A stretch of 64,000 bases of DNA from Paucibacter sp. B2R-40 (GTDB lineage Bacteria > Pseudomonadota > Gammaproteobacteria > Burkholderiales > Burkholderiaceae_C), in NCBI RefSeq assembly GCF_025717555.1, contig NZ_JAJIRP010000001.1, positions 310,001-374,000 of the forward strand. Direction: 5' to 3'. Under the pieces are notes generated by a model. That model did no database searches. It saw only the letters and a program-made list of their open reading frames with translations, and had not been told where the DNA came from. Shown piece after piece: positions 1 through 64,000 of the stretch; the first letter of the stretch is position 1; each line of letters starts with the position of its first letter. The position numbers were made by a program, and so were the translations under genes.

Positions 1-581
1 CATTTTTCGGGATTCTTCTGAGCTCTTGCGCGACCATGTCCCCCGAAGAATGCAAGGTCGCCGACTGGGGTCAGCTGGGTGAGCGCGATGGCATGGAGGG
101 CAGAACCTTGGGGCAACTCAGCGACCGGGCCGCTGATTGCGCCAAGGTCGGCGTCAGCGTCAATACACAAGCCTACCAGCAGGGGCGCGATCTTGGTTTG
201 CGCAGCTACTGCCGCCCGGATAACGCCGTGCGTGTCGGCCTGAGCGGAGGCTTTTATGCCGGTGTTTGCCCGCCGGAAACACATGCTGGTTTTTTGACGC
301 GTTATGAGGCGGCCCGCTCGGTCTGGGATTTGCGCAACGAGGTGACCAGCCTGGACGGGCGGGTTGAGAACCTCGAGCGTCGCCTGCGCGATGTCAACCG
401 TGGCGAGGAAAAGCGCCTGGCGGACGCGACGACCGACGAGCAGCGCAAGGCGGTTCGCAAGGCGATCGACGACGAGCGCCGCGATATTCGCAACGAGTTG
501 AGTGAGAACGATCGCCGCCTGCGCCGCAAGCGCGACGAGTTGCGCTCGGCTGAGTTTTCTTTGAGTAATTTGCGCTACTGA
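1..581 (+). CDS. DUF2799-type lipoprotein, 5' end outside window
   Basis: The frame is open from the first bases of the window, and the first readable residues (FFGILLSSCATMSPEEC) contain a lipobox ending in Cys. The gene therefore starts upstream of the window, and the ATG at 36 is an internal Met just after the lipidation Cys. About 192 residues are visible. The first half, with motifs such as ADWGQLGERDG and GLRSYCRP, fits the DUF2799 family of small outer-membrane lipoproteins of unknown function. The last 80 residues are rich in Arg, Glu and Asp and look like a coiled coil. The gene converges on chrA, and a short hairpin lies between them. Confidence 0.75.
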   Translation, partial: FFGILLSSCATMSPEECKVADWGQLGERDGMEGRTLGQLSDRAADCAKVGVSVNTQAYQQGRDLGLRSYCRPDNAVRVGLSGGFYAGVCPPETHAGFLTRYEAARSVWDLRNEVTSLDGRVENLERRLRDVNRGEEKRLADATTDEQRKAVRKAIDDERRDIRNELSENDRRLRRKRDELRSAEFSLSNLRY

Positions 582-587
582 ATCGTT

Positions 588-608
588 GGGCCTTGTCAGA
601 TAAGGCCC
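588..608. terminator. hairpin between convergent genes
   Basis: GGGCCTT (588-594) and AAGGCCC (602-608) form a perfect 7-bp stem with a 7-nt loop. It lies just after the stop of the upstream lipoprotein gene and overlaps the last codons of chrA on the other strand. There is no T-run, so intrinsic termination is uncertain. Confidence 0.4.
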
Positions 609-1957
609 GGAGCAAGCCAAGTCACCGCCAAGCCCAGTGCTGCGCAAGCGCCCAACAAGGGCAGCACGCCGAGCTTGAATCGGAAGAGCGCCAGCATGGC
701 GGTCAGTGCGATCGATGCCGAGATCCAGTCGAAGTGGCCGCCAAAGCCCTTGGGCCACAGCACATGGTAGGCAAAGAACAAGGCCAGATTGACGATCACG
801 CCGACCACCGCCGCCGTGATGGCCGACAGCGGCGCGGTAAAGCCCAGCTTGCCATGCGTGGCCTCGACCAGCGGCCCGCCGGCCAGGATGAAGACGAAGG
901 ACGGCAAAAAGGTGAAATAGGTGACGACGGTGGCCGCCACCGCGCCCGACAAGAACTGGCTGTCGGACCCGAAGACCGGCTGCAGCCAAGCGCCGACAAA
1001 GCCGACAAAAGCCACCACCATGATCAAGGGCCCGGGCGTTGTTTCGCCCAGCGCCAGGCCGTCCATCATTTGCGCAGCGCTCAACCAATGATGTTGCTCG
1101 ACAGCACCCTGGTAGACATAGGGCAACACCGCATAAGCGCCGCCGAAGGTCATCAGCGCCGCCTTGGTGAAGAACCAGCCCATCTGCATCAGCAAGCCGT
1201 CAAACCCTTGCGTCAGCAAGAGCCATCCCATGCCCGCCAACCAGAGGCTTGCGCCGACAGCCAAGACCCGGATCAAACGGGCGCGGGTGAAGCGCGCATG
1301 GGCCGGTGTGGGTGTGTCATCGTCAATCAGCGCGGGCCCGTAGCCCGTCTTGGTCGCGGCATGGCCGCCGCCGAGGGCAAAGACCTGCGGCGCCCAGCGC
1401 GCACCAGCGCTACCGATCAAGCCGGCCGCCAGCACGATGGCCGGGAAGGGTGCGTCGAAGGCAAAGATCGCCACAAAAGCCAGCGCCGCAATGCCCCACA
1501 TCCAGCGGTTCTTGAGCGCCCGGCTGCCGATGCGATGCGCGGCGTGCAGTACCAGCGCGGTGACGGCGGGCTTGAGGCCGTAAAAAATACCGGCCACGAC
1601 CGGCAAGGCACCAAAACGCAGATAGACCCAGGCCAGCGCGATCAAGATGAACAGCGAGGGCAGCACGAACAGCGCACCGGCGACGACGCCTCCGCGCGTG
1701 CGGTGCATCAGCCAGCCGATGTAGGTGGCGAGTTGCTGTGCCTCGGGGCCGGGCAGCAGCATGCAGTAGTTCAAAGCGTGTAAAAAACGCTTCTCGCTGA
1801 TCCAGCGCCGGCGTTCCACCAACTCCGCGTGCATGATGGCAATCTGCCCGGCCGGGCCGCCAAAGCTGATGAAACCCAGCTTGAGCCAGAAGGCGAAGGC
1901 CTGCCAGAAGCTGACGGGCGAGGGGGGTGTGAGGCGGGCGGTTTCTTTGGTCGTCAT
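596..1957 (-). CDS. chrA: chromate transporter ChrA, two-domain CHR family
   Basis: A 453-residue polytopic inner-membrane protein. Two CHR domains can be seen. The N-terminal one carries FGGPAGQIAIMH and LNYCMLLPGPEAQQLATYIG (roughly residues 30-90), and the C-terminal one carries LMTFGGAYAVLPYV and GLALGETTPGPLIM (roughly 270-325). Members of this family export chromate, some with other oxyanions, driven by the membrane potential. I chose the ATG at 1957 (MTTKETARL) because the 18 residues upstream of it look like untranslated leader. No chrB-type regulator is next to it. The precise substrate cannot be told from sequence. Confidence 0.9.
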   Translation of the reverse strand: MTTKETARLTPPSPVSFWQAFAFWLKLGFISFGGPAGQIAIMHAELVERRRWISEKRFLHALNYCMLLPGPEAQQLATYIGWLMHRTRGGVVAGALFVLPSLFILIALAWVYLRFGALPVVAGIFYGLKPAVTALVLHAAHRIGSRALKNRWMWGIAALAFVAIFAFDAPFPAIVLAAGLIGSAGARWAPQVFALGGGHAATKTGYGPALIDDDTPTPAHARFTRARLIRVLAVGASLWLAGMGWLLLTQGFDGLLMQMGWFFTKAALMTFGGAYAVLPYVYQGAVEQHHWLSAAQMMDGLALGETTPGPLIMVVAFVGFVGAWLQPVFGSDSQFLSGAVAATVVTYFTFLPSFVFILAGGPLVEATHGKLGFTAPLSAITAAVVGVIVNLALFFAYHVLWPKGFGGHFDWISASIALTAMLALFRFKLGVLPLLGACAALGLAVTWLAPGLI

Positions 1958-2123
1958 ACTGCAAGTGCAAGTTGCGGCGCAGAGGCGTCGGCCGAGGCGG
2001 ATCGGCATCATAGTGTCGGGTGCTTTTGACCGAGCTTGACCGAGCTTGCCTGGAGGCTACGCTTGCTTGAGGTCGCCTTTGAGTTTTGCCCTTAGCGCCG
2101 CTGCATGGCCAGCGCTTGAAGTT

Positions 2124-2819
2124 CTATTGGCGCATCGCCAGCATGCGGCCCGCTAAAGCACTCTGGCGCGCAAGCAGAAACTCCTGCAAGCGCTGCGGGT
2201 AGTCGGGCCTAACCGCGGCGATCACCGAGGGCCGGGCGGCCAGCTGCCGGCGCCAGCGCTGCAGCTTGGGCAGGTCGTCCCACCAACCCAGCTCGGCCAT
2301 GCCGGGGACCTTGTCGAACACGTCGAAGTAACGCCATACCGGCGCGAACACCGCGTCGACGATGCTGAAGCTTGGGCCTGCAAAGTAGGGGCCCTCATTG
2401 AGTTGCGCCCCGAGCTGCGCCTCAAGCTGCTCGAAACGCCGCCTGATCTCGGCGCCACGGGCGGCCAGCGCGGCTTCGTCCGGCGCGTTGTAGAAGCCCG
2501 CAATCGCAGTCAGCAAGGTCGAGCCGAACTCCATCCAGGCCCGGTGTTGGGCGCGCAGCAAGGCATTGCTGGGGTGCAGGCGGGGCAGGGCGGTCTCGTC
2601 CAGGTACTCGCAAATCACTGCCGATTCGAAGAGGGCCGCGTCCCCGTCCAGCAGCAGCGGCGTCTTGCCCAAAGGCGAGAGCTTCAAAAACCAGTCGGGC
2701 TTGTTGGCCAGATTGATGTCGCGGCGCTCGAAGGCGAGGCCCTTCTCGGCCAAGACGATGGCCACGCGTTGCACATAGGGGCAAAGCAGGTGAGAGACCA
2801 GCAGCAAGGGACCGCTCAT
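2124..2819 (-). CDS. glutathione S-transferase family protein
   Basis: A 231-residue cytosolic GST. The N-terminal thioredoxin-like domain starts with SHLLCPYVQRVAIVLAEKG, which contains a CPY motif where the catalytic Ser/Cys normally sits. It is followed by GKTPLLL (cis-Pro loop) and ALFESAVICEYLDE, the ES motif that binds the gamma-glutamyl part of glutathione. The all-alpha C-terminal domain follows. The start codon overlaps the stop of the DoxX gene (ATGA), so the two are very likely one operon with coupled translation. The substrate is unknown. Confidence 0.88.
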   Translation of the reverse strand: MSGPLLLVSHLLCPYVQRVAIVLAEKGLAFERRDINLANKPDWFLKLSPLGKTPLLLDGDAALFESAVICEYLDETALPRLHPSNALLRAQHRAWMEFGSTLLTAIAGFYNAPDEAALAARGAEIRRRFEQLEAQLGAQLNEGPYFAGPSFSIVDAVFAPVWRYFDVFDKVPGMAELGWWDDLPKLQRWRRQLAARPSVIAAVRPDYPQRLQEFLLARQSALAGRMLAMRQ

Positions 2820-3250
2820 TTTGCGTTCCCGAAGATGAAGGCTGGCAACAGCGCCGGACTGCGTTTGAGTGCGGCAGCGCCGTCGCCCAGCAAGTACAGC
2901 GCAACAGAGGTGGACATCAAGAAGACCGGGTACTCCCAGCCGCCGCCGGCGCTGGTGTGGACCCAGCCATTGGGCAGATGCACCCAGGCCGCCACCGCCA
3001 TTACCGGCAGCAAGGCGATTGCAAACTGGCGGGCATAGAGGCCGAGCAAGAGCGCGATGCCACCCAGCAACTCGAAGGCGAAAACCGGGTAGGCGAGCCA
3101 GCCGGCAAAGCCGATGCTGGCGAAGTATTGCGCCGTGCCGGGCAGCGTGAAAACCAGCCATTTGAGCAGCGCATGCGAGATCCACATGGCGGCCAGACTG
3201 AGGCGCAGGATGGTGATGCCGAGTTGTTGGGAGGCTGAAGATGTGCTCAT
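2816..3250 (-). CDS. DoxX family membrane protein
   Basis: A 144-residue protein with about four hydrophobic segments. Motifs include LRLSLAAMWISHALLKW near the N terminus, then FELLGGIALLLGLYAR. These match the DoxX/DoxD-like family of small quinone-associated membrane proteins whose role is poorly defined. The start is the ATG at 3250, and the stop overlaps the start of the downstream GST gene. It reads away from a LysR-type gene and is the probable target of that regulator. Confidence 0.8.
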   Translation of the reverse strand: MSTSSASQQLGITILRLSLAAMWISHALLKWLVFTLPGTAQYFASIGFAGWLAYPVFAFELLGGIALLLGLYARQFAIALLPVMAVAAWVHLPNGWVHTSAGGGWEYPVFLMSTSVALYLLGDGAAALKRSPALLPAFIFGNAK

Positions 3251-3302
3251 GAAGAAACTCCTGGTGGGTAGACAGGGCTTCACTGTAGGATTGCGCCAGC
3301 GA

Positions 3303-3320
3303 AATTTGAATATGCAAATT
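3303..3320. promoter_or_regulatory. candidate LysR-type operator
   Basis: AATTTG-N6-CAAATT is a perfect 6-bp inverted repeat in the 78-bp gap between the divergent DoxX-GST and LysR genes. It sits 9 bp before the LysR start codon. LysR-type regulators bind T-N11-A dyads of this kind. Assigning it to the adjacent regulator is inference. Confidence 0.5.
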
Positions 3321-3328
3321 GACAGACC

Positions 3329-4213
3329 ATGATTGCAAAGACGCAATACAAAATGACGCCGGCCGACTTGGCCGTGGTGCTGGCCCTGGTGCGCGGCAGC
3401 AGCCTGGCCGGCGCGGGCGAGCGCGTTGGCGCCGATGCCTCGACGGTGTTCCGCTCCTTGCAGCGCATCGAGCGCGGCTTGGGGCGGGCCTTGTTCGAGC
3501 GCACGCGTGCCGGCTATATCGCGACCGAGCTGGCTACGCAGCTGGCCGAACATGCCGAGCAATTGGAGGCGACGCTGGAGGCGGCGCGCTCGGCCGTCGA
3601 GACGGCGCCGGCGCAGGTGTCCGGCATCGTGCGCATCAGCAGCACCGACACCATCTTGCACGGCCTGCTGGCCCCCGCATTGGGTAGCTTGCAGCAGCTT
3701 CATCCTCTGCTGAGCTTTGACTTGCATACAGGCAACGAGCTGGTCAGCCTGACCCGGCGCGACGCCGACATCGCGGTGCGCGCCACCAAGCGTCCACCGC
3801 TGCACTTGGTGGGCAAGCAGATCGGGCCGATCCGAGTTGCGCTGTATGGGGCAAGCGGCCGACGCGGCGCCAGCTTGACCGACGTCGAGGCCGGCGCGGC
3901 CGACTGGATCGCTCCTGACGAGGCCTTGCCCGAGCATCCTTCGGTGATTTGGCGCAAGCGTGCCTACCCCAAAGTCTTGCCGCGCTACCGGGTCAGCAGT
4001 ATTCAGTCCGTGCTGGAATTGGTGGCCTTGGGCTTGGGGGTGGGCATCTTGCCGTTGTTCTTGGCTGAGGGGCGCCGTGACCTGACCCGCTTGACCGAGC
4101 CGCTGGAAGATGGCGAGACCGAGCTATGGCTGCTCACCCACCCCGAGTCACGCCATCTGCGCCGCGTTTCTGCCGTTTACAGTCATCTGGCGCAGACCTT
4201 GCGGATGCCGTGA
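3329..4213 (+). CDS. LysR-family transcriptional regulator
   Basis: A 294-residue DNA-binding regulator. The winged HTH lies at about residues 10-68 and includes GAGERVGADASTVFRSLQRI and FERTRAGYIATE. The effector-binding domain starts near residue 95 (VSGIVRISSTDTILHGLLAP) and ends with the usual SIQSVLELVALGLGVGILP. An internal ATG at 3353 (MTPADLAVV) is a possible alternative start. The divergent arrangement with DoxX-GST, plus an inverted repeat between them, suggests it controls that operon and itself. The ligand is unknown. Confidence 0.88.
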   Translation: MIAKTQYKMTPADLAVVLALVRGSSLAGAGERVGADASTVFRSLQRIERGLGRALFERTRAGYIATELATQLAEHAEQLEATLEAARSAVETAPAQVSGIVRISSTDTILHGLLAPALGSLQQLHPLLSFDLHTGNELVSLTRRDADIAVRATKRPPLHLVGKQIGPIRVALYGASGRRGASLTDVEAGAADWIAPDEALPEHPSVIWRKRAYPKVLPRYRVSSIQSVLELVALGLGVGILPLFLAEGRRDLTRLTEPLEDGETELWLLTHPESRHLRRVSAVYSHLAQTLRMP

Positions 4214-4790
4214 GAGATAAATATCTTGACGGGCAAGATCCAGAATATGGCCCCTGCGATGCTGAGCGCCTCTTGCTGCGCAAGCTGCCCCAAAAGAGCC
4301 CTCCGATCCGACGGGCGCTGCTCAGCCGAAGGGGGCTCAGCCAGTACATGTTGTGAGGATTTCAAGGGCGGCGAAGTGCCCGAAATTGCCACTCGGAATT
4401 GGCTCGTGGCAGGGGCTGCGCAAGGCCTGGTCTACTCGCCCGTTTTACTTTCATCCCTTTCGTCCCCACTATCCTGGCTAAAAATTGGCTCGCCGGAACC
4501 GGAGATTTGAGCCTGGATGGAGGGGCTAGAAGGGATCAATACGGTGGCTGAGGTTCTCGTGCAGCCGGTCTGACAGTAAATTCTGATTCATCAGCCCTGC
4601 AGCCAAGCGGCGGTTTCGGGCATGGAGCTGACGACTCAAAACCGTCGACTTCGGATCAAGATCAGCGATGTTGCTTGGCTTCAGGAAATCAGAATACTTG
4701 CACATTCGCCTGAACCGTTTTTTGAGACGGAGCCAGCGCAGCAAACGCCGCTGTAGCAATGCGCGGAACGAAACTTGGGCTGACGCAGAC
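4214..4790. other. 577-bp gap, no convincing gene; possible decayed insertion
   Basis: Short open frames exist on both strands, but none has a recognisable protein or an internally consistent start. The 10-mer AATTGGCTCG occurs at 4397-4406 and again in the same orientation at 4483-4492. The surrounding sequence looks less coding-like than its neighbours. Repeated 10-mers of this type can mark insertion-sequence ends, but no transposase fragment could be identified. Confidence 0.4.
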
Positions 4791-5561
4791 CTACATTTCC
4801 TTGAAAAACTGCAAGTAGCTGCGGCTCACCGGCAGGCGTTCGCTGCGGCCCTTGAGTTCGATGTCGGCGGTCTCGTTTTCGCCGCGCGTGACGCGGCGGA
4901 TCGAACGCAGATTGACCAGCACCGAGCGATGCACTTGCGCGAACTGCTGCGGGTCCAGCTGCGCGATCAAGTCTTTCAGCGGCATGCGTATCAGCGCCTC
5001 GGCGGCTTGACCTTCATCACGGTAGGCGACCAAGGTGTATTTGCTGTCGCTTTTCAGATAGTCGATATCGTCGACCGGGATCATTCGCAAGGAGCTGCCT
5101 ACCGTCGCGCGCACCCAGCGCAGCGGCTCGGGTTGGTCGAGCTTCAGGCGCTCAGCCAGTTGTGCCAGCAATGCCTCGGTGTGCACGGCCGGCTGCGCCG
5201 TTTGCAAGCGCGCCTGCAGCCGCGCGACCGTCTCGGCCAAGCGCGCGGCGGTGACGGGCTTGACCAGATAGTCCAGCACGCCATGCTCAAACGCTTCGAG
5301 CGCGTACTGGTCAAAAGCGGTCACAAAGACCAGATGCGAGCGCTTGCCGATCTGGCGCGCTACCTCGATGCCGCTCAAGCCCGGCATATGCACGTCCAAG
5401 AAGCAAATCGTCGGCTGATGCTGCTCGAACAGCTCAATCGCCTGCCGGCCGTTGCGCGCCTGCGCAACGATTTGCAAGTCCGGCCAAGCGGCGGCCAGGC
5501 GCGCCTCCAAAATTTCGCGCAGCAGCGGTTCGTCGTCGGCAATCAGGGCTGTCAAGTTCAT
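4791..5561 (-). CDS. LytTR-family response regulator
   Basis: A 256-residue regulator of the LytR/AlgR class. The receiver domain (1-120) has acidic residues ADDE at 8-11, phospho-acceptor Asp56 in FLDVHMPG, a Thr in FVTAF and Lys in YLVKPV. The C-terminal LytTR DNA-binding domain (about 150-256) carries IPVDDIDYLKSDSKYT and FAQVHRSVLVNL. It overlaps the upstream sensor kinase gene by 4 nt (ATGA) and is the last gene of a four-gene operon. It presumably receives phosphate from that kinase. The genes it controls are not evident here. Confidence 0.9.
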   Translation of the reverse strand: MNLTALIADDEPLLREILEARLAAAWPDLQIVAQARNGRQAIELFEQHQPTICFLDVHMPGLSGIEVARQIGKRSHLVFVTAFDQYALEAFEHGVLDYLVKPVTAARLAETVARLQARLQTAQPAVHTEALLAQLAERLKLDQPEPLRWVRATVGSSLRMIPVDDIDYLKSDSKYTLVAYRDEGQAAEALIRMPLKDLIAQLDPQQFAQVHRSVLVNLRSIRRVTRGENETADIELKGRSERLPVSRSYLQFFKEM

Positions 5562-6658
5562 ATTGGCTCGATACTGAATTCAATCCTCACTCGCACACCG
5601 TGCGGCTCCACCTCGCTCAAGTCCAGCGTGGCGCTTCCGCCATAGGCCCAATGCAAGCGTTCGCGCAAAGCCGCCAGCCCGGTTCCCAAGCCGCGTCCGG
5701 TCGCTTGCAGGCCGACGCCGGTGTCGGTGACCGTCAAGCGGCACTGCCCGCTGTTCAACAGTTCGGCGCTGACATCAATGCGGCCGCCTTCTTCGCTCGG
5801 GTCTATGCCATGCTGAACGGCATTCTCTACCAGGGTCAGCAGCGTCATCGGCGGGCAGCGCAAGAGATGCACGCCGCTGGCGATGTGCAAGTCGAAGGCG
5901 AGGCGGTCGGGCATGCGCATCTGCATCAGTTCCAGATAGGCCCGCACCAATTCCAGTTCCTGGCCCAGCGTATTGGCAGAGCCATCCAAGCGGGGCACGG
6001 CAGCGCGCAGATAGGACGTTAGGCTTTGCAGCAGCTGCGGCGCGCGCGGCGAGCCGGCCTCGACCAGGGCTTGCACATTGGCCAGGGTGTTGAACAAGAA
6101 ATGCGGTTGCGCTTGAGCGGTGAGCAGGCGCATGCGCGCGTCCAGCGCCTGCCGGGCCATTTCGCTGCGTTCCAGTTCGAAGTCTATGGCTTGTTCTTCC
6201 ACTTTGGCCTCCCGTTGGCGCAGCAGTGCTGTCAGGGCCACCCAAGGTGCGAGCAACATGCCGGAAAAGGTCAGGGTCATGAACCCGTTCAAACGATCGG
6301 TGTTTGCCCAAAAAACCGGGGCGCCGGCGGGCGTGCTCAGCTTGTAAATAAAGAACACGGTGATGGGTACCACCACACCCACGGCGGCCACCTGCAGCGC
6401 CCAGCGCGCCAGCCATTTCGGTAGCCGCCGGGGCCACTGCTCGAACACACCGAATGCCAGCAGCACCACCAGGCCGATGCCGAACACCCGCATCACCAAG
6501 CGTTCATAGGCCTGAGGGTTCCAGTTGACACTGAACAGCAAGCTCATCAAGACGCAAATGATGGCGACGGTGCGTACGCGGCGCCAGCCGAACAGGGCCC
6601 GCCAATTGAATGACGTCGATGTTGGCGCGGCTTCGAAAGTGGTGGTGGATGATGGCAT
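5558..6658 (-). CDS. LytS-type sensor histidine kinase (His_kinase family)
   Basis: About 366 residues. The first 170 carry four hydrophobic segments that anchor it in the inner membrane. A cytoplasmic linker then leads to the His_kinase domain with AQAQPHFLFNTLANVQALVE, whose His is the phosphorylation site. The ATPase domain follows, with LVENAVQHGID (N box) and TVTDTGVGL plus GLGTGLAALRERL (G boxes). I took the ATG at 6658 (MPSSTTTFEAA); a longer frame begins at 6709. It is paired with the overlapping LytTR regulator. No extracellular sensor domain is visible, so the signal may be sensed in the membrane. Confidence 0.88.
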   Translation of the reverse strand: MPSSTTTFEAAPTSTSFNWRALFGWRRVRTVAIICVLMSLLFSVNWNPQAYERLVMRVFGIGLVVLLAFGVFEQWPRRLPKWLARWALQVAAVGVVVPITVFFIYKLSTPAGAPVFWANTDRLNGFMTLTFSGMLLAPWVALTALLRQREAKVEEQAIDFELERSEMARQALDARMRLLTAQAQPHFLFNTLANVQALVEAGSPRAPQLLQSLTSYLRAAVPRLDGSANTLGQELELVRAYLELMQMRMPDRLAFDLHIASGVHLLRCPPMTLLTLVENAVQHGIDPSEEGGRIDVSAELLNSGQCRLTVTDTGVGLQATGRGLGTGLAALRERLHWAYGGSATLDLSEVEPHGVRVRIEFSIEPI

Positions 6659-6716
6659 CACGGCAGAATACTCGAGTGAATGGCTGGAAACCTTGAGCGT
6701 CGATGGCACTCGGCCA

Positions 6717-7133
6717 TTAACGCCAGCGCTGAGCGGGCTTGCGGAAATAGTGATGCGCGATATAGCGCCAGGGCAGCACCAGCGGCGTCAGCACAATGCC
6801 CATCAAGCAGGCAAAGACGGTCTCTTGCACATTCGGCGTCATCGCCCCACTCAGCCACAGCGGGTAGGCGATCACCAGCAACCACAAAGCTTTCCAGACC
6901 AGTTCATAAATTAGCAATGGCAACATCTGCAGCGGGTAGCGCAGACCCCAGACACAGAGCATGGCCAAGCTGATCAACATTGCAGCCAACTCGCCACGGC
7001 GCTGTGCCCAAAGCTCGCTGTGCTGGAGCATGCTTGGCCCCCAGCTGAGCGCCAGCCCCACCGTGATCAGTAGATAGAAGGCGCGCAACAGATTCAGGCG
7101 CCAGAGGGGGACGTCTTGGTCGGTCATTTTCAT
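6717..7133 (-). CDS. small membrane protein of unknown function
   Basis: A 138-residue protein with about four hydrophobic segments: LLRAFYLLITVGLAL, AAMLISLAMLCVWG, LVWKALWLLVIAYPLWL and VFACLMGIVLTPLVLPW. No family with a known role is recognised. The starts at 7133 and 7127 (MKMTDQ) are both possible. It sits 7 nt after the TPR gene and 58 nt before the sensor kinase gene, so it is probably part of the same operon and could be an accessory to that signalling pair. That link is inference from position. Confidence 0.65.
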   Translation of the reverse strand: MKMTDQDVPLWRLNLLRAFYLLITVGLALSWGPSMLQHSELWAQRRGELAAMLISLAMLCVWGLRYPLQMLPLLIYELVWKALWLLVIAYPLWLSGAMTPNVQETVFACLMGIVLTPLVLPWRYIAHHYFRKPAQRWR

Positions 7134-7140
7134 TGGCCCT

Positions 7141-8175
7141 TCAGCCGAGCTTGGCCAGGCTCTTGCGAGCGTCTTCGACATTGGCCGGGTTGGCCCGCTT
7201 GTTGGCGATGAAGCGCTCGTAAGCGGCCTTGGCCTGCGCCTTGTCGCCCTTGGCCAAATAGGCGTCACCGAGGCGGTGGTCGACGGGCAGTTCGTCTGCG
7301 CCGCCCAGCGTTCTGGCCCGCTCCAAGGTGCGAATCGCCTCGTCCGTTTGGCCCTGCGCGGCGTAGACCCGGCTCAGGCCATAGCTGCCGCTGGCCTTGC
7401 TTGGCTGATCGCGGTGCAGGCCTTCATACAGACTCTTGGCCTTGGCCAAGTCTTTGCTGTCCTTCAAAAAGACCCGCGCCAATTGCATGGTGGCTTCGCG
7501 CACCTCCTCCAGCATGGCGCCATCCTTGCTCGGCTTGAGCGCCAACAACTCACTCTCCATCTCGGCCCATTTCTTGTCTTCGGCGGCAATGTGGACGCGG
7601 ACGATGCGCGCCGTTTCGGGCTGGCTGCTGCGCACGGCGGCCTCCAGCTCCTTGGCCTTGGACACGCTGCCGCCCATCATGCCGGGCACGGTCAGATAGA
7701 GCTTGGCCAGCTGCACCCGGGCCGTGAAGCTGCTTGGATCCAACTCCAGCGCGCGGATCCAGGACTCTTTCAAGCTCCCCACATTGCGCATGGCCTTGGC
7801 CATGCCCATGCTGAGCATCTGCAAGCCGAGGTTTTGCGCCGAGGCCAGGTGGCAAGCCGCCATGTTCGGGTGCTGCTCGACGCACAGCTTGGCTTGCTTG
7901 GCGCCGGCCTCGAGCCGCTTGCCGTCGCCGGCGTCGCTGAAGCTCAAGGCCAAGGACAAAGCTGCGCTGGCCTCGGCATCGGCGGCATTGGCCCTCAATC
8001 GTGTTTGGGCCTGCTGTTCCAGTTCGACAAACTTGCCGGCATCTTGCAGAGACTCCAACTGCACATCTTTGAAGACGGCGGCCTGGGCCGTGCCCAATGT
8101 ACTTAACAAGGCCAGAGCGGCGATAGCGCTGGAGATAGTGCGGCTGCCGCGATGGGAGATGAAAGGCGTTTTCAT
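7141..8175 (-). CDS. exported TPR-repeat protein
   Basis: A 344-residue protein with a signal peptide ending near ALLSTLGTAQAA, so probably periplasmic. The mature part is alpha-helical, with degenerate tetratricopeptide units. Examples are ESWIRALELDPSSFTARVQL, SGSYGLSRVYAAQGQTDEAI and HRLGDAYLAKGDKAQAKAAY near the C terminus. TPR proteins act as scaffolds for other proteins; the partner is not known. The ATG at 8175 fits the signal peptide. It is the first gene of the TPR-membrane protein-kinase-regulator operon and is divergent from the esterase gene at 8470. Confidence 0.72.
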   Translation of the reverse strand: MKTPFISHRGSRTISSAIAALALLSTLGTAQAAVFKDVQLESLQDAGKFVELEQQAQTRLRANAADAEASAALSLALSFSDAGDGKRLEAGAKQAKLCVEQHPNMAACHLASAQNLGLQMLSMGMAKAMRNVGSLKESWIRALELDPSSFTARVQLAKLYLTVPGMMGGSVSKAKELEAAVRSSQPETARIVRVHIAAEDKKWAEMESELLALKPSKDGAMLEEVREATMQLARVFLKDSKDLAKAKSLYEGLHRDQPSKASGSYGLSRVYAAQGQTDEAIRTLERARTLGGADELPVDHRLGDAYLAKGDKAQAKAAYERFIANKRANPANVEDARKSLAKLG

Positions 8176-8469
8176 GGTCGGGTTCCCGGTAGAGTGGGTG
8201 GTCAAATTTCTTAGGACTGGGCCATTGTGTTGAGCCGTCGGCTGGACCGTACGGTGTCTCAGACGAGCGACGAGGCGCAGGCTTTCAGGCACGATGCGGC
8301 GGGACGAGCGGCGCGCAAAGCGGATAAGCCGGTGGCGGCGCCATTGGTCGCAATTGGTCGTAGCGAGGCGTCGCCCGTCCCCGCAAGGGCGTCACCGATC
8401 CGGCATGGCTTGGCCCCGACCGGGCTGCAAGGGCACGGTCGGCCCCGTCACTACACAAAAAGCACCGCT

Positions 8470-9465
8470 ATGAAAAGAGTTCTGCGATTCCTGTTGCGAG
8501 GCTTCTTGAGCCTGCTCGCCCTGTTGGCCGTGCTGACAGGCGTGTTTGCCTACTTTCTCTACACGCCCGATCCGGAACTGCCGCAGCTGTCCGGCAGCTT
8601 GGCCAAGGGCGAGATCGAAGTGGCCGGCGTGAAACGCAGCTACCGGACCTATGTGCCCAAGGGCTTGCCCAAAGGCGCGCCGCTGGTCTTGGTGATGCAT
8701 GGCTCGGGGGAAGGCCCGGGCCAAATCCGCCTCGGCACCGGCTACGCCTTCGAGCGCCTGGCCGATGAACATGGCTTCGCCATCGTTTACCCGAAGTCCT
8801 TCGCCTCCGACTGGAATGACTGCAGCCGGATCGGTGACAAAGAACTGAACAGCGCCAGAAGCGACGATGCGGGCTACTTGGCCGCCCTGGTCGACAAATT
8901 GGTCGCCGAGTTGGCGCTCGACCCGGCGCGCGTGTTTGCGACCGGCGTTTCCAACGGCGGCTCGATGGCGCTGCGCCTGGCGCTGGAGCAGCCCAGCCGC
9001 TACAAGGCGGTGGCCGCCGTGGTCGCCAACGTGCCGGCGCCGCAGAACTTCGAGTGCAAGCCGGCAGCTTTTGCCACCTCGGTGATGATCATGAACGGCA
9101 CAGAGGACCCGCTGGTGCCCTATGCCGGCGGCGAGATCAACCTGCTGGGCCTGTTCTACAAGGGCGGTGAGATTATTTCCTCACGTGCATCGGCGCAGTA
9201 TTTCGCGGACTGGGCTCAGCTGTCCGGTGCACCCCAGACCAGCGAGAAAACCGTCGCCGAGGGCGTGCGCGTCGAGCAGAACCGCTGGAGCCCAGGCCAT
9301 AACGGCAGCGCTGCCAAGACCGAAGTCGAGCTGGTGAGCATTCATGGCGGAGGCCACGGCCTGCCACAGCCTTACTCGAAACGCCCGCGGCTCTTGGGCC
9401 CGTCGCCGATGGAACCGAACGGGCCGGCGCTGATCTGGGCCTTCTTCGAGCGGCAACCCAAGTAA
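8470..9465 (+). CDS. PHB depolymerase/LpqC-type esterase
   Basis: A 331-residue alpha/beta hydrolase anchored or exported by an N-terminal hydrophobic segment (residues 5-30). The domain starts with a RTYVPKGLP strand and PLVLVMHGSGEG oxyanion region. The nucleophile is Ser161 in GVSNGGSMAL. A likely acid is in NGTEDPLVPY, and the His is in HGGGHGLPQ. The family covers extracellular poly(3-hydroxybutyrate) depolymerases and feruloyl-type esterases (LpqC), and substrate cannot be settled from these motifs. The 294-bp gap upstream holds the divergent promoters shared with the TPR operon, and I see nothing else in it. Confidence 0.8.
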   Translation: MKRVLRFLLRGFLSLLALLAVLTGVFAYFLYTPDPELPQLSGSLAKGEIEVAGVKRSYRTYVPKGLPKGAPLVLVMHGSGEGPGQIRLGTGYAFERLADEHGFAIVYPKSFASDWNDCSRIGDKELNSARSDDAGYLAALVDKLVAELALDPARVFATGVSNGGSMALRLALEQPSRYKAVAAVVANVPAPQNFECKPAAFATSVMIMNGTEDPLVPYAGGEINLLGLFYKGGEIISSRASAQYFADWAQLSGAPQTSEKTVAEGVRVEQNRWSPGHNGSAAKTEVELVSIHGGGHGLPQPYSKRPRLLGPSPMEPNGPALIWAFFERQPK

Positions 9466-9517
9466 GCAGAACAAGAACAGCAAACCCTGTCCACCGAATT
9501 ACGGAGTTATTGAGAAA

Positions 9518-10258
9518 ATGACCATCCTCTACATCAGCCCCGAGAGTTCCCCGCTGGTTCACGCCGCCGCTGCGGCAGTTTTGTATCTGCATATCGGCGC
9601 CGGCAGTGTTGGCCTGCTGTCGGGAGCGGCCGCTTTCGTATGCCGCAAGGGCACAGCCCTGCACCGCTTGATCGGCAAGATCTTCGTCGCTTCGATGCTG
9701 ATCATGTCCGGCGTCGGGGCCTGCGTGGCGCCTTTTCTGCCGACGCCTGAGCGCGCCTCGGTGATTGCCGGCATCTTGACCTTCTATCTGGTCCTGAGTT
9801 CCTGGCTGGCGGTCAAGCGCAAGCCCGGCCAGATCGGCCGCTTCGATTACGGGCTGCTCTTGACCTCCTTGAGCGTCACCGCTGCGGGCGCCTACTTCTT
9901 CTGGCTGGCTTCGCAAAATCCGCGCGGCATGCTGGATGGCCAGCCGGGCGCGGCCTTTGTGATGTTCATGATCATCGGCAGCCTGGCCGCCGTGGGCGAT
10001 CTGCGCTTGCTGATCAACCGGGGCGTCAGCGGGGCCACCCGCCTGGCCCGGCATTTGTGGCGCATGACGGTCGCCCTGTTCATCGCGGCCAATTCGCTGT
10101 TCTTGGGGCAGCAACAAGTCTTTCCGAAAGCGTTGCAAGGCTCGATATGGCTGGGGATTCCGGCGCTGCTGATCCTGGCCCTGCTGCTGTACTGGCTTGC
10201 TCATGTTGCCTGGGGCGCTTACAAGCGCAAACGGGCAGGCAACTTGCAGGCGGCATGA
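9518..10258 (+). CDS. DUF2306-like integral membrane protein
   Basis: A 246-residue protein with seven or so transmembrane segments. The order of motifs, YLHIGAGSVGLLSGAAAF, LHRLIGKIFVASMLIM and RHLWRMTVALFIAANSLF, resembles the DUF2306 family of bacterial membrane proteins with conserved His residues (H in YLHIG, LHRLIG and RHLWRM) that may bind haem. That haem role is inferred from this pattern only. It follows the esterase by 52 nt with the same orientation, so co-transcription is possible. Confidence 0.65.
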   Translation: MTILYISPESSPLVHAAAAAVLYLHIGAGSVGLLSGAAAFVCRKGTALHRLIGKIFVASMLIMSGVGACVAPFLPTPERASVIAGILTFYLVLSSWLAVKRKPGQIGRFDYGLLLTSLSVTAAGAYFFWLASQNPRGMLDGQPGAAFVMFMIIGSLAAVGDLRLLINRGVSGATRLARHLWRMTVALFIAANSLFLGQQQVFPKALQGSIWLGIPALLILALLLYWLAHVAWGAYKRKRAGNLQAA

Positions 10259-10346
10259 CATGTCTTTTTCGGCGCCGTGGGTGTCTGCAAGGGCCGCTAC
10301 AGTAGAGGCTTCAGTAAAACCAAGGCCTTGAGCAAGGGAGTTAGCA

Positions 10347-10676
10347 ATGAGCTTGGAACCCGATTACCGCAGCGGCCGCTGGGCCATGCATTTCGAGGAG
10401 ATCGACAAAGAGATCGCGACGCTGGCCTTGATGTGCGAGGTGCCTTTGCTGACGCCGGGCGCGCTGGAGCGTGTCTTGCACGGCGATATCGGCGTTTGCG
10501 GCAAGGAAAAGCCGGCTTCGTTTGGCAAGTTGCGCGGCCTGCTGATGCTGCATTACTCGGATCAGGCCAAGGCCATCGAGGCGCTCGGGCCCGAGCAAGC
10601 GCTGACCCTGGTGGGCGAGGTGGTGGCGCGTTTGCGCGAGCGCTTTGGCGACCGCCTGGGCGCTGCCGAGGCTTGA
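10347..10676 (+). CDS. small cytosolic protein of unknown function
   Basis: A 109-residue acidic protein beginning MSLEPDYRSGRWAMHFEEID. It has no signal peptide or membrane segment and appears mostly helical. I do not recognise a family. It lies 56 nt ahead of the PPK2 gene in the same direction, so the two are probably co-transcribed. The start at 10347 is preceded by AAGGGAG, a good ribosome binding site. Confidence 0.65.
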   Translation: MSLEPDYRSGRWAMHFEEIDKEIATLALMCEVPLLTPGALERVLHGDIGVCGKEKPASFGKLRGLLMLHYSDQAKAIEALGPEQALTLVGEVVARLRERFGDRLGAAEA

Positions 10677-10732
10677 TGAGGCAGCCCTGGCCATGGCCTT
10701 TGAGCCACGACCGAAAACAGCGGGAAATTAAG

Positions 10733-11626
10733 ATGGCAAGCAAGAAGAAAATCAAAAGCGCCGAAGGCCATGCACGCGCTCCCACGGTCGATGAGGCCGT
10801 GGCTAGCAGCGCAATAGCGGCCCTGGCCGATGTGCCGTTCGAGGCCAAACCCAAGACCATGGGCGCACGCGACTATGGCGACGCACTTGAAAAGCTGCAC
10901 GCCGAGTTGGTGGTGTTGCAGCAATGGGTGCAGCATCAAGGGCTGAAGGTCTGCATCTTGTTCGAGGGCCGCGACGGCGCCGGCAAGGGCGGCACCATCA
11001 AGGCGCTGACCGAGCGGGTCAGCCCGCGTGTGTTCCGTGTCGTGGCGCTGCCCGCGCCGACCGAGCGCGAGCAGAGCCAGATGTATATCCAGCGCTATGT
11101 GAAGCATCTGCCGGCGGCCGGTGAGGTGGTGATTTTTGACCGCAGCTGGTACAACCGGGCCGGTGTCGAGCGCGTGATGGGTTTTTGCACCGAGCAGCAG
11201 ACGCAAGATTTCTTGAATACGGTGCCAGCATTTGAGAAGGCGGTGGTGTCGTCCGGCGTCATCTTGCTGAAGTACTGGCTGGAGGTCAGCCCCGAGGAGC
11301 AGACGCGCCGCCTGACCGACCGCATCGAAGACGGCCGCAAGCAATGGAAGCTGACGGAGATGGACCTCAAGTCCTACAGCCGCTGGTTTGACTACTCGCG
11401 CGCGCGTGACGATATGTTCAAGGCCAGCGACAGCTCCTGGGCGCCCTGGTTTGTGGTGCCCTCGGACTGCAAGCGGCGCGCACGGCTGAATGTCATCCAG
11501 CATGTGCTGCGCAACATCCCGCATGAGGTTTTGCCGCAGGAAAAGGTCGTGCTGCCCAAGCGCCAAAAGCGCGGCGACTATGTGGAGACCGACTACCCGT
11601 TCCGCCTCATTCATGAGGTGTATTGA
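10733..11626 (+). CDS. ppk2: polyphosphate kinase 2 (PPK2)
   Basis: A 297-residue nucleotide kinase that moves phosphate between polyphosphate and nucleoside di- or monophosphates. Walker A is FEGRDGAGKGGTIKAL (about residues 76-91) and Walker B is VVIFDRSWYNRAGVER. The lid region DRIEDGRKQWKLTEMD follows. Length and motif order fit single-domain class I PPK2, although the class (NDP or NMP substrate) is not certain. The ATG at 10733 gives a basic N-terminal tail (MASKKKIKS). Polyphosphate metabolism fits with the PHB storage genes elsewhere in the window. Confidence 0.92.
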   Translation: MASKKKIKSAEGHARAPTVDEAVASSAIAALADVPFEAKPKTMGARDYGDALEKLHAELVVLQQWVQHQGLKVCILFEGRDGAGKGGTIKALTERVSPRVFRVVALPAPTEREQSQMYIQRYVKHLPAAGEVVIFDRSWYNRAGVERVMGFCTEQQTQDFLNTVPAFEKAVVSSGVILLKYWLEVSPEEQTRRLTDRIEDGRKQWKLTEMDLKSYSRWFDYSRARDDMFKASDSSWAPWFVVPSDCKRRARLNVIQHVLRNIPHEVLPQEKVVLPKRQKRGDYVETDYPFRLIHEVY

Positions 11627-11732
11627 GGTTTTTTGAATCAAGGCCGTCAATTTCGTCAAGTCAAGGCCATCAGCGCTTAAGCTCGGGGGGCTCACTCATG
11701 CCCTGTTCGCCGATCTTTGATGGAGGCCCATC

Positions 11733-12557
11733 ATGAAGTTCATTTCTGCTTGCCGCCGGTCCGGCCTGTTAGCGTTTGTCTTCGTCGGGGCCTCCACGGC
11801 GACTTTGGCTGAGCCGGCATTGTTCAAGCTGCCTGACGAGGCCAGCATGCCGGCCGGCCCGGCCGGCGATGCGATCAAGCTGGGCAAGTCGCTGATCACC
11901 GATACCCGTAAGCTGCTGCCCGCAAACGTCGGCAATGGCCTGAATTGCAGCAATTGCCATCTCGCAGCCGGCACCACGCCGGGTGCCGCACCCTATGTCG
12001 GCCTGTGGGGCGTTTTCCCCGAATTCCGCGCGCGTGGGGGCCGCATCAACTCGTTGCAGGAGCGCGTCAATGATTGCTTCGAGCGTTCGATGAATGGCAA
12101 GGCCCTGGCCTTTGACTCGAAGGAGATGAATGCCATCCTGATGTATACGCGCTGGCTGTCTAGCGGTGTTCCTACCGGCACCGAAGTGGCCGGGCGCGGC
12201 ATGGGCAAGGTTGACAACAAGCTGATCCCCGATGCCGGCCACGGCAAGGCGATCTATGCCGAGAAATGCGCCAGCTGCCACGCAGCTGACGGCGCCGGCA
12301 CCAAGAACCCGGTCGGCGGCTACCTGTTCCCCCCGGTCTGGGGGCCGGCCTCGTACAACATCGGCGCCGGACTGGCACGCACCTACACAGCGGCCGGCTT
12401 CATCAAACACAATATGCCGCTCGGCCAGGGCGGCACGCTCAGCGACCAAGAAGCGATCGACGTGGCCGAGTTCATGACGCACCAGCCGCGTCCGGCCTTT
12501 GCAGGTGCGAAGAATGACTATGCCTCCGGCAATAAGCCCAAGGATGCCCGCGACTGA
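11733..12557 (+). CDS. TsdA-like dihaem cytochrome c (thiosulfate dehydrogenase family)
   Basis: A 274-residue periplasmic cytochrome with a signal peptide cleaved near Ala26. Haem sites are CSNCH (72-76) and CASCH (179-183). Cys115 in VNDCFERSMNG aligns with the axial Cys ligand of haem 1 in thiosulfate dehydrogenase TsdA, and Met228 in HNMPLGQG is a likely ligand of haem 2. TsdA couples two thiosulfates to tetrathionate; some relatives work in reverse. No tsdB or sox genes are adjacent. The start is the ATG at 11733 after a GGAGG-like site. Confidence 0.8.
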   Translation: MKFISACRRSGLLAFVFVGASTATLAEPALFKLPDEASMPAGPAGDAIKLGKSLITDTRKLLPANVGNGLNCSNCHLAAGTTPGAAPYVGLWGVFPEFRARGGRINSLQERVNDCFERSMNGKALAFDSKEMNAILMYTRWLSSGVPTGTEVAGRGMGKVDNKLIPDAGHGKAIYAEKCASCHAADGAGTKNPVGGYLFPPVWGPASYNIGAGLARTYTAAGFIKHNMPLGQGGTLSDQEAIDVAEFMTHQPRPAFAGAKNDYASGNKPKDARD

Positions 12558-12569
12558 ATAGGAGCCACT

Positions 12570-12824
12570 GTGCGCCTCGATATTTCTGTCCTTGCCCTGG
12601 CTTTGGGGCTGCAGCTTGCACCCCAGGCTCATGCTGCCGAGCCGCCTGCCGGCCCGCGCAATCCCTATCCAGGCAAATTGGGCGTTATTGGAGTCGGTGC
12701 ATTGGCGGACTTGCTGCTGGTCGACGGTGATCCGCTGGCCAATCTGGACTTGCTGGCCGACCCGGAGAGAAACCTGCTGCTGATCCTCAAGGACGGCAAG
12801 GTTTACAAAGACAAGTGGCATTGA
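12570..12824 (+). pseudogene. amidohydrolase remnant: signal peptide joined to C-terminal tail
   Basis: An 84-codon frame with a GTG start 10 nt after a GGAG. The first 23 residues form a signal peptide (LALALGLQLAPQAHAAEPP). The rest, GPRNPYPGKLGVIGVGALAD through LLLVDGDPLANLDLL to ILKDGKVYKDKWH, matches the extreme C terminus of secreted imidazolonepropionase-like metal-dependent amidohydrolases. All metal-binding motifs (HxH, Lys, His, His, Asp), about 400 residues, are missing. The frame is still open across the junction, so an in-frame internal deletion is likely. A short product could still be made and exported. Confidence 0.7.
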
Positions 12825-12958
12825 AGTCAGCACGCGCAGGCATTTCTCAACTGGCTAGAAATTTGTCATGCGCTAATGCCTAGAATGCACTGTCTCATCG
12901 GGCGCTCGCTGGCGCCATGAACTTGGATTCAAACCCGTCAACTTTTGGAGAACTTGCA

Positions 12959-13555
12959 ATGACTCGTCTTTCACAAATCGCTTTGGCTTGCGCTTTGACG
13001 CTGACTTTGCCGCTGGCGGCGAACGCCCAAGTGGCGGCTGCGGGCCTCGCAGCAAGCGCTCCCGGTGCCCGCCTGGCTGCCGGCGAAGTGGTGGTGCGCG
13101 CCAAGGTGGTCGAGGTTGACCAAGCCAGTCGTACCGCCACGCTGCGCGGCCCGAAGGGAGAAGTGCAGACCATCTCGGTGCCCGCCGAGATCAAGAATTT
13201 TGAACAAGTGCGCGTCGGTGATGAGTTGGTCGTGCGCTATATGGCTGCCGTTGCCGCCAAGTTGGAGAAGGTCGAGTCCACTGGCATCCGTCAGCGGGTT
13301 GAGTCCAGCAGCAGCGCCGTCGCTGCTTCCGGCGCCTTGCCTGGCATGGCCGCTGGCCGCACCGTTGAGGTGCTGGCGGTGTTGAAGGCGCTGGACAAAA
13401 CCCACCGCGTGGCGACCTTGCGTGGCGCCACCCGCACTTTTTCTCTGACCGTGCCGGAAGGTATCGATATCTCCAAGCTGAAGGTCGGCGATGAGGTGCG
13501 TGCCGCTTTCACCGAAGCGATCGCCATCAACGTCGAGCGCCCAGCCGCCAAGTAA
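12959..13555 (+). CDS. exported protein with two related beta-rich repeats
   Basis: A 198-residue protein with a clear signal peptide (LALACALTLTLPLAANAQ). The mature part contains two similar units. The first spans EVVVRAKVVEVDQASRTATL to VRVGDELVVRYMAAVA, and the second RTVEVLAVLKALDKTHRVATLRG to LKVGDEVRAAFTEAIA. Both have the pattern V-x-A-x-V-x-x-x-D-x-x-x-R-x-A-T-L-R-G and then VGDE, suggesting a duplicated small beta-barrel. No known family function. The ATG at 12959 is preceded by TTTGGAGAAC. Confidence 0.7.
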   Translation: MTRLSQIALACALTLTLPLAANAQVAAAGLAASAPGARLAAGEVVVRAKVVEVDQASRTATLRGPKGEVQTISVPAEIKNFEQVRVGDELVVRYMAAVAAKLEKVESTGIRQRVESSSSAVAASGALPGMAAGRTVEVLAVLKALDKTHRVATLRGATRTFSLTVPEGIDISKLKVGDEVRAAFTEAIAINVERPAAK

Positions 13556-13639
13556 TTGCGGCTGAATTTCAAGCGCTGAACCCAGCGTGCGCCGCGCGGC
13601 TGTTTTGAGCCCAGGTATGGCCGTGATCGGAGCCTGCAG

Positions 13640-14683
13640 ATGACCGTCATCGAGAGGCTGGGTCGCGGCCTGCTGAGCCTGCTGCTCTTGCTCAGCGCGG
13701 GCTGGGGCGCTTTGGCCCTGTTCTACGCCGGCCCGGCTTCGACCCCTTGGCGCTACAGCCTGGTGGCCGGGCTGGGCCTGCTCGCTGTGCTGACCTTGGC
13801 CGCGCAGTGGTGGCCGGCCTGGAATGCCCGGCGCTGGTGGGCGGTGAGTGTTTTTGCCTTGGTGTTTGTGGGCTTGCTGTATTGGTATTTCAACCTGCAA
13901 GCCTCCAACGAACGTGATTGGCGTGCCGAGGTGGCAGTGCAGGCATTTGCCACCATTGACGGCAATTACGTCACCGTGCACAACATCCGCAATTTTGAGT
14001 ACCGCACGGAACACGACTTCACGCCGGCCTACTACGACCGGCGCTTTGATCTGAACAAGCTGGAGGGGGTGGACGTCGTCACCACCTACTGGATGGGCCC
14101 GCACATTGCGCACGCCTTCCTCAGCTTCGCCTTTGCCGATGACCAGCATCTCGCCTTCTCGATCGAAACGCGTACCGAGAAGGGGGAGGGTTACTCCACG
14201 CTGAAGGGCTTCTTTCGGCAGTACGAGCTTTTCTATGCGGTGGGGGATGAACGCGATCTGATCCGCGTGCGCACCAACTACCGCAAAGATCCGCCCGAGG
14301 ACGTTTTTGTCTACCGCGTCAAGGCCAGTCCCGAGGGCGTGCGGCGCTTGTTGCTGGAGTACATCCGGCAAATGAACGAGCTCAAGGACAGCCCCGCCTT
14401 CTACAACAGCCTGACCACCAATTGCACCACCAATATGTGGGTCAATGCCCGCATCAACCCGAGCAGTTTGCCCTTCAGCTGGAAGGTGCTGGCCAGCGGT
14501 CATGTGCCCGAGTATTTGTACGAGCAAGGCCGTCTTGAGACCGGTGGTCTGAGCTTGCAGGATTTGCAGGCCCAAGCCCATGTCAACCAGCGTGCGCAAG
14601 CGGCGGACACGGCGGCGGACTTTTCGCGCCGTATTCGCGCCGTCGAACCCAAGGCAGCGGCGGCGTCGGCCGCCAAGCCATGA
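13640..14683 (+). CDS. DUF4105 domain membrane protein
   Basis: A 347-residue protein. Three hydrophobic segments lie in the first 90 residues, followed by a large soluble domain. Motifs HNIRNFEYRTEHDFTPAYYD, WMGPHIAHAFLSFAF and NSLTTNCTTNMWVNA are those of DUF4105, a domain of unknown function that is often found near lipases and efflux genes. The conserved Cys in TTNCTTN and the His residues resemble a papain-like/NlpC fold, but catalysis is not shown. It sits 7 nt before the patatin-Omp85 gene and is likely co-transcribed with it. Confidence 0.78.
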   Translation: MTVIERLGRGLLSLLLLLSAGWGALALFYAGPASTPWRYSLVAGLGLLAVLTLAAQWWPAWNARRWWAVSVFALVFVGLLYWYFNLQASNERDWRAEVAVQAFATIDGNYVTVHNIRNFEYRTEHDFTPAYYDRRFDLNKLEGVDVVTTYWMGPHIAHAFLSFAFADDQHLAFSIETRTEKGEGYSTLKGFFRQYELFYAVGDERDLIRVRTNYRKDPPEDVFVYRVKASPEGVRRLLLEYIRQMNELKDSPAFYNSLTTNCTTNMWVNARINPSSLPFSWKVLASGHVPEYLYEQGRLETGGLSLQDLQAQAHVNQRAQAADTAADFSRRIRAVEPKAAAASAAKP

Positions 14684-14690
14684 GCCGAGA

Positions 14691-17024
14691 ATGCAGCCCG
14701 TCATGAAACCAGCCCTGCGCCACCCTCTTGCCATTGCGGCCGCGCTGACGCTGCTGGGCATGCCCTTGGCGGCAATGACGCAGGCCCTCGCGGCGCCACT
14801 CTTACCGCCGGTTGACGCCGCTGCACCACCTTCATCGCCGGAAGTGCCGGCAACTGCCACCGAGCTGCTGCCGCCGGCAGCGTCGATAGCAGCCCCCAAG
14901 CGCCCGAAGATCTGCTTGGTGCTGTCGGGCGGCGGTGCGCGCGGCGCTGCGCATACCGGCGTGTTGCGCGTGCTGGAGGAGTTGCGCGTGCCCATCCACT
15001 GCATCACCGGCACCAGCATGGGCGCGCTGGTGGGCGGCGCCTACGCGACCGGCATGAGCGTGGATGAAATGGATGAGGTCAATGCCGGCATCACCGTGGC
15101 CAAACTCTTCAAGGAAAAGCCACCGCGCCTTGAAATGACAATGCGCCGCAAGGCGGATGACCATGCCAACTACATCGGCCCTGAAATTGGCCTGGGTTCG
15201 GAGGAGGGCTCGCTGACCAAGGGCGCGGTCTCGGGCGTGCAGTTGGAGACGGTGCTGCGGCAGCTTTCCAAGGTGCGCGGCTATCGCAGTTTTGACGCCT
15301 TGCCGATCCAGTTCCGCGCCGTCGCCACCGATTTGGTGACGGGCAAAGCGGTGGTCTTCGGCGAAGGCGATATGGCCAATGTGATGCGCGCCAGCATGTC
15401 GGTGCCTGGTGCGGTGGCGCCGGCCGAAATCAACGGCATGATGCTGGTGGACGGCATGCTGACCAGCAATCTGCCGGTCGCCGCCGCGCGCGAGCTGGGT
15501 GCCGATGTGGTGATTGCCGTCAATGTCGGCACGCCCTTGCTCAAGCGCGAGCAACTCAGCAGCATCTTTGGTGTCGCTGGGCAGATGTTGAGCATCTTGA
15601 CCGAGCAAAACGTGCAAGCCTCGATTGCCTCGCTGAAACCCGGCGACATCTTGATCTCCCCGGAACTGGGCGATTACTCCACCGCCGACTTCAATAACTT
15701 GCCCAAGATTTCACCCCTGGGTGAAACGGCGGCGCGCAAGGTGGCCGAGCAGTTGAGCCGTTATTCGGTGTCGCCGGAAGAATATGCGCTGCTGCGCAGC
15801 CAACAAAGCGCGCCCATCTTTCCCGACCTGAAGCCGGTGGACGAGATTCGCTTCGTTAATTTGAAACGCGTCAACCCGGCGGAAGCACAGAAAGTCTTGC
15901 AGACCACGGTGCATGAGCCCATCGATCAGGAGGAACTCGACGCCGATATGCGTCGGCTCTACGGCACCGGCGACTTTGAGCATGTAAATTACCGCACCTT
16001 GCAAGAGGGTGACCGGCGCGTGCTGGCGATCGATGCGATGGAGAAGTCCTGGGGCCCGACCTATTTGCGTGTCGGCTTGGCGCTTGACACCGACTTCGGC
16101 AGTGAGACCAATGCCAATTTGCTCGCCTCGGTGCGCCGGACCTGGATCAACTCCATGGGCGCCGAGTGGCGCACCGACCTCAGTATGGGTGGCAACAACC
16201 GGCTTCGCTCCGAGTTCTATCAACCGTTCCAGGCCGGCAAAAGCTGGTTCATCGCGCCAACGGTCGACTTGTCACAGCGCTTGGTGTCAGTCTATGAGGA
16301 CAATCGCAAGCGGGCGATCTATTCGCTCTACTCGGGGCAGGTCGGCCTCGATATCGGGCGCAGTTTTTACCAGTACGGTGTGCTGAGAATGGGTGTCGTC
16401 GGTGGGCGTCTGAAGCAGGATCTCGACACCGGCGATGACTTGTTCGGCCCCAAGCCCAGTCGCGTCAAGACCGGCGGCTTGTCGGCCAATTTGGTCATGG
16501 ACCGCTTGGATAGCGTCTTGTTTCCGCGCGAGGGCTGGCATTTACGTGCCAATCTGTACAACTCGAATCACAAGCTCGGCGCTGATCTTGACTACTCAAA
16601 ATGGGAAGCCGGCCTCAACGCGGTCTATTCGGTCGGTGAGAATAGTTTCAATTTTGGCCTGTATGGCGGCGGCAGACTCAGCGGCGAGCGGGTGCCCGGC
16701 TACGACAGCTTGAAACTCGGCGGCTTCTTGCGCCTGTCCGGTTTCGCGCCGAATCAGCTGATCGGGCAAGAACTCACTTTGGCGCGCATGTTGTACTACC
16801 GCCGCATCTCCCAAGGCAGTTTGCTGGAGGGGCTGTATGGCGGCTTCTCACTGGAAACGGGGCGCATCAACAACCCGCTGATTCAAAGCAACTCCGAGGC
16901 TTGGCGGCGCTCGGCCTCGGTGTTCATCGGCACAGACACCTTTGTCGGGCCGCTGTACCTGGCCTACGGCCGCACCTTCAATGGTCCCAGCAGCTTTTAT
17001 CTGCTGTTGGGCCCCGCCTTCTGA
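14691..17024 (+). CDS. patatin-like phospholipase with Omp85 barrel (PlpD type)
   Basis: A 777-residue outer-membrane protein of the type Vd secretion class. A signal peptide is followed by a patatin domain (about 65-270) with the oxyanion loop SGGGARGAAHTG, nucleophile Ser109 in GTSMGALVGG and catalytic Asp254 in DGMLTSN. A POTRA-like region then starts near residue 385 (IRFVNLKRVNPAEAQKVLQT), and the C-terminal Omp85-like barrel ends in Phe (FYLLLGPAF). PlpD-type proteins carry their own lipase domain to the cell surface. Starts at 14691 and 14703 are both possible. Confidence 0.9.
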   Translation: MQPVMKPALRHPLAIAAALTLLGMPLAAMTQALAAPLLPPVDAAAPPSSPEVPATATELLPPAASIAAPKRPKICLVLSGGGARGAAHTGVLRVLEELRVPIHCITGTSMGALVGGAYATGMSVDEMDEVNAGITVAKLFKEKPPRLEMTMRRKADDHANYIGPEIGLGSEEGSLTKGAVSGVQLETVLRQLSKVRGYRSFDALPIQFRAVATDLVTGKAVVFGEGDMANVMRASMSVPGAVAPAEINGMMLVDGMLTSNLPVAAARELGADVVIAVNVGTPLLKREQLSSIFGVAGQMLSILTEQNVQASIASLKPGDILISPELGDYSTADFNNLPKISPLGETAARKVAEQLSRYSVSPEEYALLRSQQSAPIFPDLKPVDEIRFVNLKRVNPAEAQKVLQTTVHEPIDQEELDADMRRLYGTGDFEHVNYRTLQEGDRRVLAIDAMEKSWGPTYLRVGLALDTDFGSETNANLLASVRRTWINSMGAEWRTDLSMGGNNRLRSEFYQPFQAGKSWFIAPTVDLSQRLVSVYEDNRKRAIYSLYSGQVGLDIGRSFYQYGVLRMGVVGGRLKQDLDTGDDLFGPKPSRVKTGGLSANLVMDRLDSVLFPREGWHLRANLYNSNHKLGADLDYSKWEAGLNAVYSVGENSFNFGLYGGGRLSGERVPGYDSLKLGGFLRLSGFAPNQLIGQELTLARMLYYRRISQGSLLEGLYGGFSLETGRINNPLIQSNSEAWRRSASVFIGTDTFVGPLYLAYGRTFNGPSSFYLLLGPAF

Positions 17025-17128
17025 GCGGCGGACCTGGGCCAGGGCGCTAACATCGAAGCTGGCTGGCTTGGGCCGTTGCTGACCTCAGCAGGGTCGAGCC
17101 GGCGCACATTGCCCATTTGGAGATCGCC

Positions 17129-17761
17129 ATGACGAATAGCAAAAACTTGTTCAGACCTTTGTTGACTTCGAGCTTGGTCTTGACGCTCGCCATGGGCGGG
17201 CTGGGCCTGAGCGGCTGCGCCAGCGGCCCACAGGTGCAGGTCGAGATGGATCGCGCGGCCGACTTCAGCCAATACAAGACTTTTGCCTTTGTCAGCCCCT
17301 TGGGCACCGACCGCAGCGGCTACCAGACCCTGGTGTCGGGCCAGCTGAAGGCTGCGGCCCAGCGCGAGCTGGAGGCGCGCGGCCTGCGCTTTGATGCGGC
17401 CGCGCCGCAGTTGCTGATCAACTTCAATGCCAGCTTGAGCGAGAAGTTGCGCGTCTCGCCGGGGCCCAGTTATGGCATCGGCTATTACGGCTATCGCGGC
17501 GGGCTTTACGCGCCATGGCCTTACTACCGCGACATGAACAGCGTGTCGCAGTACACCGAGGGCACGCTCAATATCGACGTTGTTGACGCAGCCCGCAAGC
17601 AAATGATTTGGGAAGGCGTGGTGACCGGCAGCGTCTCGGATCAACTCAGCGCCGAACAGGCCGAGGCCGCCATCAACCGGGCCTTGGCGGCGGCGTTTGT
17701 AAAATTCCCGGTCCCTCTCATGACTCCGTCTGCTGCCCCCCCGGCAGCCAAGGCGCCTTGA
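17129..17761 (+). CDS. DUF4136 lipoprotein
   Basis: A 210-residue lipoprotein with lipobox GLSGCASG near residue 30. The domain has VEMDRAADFSQYKTFAFVSP at the N-terminal side, a Tyr/Gly-rich stretch (GIGYYGYRGGLYAPWPYYRD), then GTLNIDVVDAARKQMIWEGV, the usual signature of DUF4136 outer-membrane lipoproteins with no known role. The start at 17129 has TTTGGAGATC upstream. Its C terminus is rich in Pro and Ala. Confidence 0.82.
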   Translation: MTNSKNLFRPLLTSSLVLTLAMGGLGLSGCASGPQVQVEMDRAADFSQYKTFAFVSPLGTDRSGYQTLVSGQLKAAAQRELEARGLRFDAAAPQLLINFNASLSEKLRVSPGPSYGIGYYGYRGGLYAPWPYYRDMNSVSQYTEGTLNIDVVDAARKQMIWEGVVTGSVSDQLSAEQAEAAINRALAAAFVKFPVPLMTPSAAPPAAKAP

Positions 17762-17789
17762 ACCTAAGCCACCCCCCGATTGATCCGCC

Positions 17790-18239
17790 ATGACCTTGAA
17801 GAGAATTTTGCTGGCCTTGCTGCTGCTGGGCCTGTTGGCCTTTGGCTATTTTTACATCGCGCTGAACTGGAGCTACTCCTCGGGAGAGCGAGCCGGCTGG
17901 ATTCAAAAGCTGTCCAAAAAGGGCTGGATCTGCAAGACCTGGGAAGGTGAACTGGCACTGGTGTCCATACCCGGCAGCGCCACCGTGGAGAAGTTTCAGT
18001 TCACCGCCATGGATGATGCGATCGCCGCTGAATTGACCGAAGTGATGGGCAAGCGCGTCACCCTGCACTACGAAGAAAAGGTTGGCTTGCCGACCAGCTG
18101 CTTCGGCGAGACCCGGCATTACGTCACCAAGGTCACGGTGGCCAATGACATCTCGCTGTCGCCCGGCGTGGTGGTGCAGCGTAACCCTGTCGCGCCGGCC
18201 GAAGCGCCCGCCGCAGCATCGGCCGCGGCGTCGAATTGA
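17790..18239 (+). CDS. membrane-anchored small protein of unknown function
   Basis: A 149-residue protein with one N-terminal transmembrane anchor (ILLALLLLGLLAFGYFYIAL) and a periplasmic domain. Recognisable stretches are SGERAGWIQKLSKKGWICKT and VTLHYEEKVGLPTSCFGETR. The tail is Ala/Pro-rich. Similar proteins occur widely in Burkholderiales as far as I recall, but I know no function. It ends 20 nt before proC and is probably co-transcribed with it. Confidence 0.7.
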   Translation: MTLKRILLALLLLGLLAFGYFYIALNWSYSSGERAGWIQKLSKKGWICKTWEGELALVSIPGSATVEKFQFTAMDDAIAAELTEVMGKRVTLHYEEKVGLPTSCFGETRHYVTKVTVANDISLSPGVVVQRNPVAPAEAPAAASAAASN

Positions 18240-18259
18240 AGCTCTCACCCGGTCCTGCT

Positions 18260-19075
18260 ATGACTCAGCCAACGATTGCCTTTATTGGCGGCGGCAATAT
18301 GGCCAGCGCCATCATTGGTGGCCTGCTCAAATCCGGTCATGCGCGCGAGCGGCTGATCGTCGTCGAGCCCTATGGGCCGCAGCGCACCAAATTGGCGAGC
18401 GACTTTGGCTTGACGGCCTTGGCGGCGGCGGATGCGTCGCTGGCCAGGGCTGACTTGCTGATGTGGGCCGTCAAGCCGCAACTGTTTGCCGAGGCCGCCG
18501 CACCTTGCGCGCCCTATGTGGCGCAGGCCTTGCAGCTGTCGGTGATGGCCGGCATTCGCAGTGACGCACTCAAGCGCGCCACCGGCGCGGCACGGGTCGT
18601 GCGGGCGATGCCCAATACGCCGGCGCTGATCGGTCAAGGCATTGCCGGCCTCTATGCCCGGCCCGAGGTCACGCTGGCCGACAAGGCCTTGGTGGAGCAA
18701 GTCTTGGCACCCACCGGCCAGGTCTTGTGGTTGGAGCAAGAGGTCGATCTGGATGCCGTTACCGCCTTGTCCGGCTCCGGCCCGGCCTATTTTTTCTATG
18801 TCGTCGAAGCGATGATGGCCGCCGGCGTCGCATTGGGCTTGAGTGCGGAACAGGCCCGCCAGTTAGCGCTCGCTACCTGTGCAGGTGCTGCAGCACTTGC
18901 ACAGCAGTCCAGCGACAGCCCGGCCACGCTGCGGGAGCGCGTCACATCCAAGGGTGGCACCACCTATGCGGCACTGTCCAGCTTGCAAGCCGACGGTGTT
19001 GGCGAAGCCATCCAGCGGGCGGTCAAAGCTGCCGGCCAACGGGCCAGCGAATTGGGTGACGAGTTCGGCGCCTGA
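18260..19075 (+). CDS. proC: pyrroline-5-carboxylate reductase
   Basis: A 271-residue cytosolic enzyme that carries out the last step of proline synthesis, reducing pyrroline-5-carboxylate with NAD(P)H. The Rossmann motif is IAFIGGGNMASAIIGGL at the N terminus. RVVRAMPNTPALIGQGIAG follows, and the C-terminal signature AVTALSGSGPAYFFYVVEAM, with VTSKGGTTYAAL, is diagnostic. The start is the ATG at 18260. Confidence 0.96.
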   Translation: MTQPTIAFIGGGNMASAIIGGLLKSGHARERLIVVEPYGPQRTKLASDFGLTALAAADASLARADLLMWAVKPQLFAEAAAPCAPYVAQALQLSVMAGIRSDALKRATGAARVVRAMPNTPALIGQGIAGLYARPEVTLADKALVEQVLAPTGQVLWLEQEVDLDAVTALSGSGPAYFFYVVEAMMAAGVALGLSAEQARQLALATCAGAAALAQQSSDSPATLRERVTSKGGTTYAALSSLQADGVGEAIQRAVKAAGQRASELGDEFGA

Positions 19076-19090
19076 GCCTGCCGCTCCGCT

Positions 19091-19663
19091 ATGGGTATCG
19101 CTAGTCGGAACAGTCTGCGCGCTTGGCTGCGTGCGCCAGGCTCGCTGAGCCGTCGCCTGGCTCAGTTAGGCGAGCGCTTCGAGGTCGAACTCATCAGTCA
19201 ACGCATTGCGCCCCTGCGCGCGCGCGAGCTCGACGCCTTGGGTCGGCCGCGGCGCGGCTGCACCTTGGTGCGCGAGGTGATTCTGCGGGTCGACGGACGG
19301 CCTTTGGTCTGGGCGCGCTCGAGCTTGCACGCCAGCGCGCTGGCCGGCCCCTGGCGAGCCCTCAAAGGCCTCGGCCCAAGACCACTTGCAGACCTGCTTT
19401 ACAGCGACCGACGTGTACATCGCAGCGAGCTGCAGCCCCGGCGTTTGGCGCGTTACGGGCACACGCGCCGGCAGATGGAAAAGCAGTGGTTGCTGGCCAC
19501 CGGCACGCCCGCTTCCAAGCAAATGTTGTGGTCGCGCAACTCTGTTTTCAGCCGTTGTGGCGCTCAGTTACGTGTGATGGAGCTGTTCACACCGGAACTA
19601 GTACGCGATATACCGGTTATTAATCGCGTTATGACTTGCACAAGAATGAACAATAGGCCGTAG
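19091..19663 (+). CDS. ubiC: chorismate pyruvate-lyase
   Basis: A 190-residue enzyme that splits chorismate into 4-hydroxybenzoate and pyruvate, the first committed step of ubiquinone synthesis. Recognisable stretches are SLSRRLAQLGERFEVELISQ, LVREVILRVDGRPLVWARS and WSRNSVFSRCGAQLRVMELF. The last contains the region that binds the product, and the Arg-Glu pattern of the family is present. ubiA, the next enzyme in the pathway, lies about 1.6 kb downstream on the other strand. The start at 19091 follows proC by 15 nt, so they may be transcribed together. Confidence 0.88.
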   Translation: MGIASRNSLRAWLRAPGSLSRRLAQLGERFEVELISQRIAPLRARELDALGRPRRGCTLVREVILRVDGRPLVWARSSLHASALAGPWRALKGLGPRPLADLLYSDRRVHRSELQPRRLARYGHTRRQMEKQWLLATGTPASKQMLWSRNSVFSRCGAQLRVMELFTPELVRDIPVINRVMTCTRMNNRP

Positions 19664-19706
19664 AATTACAAACTAGGGGGGTTCATCAGCCGTTTTGAGG
19701 AATCTC

Positions 19707-20243
19707 ATGAAAACACGTGATATTGTCATTTTTAGCGGCGAGCAATTCGCCGTCCCACAGTGCATACAGCGCATTGACCACCAGAGTACACATGGTTGGC
19801 AATTGCGTTACGGTGGCACCAAGCTCTATTCCGATCACTCGCAAGACGGGAGCGGCGCTGCCGCAGCCCTGACCTTGGCGACCAAGGAATTGTTGAGTCG
19901 GATTGCCAAACTGCCGGCCCCATCAAGGCTGCAGCGCAAACCGAGCGGCAACAAGGGTAACGACCTGCCGGTTGGTATCTCCGGGCCTATCGTCAGGCAA
20001 CGTGCCAGCAGCCGCGTGCGTGACTGCAGCTTTGCCGTGTCTTTGCCGCGTTATGGCCAGACGCCCAGCGGACGCAGTGTCTACATCGGCACCGAGAATA
20101 CCTACACGATCGAGAAGTACCAAGCCGCGCTTGCCAAAGCGGTCGAGTTGCGTGCCAAGGCCGAAGAGGTCTATCAACGCGCAGCGACCAGGGTCAAGCG
20201 CGCAGAAGGCAAGGCCTTGAAGGCGCAGCTCAAAGGCGCTTGA
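19707..20243 (+). CDS. possible AP2-like DNA-binding protein
   Basis: A 178-residue basic protein. Two segments look like weakly similar AP2/integrase-type three-strand units: IQRIDHQSTHGWQLRYGG followed by TKLYSDHSQDGSGAAAALTL, and VGISGPIVRQRASSRVRDCS followed by SVYIGTENTYTIEKYQAALA. Each begins with a beta-rich part and ends in an Ala-rich helix, and a basic coiled segment closes the protein. AP2-type domains in bacteria bind DNA and often belong to mobile elements. This assignment is by eye and tentative. The ATG at 19707 has TGAGGAATC upstream. It sits alone between ubiC and an oxidoreductase gene. Confidence 0.5.
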   Translation: MKTRDIVIFSGEQFAVPQCIQRIDHQSTHGWQLRYGGTKLYSDHSQDGSGAAAALTLATKELLSRIAKLPAPSRLQRKPSGNKGNDLPVGISGPIVRQRASSRVRDCSFAVSLPRYGQTPSGRSVYIGTENTYTIEKYQAALAKAVELRAKAEEVYQRAATRVKRAEGKALKAQLKGA

Positions 20244-20270
20244 GTTGGCGAGTTATTTGAGCAGGCTCTG

Positions 20271-21287
20271 ATGAGCCGCTTCTGCTGGGCCGTGATAGGC
20301 CCGGGCGGAATTGCTCGCCGCTTTGCTGCCGCCTTGCCCCATGTGGCGGGTGCTGAACTGTGCTGGGTGCTTGGGCGAGACGCAGCGCGTGCGAGCGCCT
20401 TTGCGGAGCTCGCCTGTGTGCCCGGTCATGCGGCGGCGCAGGTGAAGACGGATTTGGCTGCATTGCTGGCGGAGTCGGACTTAGACGCCGTCTACATCGC
20501 CACGCCTCACGCTCAGCATGGCGACTTGGTTCGCCAGTGCTTGCTCGCTGGCAAGGCCGTGCTGTGCGAGAAGCCGCTGGTGCCCAATCTGGCGCAAGCC
20601 GAGGCACTGGTGCGGCTGGCTCGTGAGCGCGAGGTCTTCCTGATGGAGGCAGTTTGGACGCGCTTTCTGCCTATTTACACGGTCGTGCAAGGCTGGCTGC
20701 GTGAGCAGGCCATCGGGCACCTGTGCGGCATCCAATCAAGCTTTTGCCTCAACGCGCCGTTTGACCCGAGCAGCCGAATCTATGACCCGGCCCTGGCCGG
20801 CGGTGCCTTGCTGGACATCGGCATCTACAACCTGACGATGACGCGCTGGGTGCTGCAGCAGGCCTTGGGCGCATGCCCCGAGCCGCTGTCAATTCAAGCC
20901 AGCGGCGTGCTGGCGCCGACCGGCGTCGATCAGCGCGTCGCCGGCATGCTGAACTTCCCCGGTGGCATCAGTTCGCAATTCATCTGCGCGGTGGATGGCT
21001 TTGCCGACAACGGTCTGCGTATTTTTGGTGAACGCGGTGTGATCAGCTTACCGGGCGAGTTTTCGTCGGCGACACAAGCTTTGTTGCATCGCCATGGTGA
21101 GCCGCCGCTTCAGGCTGAAGCGCCGCTGCGCTTCAATGGCTTTGAGGCCGAAATCGAGGAAACTCAAGCCTGCGCGCGCGCCGGCTTGATCGAAAGCCCG
21201 GTCGTGCCGCATGCCGAGACCTTGGCCTCCTTGGCCTGGATGGATGAAATAAGGCAGCAGCTTGGCGTGCGCTATCCGTTTGAGTAG
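20271..21287 (+). CDS. Gfo/Idh/MocA-family NAD(P)-dependent oxidoreductase
   Basis: A 338-residue dehydrogenase. The N-terminal Rossmann fold opens with WAVIGPGGIARRFAAAL, and the catalytic Lys is in AVLCEKPLVPN. The C-terminal domain contains AGGALLDIGIYNLTM, typical of the dihydrodiol dehydrogenase and glucose-fructose oxidoreductase branch. It acts on a sugar or diol that cannot be identified from sequence. It converges on ubiA with only one base between the two stops. Confidence 0.9.
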   Translation: MSRFCWAVIGPGGIARRFAAALPHVAGAELCWVLGRDAARASAFAELACVPGHAAAQVKTDLAALLAESDLDAVYIATPHAQHGDLVRQCLLAGKAVLCEKPLVPNLAQAEALVRLAREREVFLMEAVWTRFLPIYTVVQGWLREQAIGHLCGIQSSFCLNAPFDPSSRIYDPALAGGALLDIGIYNLTMTRWVLQQALGACPEPLSIQASGVLAPTGVDQRVAGMLNFPGGISSQFICAVDGFADNGLRIFGERGVISLPGEFSSATQALLHRHGEPPLQAEAPLRFNGFEAEIEETQACARAGLIESPVVPHAETLASLAWMDEIRQQLGVRYPFE

Positions 21288-21288
21288 T

Positions 21289-22194
21289 TCAGCGCAGCGC
21301 CAGATCAAATGCGGTGCCCGCAAATACCGCAAACCCTAACCAGTGGTTTTCACGGAAGGCCTGGAAGCAACCTTCCCGAGTGCGGCTGCGGATCAGCGTG
21401 AAGTGCCAGATGACCTGCGCGGCCGCCACGGCCATGCCGACCAAGAAAACTTGACCGAGCCCGAAGCGCAGCCCCAGTGCCGTCCAGGCCAGCAGATAGA
21501 CAGCGTAAAAACCCATCACCGCCGCCACATCAAAGCGGCCCAGCGTCAGCGCCGAGGTCTTGATGCCGAGGCGGATATCGTCATCGCGGTCCACCATCGC
21601 GTACTCGGTGTCATAGGCCAGCACCCAGAACAGATTGGCCAGCAGCAGCGCCCAGGCCGATAACGGCACCGCAGCGTTGATGGCGGCGAAACTCCAGCTC
21701 GTGCCGCCCAGAGCGGCCGAAAAAGCCATCGGTATGCCGAAGCTGAAGGCCACGCCCAAGACCGCCTGCGGCATTGCGAACACCCGTTTGGCATAGGGGT
21801 AAAGAATGGCGACCAAGAGCGCGCCGAAGGACAGCAGAATCGTCGGCGCATTGGTCGTCAGCACCAGGCCAAACGCCGCCACGGCAAGACCTGCCCCCAG
21901 CAGCAGCGCCGCCTTGACCGTCACCGCGCCACTGGTGACGGGCCGCTGGGCGGTGCGTTTGACATGTTTGTCGAAGTCACGGTCGGCCACGTCGTTGAGA
22001 CAGCAGCCGGCCGAGCGCATCAAGATGGTGCCCAGCGTAAAAACAATCAAGAGATGCCAGCCGGGGAAGCCGTCGGCGGCTATCCAAAGCGCACTCAGGG
22101 TGGGCCAGAGCAAGAGCAGCCAGCCGGCCGGGCGATCCCAGCGGATCAGATTCAAATAGGGGGCCAGGCGGGAGGCAAAACGGGTCGATAGCAT
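21289..22194 (-). CDS. ubiA: 4-hydroxybenzoate polyprenyltransferase
   Basis: A 301-residue inner-membrane enzyme that attaches the polyprenyl chain to 4-hydroxybenzoate in ubiquinone synthesis. The first Asp-rich motif, [15 protein letters not shown], and the second, [12 protein letters not shown], bind the Mg-diphosphate of the prenyl donor. About eight or nine hydrophobic helices are present, and [20 protein letters not shown] at the N terminus is typical. The gene is intact. A decayed partial copy of its 5' portion lies at 24992-25240, beyond the halogenase and PEP-CTERM genes. Confidence 0.95.
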
Positions 22195-22210
22195 GGCGGC
22201 AGTTTAGCCA
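21851..22210 (-). repeat. intact copy of ubiA 5' direct repeat
   Basis: This stretch covers the ubiA start codon, about 15 nt of leader and the first ~115 codons. It matches 24992-25240 in the same orientation. Within it the 10-mer CAGCCGGCCG occurs at 22004-22013 and 22121-22130, exactly 117 bp apart; the other copy lacks the interval between them. Confidence 0.7.
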
Positions 22211-22275
22211 GCCTTTGGCGGCCCGGCCCGCCTACAAGACGCGCCCAGTAGCGCCATTGGATTGCCACGGCGCCT

Positions 22276-23808
22276 TCAAGCGCGCATCTTGTTGGTGAAT
22301 TCGCGCATCGTTGGCGATTGCTGGACGGCAGCGGCCCGGATCTTGGCGATATGGGCCAGTACACCTTGACTGACGGCGGGTGCCAGATAGCTTGATTGGC
22401 CGATGCCCTTGGACGGCAGGCGGTTCAGTCCGGCCAAGATGTAGAAGTAGTTGCCGGCGGCGAACAAGGATTGCTTGCGTTGAATATCGGTGTTATGGGG
22501 TAACTTTTCATCCCACAGATCGAGCAGTTCTTGCAGGCTGGGCGGAATCACCACCTCCTCGGTGTAGGCGCGCCAGAACGGCGTGTCGCGCCGGCCCGAA
22601 ATCACATAGTGCAGCAGAACGAAGTCTCGCAACTCGTCATACAGATCGGCCATCAGGACATTGAACTTGTTCCGACCATGTTGGGCCGAAGCCGTGGCGG
22701 GCAGGAAGTCCAAGAAGGATTGCAAGGCACGTTCAATCATGAAGATGCCTGTCGACTCCAGCGGTTCGATAAAGCCTCCCGCCAGGCCCAGCGCCAGACA
22801 ATTCTTCTCCCACATGCGGGCGCGGTGGCCGATGCGCATCTTCAGCAAGCGTGGCTCCGCCATCGGAGAGGCCGAACCATGCATCTGCCGCAGCGTGGCG
22901 ACAGCCTCGTCGTCGGAGCAATGGGCGGACGAATACACATAGCCGCTGCCGGTGCGGGATTGCAGGTCGATCTCCCAGGTCCAGCCGGCGGCGCGGGCGG
23001 TGGCGGTGGTGTAGGAGCGCAGTGGCTGTTGAGCATGCGGGTGGGCAATCGGGCAGGCGACCGCACGGTCGCACAGGAGGCTGTCCGCATAAGATACCCA
23101 GGGCACGTTCAGCGCCTTGCCGATCAGCAGGCCGGCAAAGCCGGTGCAATCGATATACAAGTCGGCGGTCAGGCGCTGGCCATCTTTGAGCTGCACGGCT
23201 TTGATGCCTTCCTCGCCGACCTCAACGTCCGTGACCTCGCCATAGCTGTGTTGCACGCCGCGCTCGCTGGCCACCTTGCGCAAGAGCGCCGCCAGCTTGA
23301 TGGCATCGAGATGGTAGGCGTAGGTGATCGGGGCCTGGTAGTCGGGCGAGTCCAAGAACTTGGGTGACTGGTTCTTGTCAAACAAGGCCGTTTGTACACC
23401 GCCGGCCATATCAAAAGCCTGCTCCGTCAAGCCGCGCTGGCGCAGGTTCATCCAATGCACCATGGTCGAATGCCCTGCCAGCGAGACCGGAGGGTCGAAA
23501 GGATGATCGTAATGGTCGGTAGCGGCTGAGCCGCCATGCTTCCAGCCATTGAATCGGATACCGTTCTTCAGCGTGGCGTCCGCCTGCGTGAACAAATCAG
23601 ACTCGGGGATGCCGATCGCTTGCAGGGTTGACAACAAGGTGGGCACCGTCGCCTCGCCGACGCCAATGCTGCCGATTTCAATCGATTCGACCAGCCGAAT
23701 CTGCACCGGTGTCTCGGGGTTGCTTCCCAGCACACGTTGCAAGTAGGCGGCCGCCATCCAGCCAGCGGTGCCGCCGCCCACAATCAAGATCGAACGGTAA
23801 GGAATCAT
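22276..23808 (-). CDS. flavin-dependent tryptophan-halogenase family protein
   Basis: A 510-residue FADH2-dependent halogenase-like enzyme. The FAD-binding GGGTAGW is at 11-17. Lys81 in TLKNGIRFNGW corresponds to catalytic Lys79 of PrnA/RebH, and Glu351 in EPLESTGIF corresponds to PrnA Glu346. The family fingerprint WxWxIP reads WTWEID (276-281), so the final Pro is Asp. Such enzymes make HOCl or HOBr from reduced flavin and pass it along a tunnel to the substrate. No flavin reductase or biosynthetic cluster is adjacent, so the substrate is unknown. It follows the PEP-CTERM gene by 136 nt on the same strand and is framed by ubiA repeats. The ATG at 23808 places the Rossmann motif correctly. 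Confidence 0.88.
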   Translation of the reverse strand: MIPYRSILIVGGGTAGWMAAAYLQRVLGSNPETPVQIRLVESIEIGSIGVGEATVPTLLSTLQAIGIPESDLFTQADATLKNGIRFNGWKHGGSAATDHYDHPFDPPVSLAGHSTMVHWMNLRQRGLTEQAFDMAGGVQTALFDKNQSPKFLDSPDYQAPITYAYHLDAIKLAALLRKVASERGVQHSYGEVTDVEVGEEGIKAVQLKDGQRLTADLYIDCTGFAGLLIGKALNVPWVSYADSLLCDRAVACPIAHPHAQQPLRSYTTATARAAGWTWEIDLQSRTGSGYVYSSAHCSDDEAVATLRQMHGSASPMAEPRLLKMRIGHRARMWEKNCLALGLAGGFIEPLESTGIFMIERALQSFLDFLPATASAQHGRNKFNVLMADLYDELRDFVLLHYVISGRRDTPFWRAYTEEVVIPPSLQELLDLWDEKLPHNTDIQRKQSLFAAGNYFYILAGLNRLPSKGIGQSSYLAPAVSQGVLAHIAKIRAAAVQQSPTMREFTNKMRA

Positions 23809-23944
23809 GGGATACACAGAAAGAGTCAAACCGGCCAAGACGGCCACAGCATCGAATTTCGGCATCCGCCTGGGGGACTTGACCGGGCAGGCGTGAAGGA
23901 GTGCCGAAAGACGAGTCGATGACCGCCTGGCGCCGGAGTCTGGC

Positions 23945-24832
23945 TCAGGGCATGCGGGATCCGTTCACCTTTCGGCGCCGACGCGTCGTCATTGCCAAAG
24001 CCGCGATGGCGGTGCCGGCCAACAACAGGGACGCAGGTTCAGGCACTGCGGCGGCTTTTTCCACCATCACGTCAAAGCTGATCGAGCTGAGCTTGAACTG
24101 CCCGGCCGTGGCCTGGACGCCGACGCCCAAGATGCCATCGCTGCGCACGTCCAGCAAGGCCGCAGCGTCGAAACTCAGGCTGCTGTCCAGCGCGCCATAG
24201 ATCGCGCTATAGGTGTCGCGCTGTTTGGCATACCTGTTGAAATAGCTGCAGTTGCCGTAACCGTCGGTGCTTTTGCAGTCTTTGCGTTCAAATTGCGCAC
24301 CGCCATAGTTGCCGATGGAGCTGCTGCTGGTCTCGGCCACATCGCCTGCGCTGCTGGCGCCGATCAGCAACTTCATACTGTCCGCCACCAAATCCTCGTG
24401 CTTGATATCGCGATAACGCGTGGTGTTGGTGTCTTGAATGTTGTAATTTACATATACATTGCGACCGTTTCCGCAGGGCTCGTCGGCCCACCAGCCGCAA
24501 TTGTTGGTGTCACCGGCGTAGTAGGAGTACTGCGCCTGGTGGCTGGTCTGGCCGGTTAGCTGATAGTCACCGTAAGCCGACGCTGTCGCTGCGCCATATT
24601 GAATGTCCGAGTAGCCATGCAGCGTGGCGTTGCCCGAGACGATGTCTTTGGACCCATAGCCTCGGCCGGACAAAAAGCTGCCCAAATCGAAGTTCAATGA
24701 AACGCTGTTGCGATCCAGTGAGTTGCTGACTTGGAAGGTCTGACTGAGCAGCACTGGCGCGGCGAACACCGGCGTGCTTGCAATGCAGCCGGCGGCGGCG
24801 AGCGCCAGGCTGAGACGATTCTTGCGTTGCAT
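23945..24832 (-). CDS. PEP-CTERM sorted surface protein
   Basis: A 295-residue protein with a signal peptide (LALAAAGCIASTPVFAAP) and a C-terminal PEP-CTERM tripartite signal: VPEPASLLLAGTAIAALAMT followed by TRRRRK. Exosortase cleaves such proteins and delivers them to the surface or to exopolysaccharide; no exosortase gene is in this window. The body is rich in Ser, Tyr, Gly and Asn. It has two short disulphide-like loops, CGWWADEPC and CKSTDGYGNC. It lies directly upstream of the halogenase gene and may be co-transcribed with it. The body matches no family I know. Confidence 0.85.
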   Translation of the reverse strand: MQRKNRLSLALAAAGCIASTPVFAAPVLLSQTFQVSNSLDRNSVSLNFDLGSFLSGRGYGSKDIVSGNATLHGYSDIQYGAATASAYGDYQLTGQTSHQAQYSYYAGDTNNCGWWADEPCGNGRNVYVNYNIQDTNTTRYRDIKHEDLVADSMKLLIGASSAGDVAETSSSSIGNYGGAQFERKDCKSTDGYGNCSYFNRYAKQRDTYSAIYGALDSSLSFDAAALLDVRSDGILGVGVQATAGQFKLSSISFDVMVEKAAAVPEPASLLLAGTAIAALAMTTRRRRKVNGSRMP

Positions 24833-25406
24833 TGGATTCCTCCTCTATCGGTTGGCGTCGCACGGCAAAAGGGCGTGCAGATCGGCCTCGCAGTGTCTGT
24901 GCGGGGGCCACCGAATAGAGGTTTGTCATCCCCAAGGAGTTTTCAATCCTGTGAAATGCGCACGAGAAGTGCGGCATTTCTAAACCGTTACTTGGTCGGA
25001 GCAAGGCGAACCCCACGTCGCCGCCAAGGCAAGACCTGCCCCCCAGCAGCTGCGCCCCTCGACGCACACCGTGCCGCTGGTGCTTGGCGGTTTGGCTGGG
25101 CGTTTGACATCTTTGTCGAGGTCGCGGTCGGCCACGCCGTTGACGCAGCAACTGGCCGGCCGATCTCAGCGGATCAGCTCAAGGGTAGGGCGCGAGGCTG
25201 AAGGCAAAAAGGGGTCGATGGCATGGCCGCAGTTCAGCCACGCTGTGCAGACCAAAGCAGGCCAGCGTTGCTAGGGCCTTGCTTCGACGGGGCAGGCCCG
25301 CCGCTTTATATGAGCGATGGGTCAGATTTTGGAGTAACCTTGTGCGGACGTCTCGTGGGGCCCCCGCCCCAACTGCCGAATTTGCGCAAGTCCGGAGTCT
25401 GAACGC
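24833..25406. other. 574-bp gap holding a ubiA remnant
   Basis: The part nearest the PEP-CTERM gene (24833-24991) should hold that gene's leader and promoter. Positions 24992-25240 are a decayed copy of the ubiA 5' end. The final 166 bp should hold the promoter of the response regulator gene at 25407. I see no intact gene on either strand. Confidence 0.6.
24992..25240 (-). pseudogene. ubiA: decayed ubiA 5' fragment
   Basis: Read on the minus strand this gives CCVNGVADRDLDKDVKRPAK then PPSTSGTV, against [20 protein letters not shown] then RPVTSGAV in the intact ubiA. The start region also matches (GTCGATGGCATGGCCGCAGT against GTCGATAGCATGGCGGCAGT on the plus strand). The copy has an extra base soon after the start codon, a Trp-to-stop change (CGCTGG to CGCTGA) and a deletion of about 117 bp whose ends coincide with a 10-bp direct repeat in ubiA. 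The first metal-binding Asp is Gly. It cannot encode an enzyme. Confidence 0.75.
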
Positions 25407-25781
25407 ATGAAATTGAAAATTCTGATCGTCGATGACAACGAAGAGATCCGCGCCCTGTTGCACGCGACCTTGGATCTGGCCGATGCCTTCGAGCTTCATG
25501 AAGCTCATGACGGTCCCAGTGCAGTGGCGCTGATAGACACGCTTGCGCCCAATCTGGTGTTGATGGACATCATGATGCCGGGCGAATTTGATGGTGTTGA
25601 GGCTTGCCGGCGAATCAAGGCTGCGGGCGGCGCCAATGCCCCCAAGGTGGTCTTGATCAGCGCCAAGCCGGTCGATCAGATCAAGGCCGATGCCAAGACC
25701 TGCGGCGCCGACCTCTTCATCGCCAAGCCCTTTGGCCCGGCCCAGTTGGTTGAGGCGATCACGGCTTTGTACAGGGTCTGA
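25407..25781 (+). CDS. single-domain CheY-like response regulator
   Basis: A 124-residue receiver domain with no output domain. The acidic pair is Asp9-Asp10 (ILIVDDNEE), the phospho-acceptor is Asp54 in LVLMDIMMPG, Ser is in VVLISAKPV and Lys is in LFIAKPFGP. It would pass phosphate or act by protein contact. The cognate kinase is not adjacent. It converges on livM with one base between stops. Confidence 0.88.
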   Translation: MKLKILIVDDNEEIRALLHATLDLADAFELHEAHDGPSAVALIDTLAPNLVLMDIMMPGEFDGVEACRRIKAAGGANAPKVVLISAKPVDQIKADAKTCGADLFIAKPFGPAQLVEAITALYRV

Positions 25782-25782
25782 A

Positions 25783-26790
25783 TCAGACTTTTGCCCTAGC
25801 CTTGTCCCACAAGGCGACCGCCTCGCCCACCACACCGCGCCGGAAGGCCAGCACGCAGACGATGAAGATCAGCCCGGTCACCAGGCTGACCGATTCACCC
25901 AGGCCATTGAACCAATTGATGCCGGTCAGGTCGGCCAAGGCCTTGCCCAAATCACCGATCTTGTTCTCCAGCGCAATGATGATCAGCGCGCCAACCATGG
26001 GGCCGACCAAGGTGCCCATGCCGCCGACCAGGGTCATCAAAATGACCAGACCCGAGGTGGTCCAGACGGCATCGGTCAGCGTCGCGAAGCCCAGCACCAG
26101 CGTCTTGGTGGCGCCGGCCAGCCCGGCCAGAGTGGCCGACAACACAAAGGCCAGCAGCTTGAAACGGTCAACGTCGTAGCCAAGCGAAATGGCGCGGGGC
26201 TCGTTCTCGCGGATCGAGGTCAAGACTTGACCAAACGGAGAATGCACGGTGCGGTAGATCAGCCAGAAAGCGGCAATGAAAATTGCCAGCACCACGTAGT
26301 AAAGCGTGAGATCGTTGGCCAGGTCGAGGCCGAAAAAGCTGCCGCGCGGCACCGACTGCAGGCCGTCCTCACCACCGGTGAACGAAGCTTGTAGGAAGAA
26401 GAAGTACAGCATCTGGCTCAGCGCCAGCGTGATCATCGAGAAATAGATGCCGGTGCGTTTGATCGCCAGCAGGCCAATGGCCAGACCGACGCCGCCGGCG
26501 GCCAAGGCTCCGAAGATCAAGCCCAGCGGCGCCGACAAGCCCCAGACCTTCAGCGCATGGCCGGCGCCATAAGCGGCGGTGCCCAAGAACGCCGCATGGC
26601 CGAAGCTGAGCAGGCCGGTAAAGCCGACCAGCAGATTGAAGGCGCAGGCAAACAGCGCGAAGCACAGCACCTTCATCACGAAGATCGGATACACGCCCAG
26701 GGCCGGCAGCAGCGCGATGGCGCCGAACAGCAGCGCGTAACCGTAGACAGGATTGAAGGGAGATTTTGAGGTCGACACTTGCGCGGTCAT
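25783..26790 (-). CDS. livM: branched-chain amino acid ABC transporter permease LivM
   Basis: A 335-residue inner-membrane permease with about nine or ten hydrophobic segments. The family signature is AFNLLVGFTGLLSFGHAAFL followed by GTAAYGAG, and the cytoplasmic coupling loop is SIRENEPRAISLGYDVDRFK. It is the last gene of the liv operon, starting two bases after the livH stop. Together with LivH it would form the channel for amino acids or related amides. The exact substrate is unknown. Confidence 0.93.
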   Translation of the reverse strand: MTAQVSTSKSPFNPVYGYALLFGAIALLPALGVYPIFVMKVLCFALFACAFNLLVGFTGLLSFGHAAFLGTAAYGAGHALKVWGLSAPLGLIFGALAAGGVGLAIGLLAIKRTGIYFSMITLALSQMLYFFFLQASFTGGEDGLQSVPRGSFFGLDLANDLTLYYVVLAIFIAAFWLIYRTVHSPFGQVLTSIRENEPRAISLGYDVDRFKLLAFVLSATLAGLAGATKTLVLGFATLTDAVWTTSGLVILMTLVGGMGTLVGPMVGALIIIALENKIGDLGKALADLTGINWFNGLGESVSLVTGLIFIVCVLAFRRGVVGEAVALWDKARAKV

Positions 26791-26792
26791 GC

Positions 26793-27680
26793 TTATTTTT
26801 CCTTGCCAAACAGACCGGCCGGCCGCACCAGCAACACGATGGCCATCACCACAAACACCACCGTGCTCGAGGCCTCGGGGTAGAACACCTTGGTCAAACC
26901 TTCAACAATGCCCAGCCCCAGGCCGGTCAGAATCGAGCCGAGGATGGACCCCATGCCGCCAATCACCACCACCGCGAACACGACGATGATCAGATTGCTG
27001 CCCATCAGCGCGCTGACTTGCAAAATCGGCGCCGCCAGTACGCCGGCAAATGCCGCGAGTGCGACACCGCCGGCATAGGTCAGCGTGATCATGCGCGGCA
27101 CATTGATGCCGAAGGCTTGCACCAGCTTGGGGTTTTCGGTGCCGGCCCGCAAGGTGGCCCCCAGCGTCGTCTTCTCGATCAAGGCCCAGACCGCCAGACA
27201 CACCGTGATCGACGCCACCACCACCCAGGCGCGGTAGTTGGGCAAAATCATGAAGCCCAGATTGGTGGCCCCTTGCAAGGCCTCCGGCACCTGGTACTGC
27301 TGGCCCGAGACACCGTAGAAGCTGCGGAATACGCCCTCCATCACCAGCGTGATGCCAAAGGTCAAAAGCAGGCCGTAGATGTGATCGAGCTTGTAAAGCC
27401 ACTGCAGCATCAGCCGCTCGATCAAGATGCCCAAGACACCGACCACCAGCGGCGCCAGCAAGAGCATCAGCCAGTAGTTCAGGCCCAGGTACTCCAGCCC
27501 CATCCAGGCTAGAAAGGCGCCCATCATGTACAGCGCCCCATGGGCGAAGTTGATGATGTTGAGCATGCCGAAAATGACGGCCAAGCCCAGCGACAGCATT
27601 GCGTAAAACGAGCCGTTGACCAGGCCCAGCAGAAGCTGGCCCAGCAGGGCGGGCAGGGGGATGCCGAAAAAGTCTGTCAT
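26793..27680 (-). CDS. livH: branched-chain amino acid ABC transporter permease LivH
   Basis: A 295-residue permease. The signature LLGLVNGSFYAMLSLGLAVI with FGMLNIINFAHGALYMMGAF is typical of LivH. The cytoplasmic coupling loop is LRAGTENPKLVQAFGINVPR. The ATG at 27680 (MTDFFGIPLP) was chosen because sequence further upstream is non-coding in character. It is separated from livK by 214 bp with two hairpins, and from livM by 2 bp. Confidence 0.93.
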   Translation of the reverse strand: MTDFFGIPLPALLGQLLLGLVNGSFYAMLSLGLAVIFGMLNIINFAHGALYMMGAFLAWMGLEYLGLNYWLMLLLAPLVVGVLGILIERLMLQWLYKLDHIYGLLLTFGITLVMEGVFRSFYGVSGQQYQVPEALQGATNLGFMILPNYRAWVVVASITVCLAVWALIEKTTLGATLRAGTENPKLVQAFGINVPRMITLTYAGGVALAAFAGVLAAPILQVSALMGSNLIIVVFAVVVIGGMGSILGSILTGLGLGIVEGLTKVFYPEASSTVVFVVMAIVLLVRPAGLFGKEK

Positions 27681-27743
27681 GTCGTACTGAGTGTGTGAAT
27701 TGGTTTCAAGCCGGGCGCCGGGCCGCTCCCAAGTCCGGCTTGA

Positions 27744-27796
27744 GCCGATGTCATGGTCGGCCGCTGCCGGCCATGATCGGCGTCCCCTCGGGGGAC
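27744..27796. terminator. hairpin pair in the livK-livH gap
   Basis: A long imperfect hairpin (27744-27781) pairs GCCGAT and CATGGTCGGC with GCCGGCCATG and ATCGGC around a CGCT loop. Next to it, GTCCCC-TCG-GGGGAC (27782-27796) is a perfect 6-bp stem. Both lie 100-150 nt after the livK stop in the direction of transcription. This is a plausible partial terminator or mRNA-stabilising structure that lets livK be expressed above livHM. No T-run is present. Confidence 0.4.
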
Positions 27797-27894
27797 TGAG
27801 TGCCGCGGCTCCAAGCACGCCTTCGCGGGCTTGGACGGCACGAAGGCCAGCGGCGTCTCGCCGATGGCCGCCTGCGTACGCGCAGGCGAGGGGC

Positions 27895-29106
27895 TCACTT
27901 CTTCACCAGCGGGCACTTTGAATCTGCCAGCTTGGTGAAAGCCTCTTCACCCGGAATGCGGGTGGTGACCTTGAAGTAATCCCAAGGCTCGTTGGACTCC
28001 TTGGGCGACTTCACCTGCAGAAGGAACATGTCATGGATGCCGCGCCCGTCTTCCTTGCGGATATTGCCCTTGACGTAGAAGTCATTGATAGGCGTGGCCT
28101 TCATCTTGACCATCACCTTGTCGGCGTCGTCGGTCTTGATGGCGTCAACTGCCTTCAGATAGTGCATCGCGGCGGAGTAGTCGGCCGCTTGCAGCGAGGA
28201 CGGCATGCGCTTCATCTTCTCGAAGAAGCGGCGGCTCCACTCGCGCGCTTCCGGGCTCTGGTTCCAGTACCAGCTGTCGGTCAAATACATGCCCTCGGTG
28301 GTCTTCAGACCGAGCGAATGGATGTCATTGATGAACATCAGCAGGCCGGCCAGCTTCATGGTCTTGGTGACGCCGAACTCATTGGCGGCCTTGATTGCAT
28401 TGATGGTGTCGCCGCCGGCATTGGCCAGACCCAGCACTTGCGCCTTGCTGCCCTGCGCTTGCAGCAAGAAGGACGAGAAGTCACTGGCGTTGAGTGGGTG
28501 CTTGACGCTGCCCAGCACTTGGCCGCCGGTCTTGGCGACGACCGCTGCGGTGTCGTTCTGCAGCGAGGCACCGAAGGCATAGTCGGCGGTCAGGAAGTAC
28601 CAGCTCTTGCCGCCACCCTTGGTGACGGCCGCACCGGTGCCATTGGCCAGCGCCACCGTGTCGTAGGCGTAATGAACGGTGTAGGGCGTGCAGTCTTCAT
28701 TGGTCAAGCGGGCCGAGCCGGCGCCGATCACCATGAAAGGGCGCTTCTTTTCGGCTGCGATTTTGGCCATGGCCAGATTGGCGCCGGAGTTGGTGCCGCC
28801 GATCAGCATGTCCAGACCCTGGGTGTCAATCCACTCGCGCGCCTTGCTGGCGGCGACGTCGGCCTTGTTCTGGTGGTCGGCAAAGATCAGTTCGATCTTC
28901 TTGCCGGCGGCCATGCCCTTCATATCGGCAATCGCCAGCTTGATCGCCTCGACGCCACCGGCGCCGTCGATGTCCGCATAGACGCTGGACATATCGGTGA
29001 TGAAGCCGATCTTGACGGTGTCGCCGGAGATCTGCGCTTGGGCAGCGCCAGCAAATCCGACGGCGGCGATGGTCGCGAGGGCAGTGCGCTTGAACATAGG
29101 GATCAT
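27895..29106 (-). CDS. livK: branched-chain amino acid ABC transporter substrate-binding protein
   Basis: A 403-residue periplasmic binding protein with signal peptide FKRTALATIAAVGFAGAAQA. The Peripla_BP_6 fold starts with VKIGFITDMSSVYADIDGAG, and DMLIGGTNSGANLAMAKIAA is the hinge-side motif. Some relatives bind amides, aromatic acids or urea rather than Leu/Ile/Val, so the ligand is open. It lies between livF (54 nt upstream) and livH (214 nt downstream). Confidence 0.92.
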   Translation of the reverse strand: MIPMFKRTALATIAAVGFAGAAQAQISGDTVKIGFITDMSSVYADIDGAGGVEAIKLAIADMKGMAAGKKIELIFADHQNKADVAASKAREWIDTQGLDMLIGGTNSGANLAMAKIAAEKKRPFMVIGAGSARLTNEDCTPYTVHYAYDTVALANGTGAAVTKGGGKSWYFLTADYAFGASLQNDTAAVVAKTGGQVLGSVKHPLNASDFSSFLLQAQGSKAQVLGLANAGGDTINAIKAANEFGVTKTMKLAGLLMFINDIHSLGLKTTEGMYLTDSWYWNQSPEAREWSRRFFEKMKRMPSSLQAADYSAAMHYLKAVDAIKTDDADKVMVKMKATPINDFYVKGNIRKEDGRGIHDMFLLQVKSPKESNEPWDYFKVTTRIPGEEAFTKLADSKCPLVKK

Positions 29107-29160
29107 GGTCTTGTCTCCTGGAGCGGTGGTTTTGGGTCGAACAAAGAACAAATCAATCAA

Positions 29161-29874
29161 TCAAACACTGAGCAATTCATCGAGCTTGGCCTGCTTGGCC
29201 GGCAACTCCGAAGCAGCGAAGGACTCCACCACCTCGCCATGCTCGACCACGACGAAGTGATCGGCCAGCGGCGCAGCAAAGCGGAAGTTCTGCTCCACCA
29301 TCACGATGGTGTAGCCCTGAGCCTTGAGTGCCAAGATCATGCGTGCCAAGGTCTGAACGATCACGGGGGCCAGGCCCTCGGAGATTTCGTCCAGCAGCAA
29401 GATGTCGGCGCCGGTGCGCAGGATGCGCGCCACCGCCAGCATCTGCTGCTCGCCGCCCGACAGCCGCGTGCCAGGGCTGTGGCGGCGCTCGGCCAGATTC
29501 GGGAACATCTGATAAATCTGCGCATCGCTCATCGGCGTGGCGCGGCCTCCGCTCAAACGCGGCGGCAGGTGCAGGTTCTCCTCGGTCGTCAGCGAAGCAA
29601 AAATGCCGCGCTCCTCGGGGCAATAGCCCAGACCCAGATGCGCGATGCGGTGCGTGGCCATCCCAATGGTTTCGCTGCCATGCACCTTGATGGAGCCCTT
29701 GCGCGCGCCGGTCAAACCCATGATGGCGCGCAGCGTAGTGGTACGGCCGGCGCCGTTACGGCCCAGCAGTGTCAAGACCTGACCCTTTTGAATCGACAAA
29801 TTGATGCCGTGGAGGATGTGGGATTCGCCGTACCAGGCGTGCAGATTTGATATTTCGAGTGCGGCTGTCATCAT
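29161..29874 (-). CDS. livF: ABC transporter ATP-binding protein LivF, Walker A Lys replaced by Arg
   Basis: A 237-residue ATPase of the liv system. The signature LSGGEQQMLAVARIL and Walker B DILLLDEISEGLAP are intact, and the switch His lies within the C-terminal part. Walker A reads GRNGAGRTTTL, so the invariant Lys (residue 44) is Arg. LivF works with LivG, whose Walker A is normal. ATP binding at this site may be weakened. Starts at 29874 and 29871 are both possible. I cannot tell whether the Arg is common among close relatives. Confidence 0.9.
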   Translation of the reverse strand: MMTAALEISNLHAWYGESHILHGINLSIQKGQVLTLLGRNGAGRTTTLRAIMGLTGARKGSIKVHGSETIGMATHRIAHLGLGYCPEERGIFASLTTEENLHLPPRLSGGRATPMSDAQIYQMFPNLAERRHSPGTRLSGGEQQMLAVARILRTGADILLLDEISEGLAPVIVQTLARMILALKAQGYTIVMVEQNFRFAAPLADHFVVVEHGEVVESFAASELPAKQAKLDELLSV

Positions 29875-29956
29875 GCCTCCCGCCGGGCCGCCCCAAGGGA
29901 GGCTGCGCCCCCCCGGGGGGCAGAGAAGCGGCAAAGCCGCGAACGTGGGGGCTTCA

Positions 29957-30727
29957 TCAGTGGGCTCCCTGGAGTTCGGCCGCTTCGCTGCCCATATAAG
30001 CTTCCAGCACGGCCGGGTGTTTGGAGACCTCCGCGTAATCGCCTTCGGCCAACACGGCGCCGCGCGCCAGCACGGTGATGCGGTCGGCGATTTTTGAGAC
30101 GACCTTCATATTGTGTTCAACCATCAAGACGGTGCGGCCCTCGGCGACGCGCTTGATCAGCGCGGTGACGCGGTCCACGTCCTCGTGGCCCATTCCCTGG
30201 GTAGGCTCGTCGAGCAACATCAGCGTGGGCTCCATCGCCATGGTGGTGGCGATCTCCAGCGCGCGCTTGCGGCCATAGGGCAAATCGCCCGCCTTCAGCT
30301 TCGCCATATCGCGCAGGTCCACCAGTTCTAACAGCGCAAGCACACGGGCATCGAGCTGTTTCAAGCCGGTCAGGCCTTTCCAGAAATGGAAGCTGGTGCC
30401 GGTGAAGCGCTGCAAGCCGATGCGCACGTTTTCCAGCACGGTCAGATGCGGGAATACGGCGGAAATCTGGAAGCTGCGGATCACGCCGCGGCGGGCAATT
30501 TCGGCGGGCTTTTCGCCGGTGATGTCGACGCCGTTGAAGTGGATGCTGCCGCGCGTCGGCTCCAAAAACTTGGTCAGCAAATTGAAGCAAGTCGTCTTGC
30601 CGGCGCCGTTCGGGCCGATCAAAGCATGGATCGCACCGCGCTGCACCCGCAGGTCGACACCGTCAACGGCGGTGAAGCCCTTGAAGTCCTTGCTGAGTCC
30701 GCGGGTCTCGAGAATGAGTTCGCTCAC
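29957..30727 (-). CDS. livG: ABC transporter ATP-binding protein LivG
   Basis: A 256-residue ATPase. Walker A is GPNGAGKTTCFNLLTKFLEP, the signature region is AGDLPYGRKRALEIATTMAM, Walker B is PTLMLLDEPTQGMG and the switch is MVEHNM. The signature LSGGQ is LPYGR, a variation typical of the LivG branch. I chose the GTG at 30727 because it yields VSELILETRGLSKDF, the usual N terminus of the family; the ATG at 30793 would add 22 unlikely residues. It is the first gene of livGFKHM. Confidence 0.9.
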   Translation of the reverse strand: MSELILETRGLSKDFKGFTAVDGVDLRVQRGAIHALIGPNGAGKTTCFNLLTKFLEPTRGSIHFNGVDITGEKPAEIARRGVIRSFQISAVFPHLTVLENVRIGLQRFTGTSFHFWKGLTGLKQLDARVLALLELVDLRDMAKLKAGDLPYGRKRALEIATTMAMEPTLMLLDEPTQGMGHEDVDRVTALIKRVAEGRTVLMVEHNMKVVSKIADRITVLARGAVLAEGDYAEVSKHPAVLEAYMGSEAAELQGAH

Positions 30728-30876
30728 TGTGCATCGGCGCACCCGTTCAGGGCGCGATTGAAGTTGAGCGCCCAATGTAGGGCGTAAAGGCAAGACCTGG
30801 CACGGGAACTTCCTTTACGTAGCATTGCGCTAGGGTAATCACTTAGGTTTCGGGAGCCGAAACGGGATGCCGTGCC

Positions 30877-31485
30877 CTAGCTTGGGCCGTTTTGACCCAG
30901 GCCCGCAGTGCTTGCGCCCAATACCCGGCCGACCAAGGCGGCCGCATTGTGAACGTCATAGCGTTGGCGCAGACCGGCACGCAGCTTCTCGACCGTGCGT
31001 GGCGACAGGCCCAGCAACTTGGCGGATTCCTTGGCGGTTTGCCCGGCTGCCATGGCCGTCAGAACCTCGCGCTCACGCGGCGTCAGCGACTCGGAATCGC
31101 ATTGCTTGGTGAGCACCGGCTCAAAAATCCAGGCAGTTTCGCAAAAAGGCGCGGCGATATCGCGCGCATGACCGTGAACGCGGAACCAATGCAGGCGGCC
31201 GTCGCGGCGCTGCATCAAACGTTCATCCTGGTATCTGCCGCAGCCCTGCATGGCGTTTTGAATGCGCAGACCAATACGCTTGAATTCGGCCTCGCTGGGG
31301 AAGAGCAGGGCAAAGCTCTGCCCGATCAAGGCGTCCGCTTCGTAACCAAACATGGCCGCAAAACTTGGGTTGACCCAAGTCAGCACGCGCTCATGCGACA
31401 GCGCCAGCCCCAGCGGGCTCAAGCTCGCGAAGGCGTCGGCTGGGGAAAACCCTGGCGTAGTTTTGGGGCTTACTGCTGCATCCAT
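30877..31485 (-). CDS. PAS-LuxR transcriptional regulator
   Basis: A 202-residue regulator. A PAS domain (about 20-130) contains VLTWVNPSFAAMFGYEADAL and RRDGRLHWFRVHGHARDI. A LuxR-type HTH (about 138-195) carries LTPREREVLTAMAAGQTAKE and LSPRTVEKLRAGLRQRY. There is no receiver domain, so it likely senses a small molecule or redox state by PAS. It is divergent from the 3HB-oligomer hydrolase gene with a 120-bp gap, which suggests it controls it. The ATG at 31485 (MDAAVSPKT) was chosen over a longer frame. Confidence 0.82.
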   Translation of the reverse strand: MDAAVSPKTTPGFSPADAFASLSPLGLALSHERVLTWVNPSFAAMFGYEADALIGQSFALLFPSEAEFKRIGLRIQNAMQGCGRYQDERLMQRRDGRLHWFRVHGHARDIAAPFCETAWIFEPVLTKQCDSESLTPREREVLTAMAAGQTAKESAKLLGLSPRTVEKLRAGLRQRYDVHNAAALVGRVLGASTAGLGQNGPS

Positions 31486-31605
31486 GGCTGCGTAGGCTAA
31501 CCGATTATTCGCGCGGCTGTATGACAAGCGCGGCGAGGGCGTTCGCCTGGCCGGCGCGCGCCCCTGTGAATTCGAGTCCAACGATATTCCAAAGGAGACG
31601 ATGCC

Positions 31606-33807
31606 ATGAAGACCTCTCGCCGTTTGTCCAAGACCCTGCGTCAGCAGGCCCTGTTGCTTGCGGCACCCATCTTGCTGGGTGCTTGCGGCAGCGACAACGA
31701 CCCAGCGCCCGCCCCACCGCCACCACCAGCTCCGGTCGTCAATGTTATACCGGCCTTTGTGGCGGGCACCGTCGCGCAGGCGAGTTATGACGGCAGCAGC
31801 GATGACTTGCTGACGGCCGGGCTGGGCAAGAAAGGTTTGGTCTCACCTGCACTCGCACCTACCTTCGCCGTCGCCGCAACGCCGACCGTGGCCGAATTGC
31901 GCCGCAATGCGATTTTCAATAACTACCGCGCCCTGATTGATTACTCGGCCGCAGGTGGATTCGGGAGCCTGTACGGCCCCAATATCGACGCATCAGGCGC
32001 CGACACGCTGGGCGACGGCAAGGTTGCCGGCACCGAGTACATTGCCGTCGCCGACGACGGCACGGGTCGCCAAAACGTCGTGTTGATGGTGCAGGTGCCG
32101 AGCAGCTTCGATGCCAAGAACCCTTGCATTGTCACCGCGACATCTTCCGGCTCGCGCGGCGTTTACGGCGCCATCGGCACGGCGGGTGAGTGGGGGCTCA
32201 AGCGCGGCTGCGCGGTCGCCTATGCCGACAAGGGCTCGGGCAATGGCCTGCATGATCTGTCCAGCGACAATGTGATTCAGATCGACGGCACGATCGCCAC
32301 CGCCACCGTGGCTGGCAAAAAAGCGCATTTCAAGGCCGATATGACTGAGGCTGAACGGCTTGGCTATATCGCCGCCTTCCCGAACCGGGTCGCCTACAAG
32401 CATGCGCATTCGCAGCAGAACCCCGAGAAGGACTGGGGCCGCGACACGCTGCGCGCCGTCAAGCTGGCCTTCTATGTGCTGAACGAAAAATACGGCACCG
32501 ATATCGCGGCCCAGCCGGGCAAGAAAGAAGTCGTCATCACGCCGGCCAACACGATTGTGATCGCGTCCTCGGTGTCCAATGGGGGCGGCGCCGCCTTGGC
32601 TGCTGCCGAGCAAGATACAGAAAGCTTGATCGACGGCGTGGCCGTCACCGAGCCGATGGTGCAGCCCGGTGCCAACCCGGGTCTGACCATCAAGCAGGGC
32701 GCAGCGGCCGCAGTGGCGACGCACAGCAAGCCGCTGGTCGATTACTTCACCTATGCCAACATCTATCAGCCTTGCGCGTCGGCGTCCGCCCAGGCGGGGC
32801 CGCAGATCAATTTGGCCCCCATGGCCGCCAATGTGCAGAACCGCTGCTCGGCCTTGAAGGCGCGCGGTCTGCTGACTGGCGCGACACTCGCCGAGCAGGC
32901 CGACGAGGCGCTGGCTAAGCTGAATGCGTACGGCTGGCAGAGCGAGAGCAACTTCCTGCATCAATCGCACTTCCGCTACGCCACCAATTCCATCGTCGTC
33001 AACTATGTGAACAGCTACGGCAAGTTCAAGCCCAGCGACAACGTCTGTGGCTACAGCTATGCCAACACCAATGCCGGCGGCGATGTCATCGCACAGAGCG
33101 CAATCACGCAAGCCGGCCTGTTTTCCAGCGGCAACGGCGTACCGCCGACCGGTGGTGTCAACATCGTCTACAACGACTCGGTCGGTGGTGCGAAGTGGGA
33201 CTTCCTGGCCCTATCGGCCGGCAGTGGTGCACCTGGTGTCGGCTTAGCCGACTTTGCCCTCGACGGCGCTTTGTGCATGCGCTCGCTGGTGACCGGCAAA
33301 GACACCGTCAGTGGCGCGGGCCTGTTCGGCACGCAAAAAGCCTGGTCGGAGCGTGTCATCAAGGGCATGGAGGAGGTGCAACTCACGGCCAAACTTCGCT
33401 CGGTGCCGACCATCATCGTGGCCGGACGCAGCGATGCGCTGATCCCCGTCAACCATGCGGCGCGCGCCTACTATGGCAAGAACCAGGTACTCGAAGCGGC
33501 GACGTCCAAGACCCGCTACTACGAGGTCACCAATGCGCAGCATTTCGACACTTTCATCGCCGTCGGCGCCGCCTGGGGCTATGACAGCCGCTTTGTCCCG
33601 CTGCACGTCTATTTCAACCGCGCCATGGACCAGATGTGGGCGCATTTGAAGAGCGGCACAGCCCTGCCGGCCAGTCAGGTCGTGCACACCACGCCGCGCG
33701 CGACGGGTGTGCAAGTGACGCTGGCCAATGTACCGGTCTGGGCGCCGACGCCGGCCGCGTCAGATGCGATCGGCTTTGCGGCGGGTGTGTTGAGCGTGCC
33801 GGACTGA
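31606..33807 (+). CDS. D-(-)-3-hydroxybutyrate oligomer hydrolase, lipoprotein
   Basis: A 733-residue enzyme that cleaves 3-hydroxybutyrate oligomers released from PHB. It has a lipobox LLGACGSD near residue 25 and a Pro-rich linker, so it is probably anchored in the outer membrane or exported. Family stretches include IVTATSSGSRGVYGAIGTAG and GCAVAYADKGSGNGLHDLSS. The likely nucleophile is Ser324 in ASSVSNGGGAAL, and RSDALIPVNHAARA lies in the acid region. Length fits the family. The ATG at 31606 follows AAAGGAGACG. The divergent PAS-LuxR gene is the likely regulator. Confidence 0.9.
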   Translation: MKTSRRLSKTLRQQALLLAAPILLGACGSDNDPAPAPPPPPAPVVNVIPAFVAGTVAQASYDGSSDDLLTAGLGKKGLVSPALAPTFAVAATPTVAELRRNAIFNNYRALIDYSAAGGFGSLYGPNIDASGADTLGDGKVAGTEYIAVADDGTGRQNVVLMVQVPSSFDAKNPCIVTATSSGSRGVYGAIGTAGEWGLKRGCAVAYADKGSGNGLHDLSSDNVIQIDGTIATATVAGKKAHFKADMTEAERLGYIAAFPNRVAYKHAHSQQNPEKDWGRDTLRAVKLAFYVLNEKYGTDIAAQPGKKEVVITPANTIVIASSVSNGGGAALAAAEQDTESLIDGVAVTEPMVQPGANPGLTIKQGAAAAVATHSKPLVDYFTYANIYQPCASASAQAGPQINLAPMAANVQNRCSALKARGLLTGATLAEQADEALAKLNAYGWQSESNFLHQSHFRYATNSIVVNYVNSYGKFKPSDNVCGYSYANTNAGGDVIAQSAITQAGLFSSGNGVPPTGGVNIVYNDSVGGAKWDFLALSAGSGAPGVGLADFALDGALCMRSLVTGKDTVSGAGLFGTQKAWSERVIKGMEEVQLTAKLRSVPTIIVAGRSDALIPVNHAARAYYGKNQVLEAATSKTRYYEVTNAQHFDTFIAVGAAWGYDSRFVPLHVYFNRAMDQMWAHLKSGTALPASQVVHTTPRATGVQVTLANVPVWAPTPAASDAIGFAAGVLSVPD

Positions 33808-33820
33808 GCGTCTGAGCACT

Positions 33821-33838
33821 AGCGCCAGCATTGGCGCT
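33821..33838. terminator. hairpin between convergent genes
   Basis: AGCGCCA-GCAT-TGGCGCT is a perfect 7-bp stem with a 4-nt loop, 13 nt after the hydrolase stop and just before the end of the convergent gene at 33841. It could serve both strands. No T-run follows. Confidence 0.45.
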
Positions 33839-33840
33839 CG

Positions 33841-34728
33841 TCAATGGGGGCCCAGGTAGCAAGCCGGGCCCCCTTTTCCATCACGGTCTTCATCTTCCTC
33901 GCTGCATAGCGCTGCGATAAAGGCGGGGTCCAGTACCTGCCCCGGCAGTAGCAACTCCTCGTTCGGCCAGCGCTTGACCAGGTGACCGTTGGCGACGCCG
34001 CCGGTATGCGGTGCTTGGTAAGCGCGGCGATGCTGCATCGTCACACCGGCATTGGCGTTAGCGATGATGCGGCTTTCGCCCAAAGCCCAGGGCTCGAAAT
34101 AGGCATCGGCCGCCACATCCACTTGGCGAAAGTAAGCGCGAGCCCCTTCCGCATTCAGCTTGCGCCGGACCGTGCGCGTGATCAGGCCTTGCAGTTGGTC
34201 CAGCGCCGCATCGCTCATCTGGCTGACGGCCATCGGGCTCAGGTCTTGCTCGCGCAGCAGCTCAAGCAAGGCCGGTGTTGCTGCCAGTTCGGCCGGCAGC
34301 ACCTGCAGCATCGCCGCGACCACCGCATGATGCGGCGCCACGGCGGTCGCCACGCCACGTGTTTGCGGCTGCACGGGGCAGCGGATCTCGACAAAGCGCG
34401 GCTTGGTCGGGCCTGAGCAGCCGTCGTGATGGTAGTACTCGCCCTGGCTCAGCCGGCCCTTGCTGGAGCGGCCGCGCACATCGCGGTAAGTTGGGTGTTG
34501 GGTGTGCAGATTCAGGCAGACGACCAGGCCGGTAGCGTCAACCAGCTGATAAAAAGCCTCGCGCCACTCGGGCAACAAGAGCTGCTCATGCAGATAGTCA
34601 CTGACCTTGCCCTCGGCACCCAGCTCGCCCTCGATCACCAGGACAAAGGGCTTGGGCCGTCGCACGCGCCAGCGGGTATTGGCGAATTCAAGCACAGGCG
34701 AAGAGGGGGGCGTTTGCGGCTCGGACAT
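33841..34728 (-). CDS. possible Fe(II)/2-oxoglutarate-type oxygenase
   Basis: A 295-residue protein of no named family. The central motif GEYYHHDGCSGPTKPRFVEI offers an H-x-D pair. About 120 residues later, RIIANANAGVTMQHRR supplies a distal His, and HLVKRW an Arg. This order (HxD ... H ... R) resembles the clavaminate synthase/TauD-like superfamily. The match is by eye, without alignment, and the fold is inferred. The ATG at 34728 (MSEPQTPP) is 18 nt downstream of the GNAT stop, so the two form an operon. Confidence 0.5.
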   Translation of the reverse strand: MSEPQTPPSSPVLEFANTRWRVRRPKPFVLVIEGELGAEGKVSDYLHEQLLLPEWREAFYQLVDATGLVVCLNLHTQHPTYRDVRGRSSKGRLSQGEYYHHDGCSGPTKPRFVEIRCPVQPQTRGVATAVAPHHAVVAAMLQVLPAELAATPALLELLREQDLSPMAVSQMSDAALDQLQGLITRTVRRKLNAEGARAYFRQVDVAADAYFEPWALGESRIIANANAGVTMQHRRAYQAPHTGGVANGHLVKRWPNEELLLPGQVLDPAFIAALCSEEDEDRDGKGGPACYLGPH

Positions 34729-34746
34729 GGGGGTAAAAAGCAATCA

Positions 34747-35271
34747 TCAAGGTCGGTCACGTTTGGGCGGGTTTGGCGTGGGGCCGGCACCGCGCCAGCG
34801 CAGCAAGTATTCCAGCTCATTTTCGCCGTAGTCCAAAAAGCCCAGCCGTCGGTACAGCGCCTGCGCCGGGTTGCGCTTCAAGACGCCCAATTCAAGCCCG
34901 GCGCCGGCCGCTGCCGCTTCGCCCTGCAAAGCTCGCAGCAGCGCCGCGCCCAAACCCTGGCCTTGCAGCTCAGGCGCGATCTGTAGTTGATGGATCAGCC
35001 ATGAGTCTTCGCTGCGGCTCATCTTCAGCAGCCCGGCGGCTTCGCCCCGGTGCAGCAAGATCTCGGCGATCTCGAACTTGAACATCACACGCGCCAGGTC
35101 GTTTTCTGCGTCTATCGGTATACCGGCCTCGGCCAGATAGGCATGAAAAGTCTGCTGCCGTAATCGCAGCAAGAAGGGCAGGTCGGCCAAAGTGGCCGGC
35201 CGGCTTGATAGGGTAAGGGCCAAGCTGGATCTGGGTGATACGTCTTGTCCGGTGCGGCTAGGTTTGTGCAT
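34747..35271 (-). CDS. GNAT-family N-acetyltransferase
   Basis: A 174-residue acetyl-CoA-dependent transferase. Motif A is LIHQLQIAPELQGQGLGAAL, with the Q-x-x-G-x-G/A pyrophosphate loop. Motif B follows with ELGVLKRNPAQALYRRLGF. The substrate cannot be inferred. It precedes the possible oxygenase in the same direction and diverges from the MBL hydrolase gene. Confidence 0.85.
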   Translation of the reverse strand: MHKPSRTGQDVSPRSSLALTLSSRPATLADLPFLLRLRQQTFHAYLAEAGIPIDAENDLARVMFKFEIAEILLHRGEAAGLLKMSRSEDSWLIHQLQIAPELQGQGLGAALLRALQGEAAAAGAGLELGVLKRNPAQALYRRLGFLDYGENELEYLLRWRGAGPTPNPPKRDRP

Positions 35272-35385
35272 GGCGTCTACAGTTAGGCGGGCGTGTTCTC
35301 AAGCGGGATTGTCAGCCCTCGCCAGCAAAAAGTCGGTGTGCTTGCTATGCTGCAGAGCCGATTTTGTGCAGCCTAAGGAAGACCC

Positions 35386-36360
35386 ATGAACCGAATTGCC
35401 GCCTTCAGTTTTGCCCTCAGCACCTTTTGCGTCGCACTGAGCTCGGCGCTGCCGCTGGCCGCACAAGGCGCCGCCCCGCAAGTCAAAACCCAGGCACCCG
35501 GCTATTACCGAATGCTGCTCGGCGACTTCGAGATCACCGCCCTCAGCGACGGCACCGTCGCGCTGCCGATGGACAAGCTGCTGACGCAGGCCGCGCCGGG
35601 CGAGGTCAAGGCGGCGCTGGAGCGAGCCTATTTGAAGCTGCCGCTGGAGACGTCGGTCAATGCATATTTGGTCAACACGGGGGCGAAGCTAGTCTTGATC
35701 GATACCGGCGCGGCCGGCTTGTTCGGCCCGACCTTGGGTCGTTTGATGGGCAATCTGAAGGCCGCCGGCTACAGCCCGGAGCAGATCGATGAGGTCTACA
35801 TCACCCATCTGCACGGCGACCATATGGGCGGCCTGGTGTCGCCCGAGGGCAAGCTGGCATTTCCCAACGCCGTGCTTCGCATGGACAAGGCCGAGGCCGA
35901 GCATTGGCTGAACAGTGAAAAGATGGCCAAAGCGGCCGCCGAGGATCAGTCCGGCTTCAAGAGCGCGATGGCCACCCTCAAGCCCTATCAAGACGCGGGC
36001 AAGCTGCTGACCTTCAGTGGCGCGACCCAGTTGGTGCCTGGTATCAGCAGCATCGCCACACCCGGTCACACGCCCGGCCACAGCGTCTATGCGGTCGAAA
36101 GCCAAGGCCAGAAGCTGCTCATTCTGGGTGATTTGATGCATGTGGCGGCGGTACAGTTCCCCAACCCGGCGGTGACGATTGCTTTCGACAGCGACGCCAA
36201 GGCCGCCGCGCCGCAGCGCCAGAAGATCTTTGCCGAGGCCGCCGAGAAGGGCCATGTCTTGGCCATCGCACATGTCTCCTTCCCGGGCCTGGGCCAGTTG
36301 CGGCCCAATGCCAAGAAGGGCTATGACTGGTTGCCGCTGAATTACAGCAGCAAGCCCTAA
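35386..36360 (+). CDS. exported MBL-fold metallo-hydrolase
   Basis: A 324-residue protein with a signal peptide (LSSALPLAAQGAAP). The metallo-beta-lactamase fold has THLHGDHMGGL, the H-x-H-x-D-H zinc motif, and further ligands in IATPGHTPGHSVYAV and ILGDLMHVAAV. The family includes lactonases, such as AHL lactonases, and other esterases. The class with a signal peptide is often annotated as MBL hydrolase of unknown substrate, and beta-lactam or AHL activity is not shown. The start follows AAGGAAGACC. Confidence 0.88.
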   Translation: MNRIAAFSFALSTFCVALSSALPLAAQGAAPQVKTQAPGYYRMLLGDFEITALSDGTVALPMDKLLTQAAPGEVKAALERAYLKLPLETSVNAYLVNTGAKLVLIDTGAAGLFGPTLGRLMGNLKAAGYSPEQIDEVYITHLHGDHMGGLVSPEGKLAFPNAVLRMDKAEAEHWLNSEKMAKAAAEDQSGFKSAMATLKPYQDAGKLLTFSGATQLVPGISSIATPGHTPGHSVYAVESQGQKLLILGDLMHVAAVQFPNPAVTIAFDSDAKAAAPQRQKIFAEAAEKGHVLAIAHVSFPGLGQLRPNAKKGYDWLPLNYSSKP

Positions 36361-36578
36361 GCTTCGCTGATCTTGACCCGGCTTTCGTAACCCGCCTCGG
36401 CCAGCGCGGCGGCGATGTCCTCGGCTGAGATCATGGCTGTGTGGTTGACCCAGGCCTGGCGTTTGCCCAAGTCCACATCGGCTTGGTTCACGCAGGGCAG
36501 GTCCTGCAGCTCGAACATGACGGCGTCGGCGTCGTCTTGGCTTTGCAGGGCGGGGATTTCAAAGATGGTTTCTGGCAT
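36357..36578 (-). CDS. small HMA-like domain protein without CxxC
   Basis: A 73-residue protein whose pattern ETIFEIPALQSQDDADAVMF then LQDLPCVNQADVDLGKRQAW and ISAEDIAAALAEAGYES fits the beta-alpha-beta-beta-alpha-beta outline of heavy-metal-associated domains. The metal-binding loop, normally GMTCxxC, here reads ALQSQDD, so copper-type binding by two Cys is impossible. Its stop overlaps that of the convergent MBL gene. The start is the ATG at 36578. Confidence 0.6.
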   Translation of the reverse strand: MPETIFEIPALQSQDDADAVMFELQDLPCVNQADVDLGKRQAWVNHTAMISAEDIAAALAEAGYESRVKISEA

Positions 36579-36764
36579 GGGCTGAGCTCGGTGAGGGGCT
36601 GATCGTAGCTGGCATAGGGCGCTCTTGCGTTCCTGGCCGTCTCGGCCTGATCCGCTTGCGCGACGGCCTATGCCTTGCTTTTGGCAGTTGGTCGAATGGC
36701 GCCGCGCCGCGCCCGCAGTCGCGTCTACATTGGCAGCCATCACTTTTTTATAAGCGATCCTGTC

Positions 36765-37340
36765 ATGAAGCCACGTCCAATCAACCGCCTCTTTTCTGTC
36801 CCCCGCAGCTTGGCCACATTGGGCCTCGGTCTGGCACTGCTGTCGCCCGCCTGGGCTTATGCAGCGGACGCAGCAGCCGACACCGGCAAGAGCTTTGTTG
36901 CTGGCATCAATGTCAAGGAACAAGCCCGGCTGCAAGACATAGGTCTGCCGGCCTACCCCGGCGCTGTTGCGCAACAGGATGACAAAGACGACAAACCCGG
37001 CGTCACCGTTGGCCTGTCCTTAGGCCCTTTTGGTTTCAAACTGCTGGTCTCCAAGTTCTCGAGCGGCGACAGCATTGACAGCATCTCGGCCTTCTACCGC
37101 GAGGCACTCAGCAAGCACGGCCCCGTACTGGATTGCAGTTACGGCAGCCCGGCGGCGCTGGCCGCCAAGGCCGAACGAAAAAAGGGTGCCGAGCAAGGCT
37201 GCGCTGAGGTCAGCGGCGACCCCGGCGAGCGGGTCTACAAAACCGGCGCGGGCAAGAGCTTTCTCTTGGTGAGCCTCAAGCAAGCCAGCGCCAAAGAGGT
37301 GCACTTCCAGATGGTGCGCATGGAGCTGCGCGGGTTCTAG
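36765..37340 (+). CDS. exported protein of unknown function
   Basis: A 191-residue protein with a signal peptide ending at about WAYAADA. The mature domain starts GKSFVAGINVKEQARLQDIG and LPAYPGAVAQ, and the C-terminal part contains SISAFYREALSKHGPVLDC and HFQMVRMEL. The 'lpaYPGA' segment followed by a strand-helix pattern is seen in several exported domains of unknown role. Two Cys residues (in DCSYG and GCAEV) could pair. The start is the ATG at 36765. Confidence 0.65.
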   Translation: MKPRPINRLFSVPRSLATLGLGLALLSPAWAYAADAAADTGKSFVAGINVKEQARLQDIGLPAYPGAVAQQDDKDDKPGVTVGLSLGPFGFKLLVSKFSSGDSIDSISAFYREALSKHGPVLDCSYGSPAALAAKAERKKGAEQGCAEVSGDPGERVYKTGAGKSFLLVSLKQASAKEVHFQMVRMELRGF

Positions 37341-37344
37341 ACCT

Positions 37345-37530
37345 CTAGACTTCGGCCGGCCCCACCTCGAAGCCCATCAAGACCGAGGCCAGCTCCAGGG
37401 AGCGCCACAGATGAGCCGGCATCTCGAGGATCTTCTCGGGCGTCTTGGCGCGTGTAGTCCAGCTCAGGATTTCAAAGTGCTGATCCGGCGTCAAGAACTT
37501 CTGCGCCAGCATTTCGTTCAAGGTCTGCAT
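37345..37530 (-). CDS. small protein of unknown function
   Basis: A 61-residue acidic, helical protein starting MQTLNEMLAQKFLTPDQHFE and ending GFEVGPAEV. No domain recognised. The ATG at 37530 was preferred, with GGAGCCCTTC 4 nt upstream on its strand. It converges with the exported-protein gene at 36765 and lies downstream of the response regulator gene on the same strand. Confidence 0.6.
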   Translation of the reverse strand: MQTLNEMLAQKFLTPDQHFEILSWTTRAKTPEKILEMPAHLWRSLELASVLMGFEVGPAEV

Positions 37531-37655
37531 GATGAAGGGCTCCTGCTTGGGCAGCGGTGGACGCGAACGGTCCTCCGTTGGCGTCCAATATCGCAGAAAG
37601 CCGCCGTCTGTGCTCGACACTTTGCCAAAGGCCTGGGCAAGGCACGATCACGGCC

Positions 37656-38330
37656 TCACAAGGCTTGCCGGCGATCGATCACATAACCGACGTTTCTGAC
37701 GGTTCTCACGTAGCCTTCGCCGAGCTTCTTGCGCAGCTTTGAGATCTGCACATCCAGCACATTGCTGGCGCGGCCGACCACGCTGGAGCCGATTTGTTCC
37801 TCCAGCACACGGCGCGTCTGCACCCGGTCGGCGCGGGTGGCCAGCGCGCTGAGCAGCAGGTATTCGCTGCGCGACAGCTCCAGCGGCCGACCGTCGATGC
37901 TGGCGCGCTGAGCGCCAAGATGCAGGCTCAGGCCGCGCAGGTCCAATCGTTCAGGGTCGACGCCGCAGCTGCGGCAAGTCAGCGCCCGAATGCGCGCGCG
38001 CAGTTCGGCGGGCGCGAATGGCTTGAGCAAAAAGTCGTGCGCTGCGCCAGCGTCGGCGCCAAAGTGGCGACCGTCATCCAAGCGGTCCAGGGTTGTCACG
38101 CACAAGGCGGGCGTCTTCGGCCAGTCGCGGCGCAGATGCTGCAGCAACTGCTGACCGGCGTCGTCCGCCACACCCATGTCCAACAAGACGAGATCGATGC
38201 CATCGCCTTCGAGTTGGCTCAGCGCGCCAGTGAGTTGTCGCACCCAGGTCACACGGTAGCCGTAGTCCGCCAGTTCGCAGCGTATCTGGTGCGCAAGTTC
38301 AAGTTGATCTTCAAACAGCAAGACGTTCAT
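37656..38330 (-). CDS. OmpR/PhoB-family response regulator
   Basis: A 224-residue regulator. The receiver domain has FEDQ at the start, a phospho-acceptor Asp in LVLLDMGVAD, Thr in LCVTTLDR and Lys in FLLKPFAP. The winged-helix output domain (about 130-224) carries LSRSEYLLLSALATRADRVQ, NVLDVQISKLRKKL and VRTVRNVGYV. No sensor kinase is adjacent, so it is an orphan in this window. It is divergent from the TonB receptor gene, and an array of phased direct repeats lies in between. Confidence 0.88.
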   Translation of the reverse strand: MNVLLFEDQLELAHQIRCELADYGYRVTWVRQLTGALSQLEGDGIDLVLLDMGVADDAGQQLLQHLRRDWPKTPALCVTTLDRLDDGRHFGADAGAAHDFLLKPFAPAELRARIRALTCRSCGVDPERLDLRGLSLHLGAQRASIDGRPLELSRSEYLLLSALATRADRVQTRRVLEEQIGSSVVGRASNVLDVQISKLRKKLGEGYVRTVRNVGYVIDRRQAL

Positions 38331-38736
38331 GCCCCTATTGAATACCGAGCGAGAGGCGTAAATCGAAAGTCATGAGCCTTCAGCTGCGCCGGCTTTTTTG
38401 AACCGCCAAAGTTGCTTGTTAGGCCCGTGACTTCAGGCATGGCCAAGGCAGGCCGTTCGGGCCGGGCGATGTTGGCTGCAGGCGACGCCAGCCGCCAGTG
38501 ACCACCCCATACGGGGTCGAATTTAGCTGCCGTTTAACTGTTCATAGGCTGCCGTTTAGCTTGCCATGGAAGAGTGGCTTGACTGCAAAACCAGAGCCAA
38601 GCTGCGAATCAAGCCTTCGTTGCACGGCCACAACGCAGTGATCGGCGGGCCAGACCCGGTCGTCGATCAAAAACCTGCCCAAGGCCAAAACATGTGCCAC
38701 GGGCAAACCCAAGCAAAGTCTTTTGAGGAGATGTTC
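38331..38736. other. 406-bp divergent intergenic region
   Basis: Lies between the response regulator (leftward) and the TonB receptor (rightward). It contains 11-bp-phased direct repeats (38515-38558). An open frame that continues upstream of the receptor start has no coding character. No gene seen. Confidence 0.55.
38515..38558 (+). promoter_or_regulatory. 11-bp-phased direct repeat array, candidate OmpR/PhoB-type operator
   Basis: GCTGCCGTTTA occurs at 38526-38536 and again, identically, at 38548-38558, exactly 22 bp apart. The 11-mer in between (ACTGTTCATAG) keeps CTG in phase, and the 11-mer before (GGTCGAATTTA) keeps the TTTA end. OmpR/PhoB-type winged-helix proteins bind tandem repeats with an 11-bp period; the CTG-N4 units spaced by 4 resemble a Pho box. 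Which regulator binds is inference. Confidence 0.55.
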
Positions 38737-41358
38737 GTGAAGAAAACCCATATCAGTCTGGCCGTGGCCTTGCTGGCCGCGTTCAGCGTGCAAGCTCAGG
38801 CGCAGCAACAACAATTGGACCGCGTCGAAGTGACCGGCTCCGCGATCAAACGCATTGATGGTGAGACCGCCAATCCGGTCACCGTCATCAAGATGAGCGA
38901 TTTGAAGAACGAAGGCGTCACGTCGGTGGAGCAAATGCTGAGCCGGATTTCAGCCAGCCAGACCACCCAAAGCGGCAGCCAGGCCGTCGGCTCGGCCACC
39001 GGTGGTGCGACCTTCGCCAATTTGCGTGGTCTGGGCCAAGACAAGACGCTGGTGCTCTTGAACGGTCGGCGTATCGCCAACAACGCGCTCGACGCGACCG
39101 CACCCGATCTGAACATGATCCCGTTCGCGGCGATCGAACGGGTTGAAGTGTTGCGTGACGGCGCCTCGGCGCTGTACGGCACCGACGCGATCGGCGGCGT
39201 CATCAACTTCATCACCAAGAAGAGCTTCACCGGCGGCACCATCACGCTGGGTCTGGACTCGCCGCAAAAGGAAGGCGCCAAGTCCAAGAACTTCAACCTC
39301 GGCGGCGGCTATGGTGATCTGGCCAAGGACAAGTTCAATATCTTCGCCGTGTTTGACTACAGCCAGCAAGATCCGCTCAACGCCAGCCAGCGCCCCTTTG
39401 TCAACCGCGGCACGCCGAAGACTTCGGCGACGCCGTTCCCGGCCAATTACTACCAGAACGACGATAGCGCCAATCCGGCTGCGCCAGGCTGCGCCTCGCC
39501 GATGTTGGTCTCCGACGGTGCCGTCGGGTGCAAATACCTGTTCTCGCGCGTGGTCGACCTGGTGCCCGAAACCAAGCGCCTGTCGGGCTTGGCCAAGGCC
39601 AGCGTGCAGCTGAGCGACGACCATCTGCTGAGCTTCGAATACTTCCGCGCCGAGAACACCAACAAGACCGTGGTCGCCGGCGTGCCTTACGGCGCCCTGA
39701 GCATGGACCCCGGCACCAAGTACTACCCCGGCAATGGCATCACGCCGGCCGCGCCGGCTTCGGCCAAGATCGACGCCAAGCTGCCGATCACCGTCAAGAT
39801 GCGGGATGAAATCAGCGGCGGCCGCGCTGACGAAAGTGTCAACACACAGCAGCGCTTTGTCGCGAATCTGGAAGGCACCCTGGCCGGCTGGGATTACCAA
39901 ACCGGCTTGGCCTATAACGAAAACGAGATCACCAACAAATTGATCGGGGGCTACACCGACGGCGCGCAAATTTCGGCCGGCGTCAAGACCGGCGTGATCA
40001 ACCCGTTCGGGCCGCAAGACGCTGCTGGTAAAGCCGTGTTTGAAAAGGCAGCGGTCCGCGGAACGCTCTATACCGGCCTGGGCAAGGTCACATCGTTGGA
40101 CTTGAAGGCGAGCCGCGAACTCGGCAATTGGCTGGGTGCTGGCAACGCCGGCCTGGCCTTGGGCACCGAGTACCGCAAGGAAGATTTCACCAACAAGGCC
40201 AATACCGAGTTTGCCGAGAAAGTCGTGGCCAGTACCGGCTATGACCCGGCGATCAACAACCATGGCACCCGCAATGTCAGCGCCGTCTATGGTGAAGTTT
40301 CCTTGCCCGTGCTGGCGGGTCTGGAGTTGGGCGGTGCCTTGCGTTATGACCGTTATAGCGATTCGGGCAGCACCACCAATCCGAAGTTCACGTTCCGCTA
40401 TCAGCCCAACAAGCAGATGCTGATGCGCGGTTCTTACTCGACCGGCTTCCGGGCGCCTTCTTTGTATGAGCTGAATGCGCCGCAGACCTTCACCAACACG
40501 GGCAACAACCACGACGATCCTGTGCGTTGCCCGGGCGGCAAGCCTATCCCCGGCGCGCCAAAGGCGGCCAACTGCGACCAGCAGTTCCAGTCTCTCGCCG
40601 GCGGCAACCCCAATCTCAAGCCTGAAACCTCGGTCAACAAGACTCTGGGCTTTGTGTTCGAGCCCATGGTGGACGCCAGCGTGGGCCTGGACTTCTGGTG
40701 GATCAGCTACGAGCACAAGATCGACGTGCTGCCAGAGAACACCGTGTTCGCCGACCCGGTCAAGTATGCAAGCCTGTTCCACCGTGCCGCCGACGGCAGT
40801 TTGGCCACCGACGGCTCGCTTTGCCCCGGTGTGAAATGCGGTTATGTCGAGCTGCTGACCAAGAATCTGGGCGGTGTCAGAACCAACGGTGTTGACCTGA
40901 CGGCCAATTACCGTCTGCGCACAGCTTCGCTGGGCAACTTCAGCGTTGGCCTGAACGGCACTTATGTCAGCAAGTACGAGTATCAGAACGAAGAGAACGG
41001 TGCCTGGATTCAACGCGCCGGCACCTACAGCGGCAACAACGGCCCGATCTTCCGCTGGTCACAGTCCCTGAGCCTGGGCTGGAAGCTGGGTGACTTTGGC
41101 CTCGGCCTGGTGAATCGCTACAAGACCGGCTACACGGACGAAGATCCAAAGCACAAGGTCGACAGCTACTCGATCTGGGATATGTACGGTACTTGGGCGC
41201 CGATCAAGTCGGTCTCGCTGACGGCCGGCGTGCGCAACTTGCTCAACCAGGATCCGCCGTTCTCCAACCAGACGCGTACCTTCCAGACCGGCTTTGATCC
41301 ACGCTTTGCCGATCCGGTCGGCCGGGTGTACTACGCTCGCGCGGGCTATACCTTCTGA
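38737..41358 (+). CDS. TonB-dependent outer-membrane receptor
   Basis: An 873-residue receptor. The signal peptide is ISLAVALLAAFSVQAQAQ. The plug domain has VEVTGSAIKRIDGETANPV and EVLRDGASALYGTDAIGGVI, and a 22-strand-type barrel ends in YYARAGYTF with a C-terminal Phe. I prefer the GTG at 38737: GAGGAG at 38725-38730 is 6 nt upstream, whereas the ATG at 38731 would touch it. The ligand is unknown; this receptor type often takes up carbohydrates or plant compounds as well as siderophores. A strong terminator follows. Confidence 0.92.
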   Translation: MKKTHISLAVALLAAFSVQAQAQQQQLDRVEVTGSAIKRIDGETANPVTVIKMSDLKNEGVTSVEQMLSRISASQTTQSGSQAVGSATGGATFANLRGLGQDKTLVLLNGRRIANNALDATAPDLNMIPFAAIERVEVLRDGASALYGTDAIGGVINFITKKSFTGGTITLGLDSPQKEGAKSKNFNLGGGYGDLAKDKFNIFAVFDYSQQDPLNASQRPFVNRGTPKTSATPFPANYYQNDDSANPAAPGCASPMLVSDGAVGCKYLFSRVVDLVPETKRLSGLAKASVQLSDDHLLSFEYFRAENTNKTVVAGVPYGALSMDPGTKYYPGNGITPAAPASAKIDAKLPITVKMRDEISGGRADESVNTQQRFVANLEGTLAGWDYQTGLAYNENEITNKLIGGYTDGAQISAGVKTGVINPFGPQDAAGKAVFEKAAVRGTLYTGLGKVTSLDLKASRELGNWLGAGNAGLALGTEYRKEDFTNKANTEFAEKVVASTGYDPAINNHGTRNVSAVYGEVSLPVLAGLELGGALRYDRYSDSGSTTNPKFTFRYQPNKQMLMRGSYSTGFRAPSLYELNAPQTFTNTGNNHDDPVRCPGGKPIPGAPKAANCDQQFQSLAGGNPNLKPETSVNKTLGFVFEPMVDASVGLDFWWISYEHKIDVLPENTVFADPVKYASLFHRAADGSLATDGSLCPGVKCGYVELLTKNLGGVRTNGVDLTANYRLRTASLGNFSVGLNGTYVSKYEYQNEENGAWIQRAGTYSGNNGPIFRWSQSLSLGWKLGDFGLGLVNRYKTGYTDEDPKHKVDSYSIWDMYGTWAPIKSVSLTAGVRNLLNQDPPFSNQTRTFQTGFDPRFADPVGRVYYARAGYTF

Positions 41359-41392
41359 TGCCAGGCGTTTAGCCGATTAGCAGTGAGTTGAG

Positions 41393-41426
41393 GGGTGCGG
41401 CCGAAGTGGGTCGCACCCATTTTTTT
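41393..41426 (+). terminator. rho-independent terminator of the TonB receptor gene
   Basis: GGGTGCGGCC (41393-41402) pairs with GGTCGCACCC (41409-41418) over 10 bp including one G-U, with a 6-nt loop, then seven T after one A (41420-41426). This is the clearest intrinsic terminator in the window. Confidence 0.85.
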
Positions 41427-41472
41427 GTCTGAAACAGATCAATTGGTCGACAGGTAAACAGGGAGAACAAGC

Positions 41473-41754
41473 ATGCAAACAAACAGCGACAAAGGCATGA
41501 ATTCGATGGCCGCTTGGGGCCTGAGCATTTTGCTGAGCCTAGGGGCCGCCGGCTGTGCTGCGCCAGCGCAGACCAGCACCGGCAAACAACCTTACGAAGC
41601 GCCGGAGACCCTCACCGGCAGCATGTTGAAGCGCGCGCCGGCGCGGCCCAATACGCCACACACGCCGGAAGAAGCGGCCGAGTTGGAGGCGCTGCGCAAG
41701 GAGATCAGCCAGCAAGGCAGTGCGCATATCGACAAAGGTGGCGCACCCCGGTAG
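41473..41754 (+). CDS. small lipoprotein of unknown function
   Basis: A 93-residue protein with a signal peptide and lipobox (LSLGAAGCAAP). The mature part is short, hydrophilic and Pro/Glu-rich, with the stretch MLKRAPARPNTPHTPEEAAE. No domain. The start is the ATG at 41473 after CAGGGAGAAC. It follows the TonB receptor terminator, so it has its own promoter. Confidence 0.68.
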   Translation: MQTNSDKGMNSMAAWGLSILLSLGAAGCAAPAQTSTGKQPYEAPETLTGSMLKRAPARPNTPHTPEEAAELEALRKEISQQGSAHIDKGGAPR

Positions 41755-41937
41755 CGCTGCAAGGTTTGGGTTCGGCGCGCGCTGGCCAGGCCGTCGACCC
41801 GAACCACGCCCTTGGTTCTGAAGTGCCTTCACGTGGAGGCTTGGCCTGCTCGGAAATTCTCACTGGCTAAGGTGAGGCCGGGAACGGTTTATGCATACCG
41901 GCCAGGGGTGACCAAGCTCTTGGACGGAGATCGAACC

Positions 41938-42360
41938 ATGACGGATCAGACGAGCACCCAGTTCTCCCACATCAAGCCCAGCGACACCGAGTGGCGCAGC
42001 GATGGGTTGCGGGACTTCTTTCTCTACAAGGACCTTGGCATTGCCGCAGCCACCCATGGCCGCGTGATCGCGCACCTTGTGAAGGCGAATATGGCACCAG
42101 TCAAGGGCACCGGCTGGCACCGGCATGAGGCGGAATTCCAGATCGTCTTCATGACCAAGGGCTGGGCGCGCTTTATGTATGGCGATCAGGAGACCCTGGT
42201 CGAGGCCGGCGACTGCGTTCACCAGCGTCCGGGCATCGTACATTACCTGTTCGACTATTCGCCCGATATGGAATATCTGGAGATCGTCTCGCCGGCGGAC
42301 TTCAAGTCCATCGACATGCCGGCGGCCGCCGAGGTGCCCTTGCCGGCGCCTTGGCCTTGA
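41938..42360 (+). CDS. cupin-domain protein
   Basis: A 140-residue single-domain cupin. Motif 1 is GTGWHRHEAEFQIVFMTKGW, with His residues for metal binding. Motif 2 is EAGDCVHQRPGIVHYLFDYS. ATG at 41938 follows TTGGACGGAG. Such proteins are enzymes or sensors with very varied substrates, so function is open. The gene stands alone between a lipoprotein gene and a convergent GST gene. Confidence 0.82.
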   Translation: MTDQTSTQFSHIKPSDTEWRSDGLRDFFLYKDLGIAAATHGRVIAHLVKANMAPVKGTGWHRHEAEFQIVFMTKGWARFMYGDQETLVEAGDCVHQRPGIVHYLFDYSPDMEYLEIVSPADFKSIDMPAAAEVPLPAPWP

Positions 42361-42381
42361 TGGCAGTGTGCAAAGGGATAC

Positions 42382-43137
42382 TCAGAAATCCATGTCCAGT
42401 TGCTCGATTTCCTCGGGCTCCAGCAGTGCGGCGGCGCGCCATGCCTGCATCTCGGGCATGGCCATGATGGTGCGGCAATAGTCGGCGCAGGCCTTGTTGA
42501 GCGGCACCTCGTAAGTCAGGAAGCGCGTCACCACCGGCGCATACATCGCGTCAGCCATGCCGCGCTGGGCGCCGAACAGAAAAGGCCCGCCATAGCGGCC
42601 CAGGCAATCGGTCCAGATCTCCTTGATGCGTTCGATGTCGGGCAGGGCGCCGGCCCAGATCTTGTGGCCGGGGTAGTGAGCCTTCAGATTCATTGGCAGC
42701 GAGGCGCGCAGATTGGCAAAGCCCGAGTTCATCTCGCCGCTGACCGAGCGGCAATGCGCGCGCGCCAATCTATCGTCCGGCATCAGCCCCGCATCGGGCT
42801 TGATCTCGTCCAGGTATTGGGCGATGGCCAGCGTGTTCCAGACCTTGGCACCGTCATGGCTGAGGCAGGGCACGAGGATCGAAGGCGCCAGCAGCAGCAA
42901 CTCGCGGCGCGCGTCGGCGTCGTCGGGCGAGACCATTTGTTCCTCGAAGTCCAGCCCGGCAAAGCGGGCCAGCAGCCAGCCCCGCAGCGACCAGGACGAG
43001 TAGTTTTTGCTGCTCAGCGTCAGTTGCGCTTTGGTGGAGGCCGGGCTCAACGGGCTTGCCTTGGGTGCAGCGGCTGCTTTGCTGGCCGACTTGCTGCTTG
43101 CTGTGCGGCGGGGCTTGGGCGGCGATGCTGCGGGCAT
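42382..43137 (-). CDS. glutathione S-transferase family protein with basic N-terminal tail
   Basis: A 251-residue GST. The first 35 residues are Ala/Lys/Ser-rich (SKSASKAAAAPKASPLSPA) and look disordered. The GST domain begins at TLSSKNYSSWSLRGWLLARF, where the Ser in NYSSWS takes the usual catalytic position, followed by ILVPCLSHDG (cis-Pro loop). The C-terminal domain is complete. The SSKNYSSWSLR start resembles the YfcF-like branch. The Ala/Lys tail is reminiscent of histone H1-like tails in this bacterial group; it may be a start-site artefact, as no internal Met lies near the GST domain. Confidence 0.82.
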   Translation of the reverse strand: MPAASPPKPRRTASSKSASKAAAAPKASPLSPASTKAQLTLSSKNYSSWSLRGWLLARFAGLDFEEQMVSPDDADARRELLLLAPSILVPCLSHDGAKVWNTLAIAQYLDEIKPDAGLMPDDRLARAHCRSVSGEMNSGFANLRASLPMNLKAHYPGHKIWAGALPDIERIKEIWTDCLGRYGGPFLFGAQRGMADAMYAPVVTRFLTYEVPLNKACADYCRTIMAMPEMQAWRAAALLEPEEIEQLDMDF

Positions 43138-43268
43138 ATCGGTCTCCGATCAATGTGGGGGCAGCTACGTGCACGCAAAGCCTGTGCCAAGGCCCTGACT
43201 AGGGCAAACACCGAGTTCTTGGCGCGTTACTTGCATGTCACCAGCATCCCTTCACTGGAGAGCGCACC

Positions 43269-44513
43269 ATGTTGTACCAAGCCTTTCAAGTGCAATCCGA
43301 TCTCATGTGGCCTATGCGCATGGCTTCCAAGCTGTCCTTGCCCTTTTTGCAAGACAGTGCCTCGGGAGCGGCCCGCTCCCCGTCAATGCGCCGCATGGCG
43401 GCGGCTTGTCATGTGATGGAGCTGGCTCAGGTGACCCACAAGCGCCCGCCCTGGCGTATCGATCAAATCGCCAAACGCGGGCTCGGCCGCGAGCCGGGCG
43501 CGGCTGGCGAAGCTTGGACGGTGCAGGAGGAAGTCGTGCTGAGCACGCCGTTTTGCACCTTGCTGCGCTTTGCCAAGCTCGACGCGCCGCCGTCACCCAA
43601 GGTGCTGGTGGTCGCGCCGATGTCGGGCCATTTCGCCACGCTCTTGCGTGACACCGTGCGCACCCTGCTGCAGGACCATGATGTTTATGTGACCGATTGG
43701 CATAATGTGCGCGACGTGGCGCTGGCGGACGGCCGTTTTGGCTTGGACGAGTACACCCAGACCATCATGGACTTTGTGGCCGCGATGGGGCCGGGCGTCA
43801 ATATCGTGGCGGTTTGCCAGCCCTGTGTTTCGGCGCTGGCCGCCGTGGCGCTGATGTCGGAAGACGCCCACCCAGCCACGCCCGCCAGCCTGACCCTGAT
43901 GGCCGGCCCGATCGACTGCCGCATCAACCCGACCGGCGTCAACAAGCTCGCCGTCACCAAGCCGATCGAATGGTTCGAGAAGAATCTGATCAGCCAGGTC
44001 CCCTGGCGCCATGCGGGCGAAGGCCGGCGGGTCTATCCGGGTTTTGTTCAGCTGTCCGCCTTCATGAGCATGAACAAGGACAGGCATAGCGATGCCTTCA
44101 AGGCTTACTACCAGCACCTGGTCGCCGATGAGTTCGACAAGGCCGAGGTGACGCGCACTTTTTACGAGGAATACATGGCGGTCGCCGATCTATCGGCCGA
44201 CTTCTATCTGGAGACCGTCAAGCTGGTGTTCCAGGACTACGCGCTGCCCAAGGGCGAGCTGCGTTTCCGTGGCCGCCTGGTCGATCCGGCGGCTATCCGG
44301 CGTACCGCGCTGCTGACGGTGGAGGGCGAGCGTGATGACATCTGCGCGGTCGGCCAGACCCTGGCCGCGCAGGACCTGGCCAGCAGCCTGCGGCCCTATC
44401 TGCGCAGCCATTATGTGCAGCCCAATGTCGGCCATTACGGCGTCTTCAGCGGGCGGCGCTGGCAGAACGAGATCTATCCGGTGCTGAGGAATGTGATCCA
44501 GTTGTCGCAGTAG
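43269..44513 (+). CDS. phaZ: intracellular polyhydroxybutyrate depolymerase
   Basis: A 414-residue enzyme that mobilises intracellular PHB granules. Family stretches are MLYQAFQVQSDLMWPMRMAS at the N terminus and YVTDWHNVRDVALADGRFGL in the middle. The nucleophile is Cys183 in VAVCQPCVSALAA, a Cys in place of Ser as in the Ralstonia PhaZa1 type. RTALLTVEGERDDICAVGQT supplies the acid and PNVGHYGVFSGRRW the His. Length matches the family. Start is the ATG at 43269 with GGAGAGCGC upstream. Confidence 0.95.
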   Translation: MLYQAFQVQSDLMWPMRMASKLSLPFLQDSASGAARSPSMRRMAAACHVMELAQVTHKRPPWRIDQIAKRGLGREPGAAGEAWTVQEEVVLSTPFCTLLRFAKLDAPPSPKVLVVAPMSGHFATLLRDTVRTLLQDHDVYVTDWHNVRDVALADGRFGLDEYTQTIMDFVAAMGPGVNIVAVCQPCVSALAAVALMSEDAHPATPASLTLMAGPIDCRINPTGVNKLAVTKPIEWFEKNLISQVPWRHAGEGRRVYPGFVQLSAFMSMNKDRHSDAFKAYYQHLVADEFDKAEVTRTFYEEYMAVADLSADFYLETVKLVFQDYALPKGELRFRGRLVDPAAIRRTALLTVEGERDDICAVGQTLAAQDLASSLRPYLRSHYVQPNVGHYGVFSGRRWQNEIYPVLRNVIQLSQ

Positions 44514-44566
44514 AAGGCTCAATCCGGCCTTAGCACGCGAGACGTGCACGGCGTTCGTCGGGCGTC

Positions 44567-44589
44567 GGGAAGGCTGCAGTAGCCTTCCC
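44567..44589. terminator. hairpin between phaZ and prfC
   Basis: GGGAAGGCT-GCAGT-AGCCTTCCC is a perfect 9-bp stem with a 5-nt loop. It lies between the ends of convergent phaZ and prfC and can fold on either transcript. No T-run on the plus side. Confidence 0.55.
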
Positions 44590-44600
44590 TCGGTCCCGAC

Positions 44601-46229
44601 TCACCCATCCAGGCGTTTCTGGAATACCAGACCCGCATGCTCGCGCAAGGCGTGGAACTTGATCTTCGGCCAGTTGGCCTCGATCGCGCGCAGCTCGGGC
44701 GCGTACTCGACCAGCACGGTCGGTGCGTCGACCGCGTCATAGGCCATGCGGTGATCATTCGCGTCGATGAAGCGCTTGAGCTCATTCGCGTCATCGCAAG
44801 TGACCCAGCGCGCGACCTGGAAGCGGCTCGGCATGATGCGGGCCTTGCAGCCGTATTCATGCTCCAAGCGGTGCGCCACCACTTCAAACTGCAGCTGGCC
44901 CACGGCGCCAAGCAGCAGCACCGAGCCGGCAATCGGGCGGAAGACCTGGATCGCGCCTTCTTCGCCGAGCTGGGTCAGGCCGGCCTTGAGCTGCTTGGTA
45001 CGCAGCGGGTCGGCCACTTCCACCGAGCGGAACATTTCCGGCGCGAAGAAGGGCAGGCCGGTGAATTGCAAAGCTTCGCCTTCGGTGATGGTGTCACCGA
45101 GCTGCAGCACGCCATGGTTGGGGATACCGATGATGTCGCCCGCATAGGCCTCATCCAGCAGCTCGCGGCGCTGCGACAAGAAGCTGACCACGGTGTTGGG
45201 GCGTAACTCCTTACCCGAGCGCACGACCTTGAGCCGCATGCCGCGCTCGAAATGCCCGCTGACGACGCGCAAAAACGCAATCCGGTCGCGGTGCGAGGGG
45301 TCCATATTGGCCTGGATCTTGAACACCACGCCGGTGAACTTGGGCTCGTCCGGCTGCACCACGCGCTGCATCGCGGCGCGCTCGGCCGGTGCCGGCGCCA
45401 GCTCGACCAGCGCGTCCAGAATCTCTTGCACGCCGAAATTGTTGACGGCCGAGCCGAAGAACATCGGCGTCAGTTTGCCGCTCAGGAAATCATCCAGATT
45501 GAACTCGGCCGCTGCGTCCTGCACCAGCTCGATCTCGCCCTCGGCCTGCTCGTACTGCATGCCGAAGCGCTCGGCATAGGCGGGGTTGTTGAGGCCCTGC
45601 AGGATCTCGTCGTCGCCGCCGGCCTTGCCCTCGCCGGGCGAAAACACGCGCATCTGCTTTTGGCGCAGGTCCATCACGCCGTGAAAATGCTTGCCCATGC
45701 CGACCGGCCAAGTGAAGGGCACGACCGTCATACCGAGTTCGCGTTCGATCTCGTCCATCAGGGCCAGCGGGTCTTGCACCTCGCGGTCCATCTTGTTGAC
45801 GAAGGTCAGGATGGGCGTGTTGCGGGCCCGGCAGACCTGCAGCAGGCGGCGGGTTTGCGGCTCGACGCCGTTGGCCGCGTCGATCACCATCAGCGCCGCG
45901 TCGACTGCGGTCAACACCCGGTAGGTATCTTCCGAGAAGTCCTGGTGACCGGGGGTGTCGAGCAGATTGATCACGCAGTCGCGGTATTCCATCTGCATCA
46001 CGCTAGACGCCACCGAAATGCCGCGCTGCTTCTCGATTTCCATCCAGTCGGAGGTTGCGTGGCGGGTCGCCTTGCGGGCCTTGACCGAGCCGGCGATCTG
46101 GATCGCGCCCGAGAACAGCAAGAGCTTTTCGGTCAGCGTGGTTTTGCCGGCATCCGGGTGAGAAATGATCGCAAAGGTGCGGCGGCGCTTAACTTCGGTT
46201 TGAATTTGGCTGGGCAGATCGGCTGACAT
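44601..46229 (-). CDS. prfC: peptide chain release factor 3
   Basis: A 542-residue translational GTPase (RF3) that recycles RF1/RF2 after termination. G1 is SHPDAGKTTLTEKLL, G2 lies in SDWMEIEKQRGISVASSVMQ, G3 is LLDTPGHQDFSEDT and G4 is TFVNKMDRE. The C-terminal part carries GAVGQLQFEVVAHRLEHEYG, as in RF3. Length matches. Confidence 0.97.
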   Translation of the reverse strand: MSADLPSQIQTEVKRRRTFAIISHPDAGKTTLTEKLLLFSGAIQIAGSVKARKATRHATSDWMEIEKQRGISVASSVMQMEYRDCVINLLDTPGHQDFSEDTYRVLTAVDAALMVIDAANGVEPQTRRLLQVCRARNTPILTFVNKMDREVQDPLALMDEIERELGMTVVPFTWPVGMGKHFHGVMDLRQKQMRVFSPGEGKAGGDDEILQGLNNPAYAERFGMQYEQAEGEIELVQDAAAEFNLDDFLSGKLTPMFFGSAVNNFGVQEILDALVELAPAPAERAAMQRVVQPDEPKFTGVVFKIQANMDPSHRDRIAFLRVVSGHFERGMRLKVVRSGKELRPNTVVSFLSQRRELLDEAYAGDIIGIPNHGVLQLGDTITEGEALQFTGLPFFAPEMFRSVEVADPLRTKQLKAGLTQLGEEGAIQVFRPIAGSVLLLGAVGQLQFEVVAHRLEHEYGCKARIMPSRFQVARWVTCDDANELKRFIDANDHRMAYDAVDAPTVLVEYAPELRAIEANWPKIKFHALREHAGLVFQKRLDG

Positions 46230-46391
46230 AGTGGCGCTCGCTCGGCGCTTAGCTGGGGTAGCCGCACGCTTGGGTCGAAAAAAGGAGGTCGCCGATTATC
46301 GCAGCGGCCTTGCTGCGCCGGTTTGCACTTGTTTCTTCGGTTGGCCGTTTGCTATCCTGCGGGCATTAAAAAGAGCAGGGGGAGAACACAG

Positions 46392-48455
46392 ATGCACATC
46401 AAACCAGCCTTGTCGGTATTCGCTCGTGGCCTGTTGATCCCGGCGTTGGCCTGGCTTGGTCTTGTGACGGCAGCAGGCGCCGCAACGAATGCTCCGGCTG
46501 CCGAACCGATCCCGATCGAGCGTTTCTTCCAGCGCCCGGCGCTGCTGGAGGCGCAGCTCTCGCCTTCGGGCAAGCAACTCGCCTTGACCACTTCGCGAGG
46601 CAGCGATCGGGTGGGCTTGGTGGTGATTGACTTGGCCTCGGGCGAGGCCAAGGCGATGCGCGCCGCGTCCTTTTCAGACGTTGATATCACGCAGTTTGCC
46701 TGGGTGGGCGAGAACCGCTTGGTATTCAGCGTCCTTGATTTGCAGGCCGGTGGCGCCGAAGACCGGCGTTATGCACCGGGTCTGTATGCGGTCAACCCGG
46801 ACGGCAAGGACTTGCGCCAGTTGGTGCGACGCCAAGGCACGCCGTTTGTCAGCAATGGCAATTCACTCAACCGCGCCTTGGAGTGGAACCATGTCTTGCT
46901 GCATGTGCCCTTGCAGCAAGACGGCGTGACGCCCGAAGAGGTGGTCGTCGGCAAGATGAACTTTGGCCGCGACCAGATCGAGTCCGTCGTGCCGATTTGG
47001 TTGAACACTCGCAGCGGCCGCATCCGCAGCTTCGATCTGAATGCGCCTCCCCATACGGTGTCCTGGATGTTTGACAGCAGAGGTGAGGCCCGGGTCGCGG
47101 GCACGCTGAGTGGGGGCCGGCAGGCGCTGCATTGGCGCGGTCCGGGTGAGAGCAAATGGCGTCAACTGAGCGAGAGCGATGTGCTCAACACGCCCTTTAC
47201 ACCCTCGGCGGTCGATGATGCCGGCAATCTCTATGTGAGTTTCAGCGAAGGCCCGGAGGGCTATGCAGTGTTGAGCCGCTTTGACTTTGAGAAAGGCGCA
47301 CCGCTCATGCCGGCGCTGGTGACCACGCCCGGCTTTGACTTCAGCGGCAGCCTCGTGCTGGACCGCATTGGCGCGCGCGCTTTGGGCGTGCGTGTAGACA
47401 CCGACGGCGAGCAGACCGTTTGGTTTGATGCCGGCATGAAGCGCATGCAGGCGCTGGCCGATGAGGTTTTGCCGGGCCGCGTCAACCGGCTCAACTGTCG
47501 GCGTTGCGGCGCCGATGACATGGTGGTGCTGGTGCGCAGCTATTCCGACCGCGAGCCCGGGCGCCTGTATCTGTATGAAGCCGCCACGCAGCGCTGGCAG
47601 CCGGTCAGCCGTGTCTTGGACGATGTCGAGGCCAAGCAGATGGCGACCGTGGACTTGCATCGAATCAAGGCACGCGATGGCCGCGACCTGCCGGTCTGGC
47701 TGACGCAGCCGCCAGGCAGCAAAGCAGGGCAGCCGCTACCGGCCGTGGTGCTGGTGCACGGCGGCCCTTGGGCGCGCGGGGGGCATTGGCAGTGGGATGC
47801 AATGGCGCAGTTTCTGGCTTCGCGGGGCTACCTCGTGATCAGTCCCGAATTCCGCGGCAGCACCGGCTACGGCAGCGCACATTACCAGGCCGGTTGGAAG
47901 CAATGGGGTCAGGCGATGCAGGACGATGTGGCCGACGCCTTGCTGTGGGCGCAAAAGCAGGGCCTGGCCAGTGACAAGGCCTGCATCGCCGGGGCCAGCT
48001 ACGGTGGCTATAGCGCGTTGATGGGCTTGGTGCGCCATCCGGAGCTGTACCGCTGCGGTGTCGCTTGGGTGGCGGTGACCGACCCCTTCTTGTTGTTGGA
48101 AGGCTCCTGGTGGGTCGAAGATGATTCGAACGGTTTGGCGCGCAAGCACATGCTGCCGCAGCTGGTGGGCGAGGCCGACAAAGATGCCGAGATGCTGAAG
48201 GCCAACTCGCCGCTGCTGCAAGCCAAGCAGATCAAAGCGCCGCTGCTCTTGGCCTTTGGCGACGCCGATCGGCGCGTGCCACTGGCCCATGGCGAGCGCC
48301 TGCGTGCCGCTTTGCGCGAGGCCGGGCGCCCGCCCGAATGGGTGGTCTACGCAGACGAAGCGCATGGCTGGCGCCAGGTCAGCAATCAAGTCGATTTCGC
48401 GCGGCGGGTCGAGAAGTTTCTGGGCCAGCATCTTTTGCAGGCCGGTGCGCATTAA
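46392..48455 (+). CDS. S9-family serine peptidase (prolyl oligopeptidase-like)
   Basis: A 687-residue exported peptidase. A signal peptide (about 1-35) leads to an N-terminal beta-propeller (about 40-420), then the alpha/beta hydrolase domain. The oxyanion loop is VLVHGGPWARGGHWQW, the nucleophile Ser536 is in GASYGGYSALMG, the Asp is in FGDADRRVPL and the His in DEAHGWRQ. The family cleaves short peptides, often acylaminoacyl- or prolyl-type. ATG at 46392 follows AGGGGGAGAACAC. A close paralogue follows directly. Confidence 0.92.
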   Translation: MHIKPALSVFARGLLIPALAWLGLVTAAGAATNAPAAEPIPIERFFQRPALLEAQLSPSGKQLALTTSRGSDRVGLVVIDLASGEAKAMRAASFSDVDITQFAWVGENRLVFSVLDLQAGGAEDRRYAPGLYAVNPDGKDLRQLVRRQGTPFVSNGNSLNRALEWNHVLLHVPLQQDGVTPEEVVVGKMNFGRDQIESVVPIWLNTRSGRIRSFDLNAPPHTVSWMFDSRGEARVAGTLSGGRQALHWRGPGESKWRQLSESDVLNTPFTPSAVDDAGNLYVSFSEGPEGYAVLSRFDFEKGAPLMPALVTTPGFDFSGSLVLDRIGARALGVRVDTDGEQTVWFDAGMKRMQALADEVLPGRVNRLNCRRCGADDMVVLVRSYSDREPGRLYLYEAATQRWQPVSRVLDDVEAKQMATVDLHRIKARDGRDLPVWLTQPPGSKAGQPLPAVVLVHGGPWARGGHWQWDAMAQFLASRGYLVISPEFRGSTGYGSAHYQAGWKQWGQAMQDDVADALLWAQKQGLASDKACIAGASYGGYSALMGLVRHPELYRCGVAWVAVTDPFLLLEGSWWVEDDSNGLARKHMLPQLVGEADKDAEMLKANSPLLQAKQIKAPLLLAFGDADRRVPLAHGERLRAALREAGRPPEWVVYADEAHGWRQVSNQVDFARRVEKFLGQHLLQAGAH

Positions 48456-48503
48456 AGGGTCTTGCCTGACCGCGGTTCGCCGGCTCGGATAGGCGAAGAC
48501 CCT
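48456..48503 (+). terminator. hairpin between the two S9 peptidase genes
   Basis: AGGGTCTT and GCCT (48456-48467) pair with AGGC and AAGACCCT (48491-48503), giving a 12-bp stem with one bulged G and a partly paired loop. It starts right after the stop of the first peptidase. It may end transcription or lower expression of the second gene. No T-run. Confidence 0.45.
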
Positions 48504-48572
48504 AGGCTGCCCGGCGTTGTCCGCTTGCTATCCTCCCAGCCCTAAATGGGCCAAGCCCCAGAGGGAGCGGAG

Positions 48573-50660
48573 ATGAGCAGCGTAGCGAACGTCGTGGTGA
48601 AGCGGCAAGGCAGGTGGCGGCATTGGCTGTTGGGGCTGAGCACCTTGGGCTTGGCCCTGGGCCTGCCGGCGCTGGTGGTGGCGCAATCGCCGGTCAAGGG
48701 CGCGGCCGCCTTGCCGCCGGTGCCGATCGAGAGCTTTTTCCAGCGTCCGGCGGTGCTTGCGGCCAAGCTCTCACCGTCGGGCCAAAAGCTGGCCCTGACC
48801 ACGGCGCGCGGTGGTAACCGTGTTGGCCTGGTAGTGCTGGATCTAACCCAGCCCGGTGCCCAGCCGAAGCGGGCCGCGACCTTCGCAGACTCTGACATCA
48901 ATGAGTTCTATTGGGTCGGCGACAACCGCTTGGTCTTTGGCCTGCGCGATCTTGAAGATGCCGAGAACTCCAGGCGTTACGGGCCGGGGCTGTATGGCGT
49001 CAACCCGGATGGCAGCAATTTGAAGCAGCTGATTCACCGGCAGAATGCAGCCCCTGACTTTTTCATTGCCGACGAGCGCATGTTGGACGGCAAGTACCGG
49101 CTCTTGATGGTGCCTGAGCAACAGCCGGCCGTAGCACCCGATGAGGTGCTCATCGGCTTGCATGAGTCTGGGCCAGATTATGAAGTCACGCATATCTCGC
49201 CGATGTGGCTCAACGTTCGCAATGGCCGCACTCGCAGCATCGATCTGAAGGAGCCGCCTCACACGCTGAGGTGGATGTTTGACAGCAAGGGTGAGGCAAG
49301 GGTGGCCCTTACCCACCACAAGGGGCGCATGGGCTTTCATTGGCGCGGGCCGGGTGACTTGAACTGGCGCCTATTGGCCGAGAGTGACGAGCTTGACCCG
49401 CCGTTTGAGCCGGAGGCCGTCGACGATCTCGGCAACCTCTATGTGCGCTTCAGTGATGGCCCGGAGGGCCTGAAGGTCTTGAGCCGCTTTGACTTCGACA
49501 AGGGTGTGCCGCGCAAACCGGCGCTGGTCGTGGTGCCCGGCTTTGATTTCACCGGTCGCGTGTTGGGCGGGCACTTCGGCGAGCGGGCCCTGGGCGTGCG
49601 CGTTATTTCCGATGGCGAGCAAAGTATTTGGTTCGACGAGGGCATGAAGCGCATGCAGGCGCTGGCCGATGAGCGCCTGCCTGATCGGGTCAACCGGCTC
49701 AGCTGCGCGCGCTGCGGTGCGGAGGACATGGTCGTGCTGGTGCGCTCTTCTTCCGACCGCGACCCCGGTCGCTACTACTTGTACGAAGCTGCCAACAAGC
49801 GCTGGCAGTCCATCAGCATTGTGATGGCCGACATCGACCCCGAGCGCATGGCGACGGTGGAATTGCACCGCATCAAGGCCCGCGATGGCCGCGAATTGCC
49901 GGTCTGGCTGACCCAACCGGCCGACGCCAAGTCCGGCCAAGCGCTGCCCGCCGTGGTGACAGTGCATCCCGGGCCTTGGCGCCGGGGCAGCTATTGGGAA
50001 TGGGAGCCCTATGCCCAGTTCTTGGCCTCGCGCGGCTATCTGGTGATCAATGTCGAATACCGAGGCAGCGCCGGCTACGGCGACGCGCATTACAAGGCGG
50101 GTTGGAAGCAATGGGGTCAGGCCATGCAGGACGATGTGGCGGACGCCTTGCTCTGGGCGCAGCAGCAGGGCCGGGCCAGCAACAAGGCCTGTATCTACGG
50201 TGCAGCCTATGGCGGCTACAGCGCACTGATGGGTTTGGTGCGCCACCCCGACCTGTACCGTTGCGGTATTGCGGCGGTCGCCTGGACCGACCCCTTCTTG
50301 CTCTTGCAGGGCTCTTGGATAGGCACCGACAACATCAGCAACTATGCCCGCAAGTATTGGCTGCCGCAGGTGCTGGGCGATGCGCAAAAGGACAAGGCGT
50401 TGCTGACGGCCAATTCGCCGCTGGCCCAGGCCAAGCAGATTCGAGCGCCGGTGCTGCTGGCCTATGGCGAAAAGGACATGATCGCGCCCATAGCCCACGG
50501 CGAAAAGATGCGTGAGGCCTTGCATGAAGCGGGCCGGCCGCCCGAGTGGGTCAGTTATGCCGGCGAGGGGCATGTTTGGCTGCAGACCAATAACAAGGTC
50601 GATTTCATCCGCAGGGTCGAGAAGTTCCTGGCCCAGCATTTGAAGAGCGAGGCGCCTTGA
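48573..50660 (+). CDS. S9-family peptidase paralogue lacking the catalytic serine
   Basis: A 695-residue exported protein, collinear with its upstream neighbour through the signal peptide, beta-propeller and hydrolase domain (shared runs include GWKQWGQAMQDDVADALLWA). The nucleophile motif GASYGG is GAAYGG, with Ala545 (GCC) instead of Ser, and the oxyanion loop HGGPW is HPGPW. The Asp (YGEKDMIAPI) and His (GEGHVWLQ) remain. It cannot work as a classical serine peptidase, but the frame is intact and well conserved, so it may be a binding or scaffold protein. ATG at 48573 follows AGAGGGAGCGG; a longer start at 48546 exists. Confidence 0.9.
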   Translation: MSSVANVVVKRQGRWRHWLLGLSTLGLALGLPALVVAQSPVKGAAALPPVPIESFFQRPAVLAAKLSPSGQKLALTTARGGNRVGLVVLDLTQPGAQPKRAATFADSDINEFYWVGDNRLVFGLRDLEDAENSRRYGPGLYGVNPDGSNLKQLIHRQNAAPDFFIADERMLDGKYRLLMVPEQQPAVAPDEVLIGLHESGPDYEVTHISPMWLNVRNGRTRSIDLKEPPHTLRWMFDSKGEARVALTHHKGRMGFHWRGPGDLNWRLLAESDELDPPFEPEAVDDLGNLYVRFSDGPEGLKVLSRFDFDKGVPRKPALVVVPGFDFTGRVLGGHFGERALGVRVISDGEQSIWFDEGMKRMQALADERLPDRVNRLSCARCGAEDMVVLVRSSSDRDPGRYYLYEAANKRWQSISIVMADIDPERMATVELHRIKARDGRELPVWLTQPADAKSGQALPAVVTVHPGPWRRGSYWEWEPYAQFLASRGYLVINVEYRGSAGYGDAHYKAGWKQWGQAMQDDVADALLWAQQQGRASNKACIYGAAYGGYSALMGLVRHPDLYRCGIAAVAWTDPFLLLQGSWIGTDNISNYARKYWLPQVLGDAQKDKALLTANSPLAQAKQIRAPVLLAYGEKDMIAPIAHGEKMREALHEAGRPPEWVSYAGEGHVWLQTNNKVDFIRRVEKFLAQHLKSEAP

Positions 50661-51673
50661 GCGCTGAGGCGCCAGCAGGCATCCCGACTCGCCTCGAAAG
50701 CGAGCGCCTGATCCTGCGCCCCTTTGTGCACAGCGACTGGCCGGCCTTGCACGCCCATTACGCCGACCCCGAATGCACCCGCTTCACCTTCGGCCGCGCC
50801 TTGAGCGAGGGCGAGAGTTGGCGCGCGTTGGCCAGCATGGCGGGCCACTGGGTGCTGCGCGGTTACGGCCCCTATGCGCTGGAGCACAAAGTTACGGGCG
50901 CGGTGATAGGTGCGACCGGGCTTTGGTATCCGAACGACTGGCCGGAGCCGGAGATCAAATGGGCCTTGAGCCGCGCCTTCTGGGGTCAAGGCTTGGCCAG
51001 CGAGGCGGTGCGGGCGGTGCAGGCGATGGCCTTGCGCGCAGCGCCCAAGCTGCCGCTGATCAGCTTTATCAATGCCCAAAACCAAGCCTCGATCCGGCTG
51101 GCGCTGGCGGTTGGCGCAAGGCTGGAACTTGAGCGGGAATTTCGCGGCAGTGCCTGGCAACTCTATCGCCACCCCGGCTATGCAGCGCAAACCGTCAGCC
51201 TCAAAGCGCTGGACCCGCACTGTGCCGACGCGCAAGCGCTGCTGGCTGCTTCGGATCGTCTGATGGCGGCGCTGTATCCGGCGCTGGCCAGCGAACATTT
51301 GGCCAGCGCCGCCGCGCTGAGTCAGCCCGAAGTTTTGTTTCTCGGCGTCTGGGTCGGCTCTGAGCTGGCCGGTTGCGGCGCGGTCAAACGCGTGCCGCCT
51401 CTTGCTGGCGAAGCAGCTTACGGCGAAATCAAGCGGGTTTTTGTGAGCCCCGAGCGGCGCGGGCACGGCCTGTCCAAGCTGCTGATGCAGCGTCTGGAGC
51501 AGGACTTGATCGACCGCGGCATTGGGCTTGCTCGCCTGGAAACCGGCATTCGTCAGCCCGAGGCTTTGGCGCTCTACGCCCGCTTGGGCTACCGGCGCTG
51601 CGGACCGGTTGGCAGCAATCTGGCGGATGAGACGGGGGTGTTTATGCAGAAGCAGCTGAAGCCGAAGCTCTAG
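50657..51673 (+). CDS. protein with two GNAT acetyltransferase domains
   Basis: A 338-residue fusion. The N-terminal domain (about 10-180) starts RLESERLILRPFVHSDWPAL, as in RimJ/RimL-type acetyltransferases, with RAFWGQGLASEAVRA as the CoA loop. The second domain (about 185-335) has VFVSPERRGHGLSKLLMQRL and ETGIRQPEALALYARLGYRR. The TTG at 50657 overlaps the stop of the peptidase (TTGA), so translation is probably coupled. The substrates are unknown. Confidence 0.82.
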   Translation: MSAEAPAGIPTRLESERLILRPFVHSDWPALHAHYADPECTRFTFGRALSEGESWRALASMAGHWVLRGYGPYALEHKVTGAVIGATGLWYPNDWPEPEIKWALSRAFWGQGLASEAVRAVQAMALRAAPKLPLISFINAQNQASIRLALAVGARLELEREFRGSAWQLYRHPGYAAQTVSLKALDPHCADAQALLAASDRLMAALYPALASEHLASAAALSQPEVLFLGVWVGSELAGCGAVKRVPPLAGEAAYGEIKRVFVSPERRGHGLSKLLMQRLEQDLIDRGIGLARLETGIRQPEALALYARLGYRRCGPVGSNLADETGVFMQKQLKPKL

Positions 51674-51675
51674 CT

Positions 51676-52263
51676 CTAGCGCAAGGCAGGAGCTGAATCG
51701 GAAATTGCTTTGATGAGCTTTTTCAAGACATCATCGGCCGCGCGTTTCGCCGCGAGCGAATGATCAGATTTGAATTCATCAAATTCTGCCCGTCCCTCGC
51801 CTTGTACCCTGATTTCCTTGACCGGCTTGCCCTGCAAGTCGAGGAATGGCAAGTTGATATCGATGGAGAAGTAAGTTGGTGGCCAAGTCAAGGCGCTGCT
51901 TGATGATGATGTCGTTGTAATGTTAGGCGTGACGAGATAGCTATAGCCCTCAGACTTGAGTTTGGGCTCGTCCAAGCCCTTGACCTTGCTGACCTCCGCA
52001 AACGACTTGGACAATGCGGAATAAAGCCCGAGTTCCAAGTCTCGGTACGGGAAGTAGCTGACCTTGTCTCCTCCACCGCCCGGCGTCGTGACTTCGCGTG
52101 CCCGGTCTGTCTCGGCAATCACCAAGCCCAGTTTTTTGTCGATTTTCGCGGCGCTGATGTTTGAATAGTCAACTGAATTTGGGTTCAGCAAAATCGGCCT
52201 TGCGCATCCCGCCAAGGATGCAGCGAGAGTCAAGGAAAGAAGGATAGAAAGCCAGTGTTTCAT
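51676..52263 (-). CDS. lipoprotein of unknown function (third of cluster)
   Basis: A 195-residue lipoprotein with lipobox ASLAGCARP. The body contains AKIDKKLGLVIAETDRAREV, SYFPYRDLELGLYSALSKSF and SYLVTPNITTTSSSSSALTW. The pattern (a strand carrying an Asp/Gly-rich motif, then a helix and long strand) resembles small outer-membrane lipoprotein domains, but no family name is certain. It begins 10 nt after the stop of the second lipoprotein gene. Confidence 0.68.
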   Translation of the reverse strand: MKHWLSILLSLTLAASLAGCARPILLNPNSVDYSNISAAKIDKKLGLVIAETDRAREVTTPGGGGDKVSYFPYRDLELGLYSALSKSFAEVSKVKGLDEPKLKSEGYSYLVTPNITTTSSSSSALTWPPTYFSIDINLPFLDLQGKPVKEIRVQGEGRAEFDEFKSDHSLAAKRAADDVLKKLIKAISDSAPALR

Positions 52264-52273
52264 TTTGGAGACC

Positions 52274-52846
52274 TTACTTGATGGCGGATTGGAAGGCTGG
52301 GTCTGACAGCAATTGATTCAGTAGTTTTTGAACCATCAACGGATATTGTTGCTGCGCCTTTGAAATCGCAATGGCGCCCATGAGGGACGACTCCCAAGAC
52401 ATTTCGGTGCGGTGCGTCTTGTCATAGCGTTGCACGCCTGCAAGCTTGACGATAAAGCGCGCTTCGATTTCTCCGCTATTGGTCGATATGCCTCCCGCCG
52501 CAATATCGTTCTTGAGCAGCAAACCGCTGATTTCTATGGCCGACCCTGCGTCAAGCTTGCCCGCCATCGACAACTCTTGACGTAGCGCATCGGCCAAGTA
52601 TTCCGCGAAGTTGCTGCCCAGAGGTGAAACCATGGATGAGCCACGCAGGCCGATCGAACTCGCCCCGGTGGCCCCAGCGTTTACGGTGAACGCACCGACG
52701 GCCACGGGCTTTGGTGCCGTCTTGATCAGGCTGAGGTTGTCCACCGAAAGTTGGTAGTACTGTGCCTTGCTTGCACAGCCGCCGAGAAAGACCATCGCAA
52801 CGGCGAGGGCGGATCCCAGGGTTAGAGAATAAGCGCTTCTTTTCAT
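52274..52846 (-). CDS. lipoprotein of unknown function (second of cluster)
   Basis: A 190-residue lipoprotein with lipobox MVFLGGCASK. It contains SVDNLSLIKTAPKPVAVGAF, FAEYLADALRQELSMAGKLD and EIEARFIVKLAGVQRYDKTH. The helix LADALRQEL between two strands and the late EARFIV strand suggest a small alpha/beta domain. It lies between the other two lipoprotein genes in the same direction. Confidence 0.68.
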   Translation of the reverse strand: MKRSAYSLTLGSALAVAMVFLGGCASKAQYYQLSVDNLSLIKTAPKPVAVGAFTVNAGATGASSIGLRGSSMVSPLGSNFAEYLADALRQELSMAGKLDAGSAIEISGLLLKNDIAAGGISTNSGEIEARFIVKLAGVQRYDKTHRTEMSWESSLMGAIAISKAQQQYPLMVQKLLNQLLSDPAFQSAIK

Positions 52847-52910
52847 GCTGGCCTTTCAACGCAGAGGCAGGAACACGGGCAAATTGCTTGCTCAGCGGCG
52901 AGTGCTGGTT

Positions 52911-53375
52911 TTACTTGGCGGCGCCGCTTGCGGCAGCGGAAGGCGCAGCAGGATCTGGTGCCGGTGTTGGTGCGACCAACACGCCATTTGTGCCCATGAC
53001 CACCGTGATCACAGCTGGATAGTCATAGGCGGCACCCGTGGCCACATCTACGCCCGCGCCGATGACGCCGCCCAAGAGGATGTTGCCGAATGCCATGCCC
53101 TTGGTGGATGACTTGACAGTCAACAAGCCGGTTTTGTAGTCAGGCTTTTCACAGGTGATCGACAGATCTTGAAAACTGCGGTTCACCGTCGTGCTTCCCG
53201 GTGAGGTGAGGTACCAGGAGCCCTTGTCATTGCTGAGTTTGCAGTTCGCTCCAGATACGACGCCGGTGTCCGCGCGCGTCTCAACGGTCAGGGGCTGGTT
53301 AGTGCCGCTGACGATGGAAGCGCAGCCAGTGAGTTGCAACAGAGCCAGTGCGAAAAGGGACGTGGAGAGCTTCAT
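52911..53375 (-). CDS. lipoprotein of unknown function (first of cluster)
   Basis: A 154-residue lipoprotein with lipobox LLQLTGCASIVSGTNQPLTV. The CASIVSG opening is common in small outer-membrane lipoproteins. Later motifs are NCKLSNDKGSWYLTSPGSTT and GNILLGGVIGAGVDVATGAA, the latter a Gly-rich hydrophobic stretch. The C terminus is Ala/Pro-rich. It is the first of three co-directional lipoprotein genes (64-nt and 10-nt gaps). ATG at 53375 places the signal peptide correctly. Confidence 0.72.
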   Translation of the reverse strand: MKLSTSLFALALLQLTGCASIVSGTNQPLTVETRADTGVVSGANCKLSNDKGSWYLTSPGSTTVNRSFQDLSITCEKPDYKTGLLTVKSSTKGMAFGNILLGGVIGAGVDVATGAAYDYPAVITVVMGTNGVLVAPTPAPDPAAPSAAASGAAK

Positions 53376-53945
53376 TGAATTTGGTGGACCTGAAAATTGG
53401 TGGGACACAAGCACCCAACAACAGCAACCAGGGGCTCCGCGCGTCGAAAGCGTGGTGCTTTGATGATTGATCTGTCTTGTCGCGAATGGGGGGGGGTCGT
53501 GGCTCAACGCGGGTCTGCCCGCCGGGAACGGCAGGCGCCAGATATGCCACGACTATTTGACTTTGACCTCCCTACTCGTCGACTGTTGTCGCTCTTGAGC
53601 TTGCCTTACCAAGAGTAAGGCGGGGCGGATGGTAGCAGCGAAAATTTGCGCGCTTATAAGTAGTCACCCTGCTTTGCGTTGAAGTGTGGCCAATTGCTCG
53701 CACCCGCGTGCGCAGGCCAGCGAGTTCGGTTTTATTGGTATGCAGCTCGCAAAAGCGAGGCGTCTCTTGCGGGCCGTGAGGCTTTGGAGATGTGCAAGTT
53801 CATGCAGAAACGGTGATGGACCTGCGGCGGATACGCCAGCAGGCCGAAAAGCTGTCATTTCAGCCCGCCCTCGGCGACCGAGTTCGGATAGCATCGTGAA
53901 AGCAAGGGTGAAGACCAACCGGCATCTCCGAGAACGGAATCCCGC
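53376..53945. other. 570-bp gap between divergent genes
   Basis: No convincing gene. There is a run of nine G at 53488-53496. A small hairpin, CTCGC-AAAA-GCGAG, sits at 53746-53759. The 200 bp before the hybrid kinase gene are rich in short inverted repeats and could be a structured leader, but I do not recognise a known riboswitch class. Confidence 0.45.
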
Positions 53946-56900
53946 ATGGCGTTTTGGCAGCGACTTTTGGCGCGTTCCGGCGGTAGGGGGCTGACGCTGC
54001 TGCTGTTGCTGCTCGGGCTGGGCCTGTCGGCGCTGGCGGGCCTGTGGCAACGGCACGCGATAGAGACCGAAGCTGAGGCCGAGTTCTTGCGCAATGTCGA
54101 GCGCACGGCCAGCGAAGTTGAACACCGTTTTGCCCAGCCCATCTACGGTTTGAAGGGCGTGCGTGGCGCCTATGCGGCCAGCCAGGCGCTGCGCCAGCAA
54201 CTCAGCCGGGCCGAGTTTCGCGCCAATATCGGCTCGCGCGAACTCGCCGTCGAGTTCCCCGGCGTGCGCGGTTTTGGCTATATCGAGCATGTCTTTCGCG
54301 CCGAGCTGGAGCGGTTTTTGGCCGCCGAGCGCGCCGACGGTGAGCCCGGCTTTGCCATCCGTCAGCTGGCGGAGCTCCATCATCCCGACCTGTTTGTGAT
54401 CAAGCTGATCGAACCGGCCGCCCACAATATTGGTGCGCTGGGCCTCGATGTCGGCTCGGAGGCCTTGCGGCGAGCCGGTGCCGAGTTGGCTGCCGACACC
54501 GGCCTGCCCACCATCAGCGGCGCCATCGTCTTGGTGCAGGACCAAACGAAGTCGCCGGGCATGTTGCTTTATGTGCCGGTGTTCCGCCGTGGCGTGCCGC
54601 TGGACAATCCCGAGCAGCGCCGTGCGGCCTTGCTGGGTCTGCTCTATGCGCCCATCGTGCTCAACGAATTGTTGGGTGATATGCCGGATGTGAAATCCGG
54701 GCGCATCGATTTTGAGCTCTACGACGCCCGTCCCGGCGCGGCGCTGGGCGCGCCTATCTTCGATGGCGACGGCCATGTGCGAGCCTTGGCGCCGGGCCAA
54801 TCCGATTCCACGGGGCGGCGCTTCAGCCATCAACGCGGGCTCACCATCGTCAATCGGCCGCTGACCTTGCGCATGAACAGCACGCCGCAGTTCGACGCCA
54901 GCCTGGATCACAGCACACCTTGGTTGCTGTTTGGGGCGGGCGCCTTGGTCACCATCCTCTTGGCCGCGCTGCTGCGTCAACAAGCCCTAGGGCGGGAGCT
55001 GGCCGAGGCCAAGGCAGAGGCCAAAACAGCCGAGCTTGTGGTCGCACAGCGTGACAATCAAGCGCTGCTGAACACGCTGAATTTGGCCGCCATTGTTTCG
55101 GTGGCCGACAGCGAGGGCCGTATCACCATGGCCAATGACGCTTTCTGCAATATCAGCGGCTACGCACGTGAGGACTTGCTCGGCCAGACCCACAGAATCG
55201 TCAACTCGGGTCTGCAGCCGGCGCAGCCCTGGTCCGAGATCTGGCAGGTCATCAGTGCCGGCTTTGCCTGGCGCGGCGAGGTTTGCAACCGCGCCAAAGA
55301 CGGCTCGCTCTTTTGGGTCGATACCTTTATCGCGCCGGTGCTGGGAGCGGACGAGCAGATCGAGAAATACATCGCGATCCGCACCGACATCACCGCCAGG
55401 AAAGCCGTGGAGCAGGCTTTGCAGCGCGCCATCGAAGCAGCCGAAGCGGCCTCGATTGCCAAGAGCCAATTTCTCGCCAATATGAGCCATGAAATCCGTA
55501 CGCCTATGAATGCGGTGCTGGGCATGTTGACCTTGTTGCGCAAGACCGAGATGACGCCGCGCCAGGCCGATTACGCGGCCAAAAGTGACGGCGCCGCGCG
55601 TCAGTTGCTGGGCCTGCTCAACGAGATCCTCGACTTCTCCAAGATCGAAGCCGGCAAGATGGAGCTGGACCCGCAGCCCTTTGGACTTGAGCAACTGCTG
55701 CGTGATTTGGCGGTGATTCTGGCCGCCGGGGTTGGCGCCAAGCCGGTCGAGGTCTTGTTCGACATTGACCCGCAATTGCCGCGCAGCCTGGTCGGCGACG
55801 CGATGCGCTTGCAGCAGGTCTTGATCAATCTGGGCGGCAATGCGATCAAATTCACTGCCAGCGGCGAGGTGCTGTTGCGCGTGCAGGTGCTGCAACGCAG
55901 TGCGGAAGAAGTGACGCTGCAATTCAGCGTGCGCGACAGCGGCATAGGCATCGCCGCCGAAAACCAAACGCGCATTTTCAGCGGCTTCACGCAGGCCGAA
56001 TCTTCGACCACGCGGCGCTTCGGCGGCACCGGACTTGGCGTAGCCATCAGCCAGCGCTTTGTGGCGCTGATGGGCGGCGAGTTGAAGTTGGACAGTGAAC
56101 TCGGGCGCGGCAGTCGCTTTGCCTTCACCATCACCTTGCCACTTCCGAAGCCTGCGACCCTGTCTGAACAAGCTCTCGACGCCGAGCCGCCGCAGGGCGC
56201 CGCCTGGCGCACTTTGATCGTCGATGACAACACCCACGCACGTGCCTTGCTCGCGCGCATGGGCCAGGGCTTGGGTTGGCAGGTCGAGCAGGCGGCCAGC
56301 GGCGAGCAAGCCTTGAAGCTGCTGCAGGCCAAGGCAGAAGCCGGCGCCCCGTTTCAATTGGTGTTTGTCGATGGGCAGATGCCGGGGCTGGACGGGTGGC
56401 AAACCTGCCAGCGCATCCGTGAGCTTGGGCTCAAGGGCGATGCGCCGGTGTTGCTGATGGTGACGGCGCAGGGTCGTGACCTGTATGCGCAACAGGCCCA
56501 GGCCGAGCATGACAGCGTGGACGGCTTCGTGCTCAAGCCCTTGACCGCGGCTATGCTGTCCGACGCCGCGCGCACCGCACGTGAAGCGTGCAGCCAAGCT
56601 CAACCAGTCCTGCAAGCCGGCACGGCGGCGGGCGAGCAGCGGCTCGCTTCTTTACGCCTGCTGTTGGTGGAAGATAACCCCAACAATCAACAGGTCGCGT
56701 CCGAGTTGCTCATCGACGAAGGCGCCGTGGTGGAGATTGCCAACCACGGCCGCGAGGCGGTCGAGCTGCTGGTGGCGGCGCCCGAGGCCTTCGACGTGGT
56801 CTTGATGGACCTGCAAATGCCGGTGATGGATGGCCTCAGCGCCACGCGCTTCATTCGCCAGGAATTGGCGCTGACGCGCTTGCCCATTGTGGCGATGACC

Positions 56901-57485
56901 GCCAACGCGATGAGCTCCGACCGCGAGGCTTGTCTGGCTGCCGGCATGAATGACCATATCGGCAAACCCTTCAATCTCGATGAGCTGGTGCGGGTGCTGC
57001 GCAAGCTTGGCGGGCTGGAGGACAAGCCTGCCGAGGCCGCTCAAGCGGACGCGGACGCAGCGCCTGCCGCGCTTGCTGCGGACAGTGCCGCCGCCTTGGC
57101 GGCCGGCGTGGACCTTGACCTGGCGCTGCGCCGGCTCGGTGGCAAACGGGCCAGCTATATCCGCTTGCTGGGCAGCTTTGTAAGTGATCTGGCCTTGCTG
57201 CCGGAACAGCTGCGCGGGCAGGTGGCGCAAGGCGATTTTGAATCGGCCACAAGGCTGCTGCACACGCTCAAGGGCACGGCCGCCACGCTCGGCGCCACGG
57301 CCATGGCGGCCGAGGCGGGTGAGGCCGAAGCGCGCTTGGGCGGCTGGCGCCAGCAGCCACCCGTCGATGCCGCCGAGGCCAGCCAAGTCTGCGAGGCCAG
57401 CTGTGCGCTGATGAGCGCGGCCAAGCCTGGCTTGCAGACGCTGCACGAGGCATTGCAAGTCTTGCAGTCACTGCAAAAGCCTTGA
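53946..57485 (+). CDS. CHASE-PAS hybrid histidine kinase with two receivers and HPt
   Basis: A 1179-residue membrane sensor. It has a first transmembrane helix (12-35), a periplasmic CHASE domain (about 50-300; VRGAYAASQ, FPGVRGFGYIEHVF) and a second helix near 325-345. A PAS domain then follows (about 370-490; IVSVADSEGRITMANDAFCN). HisKA has His515 in NMSHEIRTPMNAVLG, and the ATPase has NLGGNAIKFTASGE, RDSGIGIAAE and FGGTGLGVAIS. Receiver 1 has Asp809 (FVDGQMPG), receiver 2 has Asp955 (LMDLQMPVMDG), and HPt has His1106 (LLHTLKGTAATLG). All phosphorelay residues are present. The target is not adjacent. Confidence 0.93.
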   Translation: MAFWQRLLARSGGRGLTLLLLLLGLGLSALAGLWQRHAIETEAEAEFLRNVERTASEVEHRFAQPIYGLKGVRGAYAASQALRQQLSRAEFRANIGSRELAVEFPGVRGFGYIEHVFRAELERFLAAERADGEPGFAIRQLAELHHPDLFVIKLIEPAAHNIGALGLDVGSEALRRAGAELAADTGLPTISGAIVLVQDQTKSPGMLLYVPVFRRGVPLDNPEQRRAALLGLLYAPIVLNELLGDMPDVKSGRIDFELYDARPGAALGAPIFDGDGHVRALAPGQSDSTGRRFSHQRGLTIVNRPLTLRMNSTPQFDASLDHSTPWLLFGAGALVTILLAALLRQQALGRELAEAKAEAKTAELVVAQRDNQALLNTLNLAAIVSVADSEGRITMANDAFCNISGYAREDLLGQTHRIVNSGLQPAQPWSEIWQVISAGFAWRGEVCNRAKDGSLFWVDTFIAPVLGADEQIEKYIAIRTDITARKAVEQALQRAIEAAEAASIAKSQFLANMSHEIRTPMNAVLGMLTLLRKTEMTPRQADYAAKSDGAARQLLGLLNEILDFSKIEAGKMELDPQPFGLEQLLRDLAVILAAGVGAKPVEVLFDIDPQLPRSLVGDAMRLQQVLINLGGNAIKFTASGEVLLRVQVLQRSAEEVTLQFSVRDSGIGIAAENQTRIFSGFTQAESSTTRRFGGTGLGVAISQRFVALMGGELKLDSELGRGSRFAFTITLPLPKPATLSEQALDAEPPQGAAWRTLIVDDNTHARALLARMGQGLGWQVEQAASGEQALKLLQAKAEAGAPFQLVFVDGQMPGLDGWQTCQRIRELGLKGDAPVLLMVTAQGRDLYAQQAQAEHDSVDGFVLKPLTAAMLSDAARTAREACSQAQPVLQAGTAAGEQRLASLRLLLVEDNPNNQQVASELLIDEGAVVEIANHGREAVELLVAAPEAFDVVLMDLQMPVMDGLSATRFIRQELALTRLPIVAMTANAMSSDREACLAAGMNDHIGKPFNLDELVRVLRKLGGLEDKPAEAAQADADAAPAALAADSAAALAAGVDLDLALRRLGGKRASYIRLLGSFVSDLALLPEQLRGQVAQGDFESATRLLHTLKGTAATLGATAMAAEAGEAEARLGGWRQQPPVDAAEASQVCEASCALMSAAKPGLQTLHEALQVLQSLQKP

Positions 57486-57490
57486 AGCTG

Positions 57491-57532
57491 CTCAATCCTC
57501 CAACACAGGCCTGAGCATCCAGGCCGTCTGTT
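57491..57532 (-). repeat. duplicated tail of dps (remnant copy)
   Basis: These 42 bp match 57599-57640, the true dps 3' end, in the same orientation. The last 23 bp are identical (CCTGAGCATCCAGGCCGTCT then GTT). Read on the minus strand they encode QTAWMLRPVLED and stop, compared with [12 protein letters not shown] in dps. The differences are mostly at synonymous or conservative positions, so it appears to be the end of a former second dps gene 108 bp downstream of the present one. Confidence 0.7.
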
Positions 57533-57562
57533 GGCTGCACCGCCACACGACCGGCGCTTTGC

Positions 57563-57595
57563 GCCTACCCTATCTGCTGCGCAGACAGGGTTTGG
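57563..57595. terminator. possible hairpin after the kinase gene
   Basis: CCCTATCTGC and GCAGACAGGG pair over 10 bp with one mismatch around a short loop, about 80-110 nt after the kinase stop and between it and convergent dps. Only a short T tract follows. The span given is approximate. Confidence 0.35.
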
Positions 57596-57599
57596 CTAC

Positions 57600-58100
57600 T
57601 CAGTCGTCCAGCAGACTCCTGAGCATCCAGGCCGTCTGTTCATGAACGGTCAAGCGCTGGGTCAACAAGTCGGCGGTCGGCTCATCGGAGGCCCCGCCCA
57701 CCACAGCGAATAGCGCCCGCGCGGTGCGTGCCACGCCTTCATGGCCTTCCACCAGAATGCGCACCATCTCCAAGGCTTTGGGCGGCTTGGCCGGTGCGTC
57801 CGGCAGCGAACTCAACGCGGCAAATTGCGCATAGGAGCCGGGCGCCACATGGCCCAGCGAGCGAATCCGCTCGGCGATCGGGTCGACTGCATTCCACAGC
57901 TCGGTGTACTGCAGCATGAACATCTGGTGCAGGGTGTTGAACATCGGCCCGGTCACGTTCCAGTGGAAGTTGTGCGTGGTCAGGTAGAGGGTGTAGGTGT
58001 CGGCCAGCAGCTTGGACAAACCCAAGCTGATGGCCTCACGATCCTTGGCGCTGATGCCGATATTGATCGCGGCAGATGGGGCGGCAGTCTTTTTGGCCAT
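57600..58100 (-). CDS. dps: Dps-family ferritin-like DNA-binding protein
   Basis: A 166-residue mini-ferritin that stores iron and protects DNA under starvation and oxidative stress. The ferroxidase site is in [20 protein letters not shown] and [18 protein letters not shown], with the His, His, Asp, Glu set intact. A Lys/Ala-rich N-terminal tail ([10 protein letters not shown]) could bind DNA. A partial second copy of its C terminus lies just downstream (57491-57532). ATG at 58100 follows AGGAGCCCCC. Confidence 0.92.
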
Positions 58101-58529
58101 AGGGGGCTCCTGTGTGAATTGGGATGTTCAAGCCATTGGGCAAGCACCACTATAGGGCAGCTGAACGGGCTCAGCGCAGCGCGCTGCCCGGCTTACAGGC
58201 TCAGGCATTCGAGCATTTCTTCACGCCGCACGCATCGCCGCTCGGCTCGGCCGCAAATACCGCTATCCAGCCGCGAGGGCGGCTCTTACACTTGCTCACA
58301 TTCAGGGCACACCCGAGCGAAAGCCGGGGTCGCAAAGCTTCCGGTCTACAGCTTTTTAGCCAAGACAGCGGGGTTGCCAAGCCGAAGCTGGCCATTGCCA
58401 GTACTCTCAAAGAGGGGCTTGAGCACTCCACCGTGCTGGCAGCAGATCTGCTGTTCACCCCCCTCAAGCTGACCCCGCCGCGTCCCGTGTGAACTGAGCT
58501 TTATTCATCAAAGCCGGAGCGCCGCCACC
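58101..58529. other. 429-bp divergent gap with a c-di-GMP riboswitch
   Basis: Lies between dps (leftward) and the metalloprotease (rightward). It holds a GEMM-I aptamer at 58293-58386 and a structured stretch after it: AGCAC-TCCACC-GTGCT, then CAGCAGATCTGCTG, and TTGAG pairing with CTCAA across them. This could be the expression platform. No protein gene here; short frames across the aptamer are chance. Confidence 0.7.
58293..58386 (+). ncRNA. cyclic di-GMP-I riboswitch (GEMM-I)
   Basis: The plus strand reads CAGGGCACACCCGAGC, a GAAAA loop, GCCGGGGTCGCAAAGC, TTCCGGTCTACAGC, then GCCAAGACAGCGGGGTTGCC. This follows the Vibrio cholerae Vc2 aptamer block by block (CAGGGCAAACC, GAAA loop, GGGACGCAAAGCC, TCCGGCCTAA, GGTAGGTAGCGGGGTTACC). 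The position equivalent to Vc2 G20 is G (58306), which favours c-di-GMP over cyclic GMP-AMP, and the A of CGCAAAG and the C after GGTTG are kept. It lies 144 nt before the metalloprotease start. The exact ends of the P1 stem are approximate. Confidence 0.88.
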
Positions 58530-60224
58530 ATGTCCAAGCAGCCCACAAGCAAGTCGAATGCCTTCAACACTTTGCAGGCTCGGCTGCGCAAGGCGCCCCT
58601 CTGGGCCCGCACCTTGACCGGAACGGCGACGCTGGCGCTGGTGGGCGGTGTGACCTTGAGTGTGGTGGCGGAACCGCAGAGCGCGGCCGTGGTGCTCAGC
58701 GCCAATGTCTTGGCTGCGCCGGCCGGGCCGGTCGGCATGGCGGCGCCAAGCGGCGCCATGCCGGAGCTGCTGCCTGCCGTGCAGAGTGCGGCGGTTCAAA
58801 CTGCCGCTGTTTCCGCGCCGGCGTCCAAGCCGCTCGCCGGGATCGAGATGCCGGCCGACTTCATTCCCGCCAACAGCGAAGGTTCGACCGAGCACGCGCC
58901 TTTTGGCCGCATCAAGCTGGCGGCCTTGAGCAATGGCCAGCAAGCCATTGATGCGCTCGGCGAGAATCTGCCCGCTGTTGCCGCCTGGTACGGCAAAAGC
59001 GCCGAAGAATTGACGACGCTGCTGCGCAGCGATAGCACCGTCCATATCGACACGCGCGGTCGGCTCTTATTCATCGACACCGGGGCGGGCAAGGCCGACG
59101 TCAGCCTCAAAGATGCGCACACCCATCATGTCAGCGATGCGAATATGGGCATCACCGAAGCCGGTGACAAAGCCACCATCGGCGTGCCCTCCACCGGCGG
59201 CGCACCGTTCCCGGTGGATCAGACCTTCGCACTGCATTCGCGCAGCAGTTCCTCGCGCATCATCTATCTGAACTTCAAGGGCGAGGGCGCCAAGCCCGCC
59301 TTCGATCTGGACAAAGTGCCGGGCACCTTCAGCGCGGTCGAGCGCGCGATGATCCAGAAAATCTGGCTGCGCGTGGCCGAAGACTATGCCGCCTTCGATG
59401 TCGACATCACTACCGAGGCACCCACCAGCATCGCGGGCAAGACCGGCGTGACGATTCTGATCACCAGCCAGGTCATTGACGCGGGCGGCTATGCCTATTT
59501 GAATTCCTTCGCGGCCTTCAAGGCCAACCCAGCCCCGGCCTTCTGCTTCCAGAACAATCTGGCCAATGCCGAGAAGCCGATCGCCGAATGCTTGTCGCAT
59601 GAATTGGGTCACACCTTGGGCCTGCATCACCAAAGCACCAGTGCGCAAGCCTATTACGGTGGCTCGGGCGATGGCGATACCGGCTGGGCGCCCATCATGG
59701 GCGTCAGCTATTACAAGAACCTCACGCAATGGGCCAAGGGTGAATATTCCGGCGCCACCAACCGCGAAGACGCCTATGCCGTGATGTTGAAGCAGGGGCT
59801 GCCGGCGCGCGTCGATGACCATGGCAATAGCGCCGCAACGGCCAGTGCAATGACGCGCGTCGAAGCCAACGGCCTCGCCAATCTGAGCCGCACCGGCGTG
59901 ATCGAAACGCCTGCTGATGTCGATGTGTTCAGCTTCGTGGCTGGGGCCGGCGCGCTCACTTTGACGGCTTCGCCCTCCAACTGGAGCGGCAATCTGGACC
60001 TGGCACTGGAGCTCAGGGACGCCAGCGGCAAGACCTTGGCCACCGCCAATACGCTGGACAAGCTGGATGCCAGCATCACCACCAAGTTGGCAGCGGCAGG
60101 CACCTACTATCTCTTTGTCAAGGGCGCCGGCAAGGGCAATCCGCTGCTGGCCGGCGGCTATAGCAACTACGGCTCCATCGGCCAATACAGCATCGTCGGC
60201 ACGGCCGCGCTGAAGGCCAAGTAA
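58530..60224 (+). CDS. secreted zinc metalloprotease with C-terminal PPC domain
   Basis: A 564-residue exported protease. A long basic N terminus leads into a signal or anchor segment (TLTGTATLALVGGVTLSVVA). The metzincin-type motif HELGHTLGLHH has zinc ligands His357, His361 and His367 and catalytic Glu358, and the Met-turn is likely Met390 in PIMGVSYY. A pre-peptidase C-terminal domain (about 450-560; TPADVDVFSFVAGAGALTLT and AAAGTYYLFVKGAGKG) follows. It acts outside the cell. Its leader carries a c-di-GMP riboswitch, so output should follow c-di-GMP level. Start ATG at 58530 after AAGCCGGAGC. Confidence 0.9.
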   Translation: MSKQPTSKSNAFNTLQARLRKAPLWARTLTGTATLALVGGVTLSVVAEPQSAAVVLSANVLAAPAGPVGMAAPSGAMPELLPAVQSAAVQTAAVSAPASKPLAGIEMPADFIPANSEGSTEHAPFGRIKLAALSNGQQAIDALGENLPAVAAWYGKSAEELTTLLRSDSTVHIDTRGRLLFIDTGAGKADVSLKDAHTHHVSDANMGITEAGDKATIGVPSTGGAPFPVDQTFALHSRSSSSRIIYLNFKGEGAKPAFDLDKVPGTFSAVERAMIQKIWLRVAEDYAAFDVDITTEAPTSIAGKTGVTILITSQVIDAGGYAYLNSFAAFKANPAPAFCFQNNLANAEKPIAECLSHELGHTLGLHHQSTSAQAYYGGSGDGDTGWAPIMGVSYYKNLTQWAKGEYSGATNREDAYAVMLKQGLPARVDDHGNSAATASAMTRVEANGLANLSRTGVIETPADVDVFSFVAGAGALTLTASPSNWSGNLDLALELRDASGKTLATANTLDKLDASITTKLAAAGTYYLFVKGAGKGNPLLAGGYSNYGSIGQYSIVGTAALKAK

Positions 60225-60237
60225 AGCGACGCGGCCG

Positions 60238-62997
60238 TTAGGCCAGCGGCCGCATTGTTTCAATCCGCAGCCATCCGGCGTTAGCACTGGCCTGGGGTGA
60301 CAGCAAAAGTTCGCTGACATCGCCCAGGGCCGGGGTTTTCGCCGTGGCGCTTAAACCCACCCAGGCATTGCGGCCGCTGCGTTTGGCCATATAGAGCGCT
60401 TGGTCGGCCAGCCCGACCACTTGCTGCCAGTCCAGGCGCTCGGGCTGAGCGGCGATGAAGGGCAGGGACGCAAACCCGACCGAGCAAGTCAGCGCCAAGG
60501 GCGCGGCCGCTTCGATCTCAAACGGCTGCTGCGTCACGGCAACGCGGATGCGTTCGGCAAAATCGGCCGCAGCACTCGCATTGGTGGCGCGCGCCACCAC
60601 CAAAAACTCCTCGCCGCCCCAGCGCACCAGATAGTCGGAATCGCGGCAGGCCTGCCGCAAGCGCGCGCGCATCTGCACCAGCACCGCGTCGCCTGCCGGG
60701 TGGCCCCAGTCGTCATTGACGTGCTTGAAGTGGTCGATATCGACCAGCAAAAAGATCAGATCCGCATCTTGCGGCGCGGGCTGCACCGGGTGGCGCCGCC
60801 AGTCCTCGTAGTGGCGCAGACATTGGCTGATTTCGCCCGCCAGGTTCTGCTCCAGAAAGCGTCGGTTGCGCAGGCCGGTCAGCGGGTCGGTCAGGCTGAT
60901 GTCCTTGAGCGACTGGTAAGCGCGCTCCAGCTCCTGGTTCTTGTCCAAGACCTCGGCCTGCGCCTGGTGCAGGCTGACCAGCGTGGCTTCCAGGCGCCGA
61001 TAGTTCTGGGCGTTATCAATAGCGATTGCGCCATAGGCGGCAAGGCTGCGGAAAATCAGCCGCTCGCGGTCCGCATAAGCTTGCGCCTGGGTCGACTGGA
61101 TCGACATCACGCCCAATAACTGCTCGCCGGCGATCAAGGGCATGAACATCGCGCTGAGCGTTTGCTGCGTGCCGGGTATGGGGTTGTTCTGGCCCTTTGG
61201 ATCGATCTCGAGAAAGATCTCGTGCCGCTGGATCGCGCAACGCACGCTGTTGGCGCTTGGGTGCGCCATCGGAATGGAAAAACTCGCCATGCGTTGGCCG
61301 TCCTCCGCGCCATAGGCCAAGACCAGATTCTCGCCGGCCGCGTCGAGCAAATAGACGCTGAAATGGCTGGCCGCCAAAAGACCGTGCACATTGCGGTTGA
61401 GGGTTGCATAGACCGCCGCTTCGTCCAGATGGCCGGTTATTTCCTGGCCGATCACACTCAGGCGCCCGAGTGTGGCGCTGGTCTGACTCAGCAGCTCGCT
61501 GCGCTCGGTGTGGAACTTGGTCTCCAGCAAAATTTGGCGTTTGCTGACATCCTGCCCGTGCACCGCTTCGCTGGCGGCGCGCGCTCTTTGGGCGTAGGCA
61601 TAAGCTTGGGCGTGATCGCCCAGCTTCGCGTATTCGGCTGCGATCGCGTCAAACACGCTGGGCGGAACGCCCTCCGTTTGCAGCTCGGGCGGGAAAGCCG
61701 CCAGCGACTGCAAGAGAAAGTGCAGGCTGGCGCTGGCCGCCTGCATGTCCGGCGGTGCGGGCAGGCGGTGCTGGCTGTGCAGCCTGGCCAAGGTGCCGAG
61801 CGCATCCGACAGATGCAAGGGCAGGTCGGCCCCCCGGGCCAGTTGCAGCGCCGTGTTGGCGGTGGCCAGGGCTTCGTCGGGCCGACCCAATTCGGACAGC
61901 GACAAGGCCGCGACCGCCAAAGCATGCAGGCGCAAATCCAGCGGACGCGCTTCGGCGGCGGGGGCATCGAACTGCCGCGCCGCCTCGAGGGCGGCTGCGG
62001 GTTGCTGCATATCGCGTTGCAATTCGGCCAGATAGACCAAACCGAGCGCAAAGGTGCGTGAGTGCTTCAGCGGTTCAAGCAGGGGCAAGGCTTCGTTCAG
62101 CGCGGCCTGGGCCGCTTCAAATTGTTTCAGCGAGCGTTGCACGCTGCTGACCTGCAGCAAGGCATTGCCCAGCACCAGGGGCCAGCCGGTCGAACGCGCC
62201 AGCGCCAGGCTGCGTTGCATCCATTCCAGCGCCTGGGTGTCGTCGTTGAGATTGGCGTAGGCCACGCCCAACAGCGTCATCGACAGCGCGATCTGGCGCA
62301 CCATGCCGGCCCGCTTCAGCGGGCCGACGGTATGGCTGCAGATTCGAAAGACGGCCGCAAAGTCGGATTTCTGCAGCGCCTCAAAGGTCAAAAATTCATT
62401 GCACATCACATGCAGGGCCGGGTGCGCAGGCTTTGCCAGCAGCTCACGCACCTGCGCCCCCCATTGCGCCGATGCGGCCGGGGTGTTCTGGCGCAGCGCG
62501 GCATGGGCGATGCACAGCTGCGCGAATTCCATCCGGAAGTCGTCGCCGCTGCCGACGGCCATGGCGGCGGTCGCATCCAACTCGGCATAGCGCCCGGCCA
62601 AGTCACCACGGTCACCGGCGATGTGGGCCAGCAGCAAATGGGCATCGGCCAGGACCAAGATGTCGGGCAGGCGTTTGGCTTCTTGAATGATGGCCCTCGT
62701 TTGGCTCTCCGCCAGGTCGAGTTCGGCAAACAGCCAGTGGCATTCGGCCAAGAGCAGCTGCAGGCGCAGCCTATGGCGGGCAGTCTGCGGGTCATCAGCC
62801 GAGCCCAATGCCAACTCGGCCAGCGCCTGCTGGGCCAAAGACACCGCGCGGCGGCTATCGCGTTCACGCAAATGCCAAGCCAAGGCCACCTGGTCGGTAC
62901 TTGGCACATGATTGGTTTGGCGCGGCATGCTGGTGCCGGTGCTGGCAAGCCTAGCCTCCAGCTGGGCAAAATCGTCGTCGGTCAAAAATAGCTGCAT
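60238..62997 (-). CDS. TPR-GAF diguanylate cyclase (GGDEF)
   Basis: A 919-residue cytosolic enzyme that makes c-di-GMP from two GTP. The first 520 residues are tetratricopeptide-like helices (GVAYANLNDDTQALEWMQRS, NEALPLLEPLKHSRTFALGL). A GAF domain (about 555-700; VHGLLAASHFSVYLLDAAGE) and a coiled linker follow. The GGDEF domain has LTDPLTGLRNRRFLEQNLAG, active site GGEEF at 794-798, and the product-inhibition RxxD site RDSD at 785-788. No membrane segment or EAL domain. It converges on the riboswitch-controlled protease, with stops 13 nt apart. ATG at 62997 was chosen over a longer frame. Confidence 0.93.
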   Translation of the reverse strand: MQLFLTDDDFAQLEARLASTGTSMPRQTNHVPSTDQVALAWHLRERDSRRAVSLAQQALAELALGSADDPQTARHRLRLQLLLAECHWLFAELDLAESQTRAIIQEAKRLPDILVLADAHLLLAHIAGDRGDLAGRYAELDATAAMAVGSGDDFRMEFAQLCIAHAALRQNTPAASAQWGAQVRELLAKPAHPALHVMCNEFLTFEALQKSDFAAVFRICSHTVGPLKRAGMVRQIALSMTLLGVAYANLNDDTQALEWMQRSLALARSTGWPLVLGNALLQVSSVQRSLKQFEAAQAALNEALPLLEPLKHSRTFALGLVYLAELQRDMQQPAAALEAARQFDAPAAEARPLDLRLHALAVAALSLSELGRPDEALATANTALQLARGADLPLHLSDALGTLARLHSQHRLPAPPDMQAASASLHFLLQSLAAFPPELQTEGVPPSVFDAIAAEYAKLGDHAQAYAYAQRARAASEAVHGQDVSKRQILLETKFHTERSELLSQTSATLGRLSVIGQEITGHLDEAAVYATLNRNVHGLLAASHFSVYLLDAAGENLVLAYGAEDGQRMASFSIPMAHPSANSVRCAIQRHEIFLEIDPKGQNNPIPGTQQTLSAMFMPLIAGEQLLGVMSIQSTQAQAYADRERLIFRSLAAYGAIAIDNAQNYRRLEATLVSLHQAQAEVLDKNQELERAYQSLKDISLTDPLTGLRNRRFLEQNLAGEISQCLRHYEDWRRHPVQPAPQDADLIFLLVDIDHFKHVNDDWGHPAGDAVLVQMRARLRQACRDSDYLVRWGGEEFLVVARATNASAAADFAERIRVAVTQQPFEIEAAAPLALTCSVGFASLPFIAAQPERLDWQQVVGLADQALYMAKRSGRNAWVGLSATAKTPALGDVSELLLSPQASANAGWLRIETMRPLA

Positions 62998-63231
62998 GGG
63001 CGCAAATCGGCGTCGTGGGTGAGTTTCGGGGTCGGGCTTGGGCCTTGCCAAAACATTGATTATTCCGTCTTTGCCACCTCTTGATCGGCCGAAAACCGAC
63101 CGAGGCCGTACCAGCACGCGCCGCCAAGCGTTGTGCCGAGCCTCCCAAGCAGGGTTTGCCTCGGGGCGCCGCAGCGGTCTGCGGTCTTATCCTCAGCTTT
63201 GCTCTTCAAACCTTGCTGCCCAGGAGACGCC

Positions 63232-64000
63232 ATGTCGAAACTTCACTTCAATGCCGAAACGCCTTTGTACACGTCGGACGGCAAGGCTTGGCGGATTGAA
63301 CAGGCCGAGCTGCTGATGCAAAGCCTGGAGGCGAGCGGCAAGCCCCTTATTTTGTTCGTCCACGGGCGCGGCAAGGAGCCCGGCAAAAGCCTCAAAGGAG
63401 GCACTTTCACCAAGGGCTTGGCGGTACACAAGCTGGAGCTGGGCTATGACGCCCGTGTGCTGATGTTCAATTGGGACGCCGCCTTTGAGGGTTTCAATTT
63501 TTTCGACCGCACGCTGCCGCTGAGCCATACGCAGGCCGGGGCGAAGGCGCTGGGCCAAGTCTTGGAGGCCTTGATCAAGCACAGTGCCGCTCATCCCAAG
63601 GCCCGCAAGATGGCGCTGCTGGTACACAGCATGGGTGCGGTGGTGGTCGAGAAGGCGGTCGAGCAGGGCTTTTGGCCGGGCGTGAAGAACCTGTTTTCGT
63701 CGGTGCTGTTGACCCAGGCGGATGCCGATGATGTGGGCCACTCGGCCTGGCTGAATCGGCTCGCGCAGCGCGAAATGGTCTTCGTCACGCTGAATGCCGA
63801 TGACCATGTGCTGCGGCGCGCCACCGATGCGCGTCCGCCCGAATGCCATGCGCTGGGCCTGGGCACCACCGAGCCCTTGGCGCCCTTGGCGACGTATATT
63901 GACCTCGGCCGCATGGGCGCAATGGGCCAGAAGGATGAGGACCACGAGGTTTTTGGCAAGGGGGCGATGAACGGCCAGCTGCATGTTTGTCACTTCTTCG
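63232..64000 (+). CDS. alpha/beta-hydrolase-fold protein, 3' end outside window
   Basis: The frame runs from ATG at 63232 (MSKLHFNAETPLYTSDGK, after CAGGAGACGC) to the end of the window, 256 residues, with no stop. PLILFVHGRGKEPGKS is the oxyanion strand-turn, and MALLVHSMGAVVVEKAVEQG holds the nucleophile Ser in HSMGA, without the usual first Gly of GxSxG. Its layout resembles DUF900-like serine hydrolases. No signal peptide. The missing end may hold the catalytic His. Function unknown. Confidence 0.75.
   Translation, partial: MSKLHFNAETPLYTSDGKAWRIEQAELLMQSLEASGKPLILFVHGRGKEPGKSLKGGTFTKGLAVHKLELGYDARVLMFNWDAAFEGFNFFDRTLPLSHTQAGAKALGQVLEALIKHSAAHPKARKMALLVHSMGAVVVEKAVEQGFWPGVKNLFSSVLLTQADADDVGHSAWLNRLAQREMVFVTLNADDHVLRRATDARPPECHALGLGTTEPLAPLATYIDLGRMGAMGQKDEDHEVFGKGAMNGQLHVCHFF

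Follow-up and report, generated by a model that had tools for sequence, protein, structure and literature searches.

A c-di-GMP-I riboswitch lies in the leader of an exported-type protease gene in Paucibacter sp. B2R-40 and most likely works as an OFF switch at the level of translation. We put the probability of this reading at about 0.65, on the strength of folding predictions together with a Shine-Dalgarno (SD) hairpin and a switch strand that are conserved in Oxalobacteraceae-type leaders of related genes. The riboswitch is real, its class is ordinary and its target is sensible; its polarity and function are what we infer from the leaders.

Aptamer, protease gene and neighbourhood

The window, that is, the whole 64-kb stretch of DNA analysed, was scanned against Rfam 15 with cmscan. 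The only family at gathering threshold was RF01051 (c-di-GMP-I, or GEMM-I), which scored 68.0 bits (E 3.6e-11; gathering cut-off 35 bits) at positions 58296-58381 (+), with all 87 model positions covered (1-87). The initial annotation had proposed a GEMM-I aptamer upstream of a metalloprotease gene, and the covariance-model match confirms it: after a gap of 148 nt, the protease ORF follows on the same strand at 58530-60224. The aptamer has the P2 GAAA loop and the GCAAA of J2/3. Also as annotated, a G occupies the ligand-specificity site at 58306 (+; aptamer position 11), which we take to be the equivalent of Vc2 G20. This column is invariant in 19 of 19 aligned protease-linked aptamers, a set from which the aptamer of the upstream paralogue at L062 was left out, and so are the pocket columns 58334 (A) and 58377 (C); the three presumably correspond to G20, A47 and C92 of Vc2. 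Because of the G at the G20 equivalent, the ligand is expected to be c-di-GMP and not cAMP-GMP. The genome holds two RF01051 matches in all, the second of which (L049, 9053-9157, -) lies before a chemotaxis-receptor-like Cache-HAMP ORF (6778-8832).

The ORF encodes a protein of 564 aa with the motif HELGHTLGLHH and a C-terminal PPC domain (PF04151, above the Pfam cut-off). The residues of the HExxHxxGxxH zinc site and the Met-turn (H357, E358, H361, G364, H367 and M390) are invariant in all 13 aligned orthologues, and PKD is also present in seven of the 13. Reprolysin_5 (PF13688) scored 23.1 bits (E 1e-4), under the Pfam cut-off of 27, and a filing under peptidase M12 was therefore dropped. 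As the full-length AlphaFold model was poor (pLDDT 54.8), structure comparison rests on a model of the catalytic domain (27 sequences; pLDDT 85.9, pTM 0.86). Its best PDB matches are metzincins (adamalysins, myroilysin and serralysins), at a moderate level of similarity (best E 5e-5, TM at most 0.51, rmsd around 7), and a profile search agrees with this class (best 1.6e-4, alkaline protease). Motif, Met-turn and the moderately matching modelled fold mark the protein as a metzincin-type protease, which is probably exported, judging from an N-terminal hydrophobic stretch (seen by eye) and the PPC domain. A plasmid collection searched with the 2.1-kb leader-plus-gene segment gave no match, which leaves a plasmid origin of leader and protease unsupported.

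Just 3' of the gene, a consensus scan placed a terminator-like hairpin at 60231-60253 (+), a weak call considering that the scan returned three sites in 58100-60400 on both strands against 2.1 expected. The convergent neighbour (60238-63117, -) encodes a TPR-GAF-GGDEF protein (GGDEF E 2.6e-39; GGEEF signature by eye), which is a possible source of c-di-GMP. GGDEF genes lie beside the protease in the window and at L047, L052, L056 and L057; a shared-neighbour search across the protease loci returned only these, with no common adhesin or substrate gene. Such adjacency carries little weight, since GGDEF matches number 66 in the genome itself, of which two pairs are split and one scores under the cut-off.

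Conservation of the aptamer-protease pair

The initial annotation had proposed looking for the same leader ahead of homologous proteases in related genomes. This search was successful: the aptamer was found at 20 Burkholderiales protease leaders, two of them on tandem paralogues of Undibacterium fentianense (L062), each of which has an aptamer of its own (3281-3385 and 5614-5697). Among 26 homologue loci on genome contigs, 13 have RF01051 just 5' of the protease, all in Burkholderiales. Ten have no RF01051 upstream, namely L063 from Janthinobacterium and nine from other orders, and at three (L060, L074 and L075) the sequence 5' of the gene is too short for a verdict. In the L063 leader (5700-6000), inspected by eye, a P2-like hairpin and GGTAGC are kept and the pocket strands are lost, so that it looks like a decayed aptamer.

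Within the family, 18 of 399 genomes gave a protease match, and 15 of these matches are orthologues (identity at least 47%). RF01051 stands directly upstream of six of the 15; the other nine have no aptamer, either at gathering level or when searched with a model based on the aptamers linked to the protease, nor do any of the four paralogues of 31-33% identity in this survey. Only 115 of the 399 genomes contain RF01051 anywhere. In a quick protease tree (41 rows, SH-aLRT support only), the aptamer is present in 14 of 16 genes of the window's clade and in 5 of 16 of its sister clade. One of the two exceptions in the window's clade is truncated by a contig end and the other seemingly has an aptamer remnant; eight of the nine aptamer-less survey orthologues are in the tree, all in the sister clade. 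Aptamer presence changes five times along the tree, compared to a mean of 14 for shuffled labels. Several gains, or one gain followed by losses, would be compatible with this tree.

The nearest named relative is Paucibacter sp. TC2R-5 (L052; NCBI now places the name Paucibacter under Roseateles), whose protease is 82% identical. Differences between the two aptamers are nearly confined to their first few bases and the loop at the tip of P3, whereas their flanks diverge. Two further observations concern single loci: the protease gene at L069 (5692-7266), from a metagenome-assembled genome, is in pieces with stops, and two copies of RF02278 (Betaproteobacteria toxic sRNA) lie 5' of the protease at both L059 (2747-3122) and L063 (4943-5795).

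Two predicted states of the leader

Folding predicts two competing states for the window leader. In the unbound minimum-energy fold, a candidate anti-aptamer strand, AAGCUGACCCCG (58466-58477, +), pairs with the GGGGUC..AGCUU strand of the aptamer, whose 5' half is paired to the stretch from AAGCUGACCCCG onward. Emergence of this strand, and then of the one after it, lifts the cost of keeping the aptamer folded from 6.9 kcal/mol to 12.0 and 16.8 kcal/mol. In the platform hairpin region (GAGGGGCUUGAG ... CCCCCUCAAGC; 58412-58469, +), L052 has an identical 5' arm and a partly changed 3' arm. If the aptamer is constrained to its fold, a candidate anti-SD strand (58481-58490, +) pairs with the SD region GCCGGAGCG (58513-58521, +; core GGAG at 58516-58519), with values of 0.55-0.91 for the individual base pairs and the A of GGAG unpaired; the corresponding pairing in L052, between GGAGCG and CGCUCC, has values of 0.77-0.98. 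The 15-nt SD block UCAAAGCCGGAGCGC is fully identical in the two leaders.

The annotated structured stretch with alternative pairings thus stands as far as the two states are concerned, but the overall complementarity between aptamer and platform does not: their hybrid energy in the window is not beyond that of shuffled sequence (fraction 0.29). The unbound fold lies about 14 kcal/mol below the aptamer fold in thermodynamic energies, so a real switch would have to be co-transcriptional and kinetic. A consensus scan of the leader between aptamer and start codon (58382-58529) found no intrinsic terminator, and a switch of that kind was rejected.

We compared the two states across the 20 leaders, with start codons chosen by eye, which for L085 and L082 were misplaced by one base. 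In 17 leaders the SD region becomes more costly to open once the aptamer is held folded, by 2.1 kcal/mol in the window and 3.9 kcal/mol in L052; the exceptions in sign are L066 (-0.1), L046 (-0.8) and L085 (-0.1). Each leader was set against 40 platform shuffles (L046 against 15): the change is above the shuffle mean in 18 of the 20 and falls in the top 5% of shuffles in nine (window 0.05, L052 0.03). The sign alone is a weak indicator, as the shuffle mean is itself positive in 12 of the 20. For the hybrid energy between aptamer 5' half and platform, where the starts of L085 and L082 were corrected, four leaders come to about the top 5% of shuffles and 16 do not, an outcome mostly at chance.

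Switch strand in Oxalobacteraceae-type leaders

In 11 Oxalobacteraceae-type leaders (L055-L059, L061, both copies at L062, L064, L066 and L069), the SD lies within a hairpin, CCUUUGU/ACAAAGG, with compensatory changes at two pairs. The outer pair is C-G in four leaders, U-A in four, U-G in one and mismatched in two (L059 and the L062 upstream copy); the pair two further in from the end of two constant C-G pairs is U-A in ten and C-G in the L062 upstream copy. At L063, which has no scorable aptamer, the SD hairpin is also missing by eye. At L059 (5570-5668), the hairpin precedes a 13-codon ORF, possibly a leader peptide, instead of the protease start, and the two-state folding scored that SD. 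In several of these leaders the hairpin persists in the predicted unbound fold, too.

Directly 5' of the hairpin stands a switch strand, GCGU-N0-4-G[C/U]CC, present in 10 of the 11 leaders in strict form and in all 11 under a looser pattern; the expectation in shuffles is 0.066, and the leaders are related, so these are not independent events. Its two halves are complementary to the aptamer pocket strands ACGC (J2/3) and GGGC (with G20), and the L062 upstream copy has both pairings in its unbound minimum-energy fold. Invariance of the aptamer halves puts this pairing beyond the reach of covariation. The motif occurs 34-44 nt before the start at only 1 (L012) of 26 readable loci among 31 other riboswitch loci, which indicates that it is not general; starts were called mechanically in this check, and L029 was read on the wrong strand. 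The platform of the window and L052 differs from the Oxalobacteraceae type, whose evidence does not carry over to it directly, and is itself weaker evidence for an OFF switch.

Proposed mechanism and alternatives

With c-di-GMP bound, the aptamer would be locked and the anti-SD strand free to cover the SD, so that translation would stop. With c-di-GMP absent, the anti-aptamer/anti-SD strand would pair into the pocket strands and the SD would be freed. The protease would be shut off at high c-di-GMP, as in a biofilm, and would become available for cleaving surface or matrix proteins once c-di-GMP falls. A role in biofilm formation or dispersal, as initially annotated, is plausible, and the evidence leans to OFF at high c-di-GMP. 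A parallel for this polarity is found in Clostridioides difficile, whose class I riboswitches, including that of zmpI, are mostly OFF (PMC6200980).

The opposite polarity is conceivable but unlikely. As an ON switch, the P3 5' strand of the unbound aptamer, GCUUCCGG, would pair with the SD (CCGGAGC), and ligand binding would form P3 and free the SD. This CCGGA/UCCGG pairing is possible in both Paucibacter-type leaders, in keeping with the full conservation of their 15-nt SD block, and forcing it in the window costs 1.2 kcal/mol relative to the unbound ensemble, where the SD bases are paired with P3 at 0.14-0.31. However, the same pairing costs 6.8 kcal/mol in L052, another strand covers the SD of both leaders once the aptamer is held folded, and the Oxalobacteraceae-type SD (ACAAAGG) offers no such pairing. 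Control that is mainly transcriptional, for example Rho-dependent termination upon a translation block, is improbable: the leader has a C-rich segment and C. difficile class I switches alter transcript abundance (PMC6200980), but the consensus scan found no intrinsic terminator and the conserved SD pairing of the relatives points to translation.

We see very little room for a relic aptamer without regulatory effect; some orthologues do lack an aptamer and the L063 leader looks decayed, yet the aptamers of the window and L052 have stayed near-identical despite their diverging flanks, and the aptamer is kept in 14 of 16 genes of the window's clade and on both L062 paralogues. It is hardly credible that the aptamer senses 3',3'-cAMP-GMP as a GEMM-Ib riboswitch, which has A at position 20: the specificity position is G in 19 of 19 aptamers, and this ligand was rejected on the G at 58306. 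Variants of that type do occur within the original GEMM collection (PMC7266159).

Riboswitch targets in relatives

We inspected 30 riboswitch loci of relatives (L003-L032), one top-scoring match per genome and hence a non-random sample of the 100 matches in 148 genomes. As the target we used the longest ORF in the 600 nt downstream. Exported-type serine proteases follow the riboswitch at 14 of the 30. Nine of these are S53 sedolisin-like (L004-L008, L010, L011, L013 and L030) by BLAST to L095/L096, of which L095 matches sedolisin-family structures at 2.6e-12; a Pfam scan of the nine ORFs gave no peptidase match. Several S53 proteins start with a lipobox-like stretch (by eye) and may therefore be surface lipoproteins. 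The S53 loci (aptamers near 1501-1600) include the best-scoring riboswitches of six genomes of the window's genus. The remaining five proteases are S8 subtilases (L009, L015, L020, L021 and L027).

DUF1631, possibly a member of the c-di-GMP pathway, is the target at six loci (L003, L017, L019, L022, L025 and L029), and curlin, Hpt, response regulator-PilZ, GspH, ankyrin and cellulase families account for six more. No family was found for the downstream ORF at three (L014, L024 and L031), and L016 was left out of the family scan. L012 has two c-di-GMP-I riboswitches 0.8 kb apart (G003:C23:503377 and 504213), one of them before a curlin-repeat ORF.

A broader proposal, which we advance tentatively and at less than even odds, is that Burkholderiales c-di-GMP-I riboswitches form an exported-protease regulon. 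They would have been recruited separately to at least three unrelated families (metzincin, S53 sedolisins and S8 subtilases) as translational OFF switches that hold proteolysis back in biofilms and release it on dispersal, and in Oxalobacteraceae a single switch strand would mimic both pocket strands. The protease pattern across riboswitch loci is the part most worth follow-up.

Comparison with known systems

The Vc2 and Vc1 riboswitches of Vibrio cholerae belong to the same aptamer family and share the pocket residues of the window aptamer; their target genes differ from the protease found here. With adamalysin/reprolysin, serralysin and myroilysin, its best structural and profile matches, the protease shares HExxHxxGxxH and the Met-turn. 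Unlike in those metzincins, identity is only 10-19%, with TM values of 0.36-0.51 among the best 25 structural matches (0.40-0.46 for the serralysin type). The genome also has one match to Peptidase_C93, which we take to be the LapG family. In the LapD-LapG circuit, low c-di-GMP frees a protease that cuts an adhesin (PMC5741744); there the components are a protein receptor and the LapG protease, here an RNA and a metzincin.

Among the literature matches listed, with subscription papers mostly outside their scope, there was no Burkholderiales riboswitch-protease case. A survey of regulatory RNAs in 24 lineages, including Burkholderia and Ralstonia, reports 89 GEMM sites, and its main text contains neither 'protease' nor 'peptidase' (PMC3766115); a V. 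cholerae riboswitch reporter study is unrelated to the protease case (PMC12456836).

The closest precedent is zmpI/PPEP-1 of C. difficile, a secreted zinc metalloprotease under the class I c-di-GMP riboswitch Cdi-1-12 (PMC6366702, PMC6200980), whose transcript changes -62.6 fold at high c-di-GMP, that is, OFF (PMC6200980). Given this published case, the link between riboswitch and metalloprotease is less unusual than the initial annotation held; what sets the present one apart is the lineage and probably the platform. Both systems place a class I aptamer before a secreted-type zinc metalloprotease. They differ in phylum and in that the zmpI effect is on transcript abundance, whereas control here is probably translational. 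ZmpI has known adhesin substrates, one of them encoded next door; the window protease is a metzincin with a PPC domain. The leaders described here connect c-di-GMP to exported proteolysis through an RNA that is conserved within a large order and open to direct testing, with a conserved switch strand that yields a precise mutational prediction. Together with zmpI, they would be a case of convergence, in which the same class of aptamer serves the same task.
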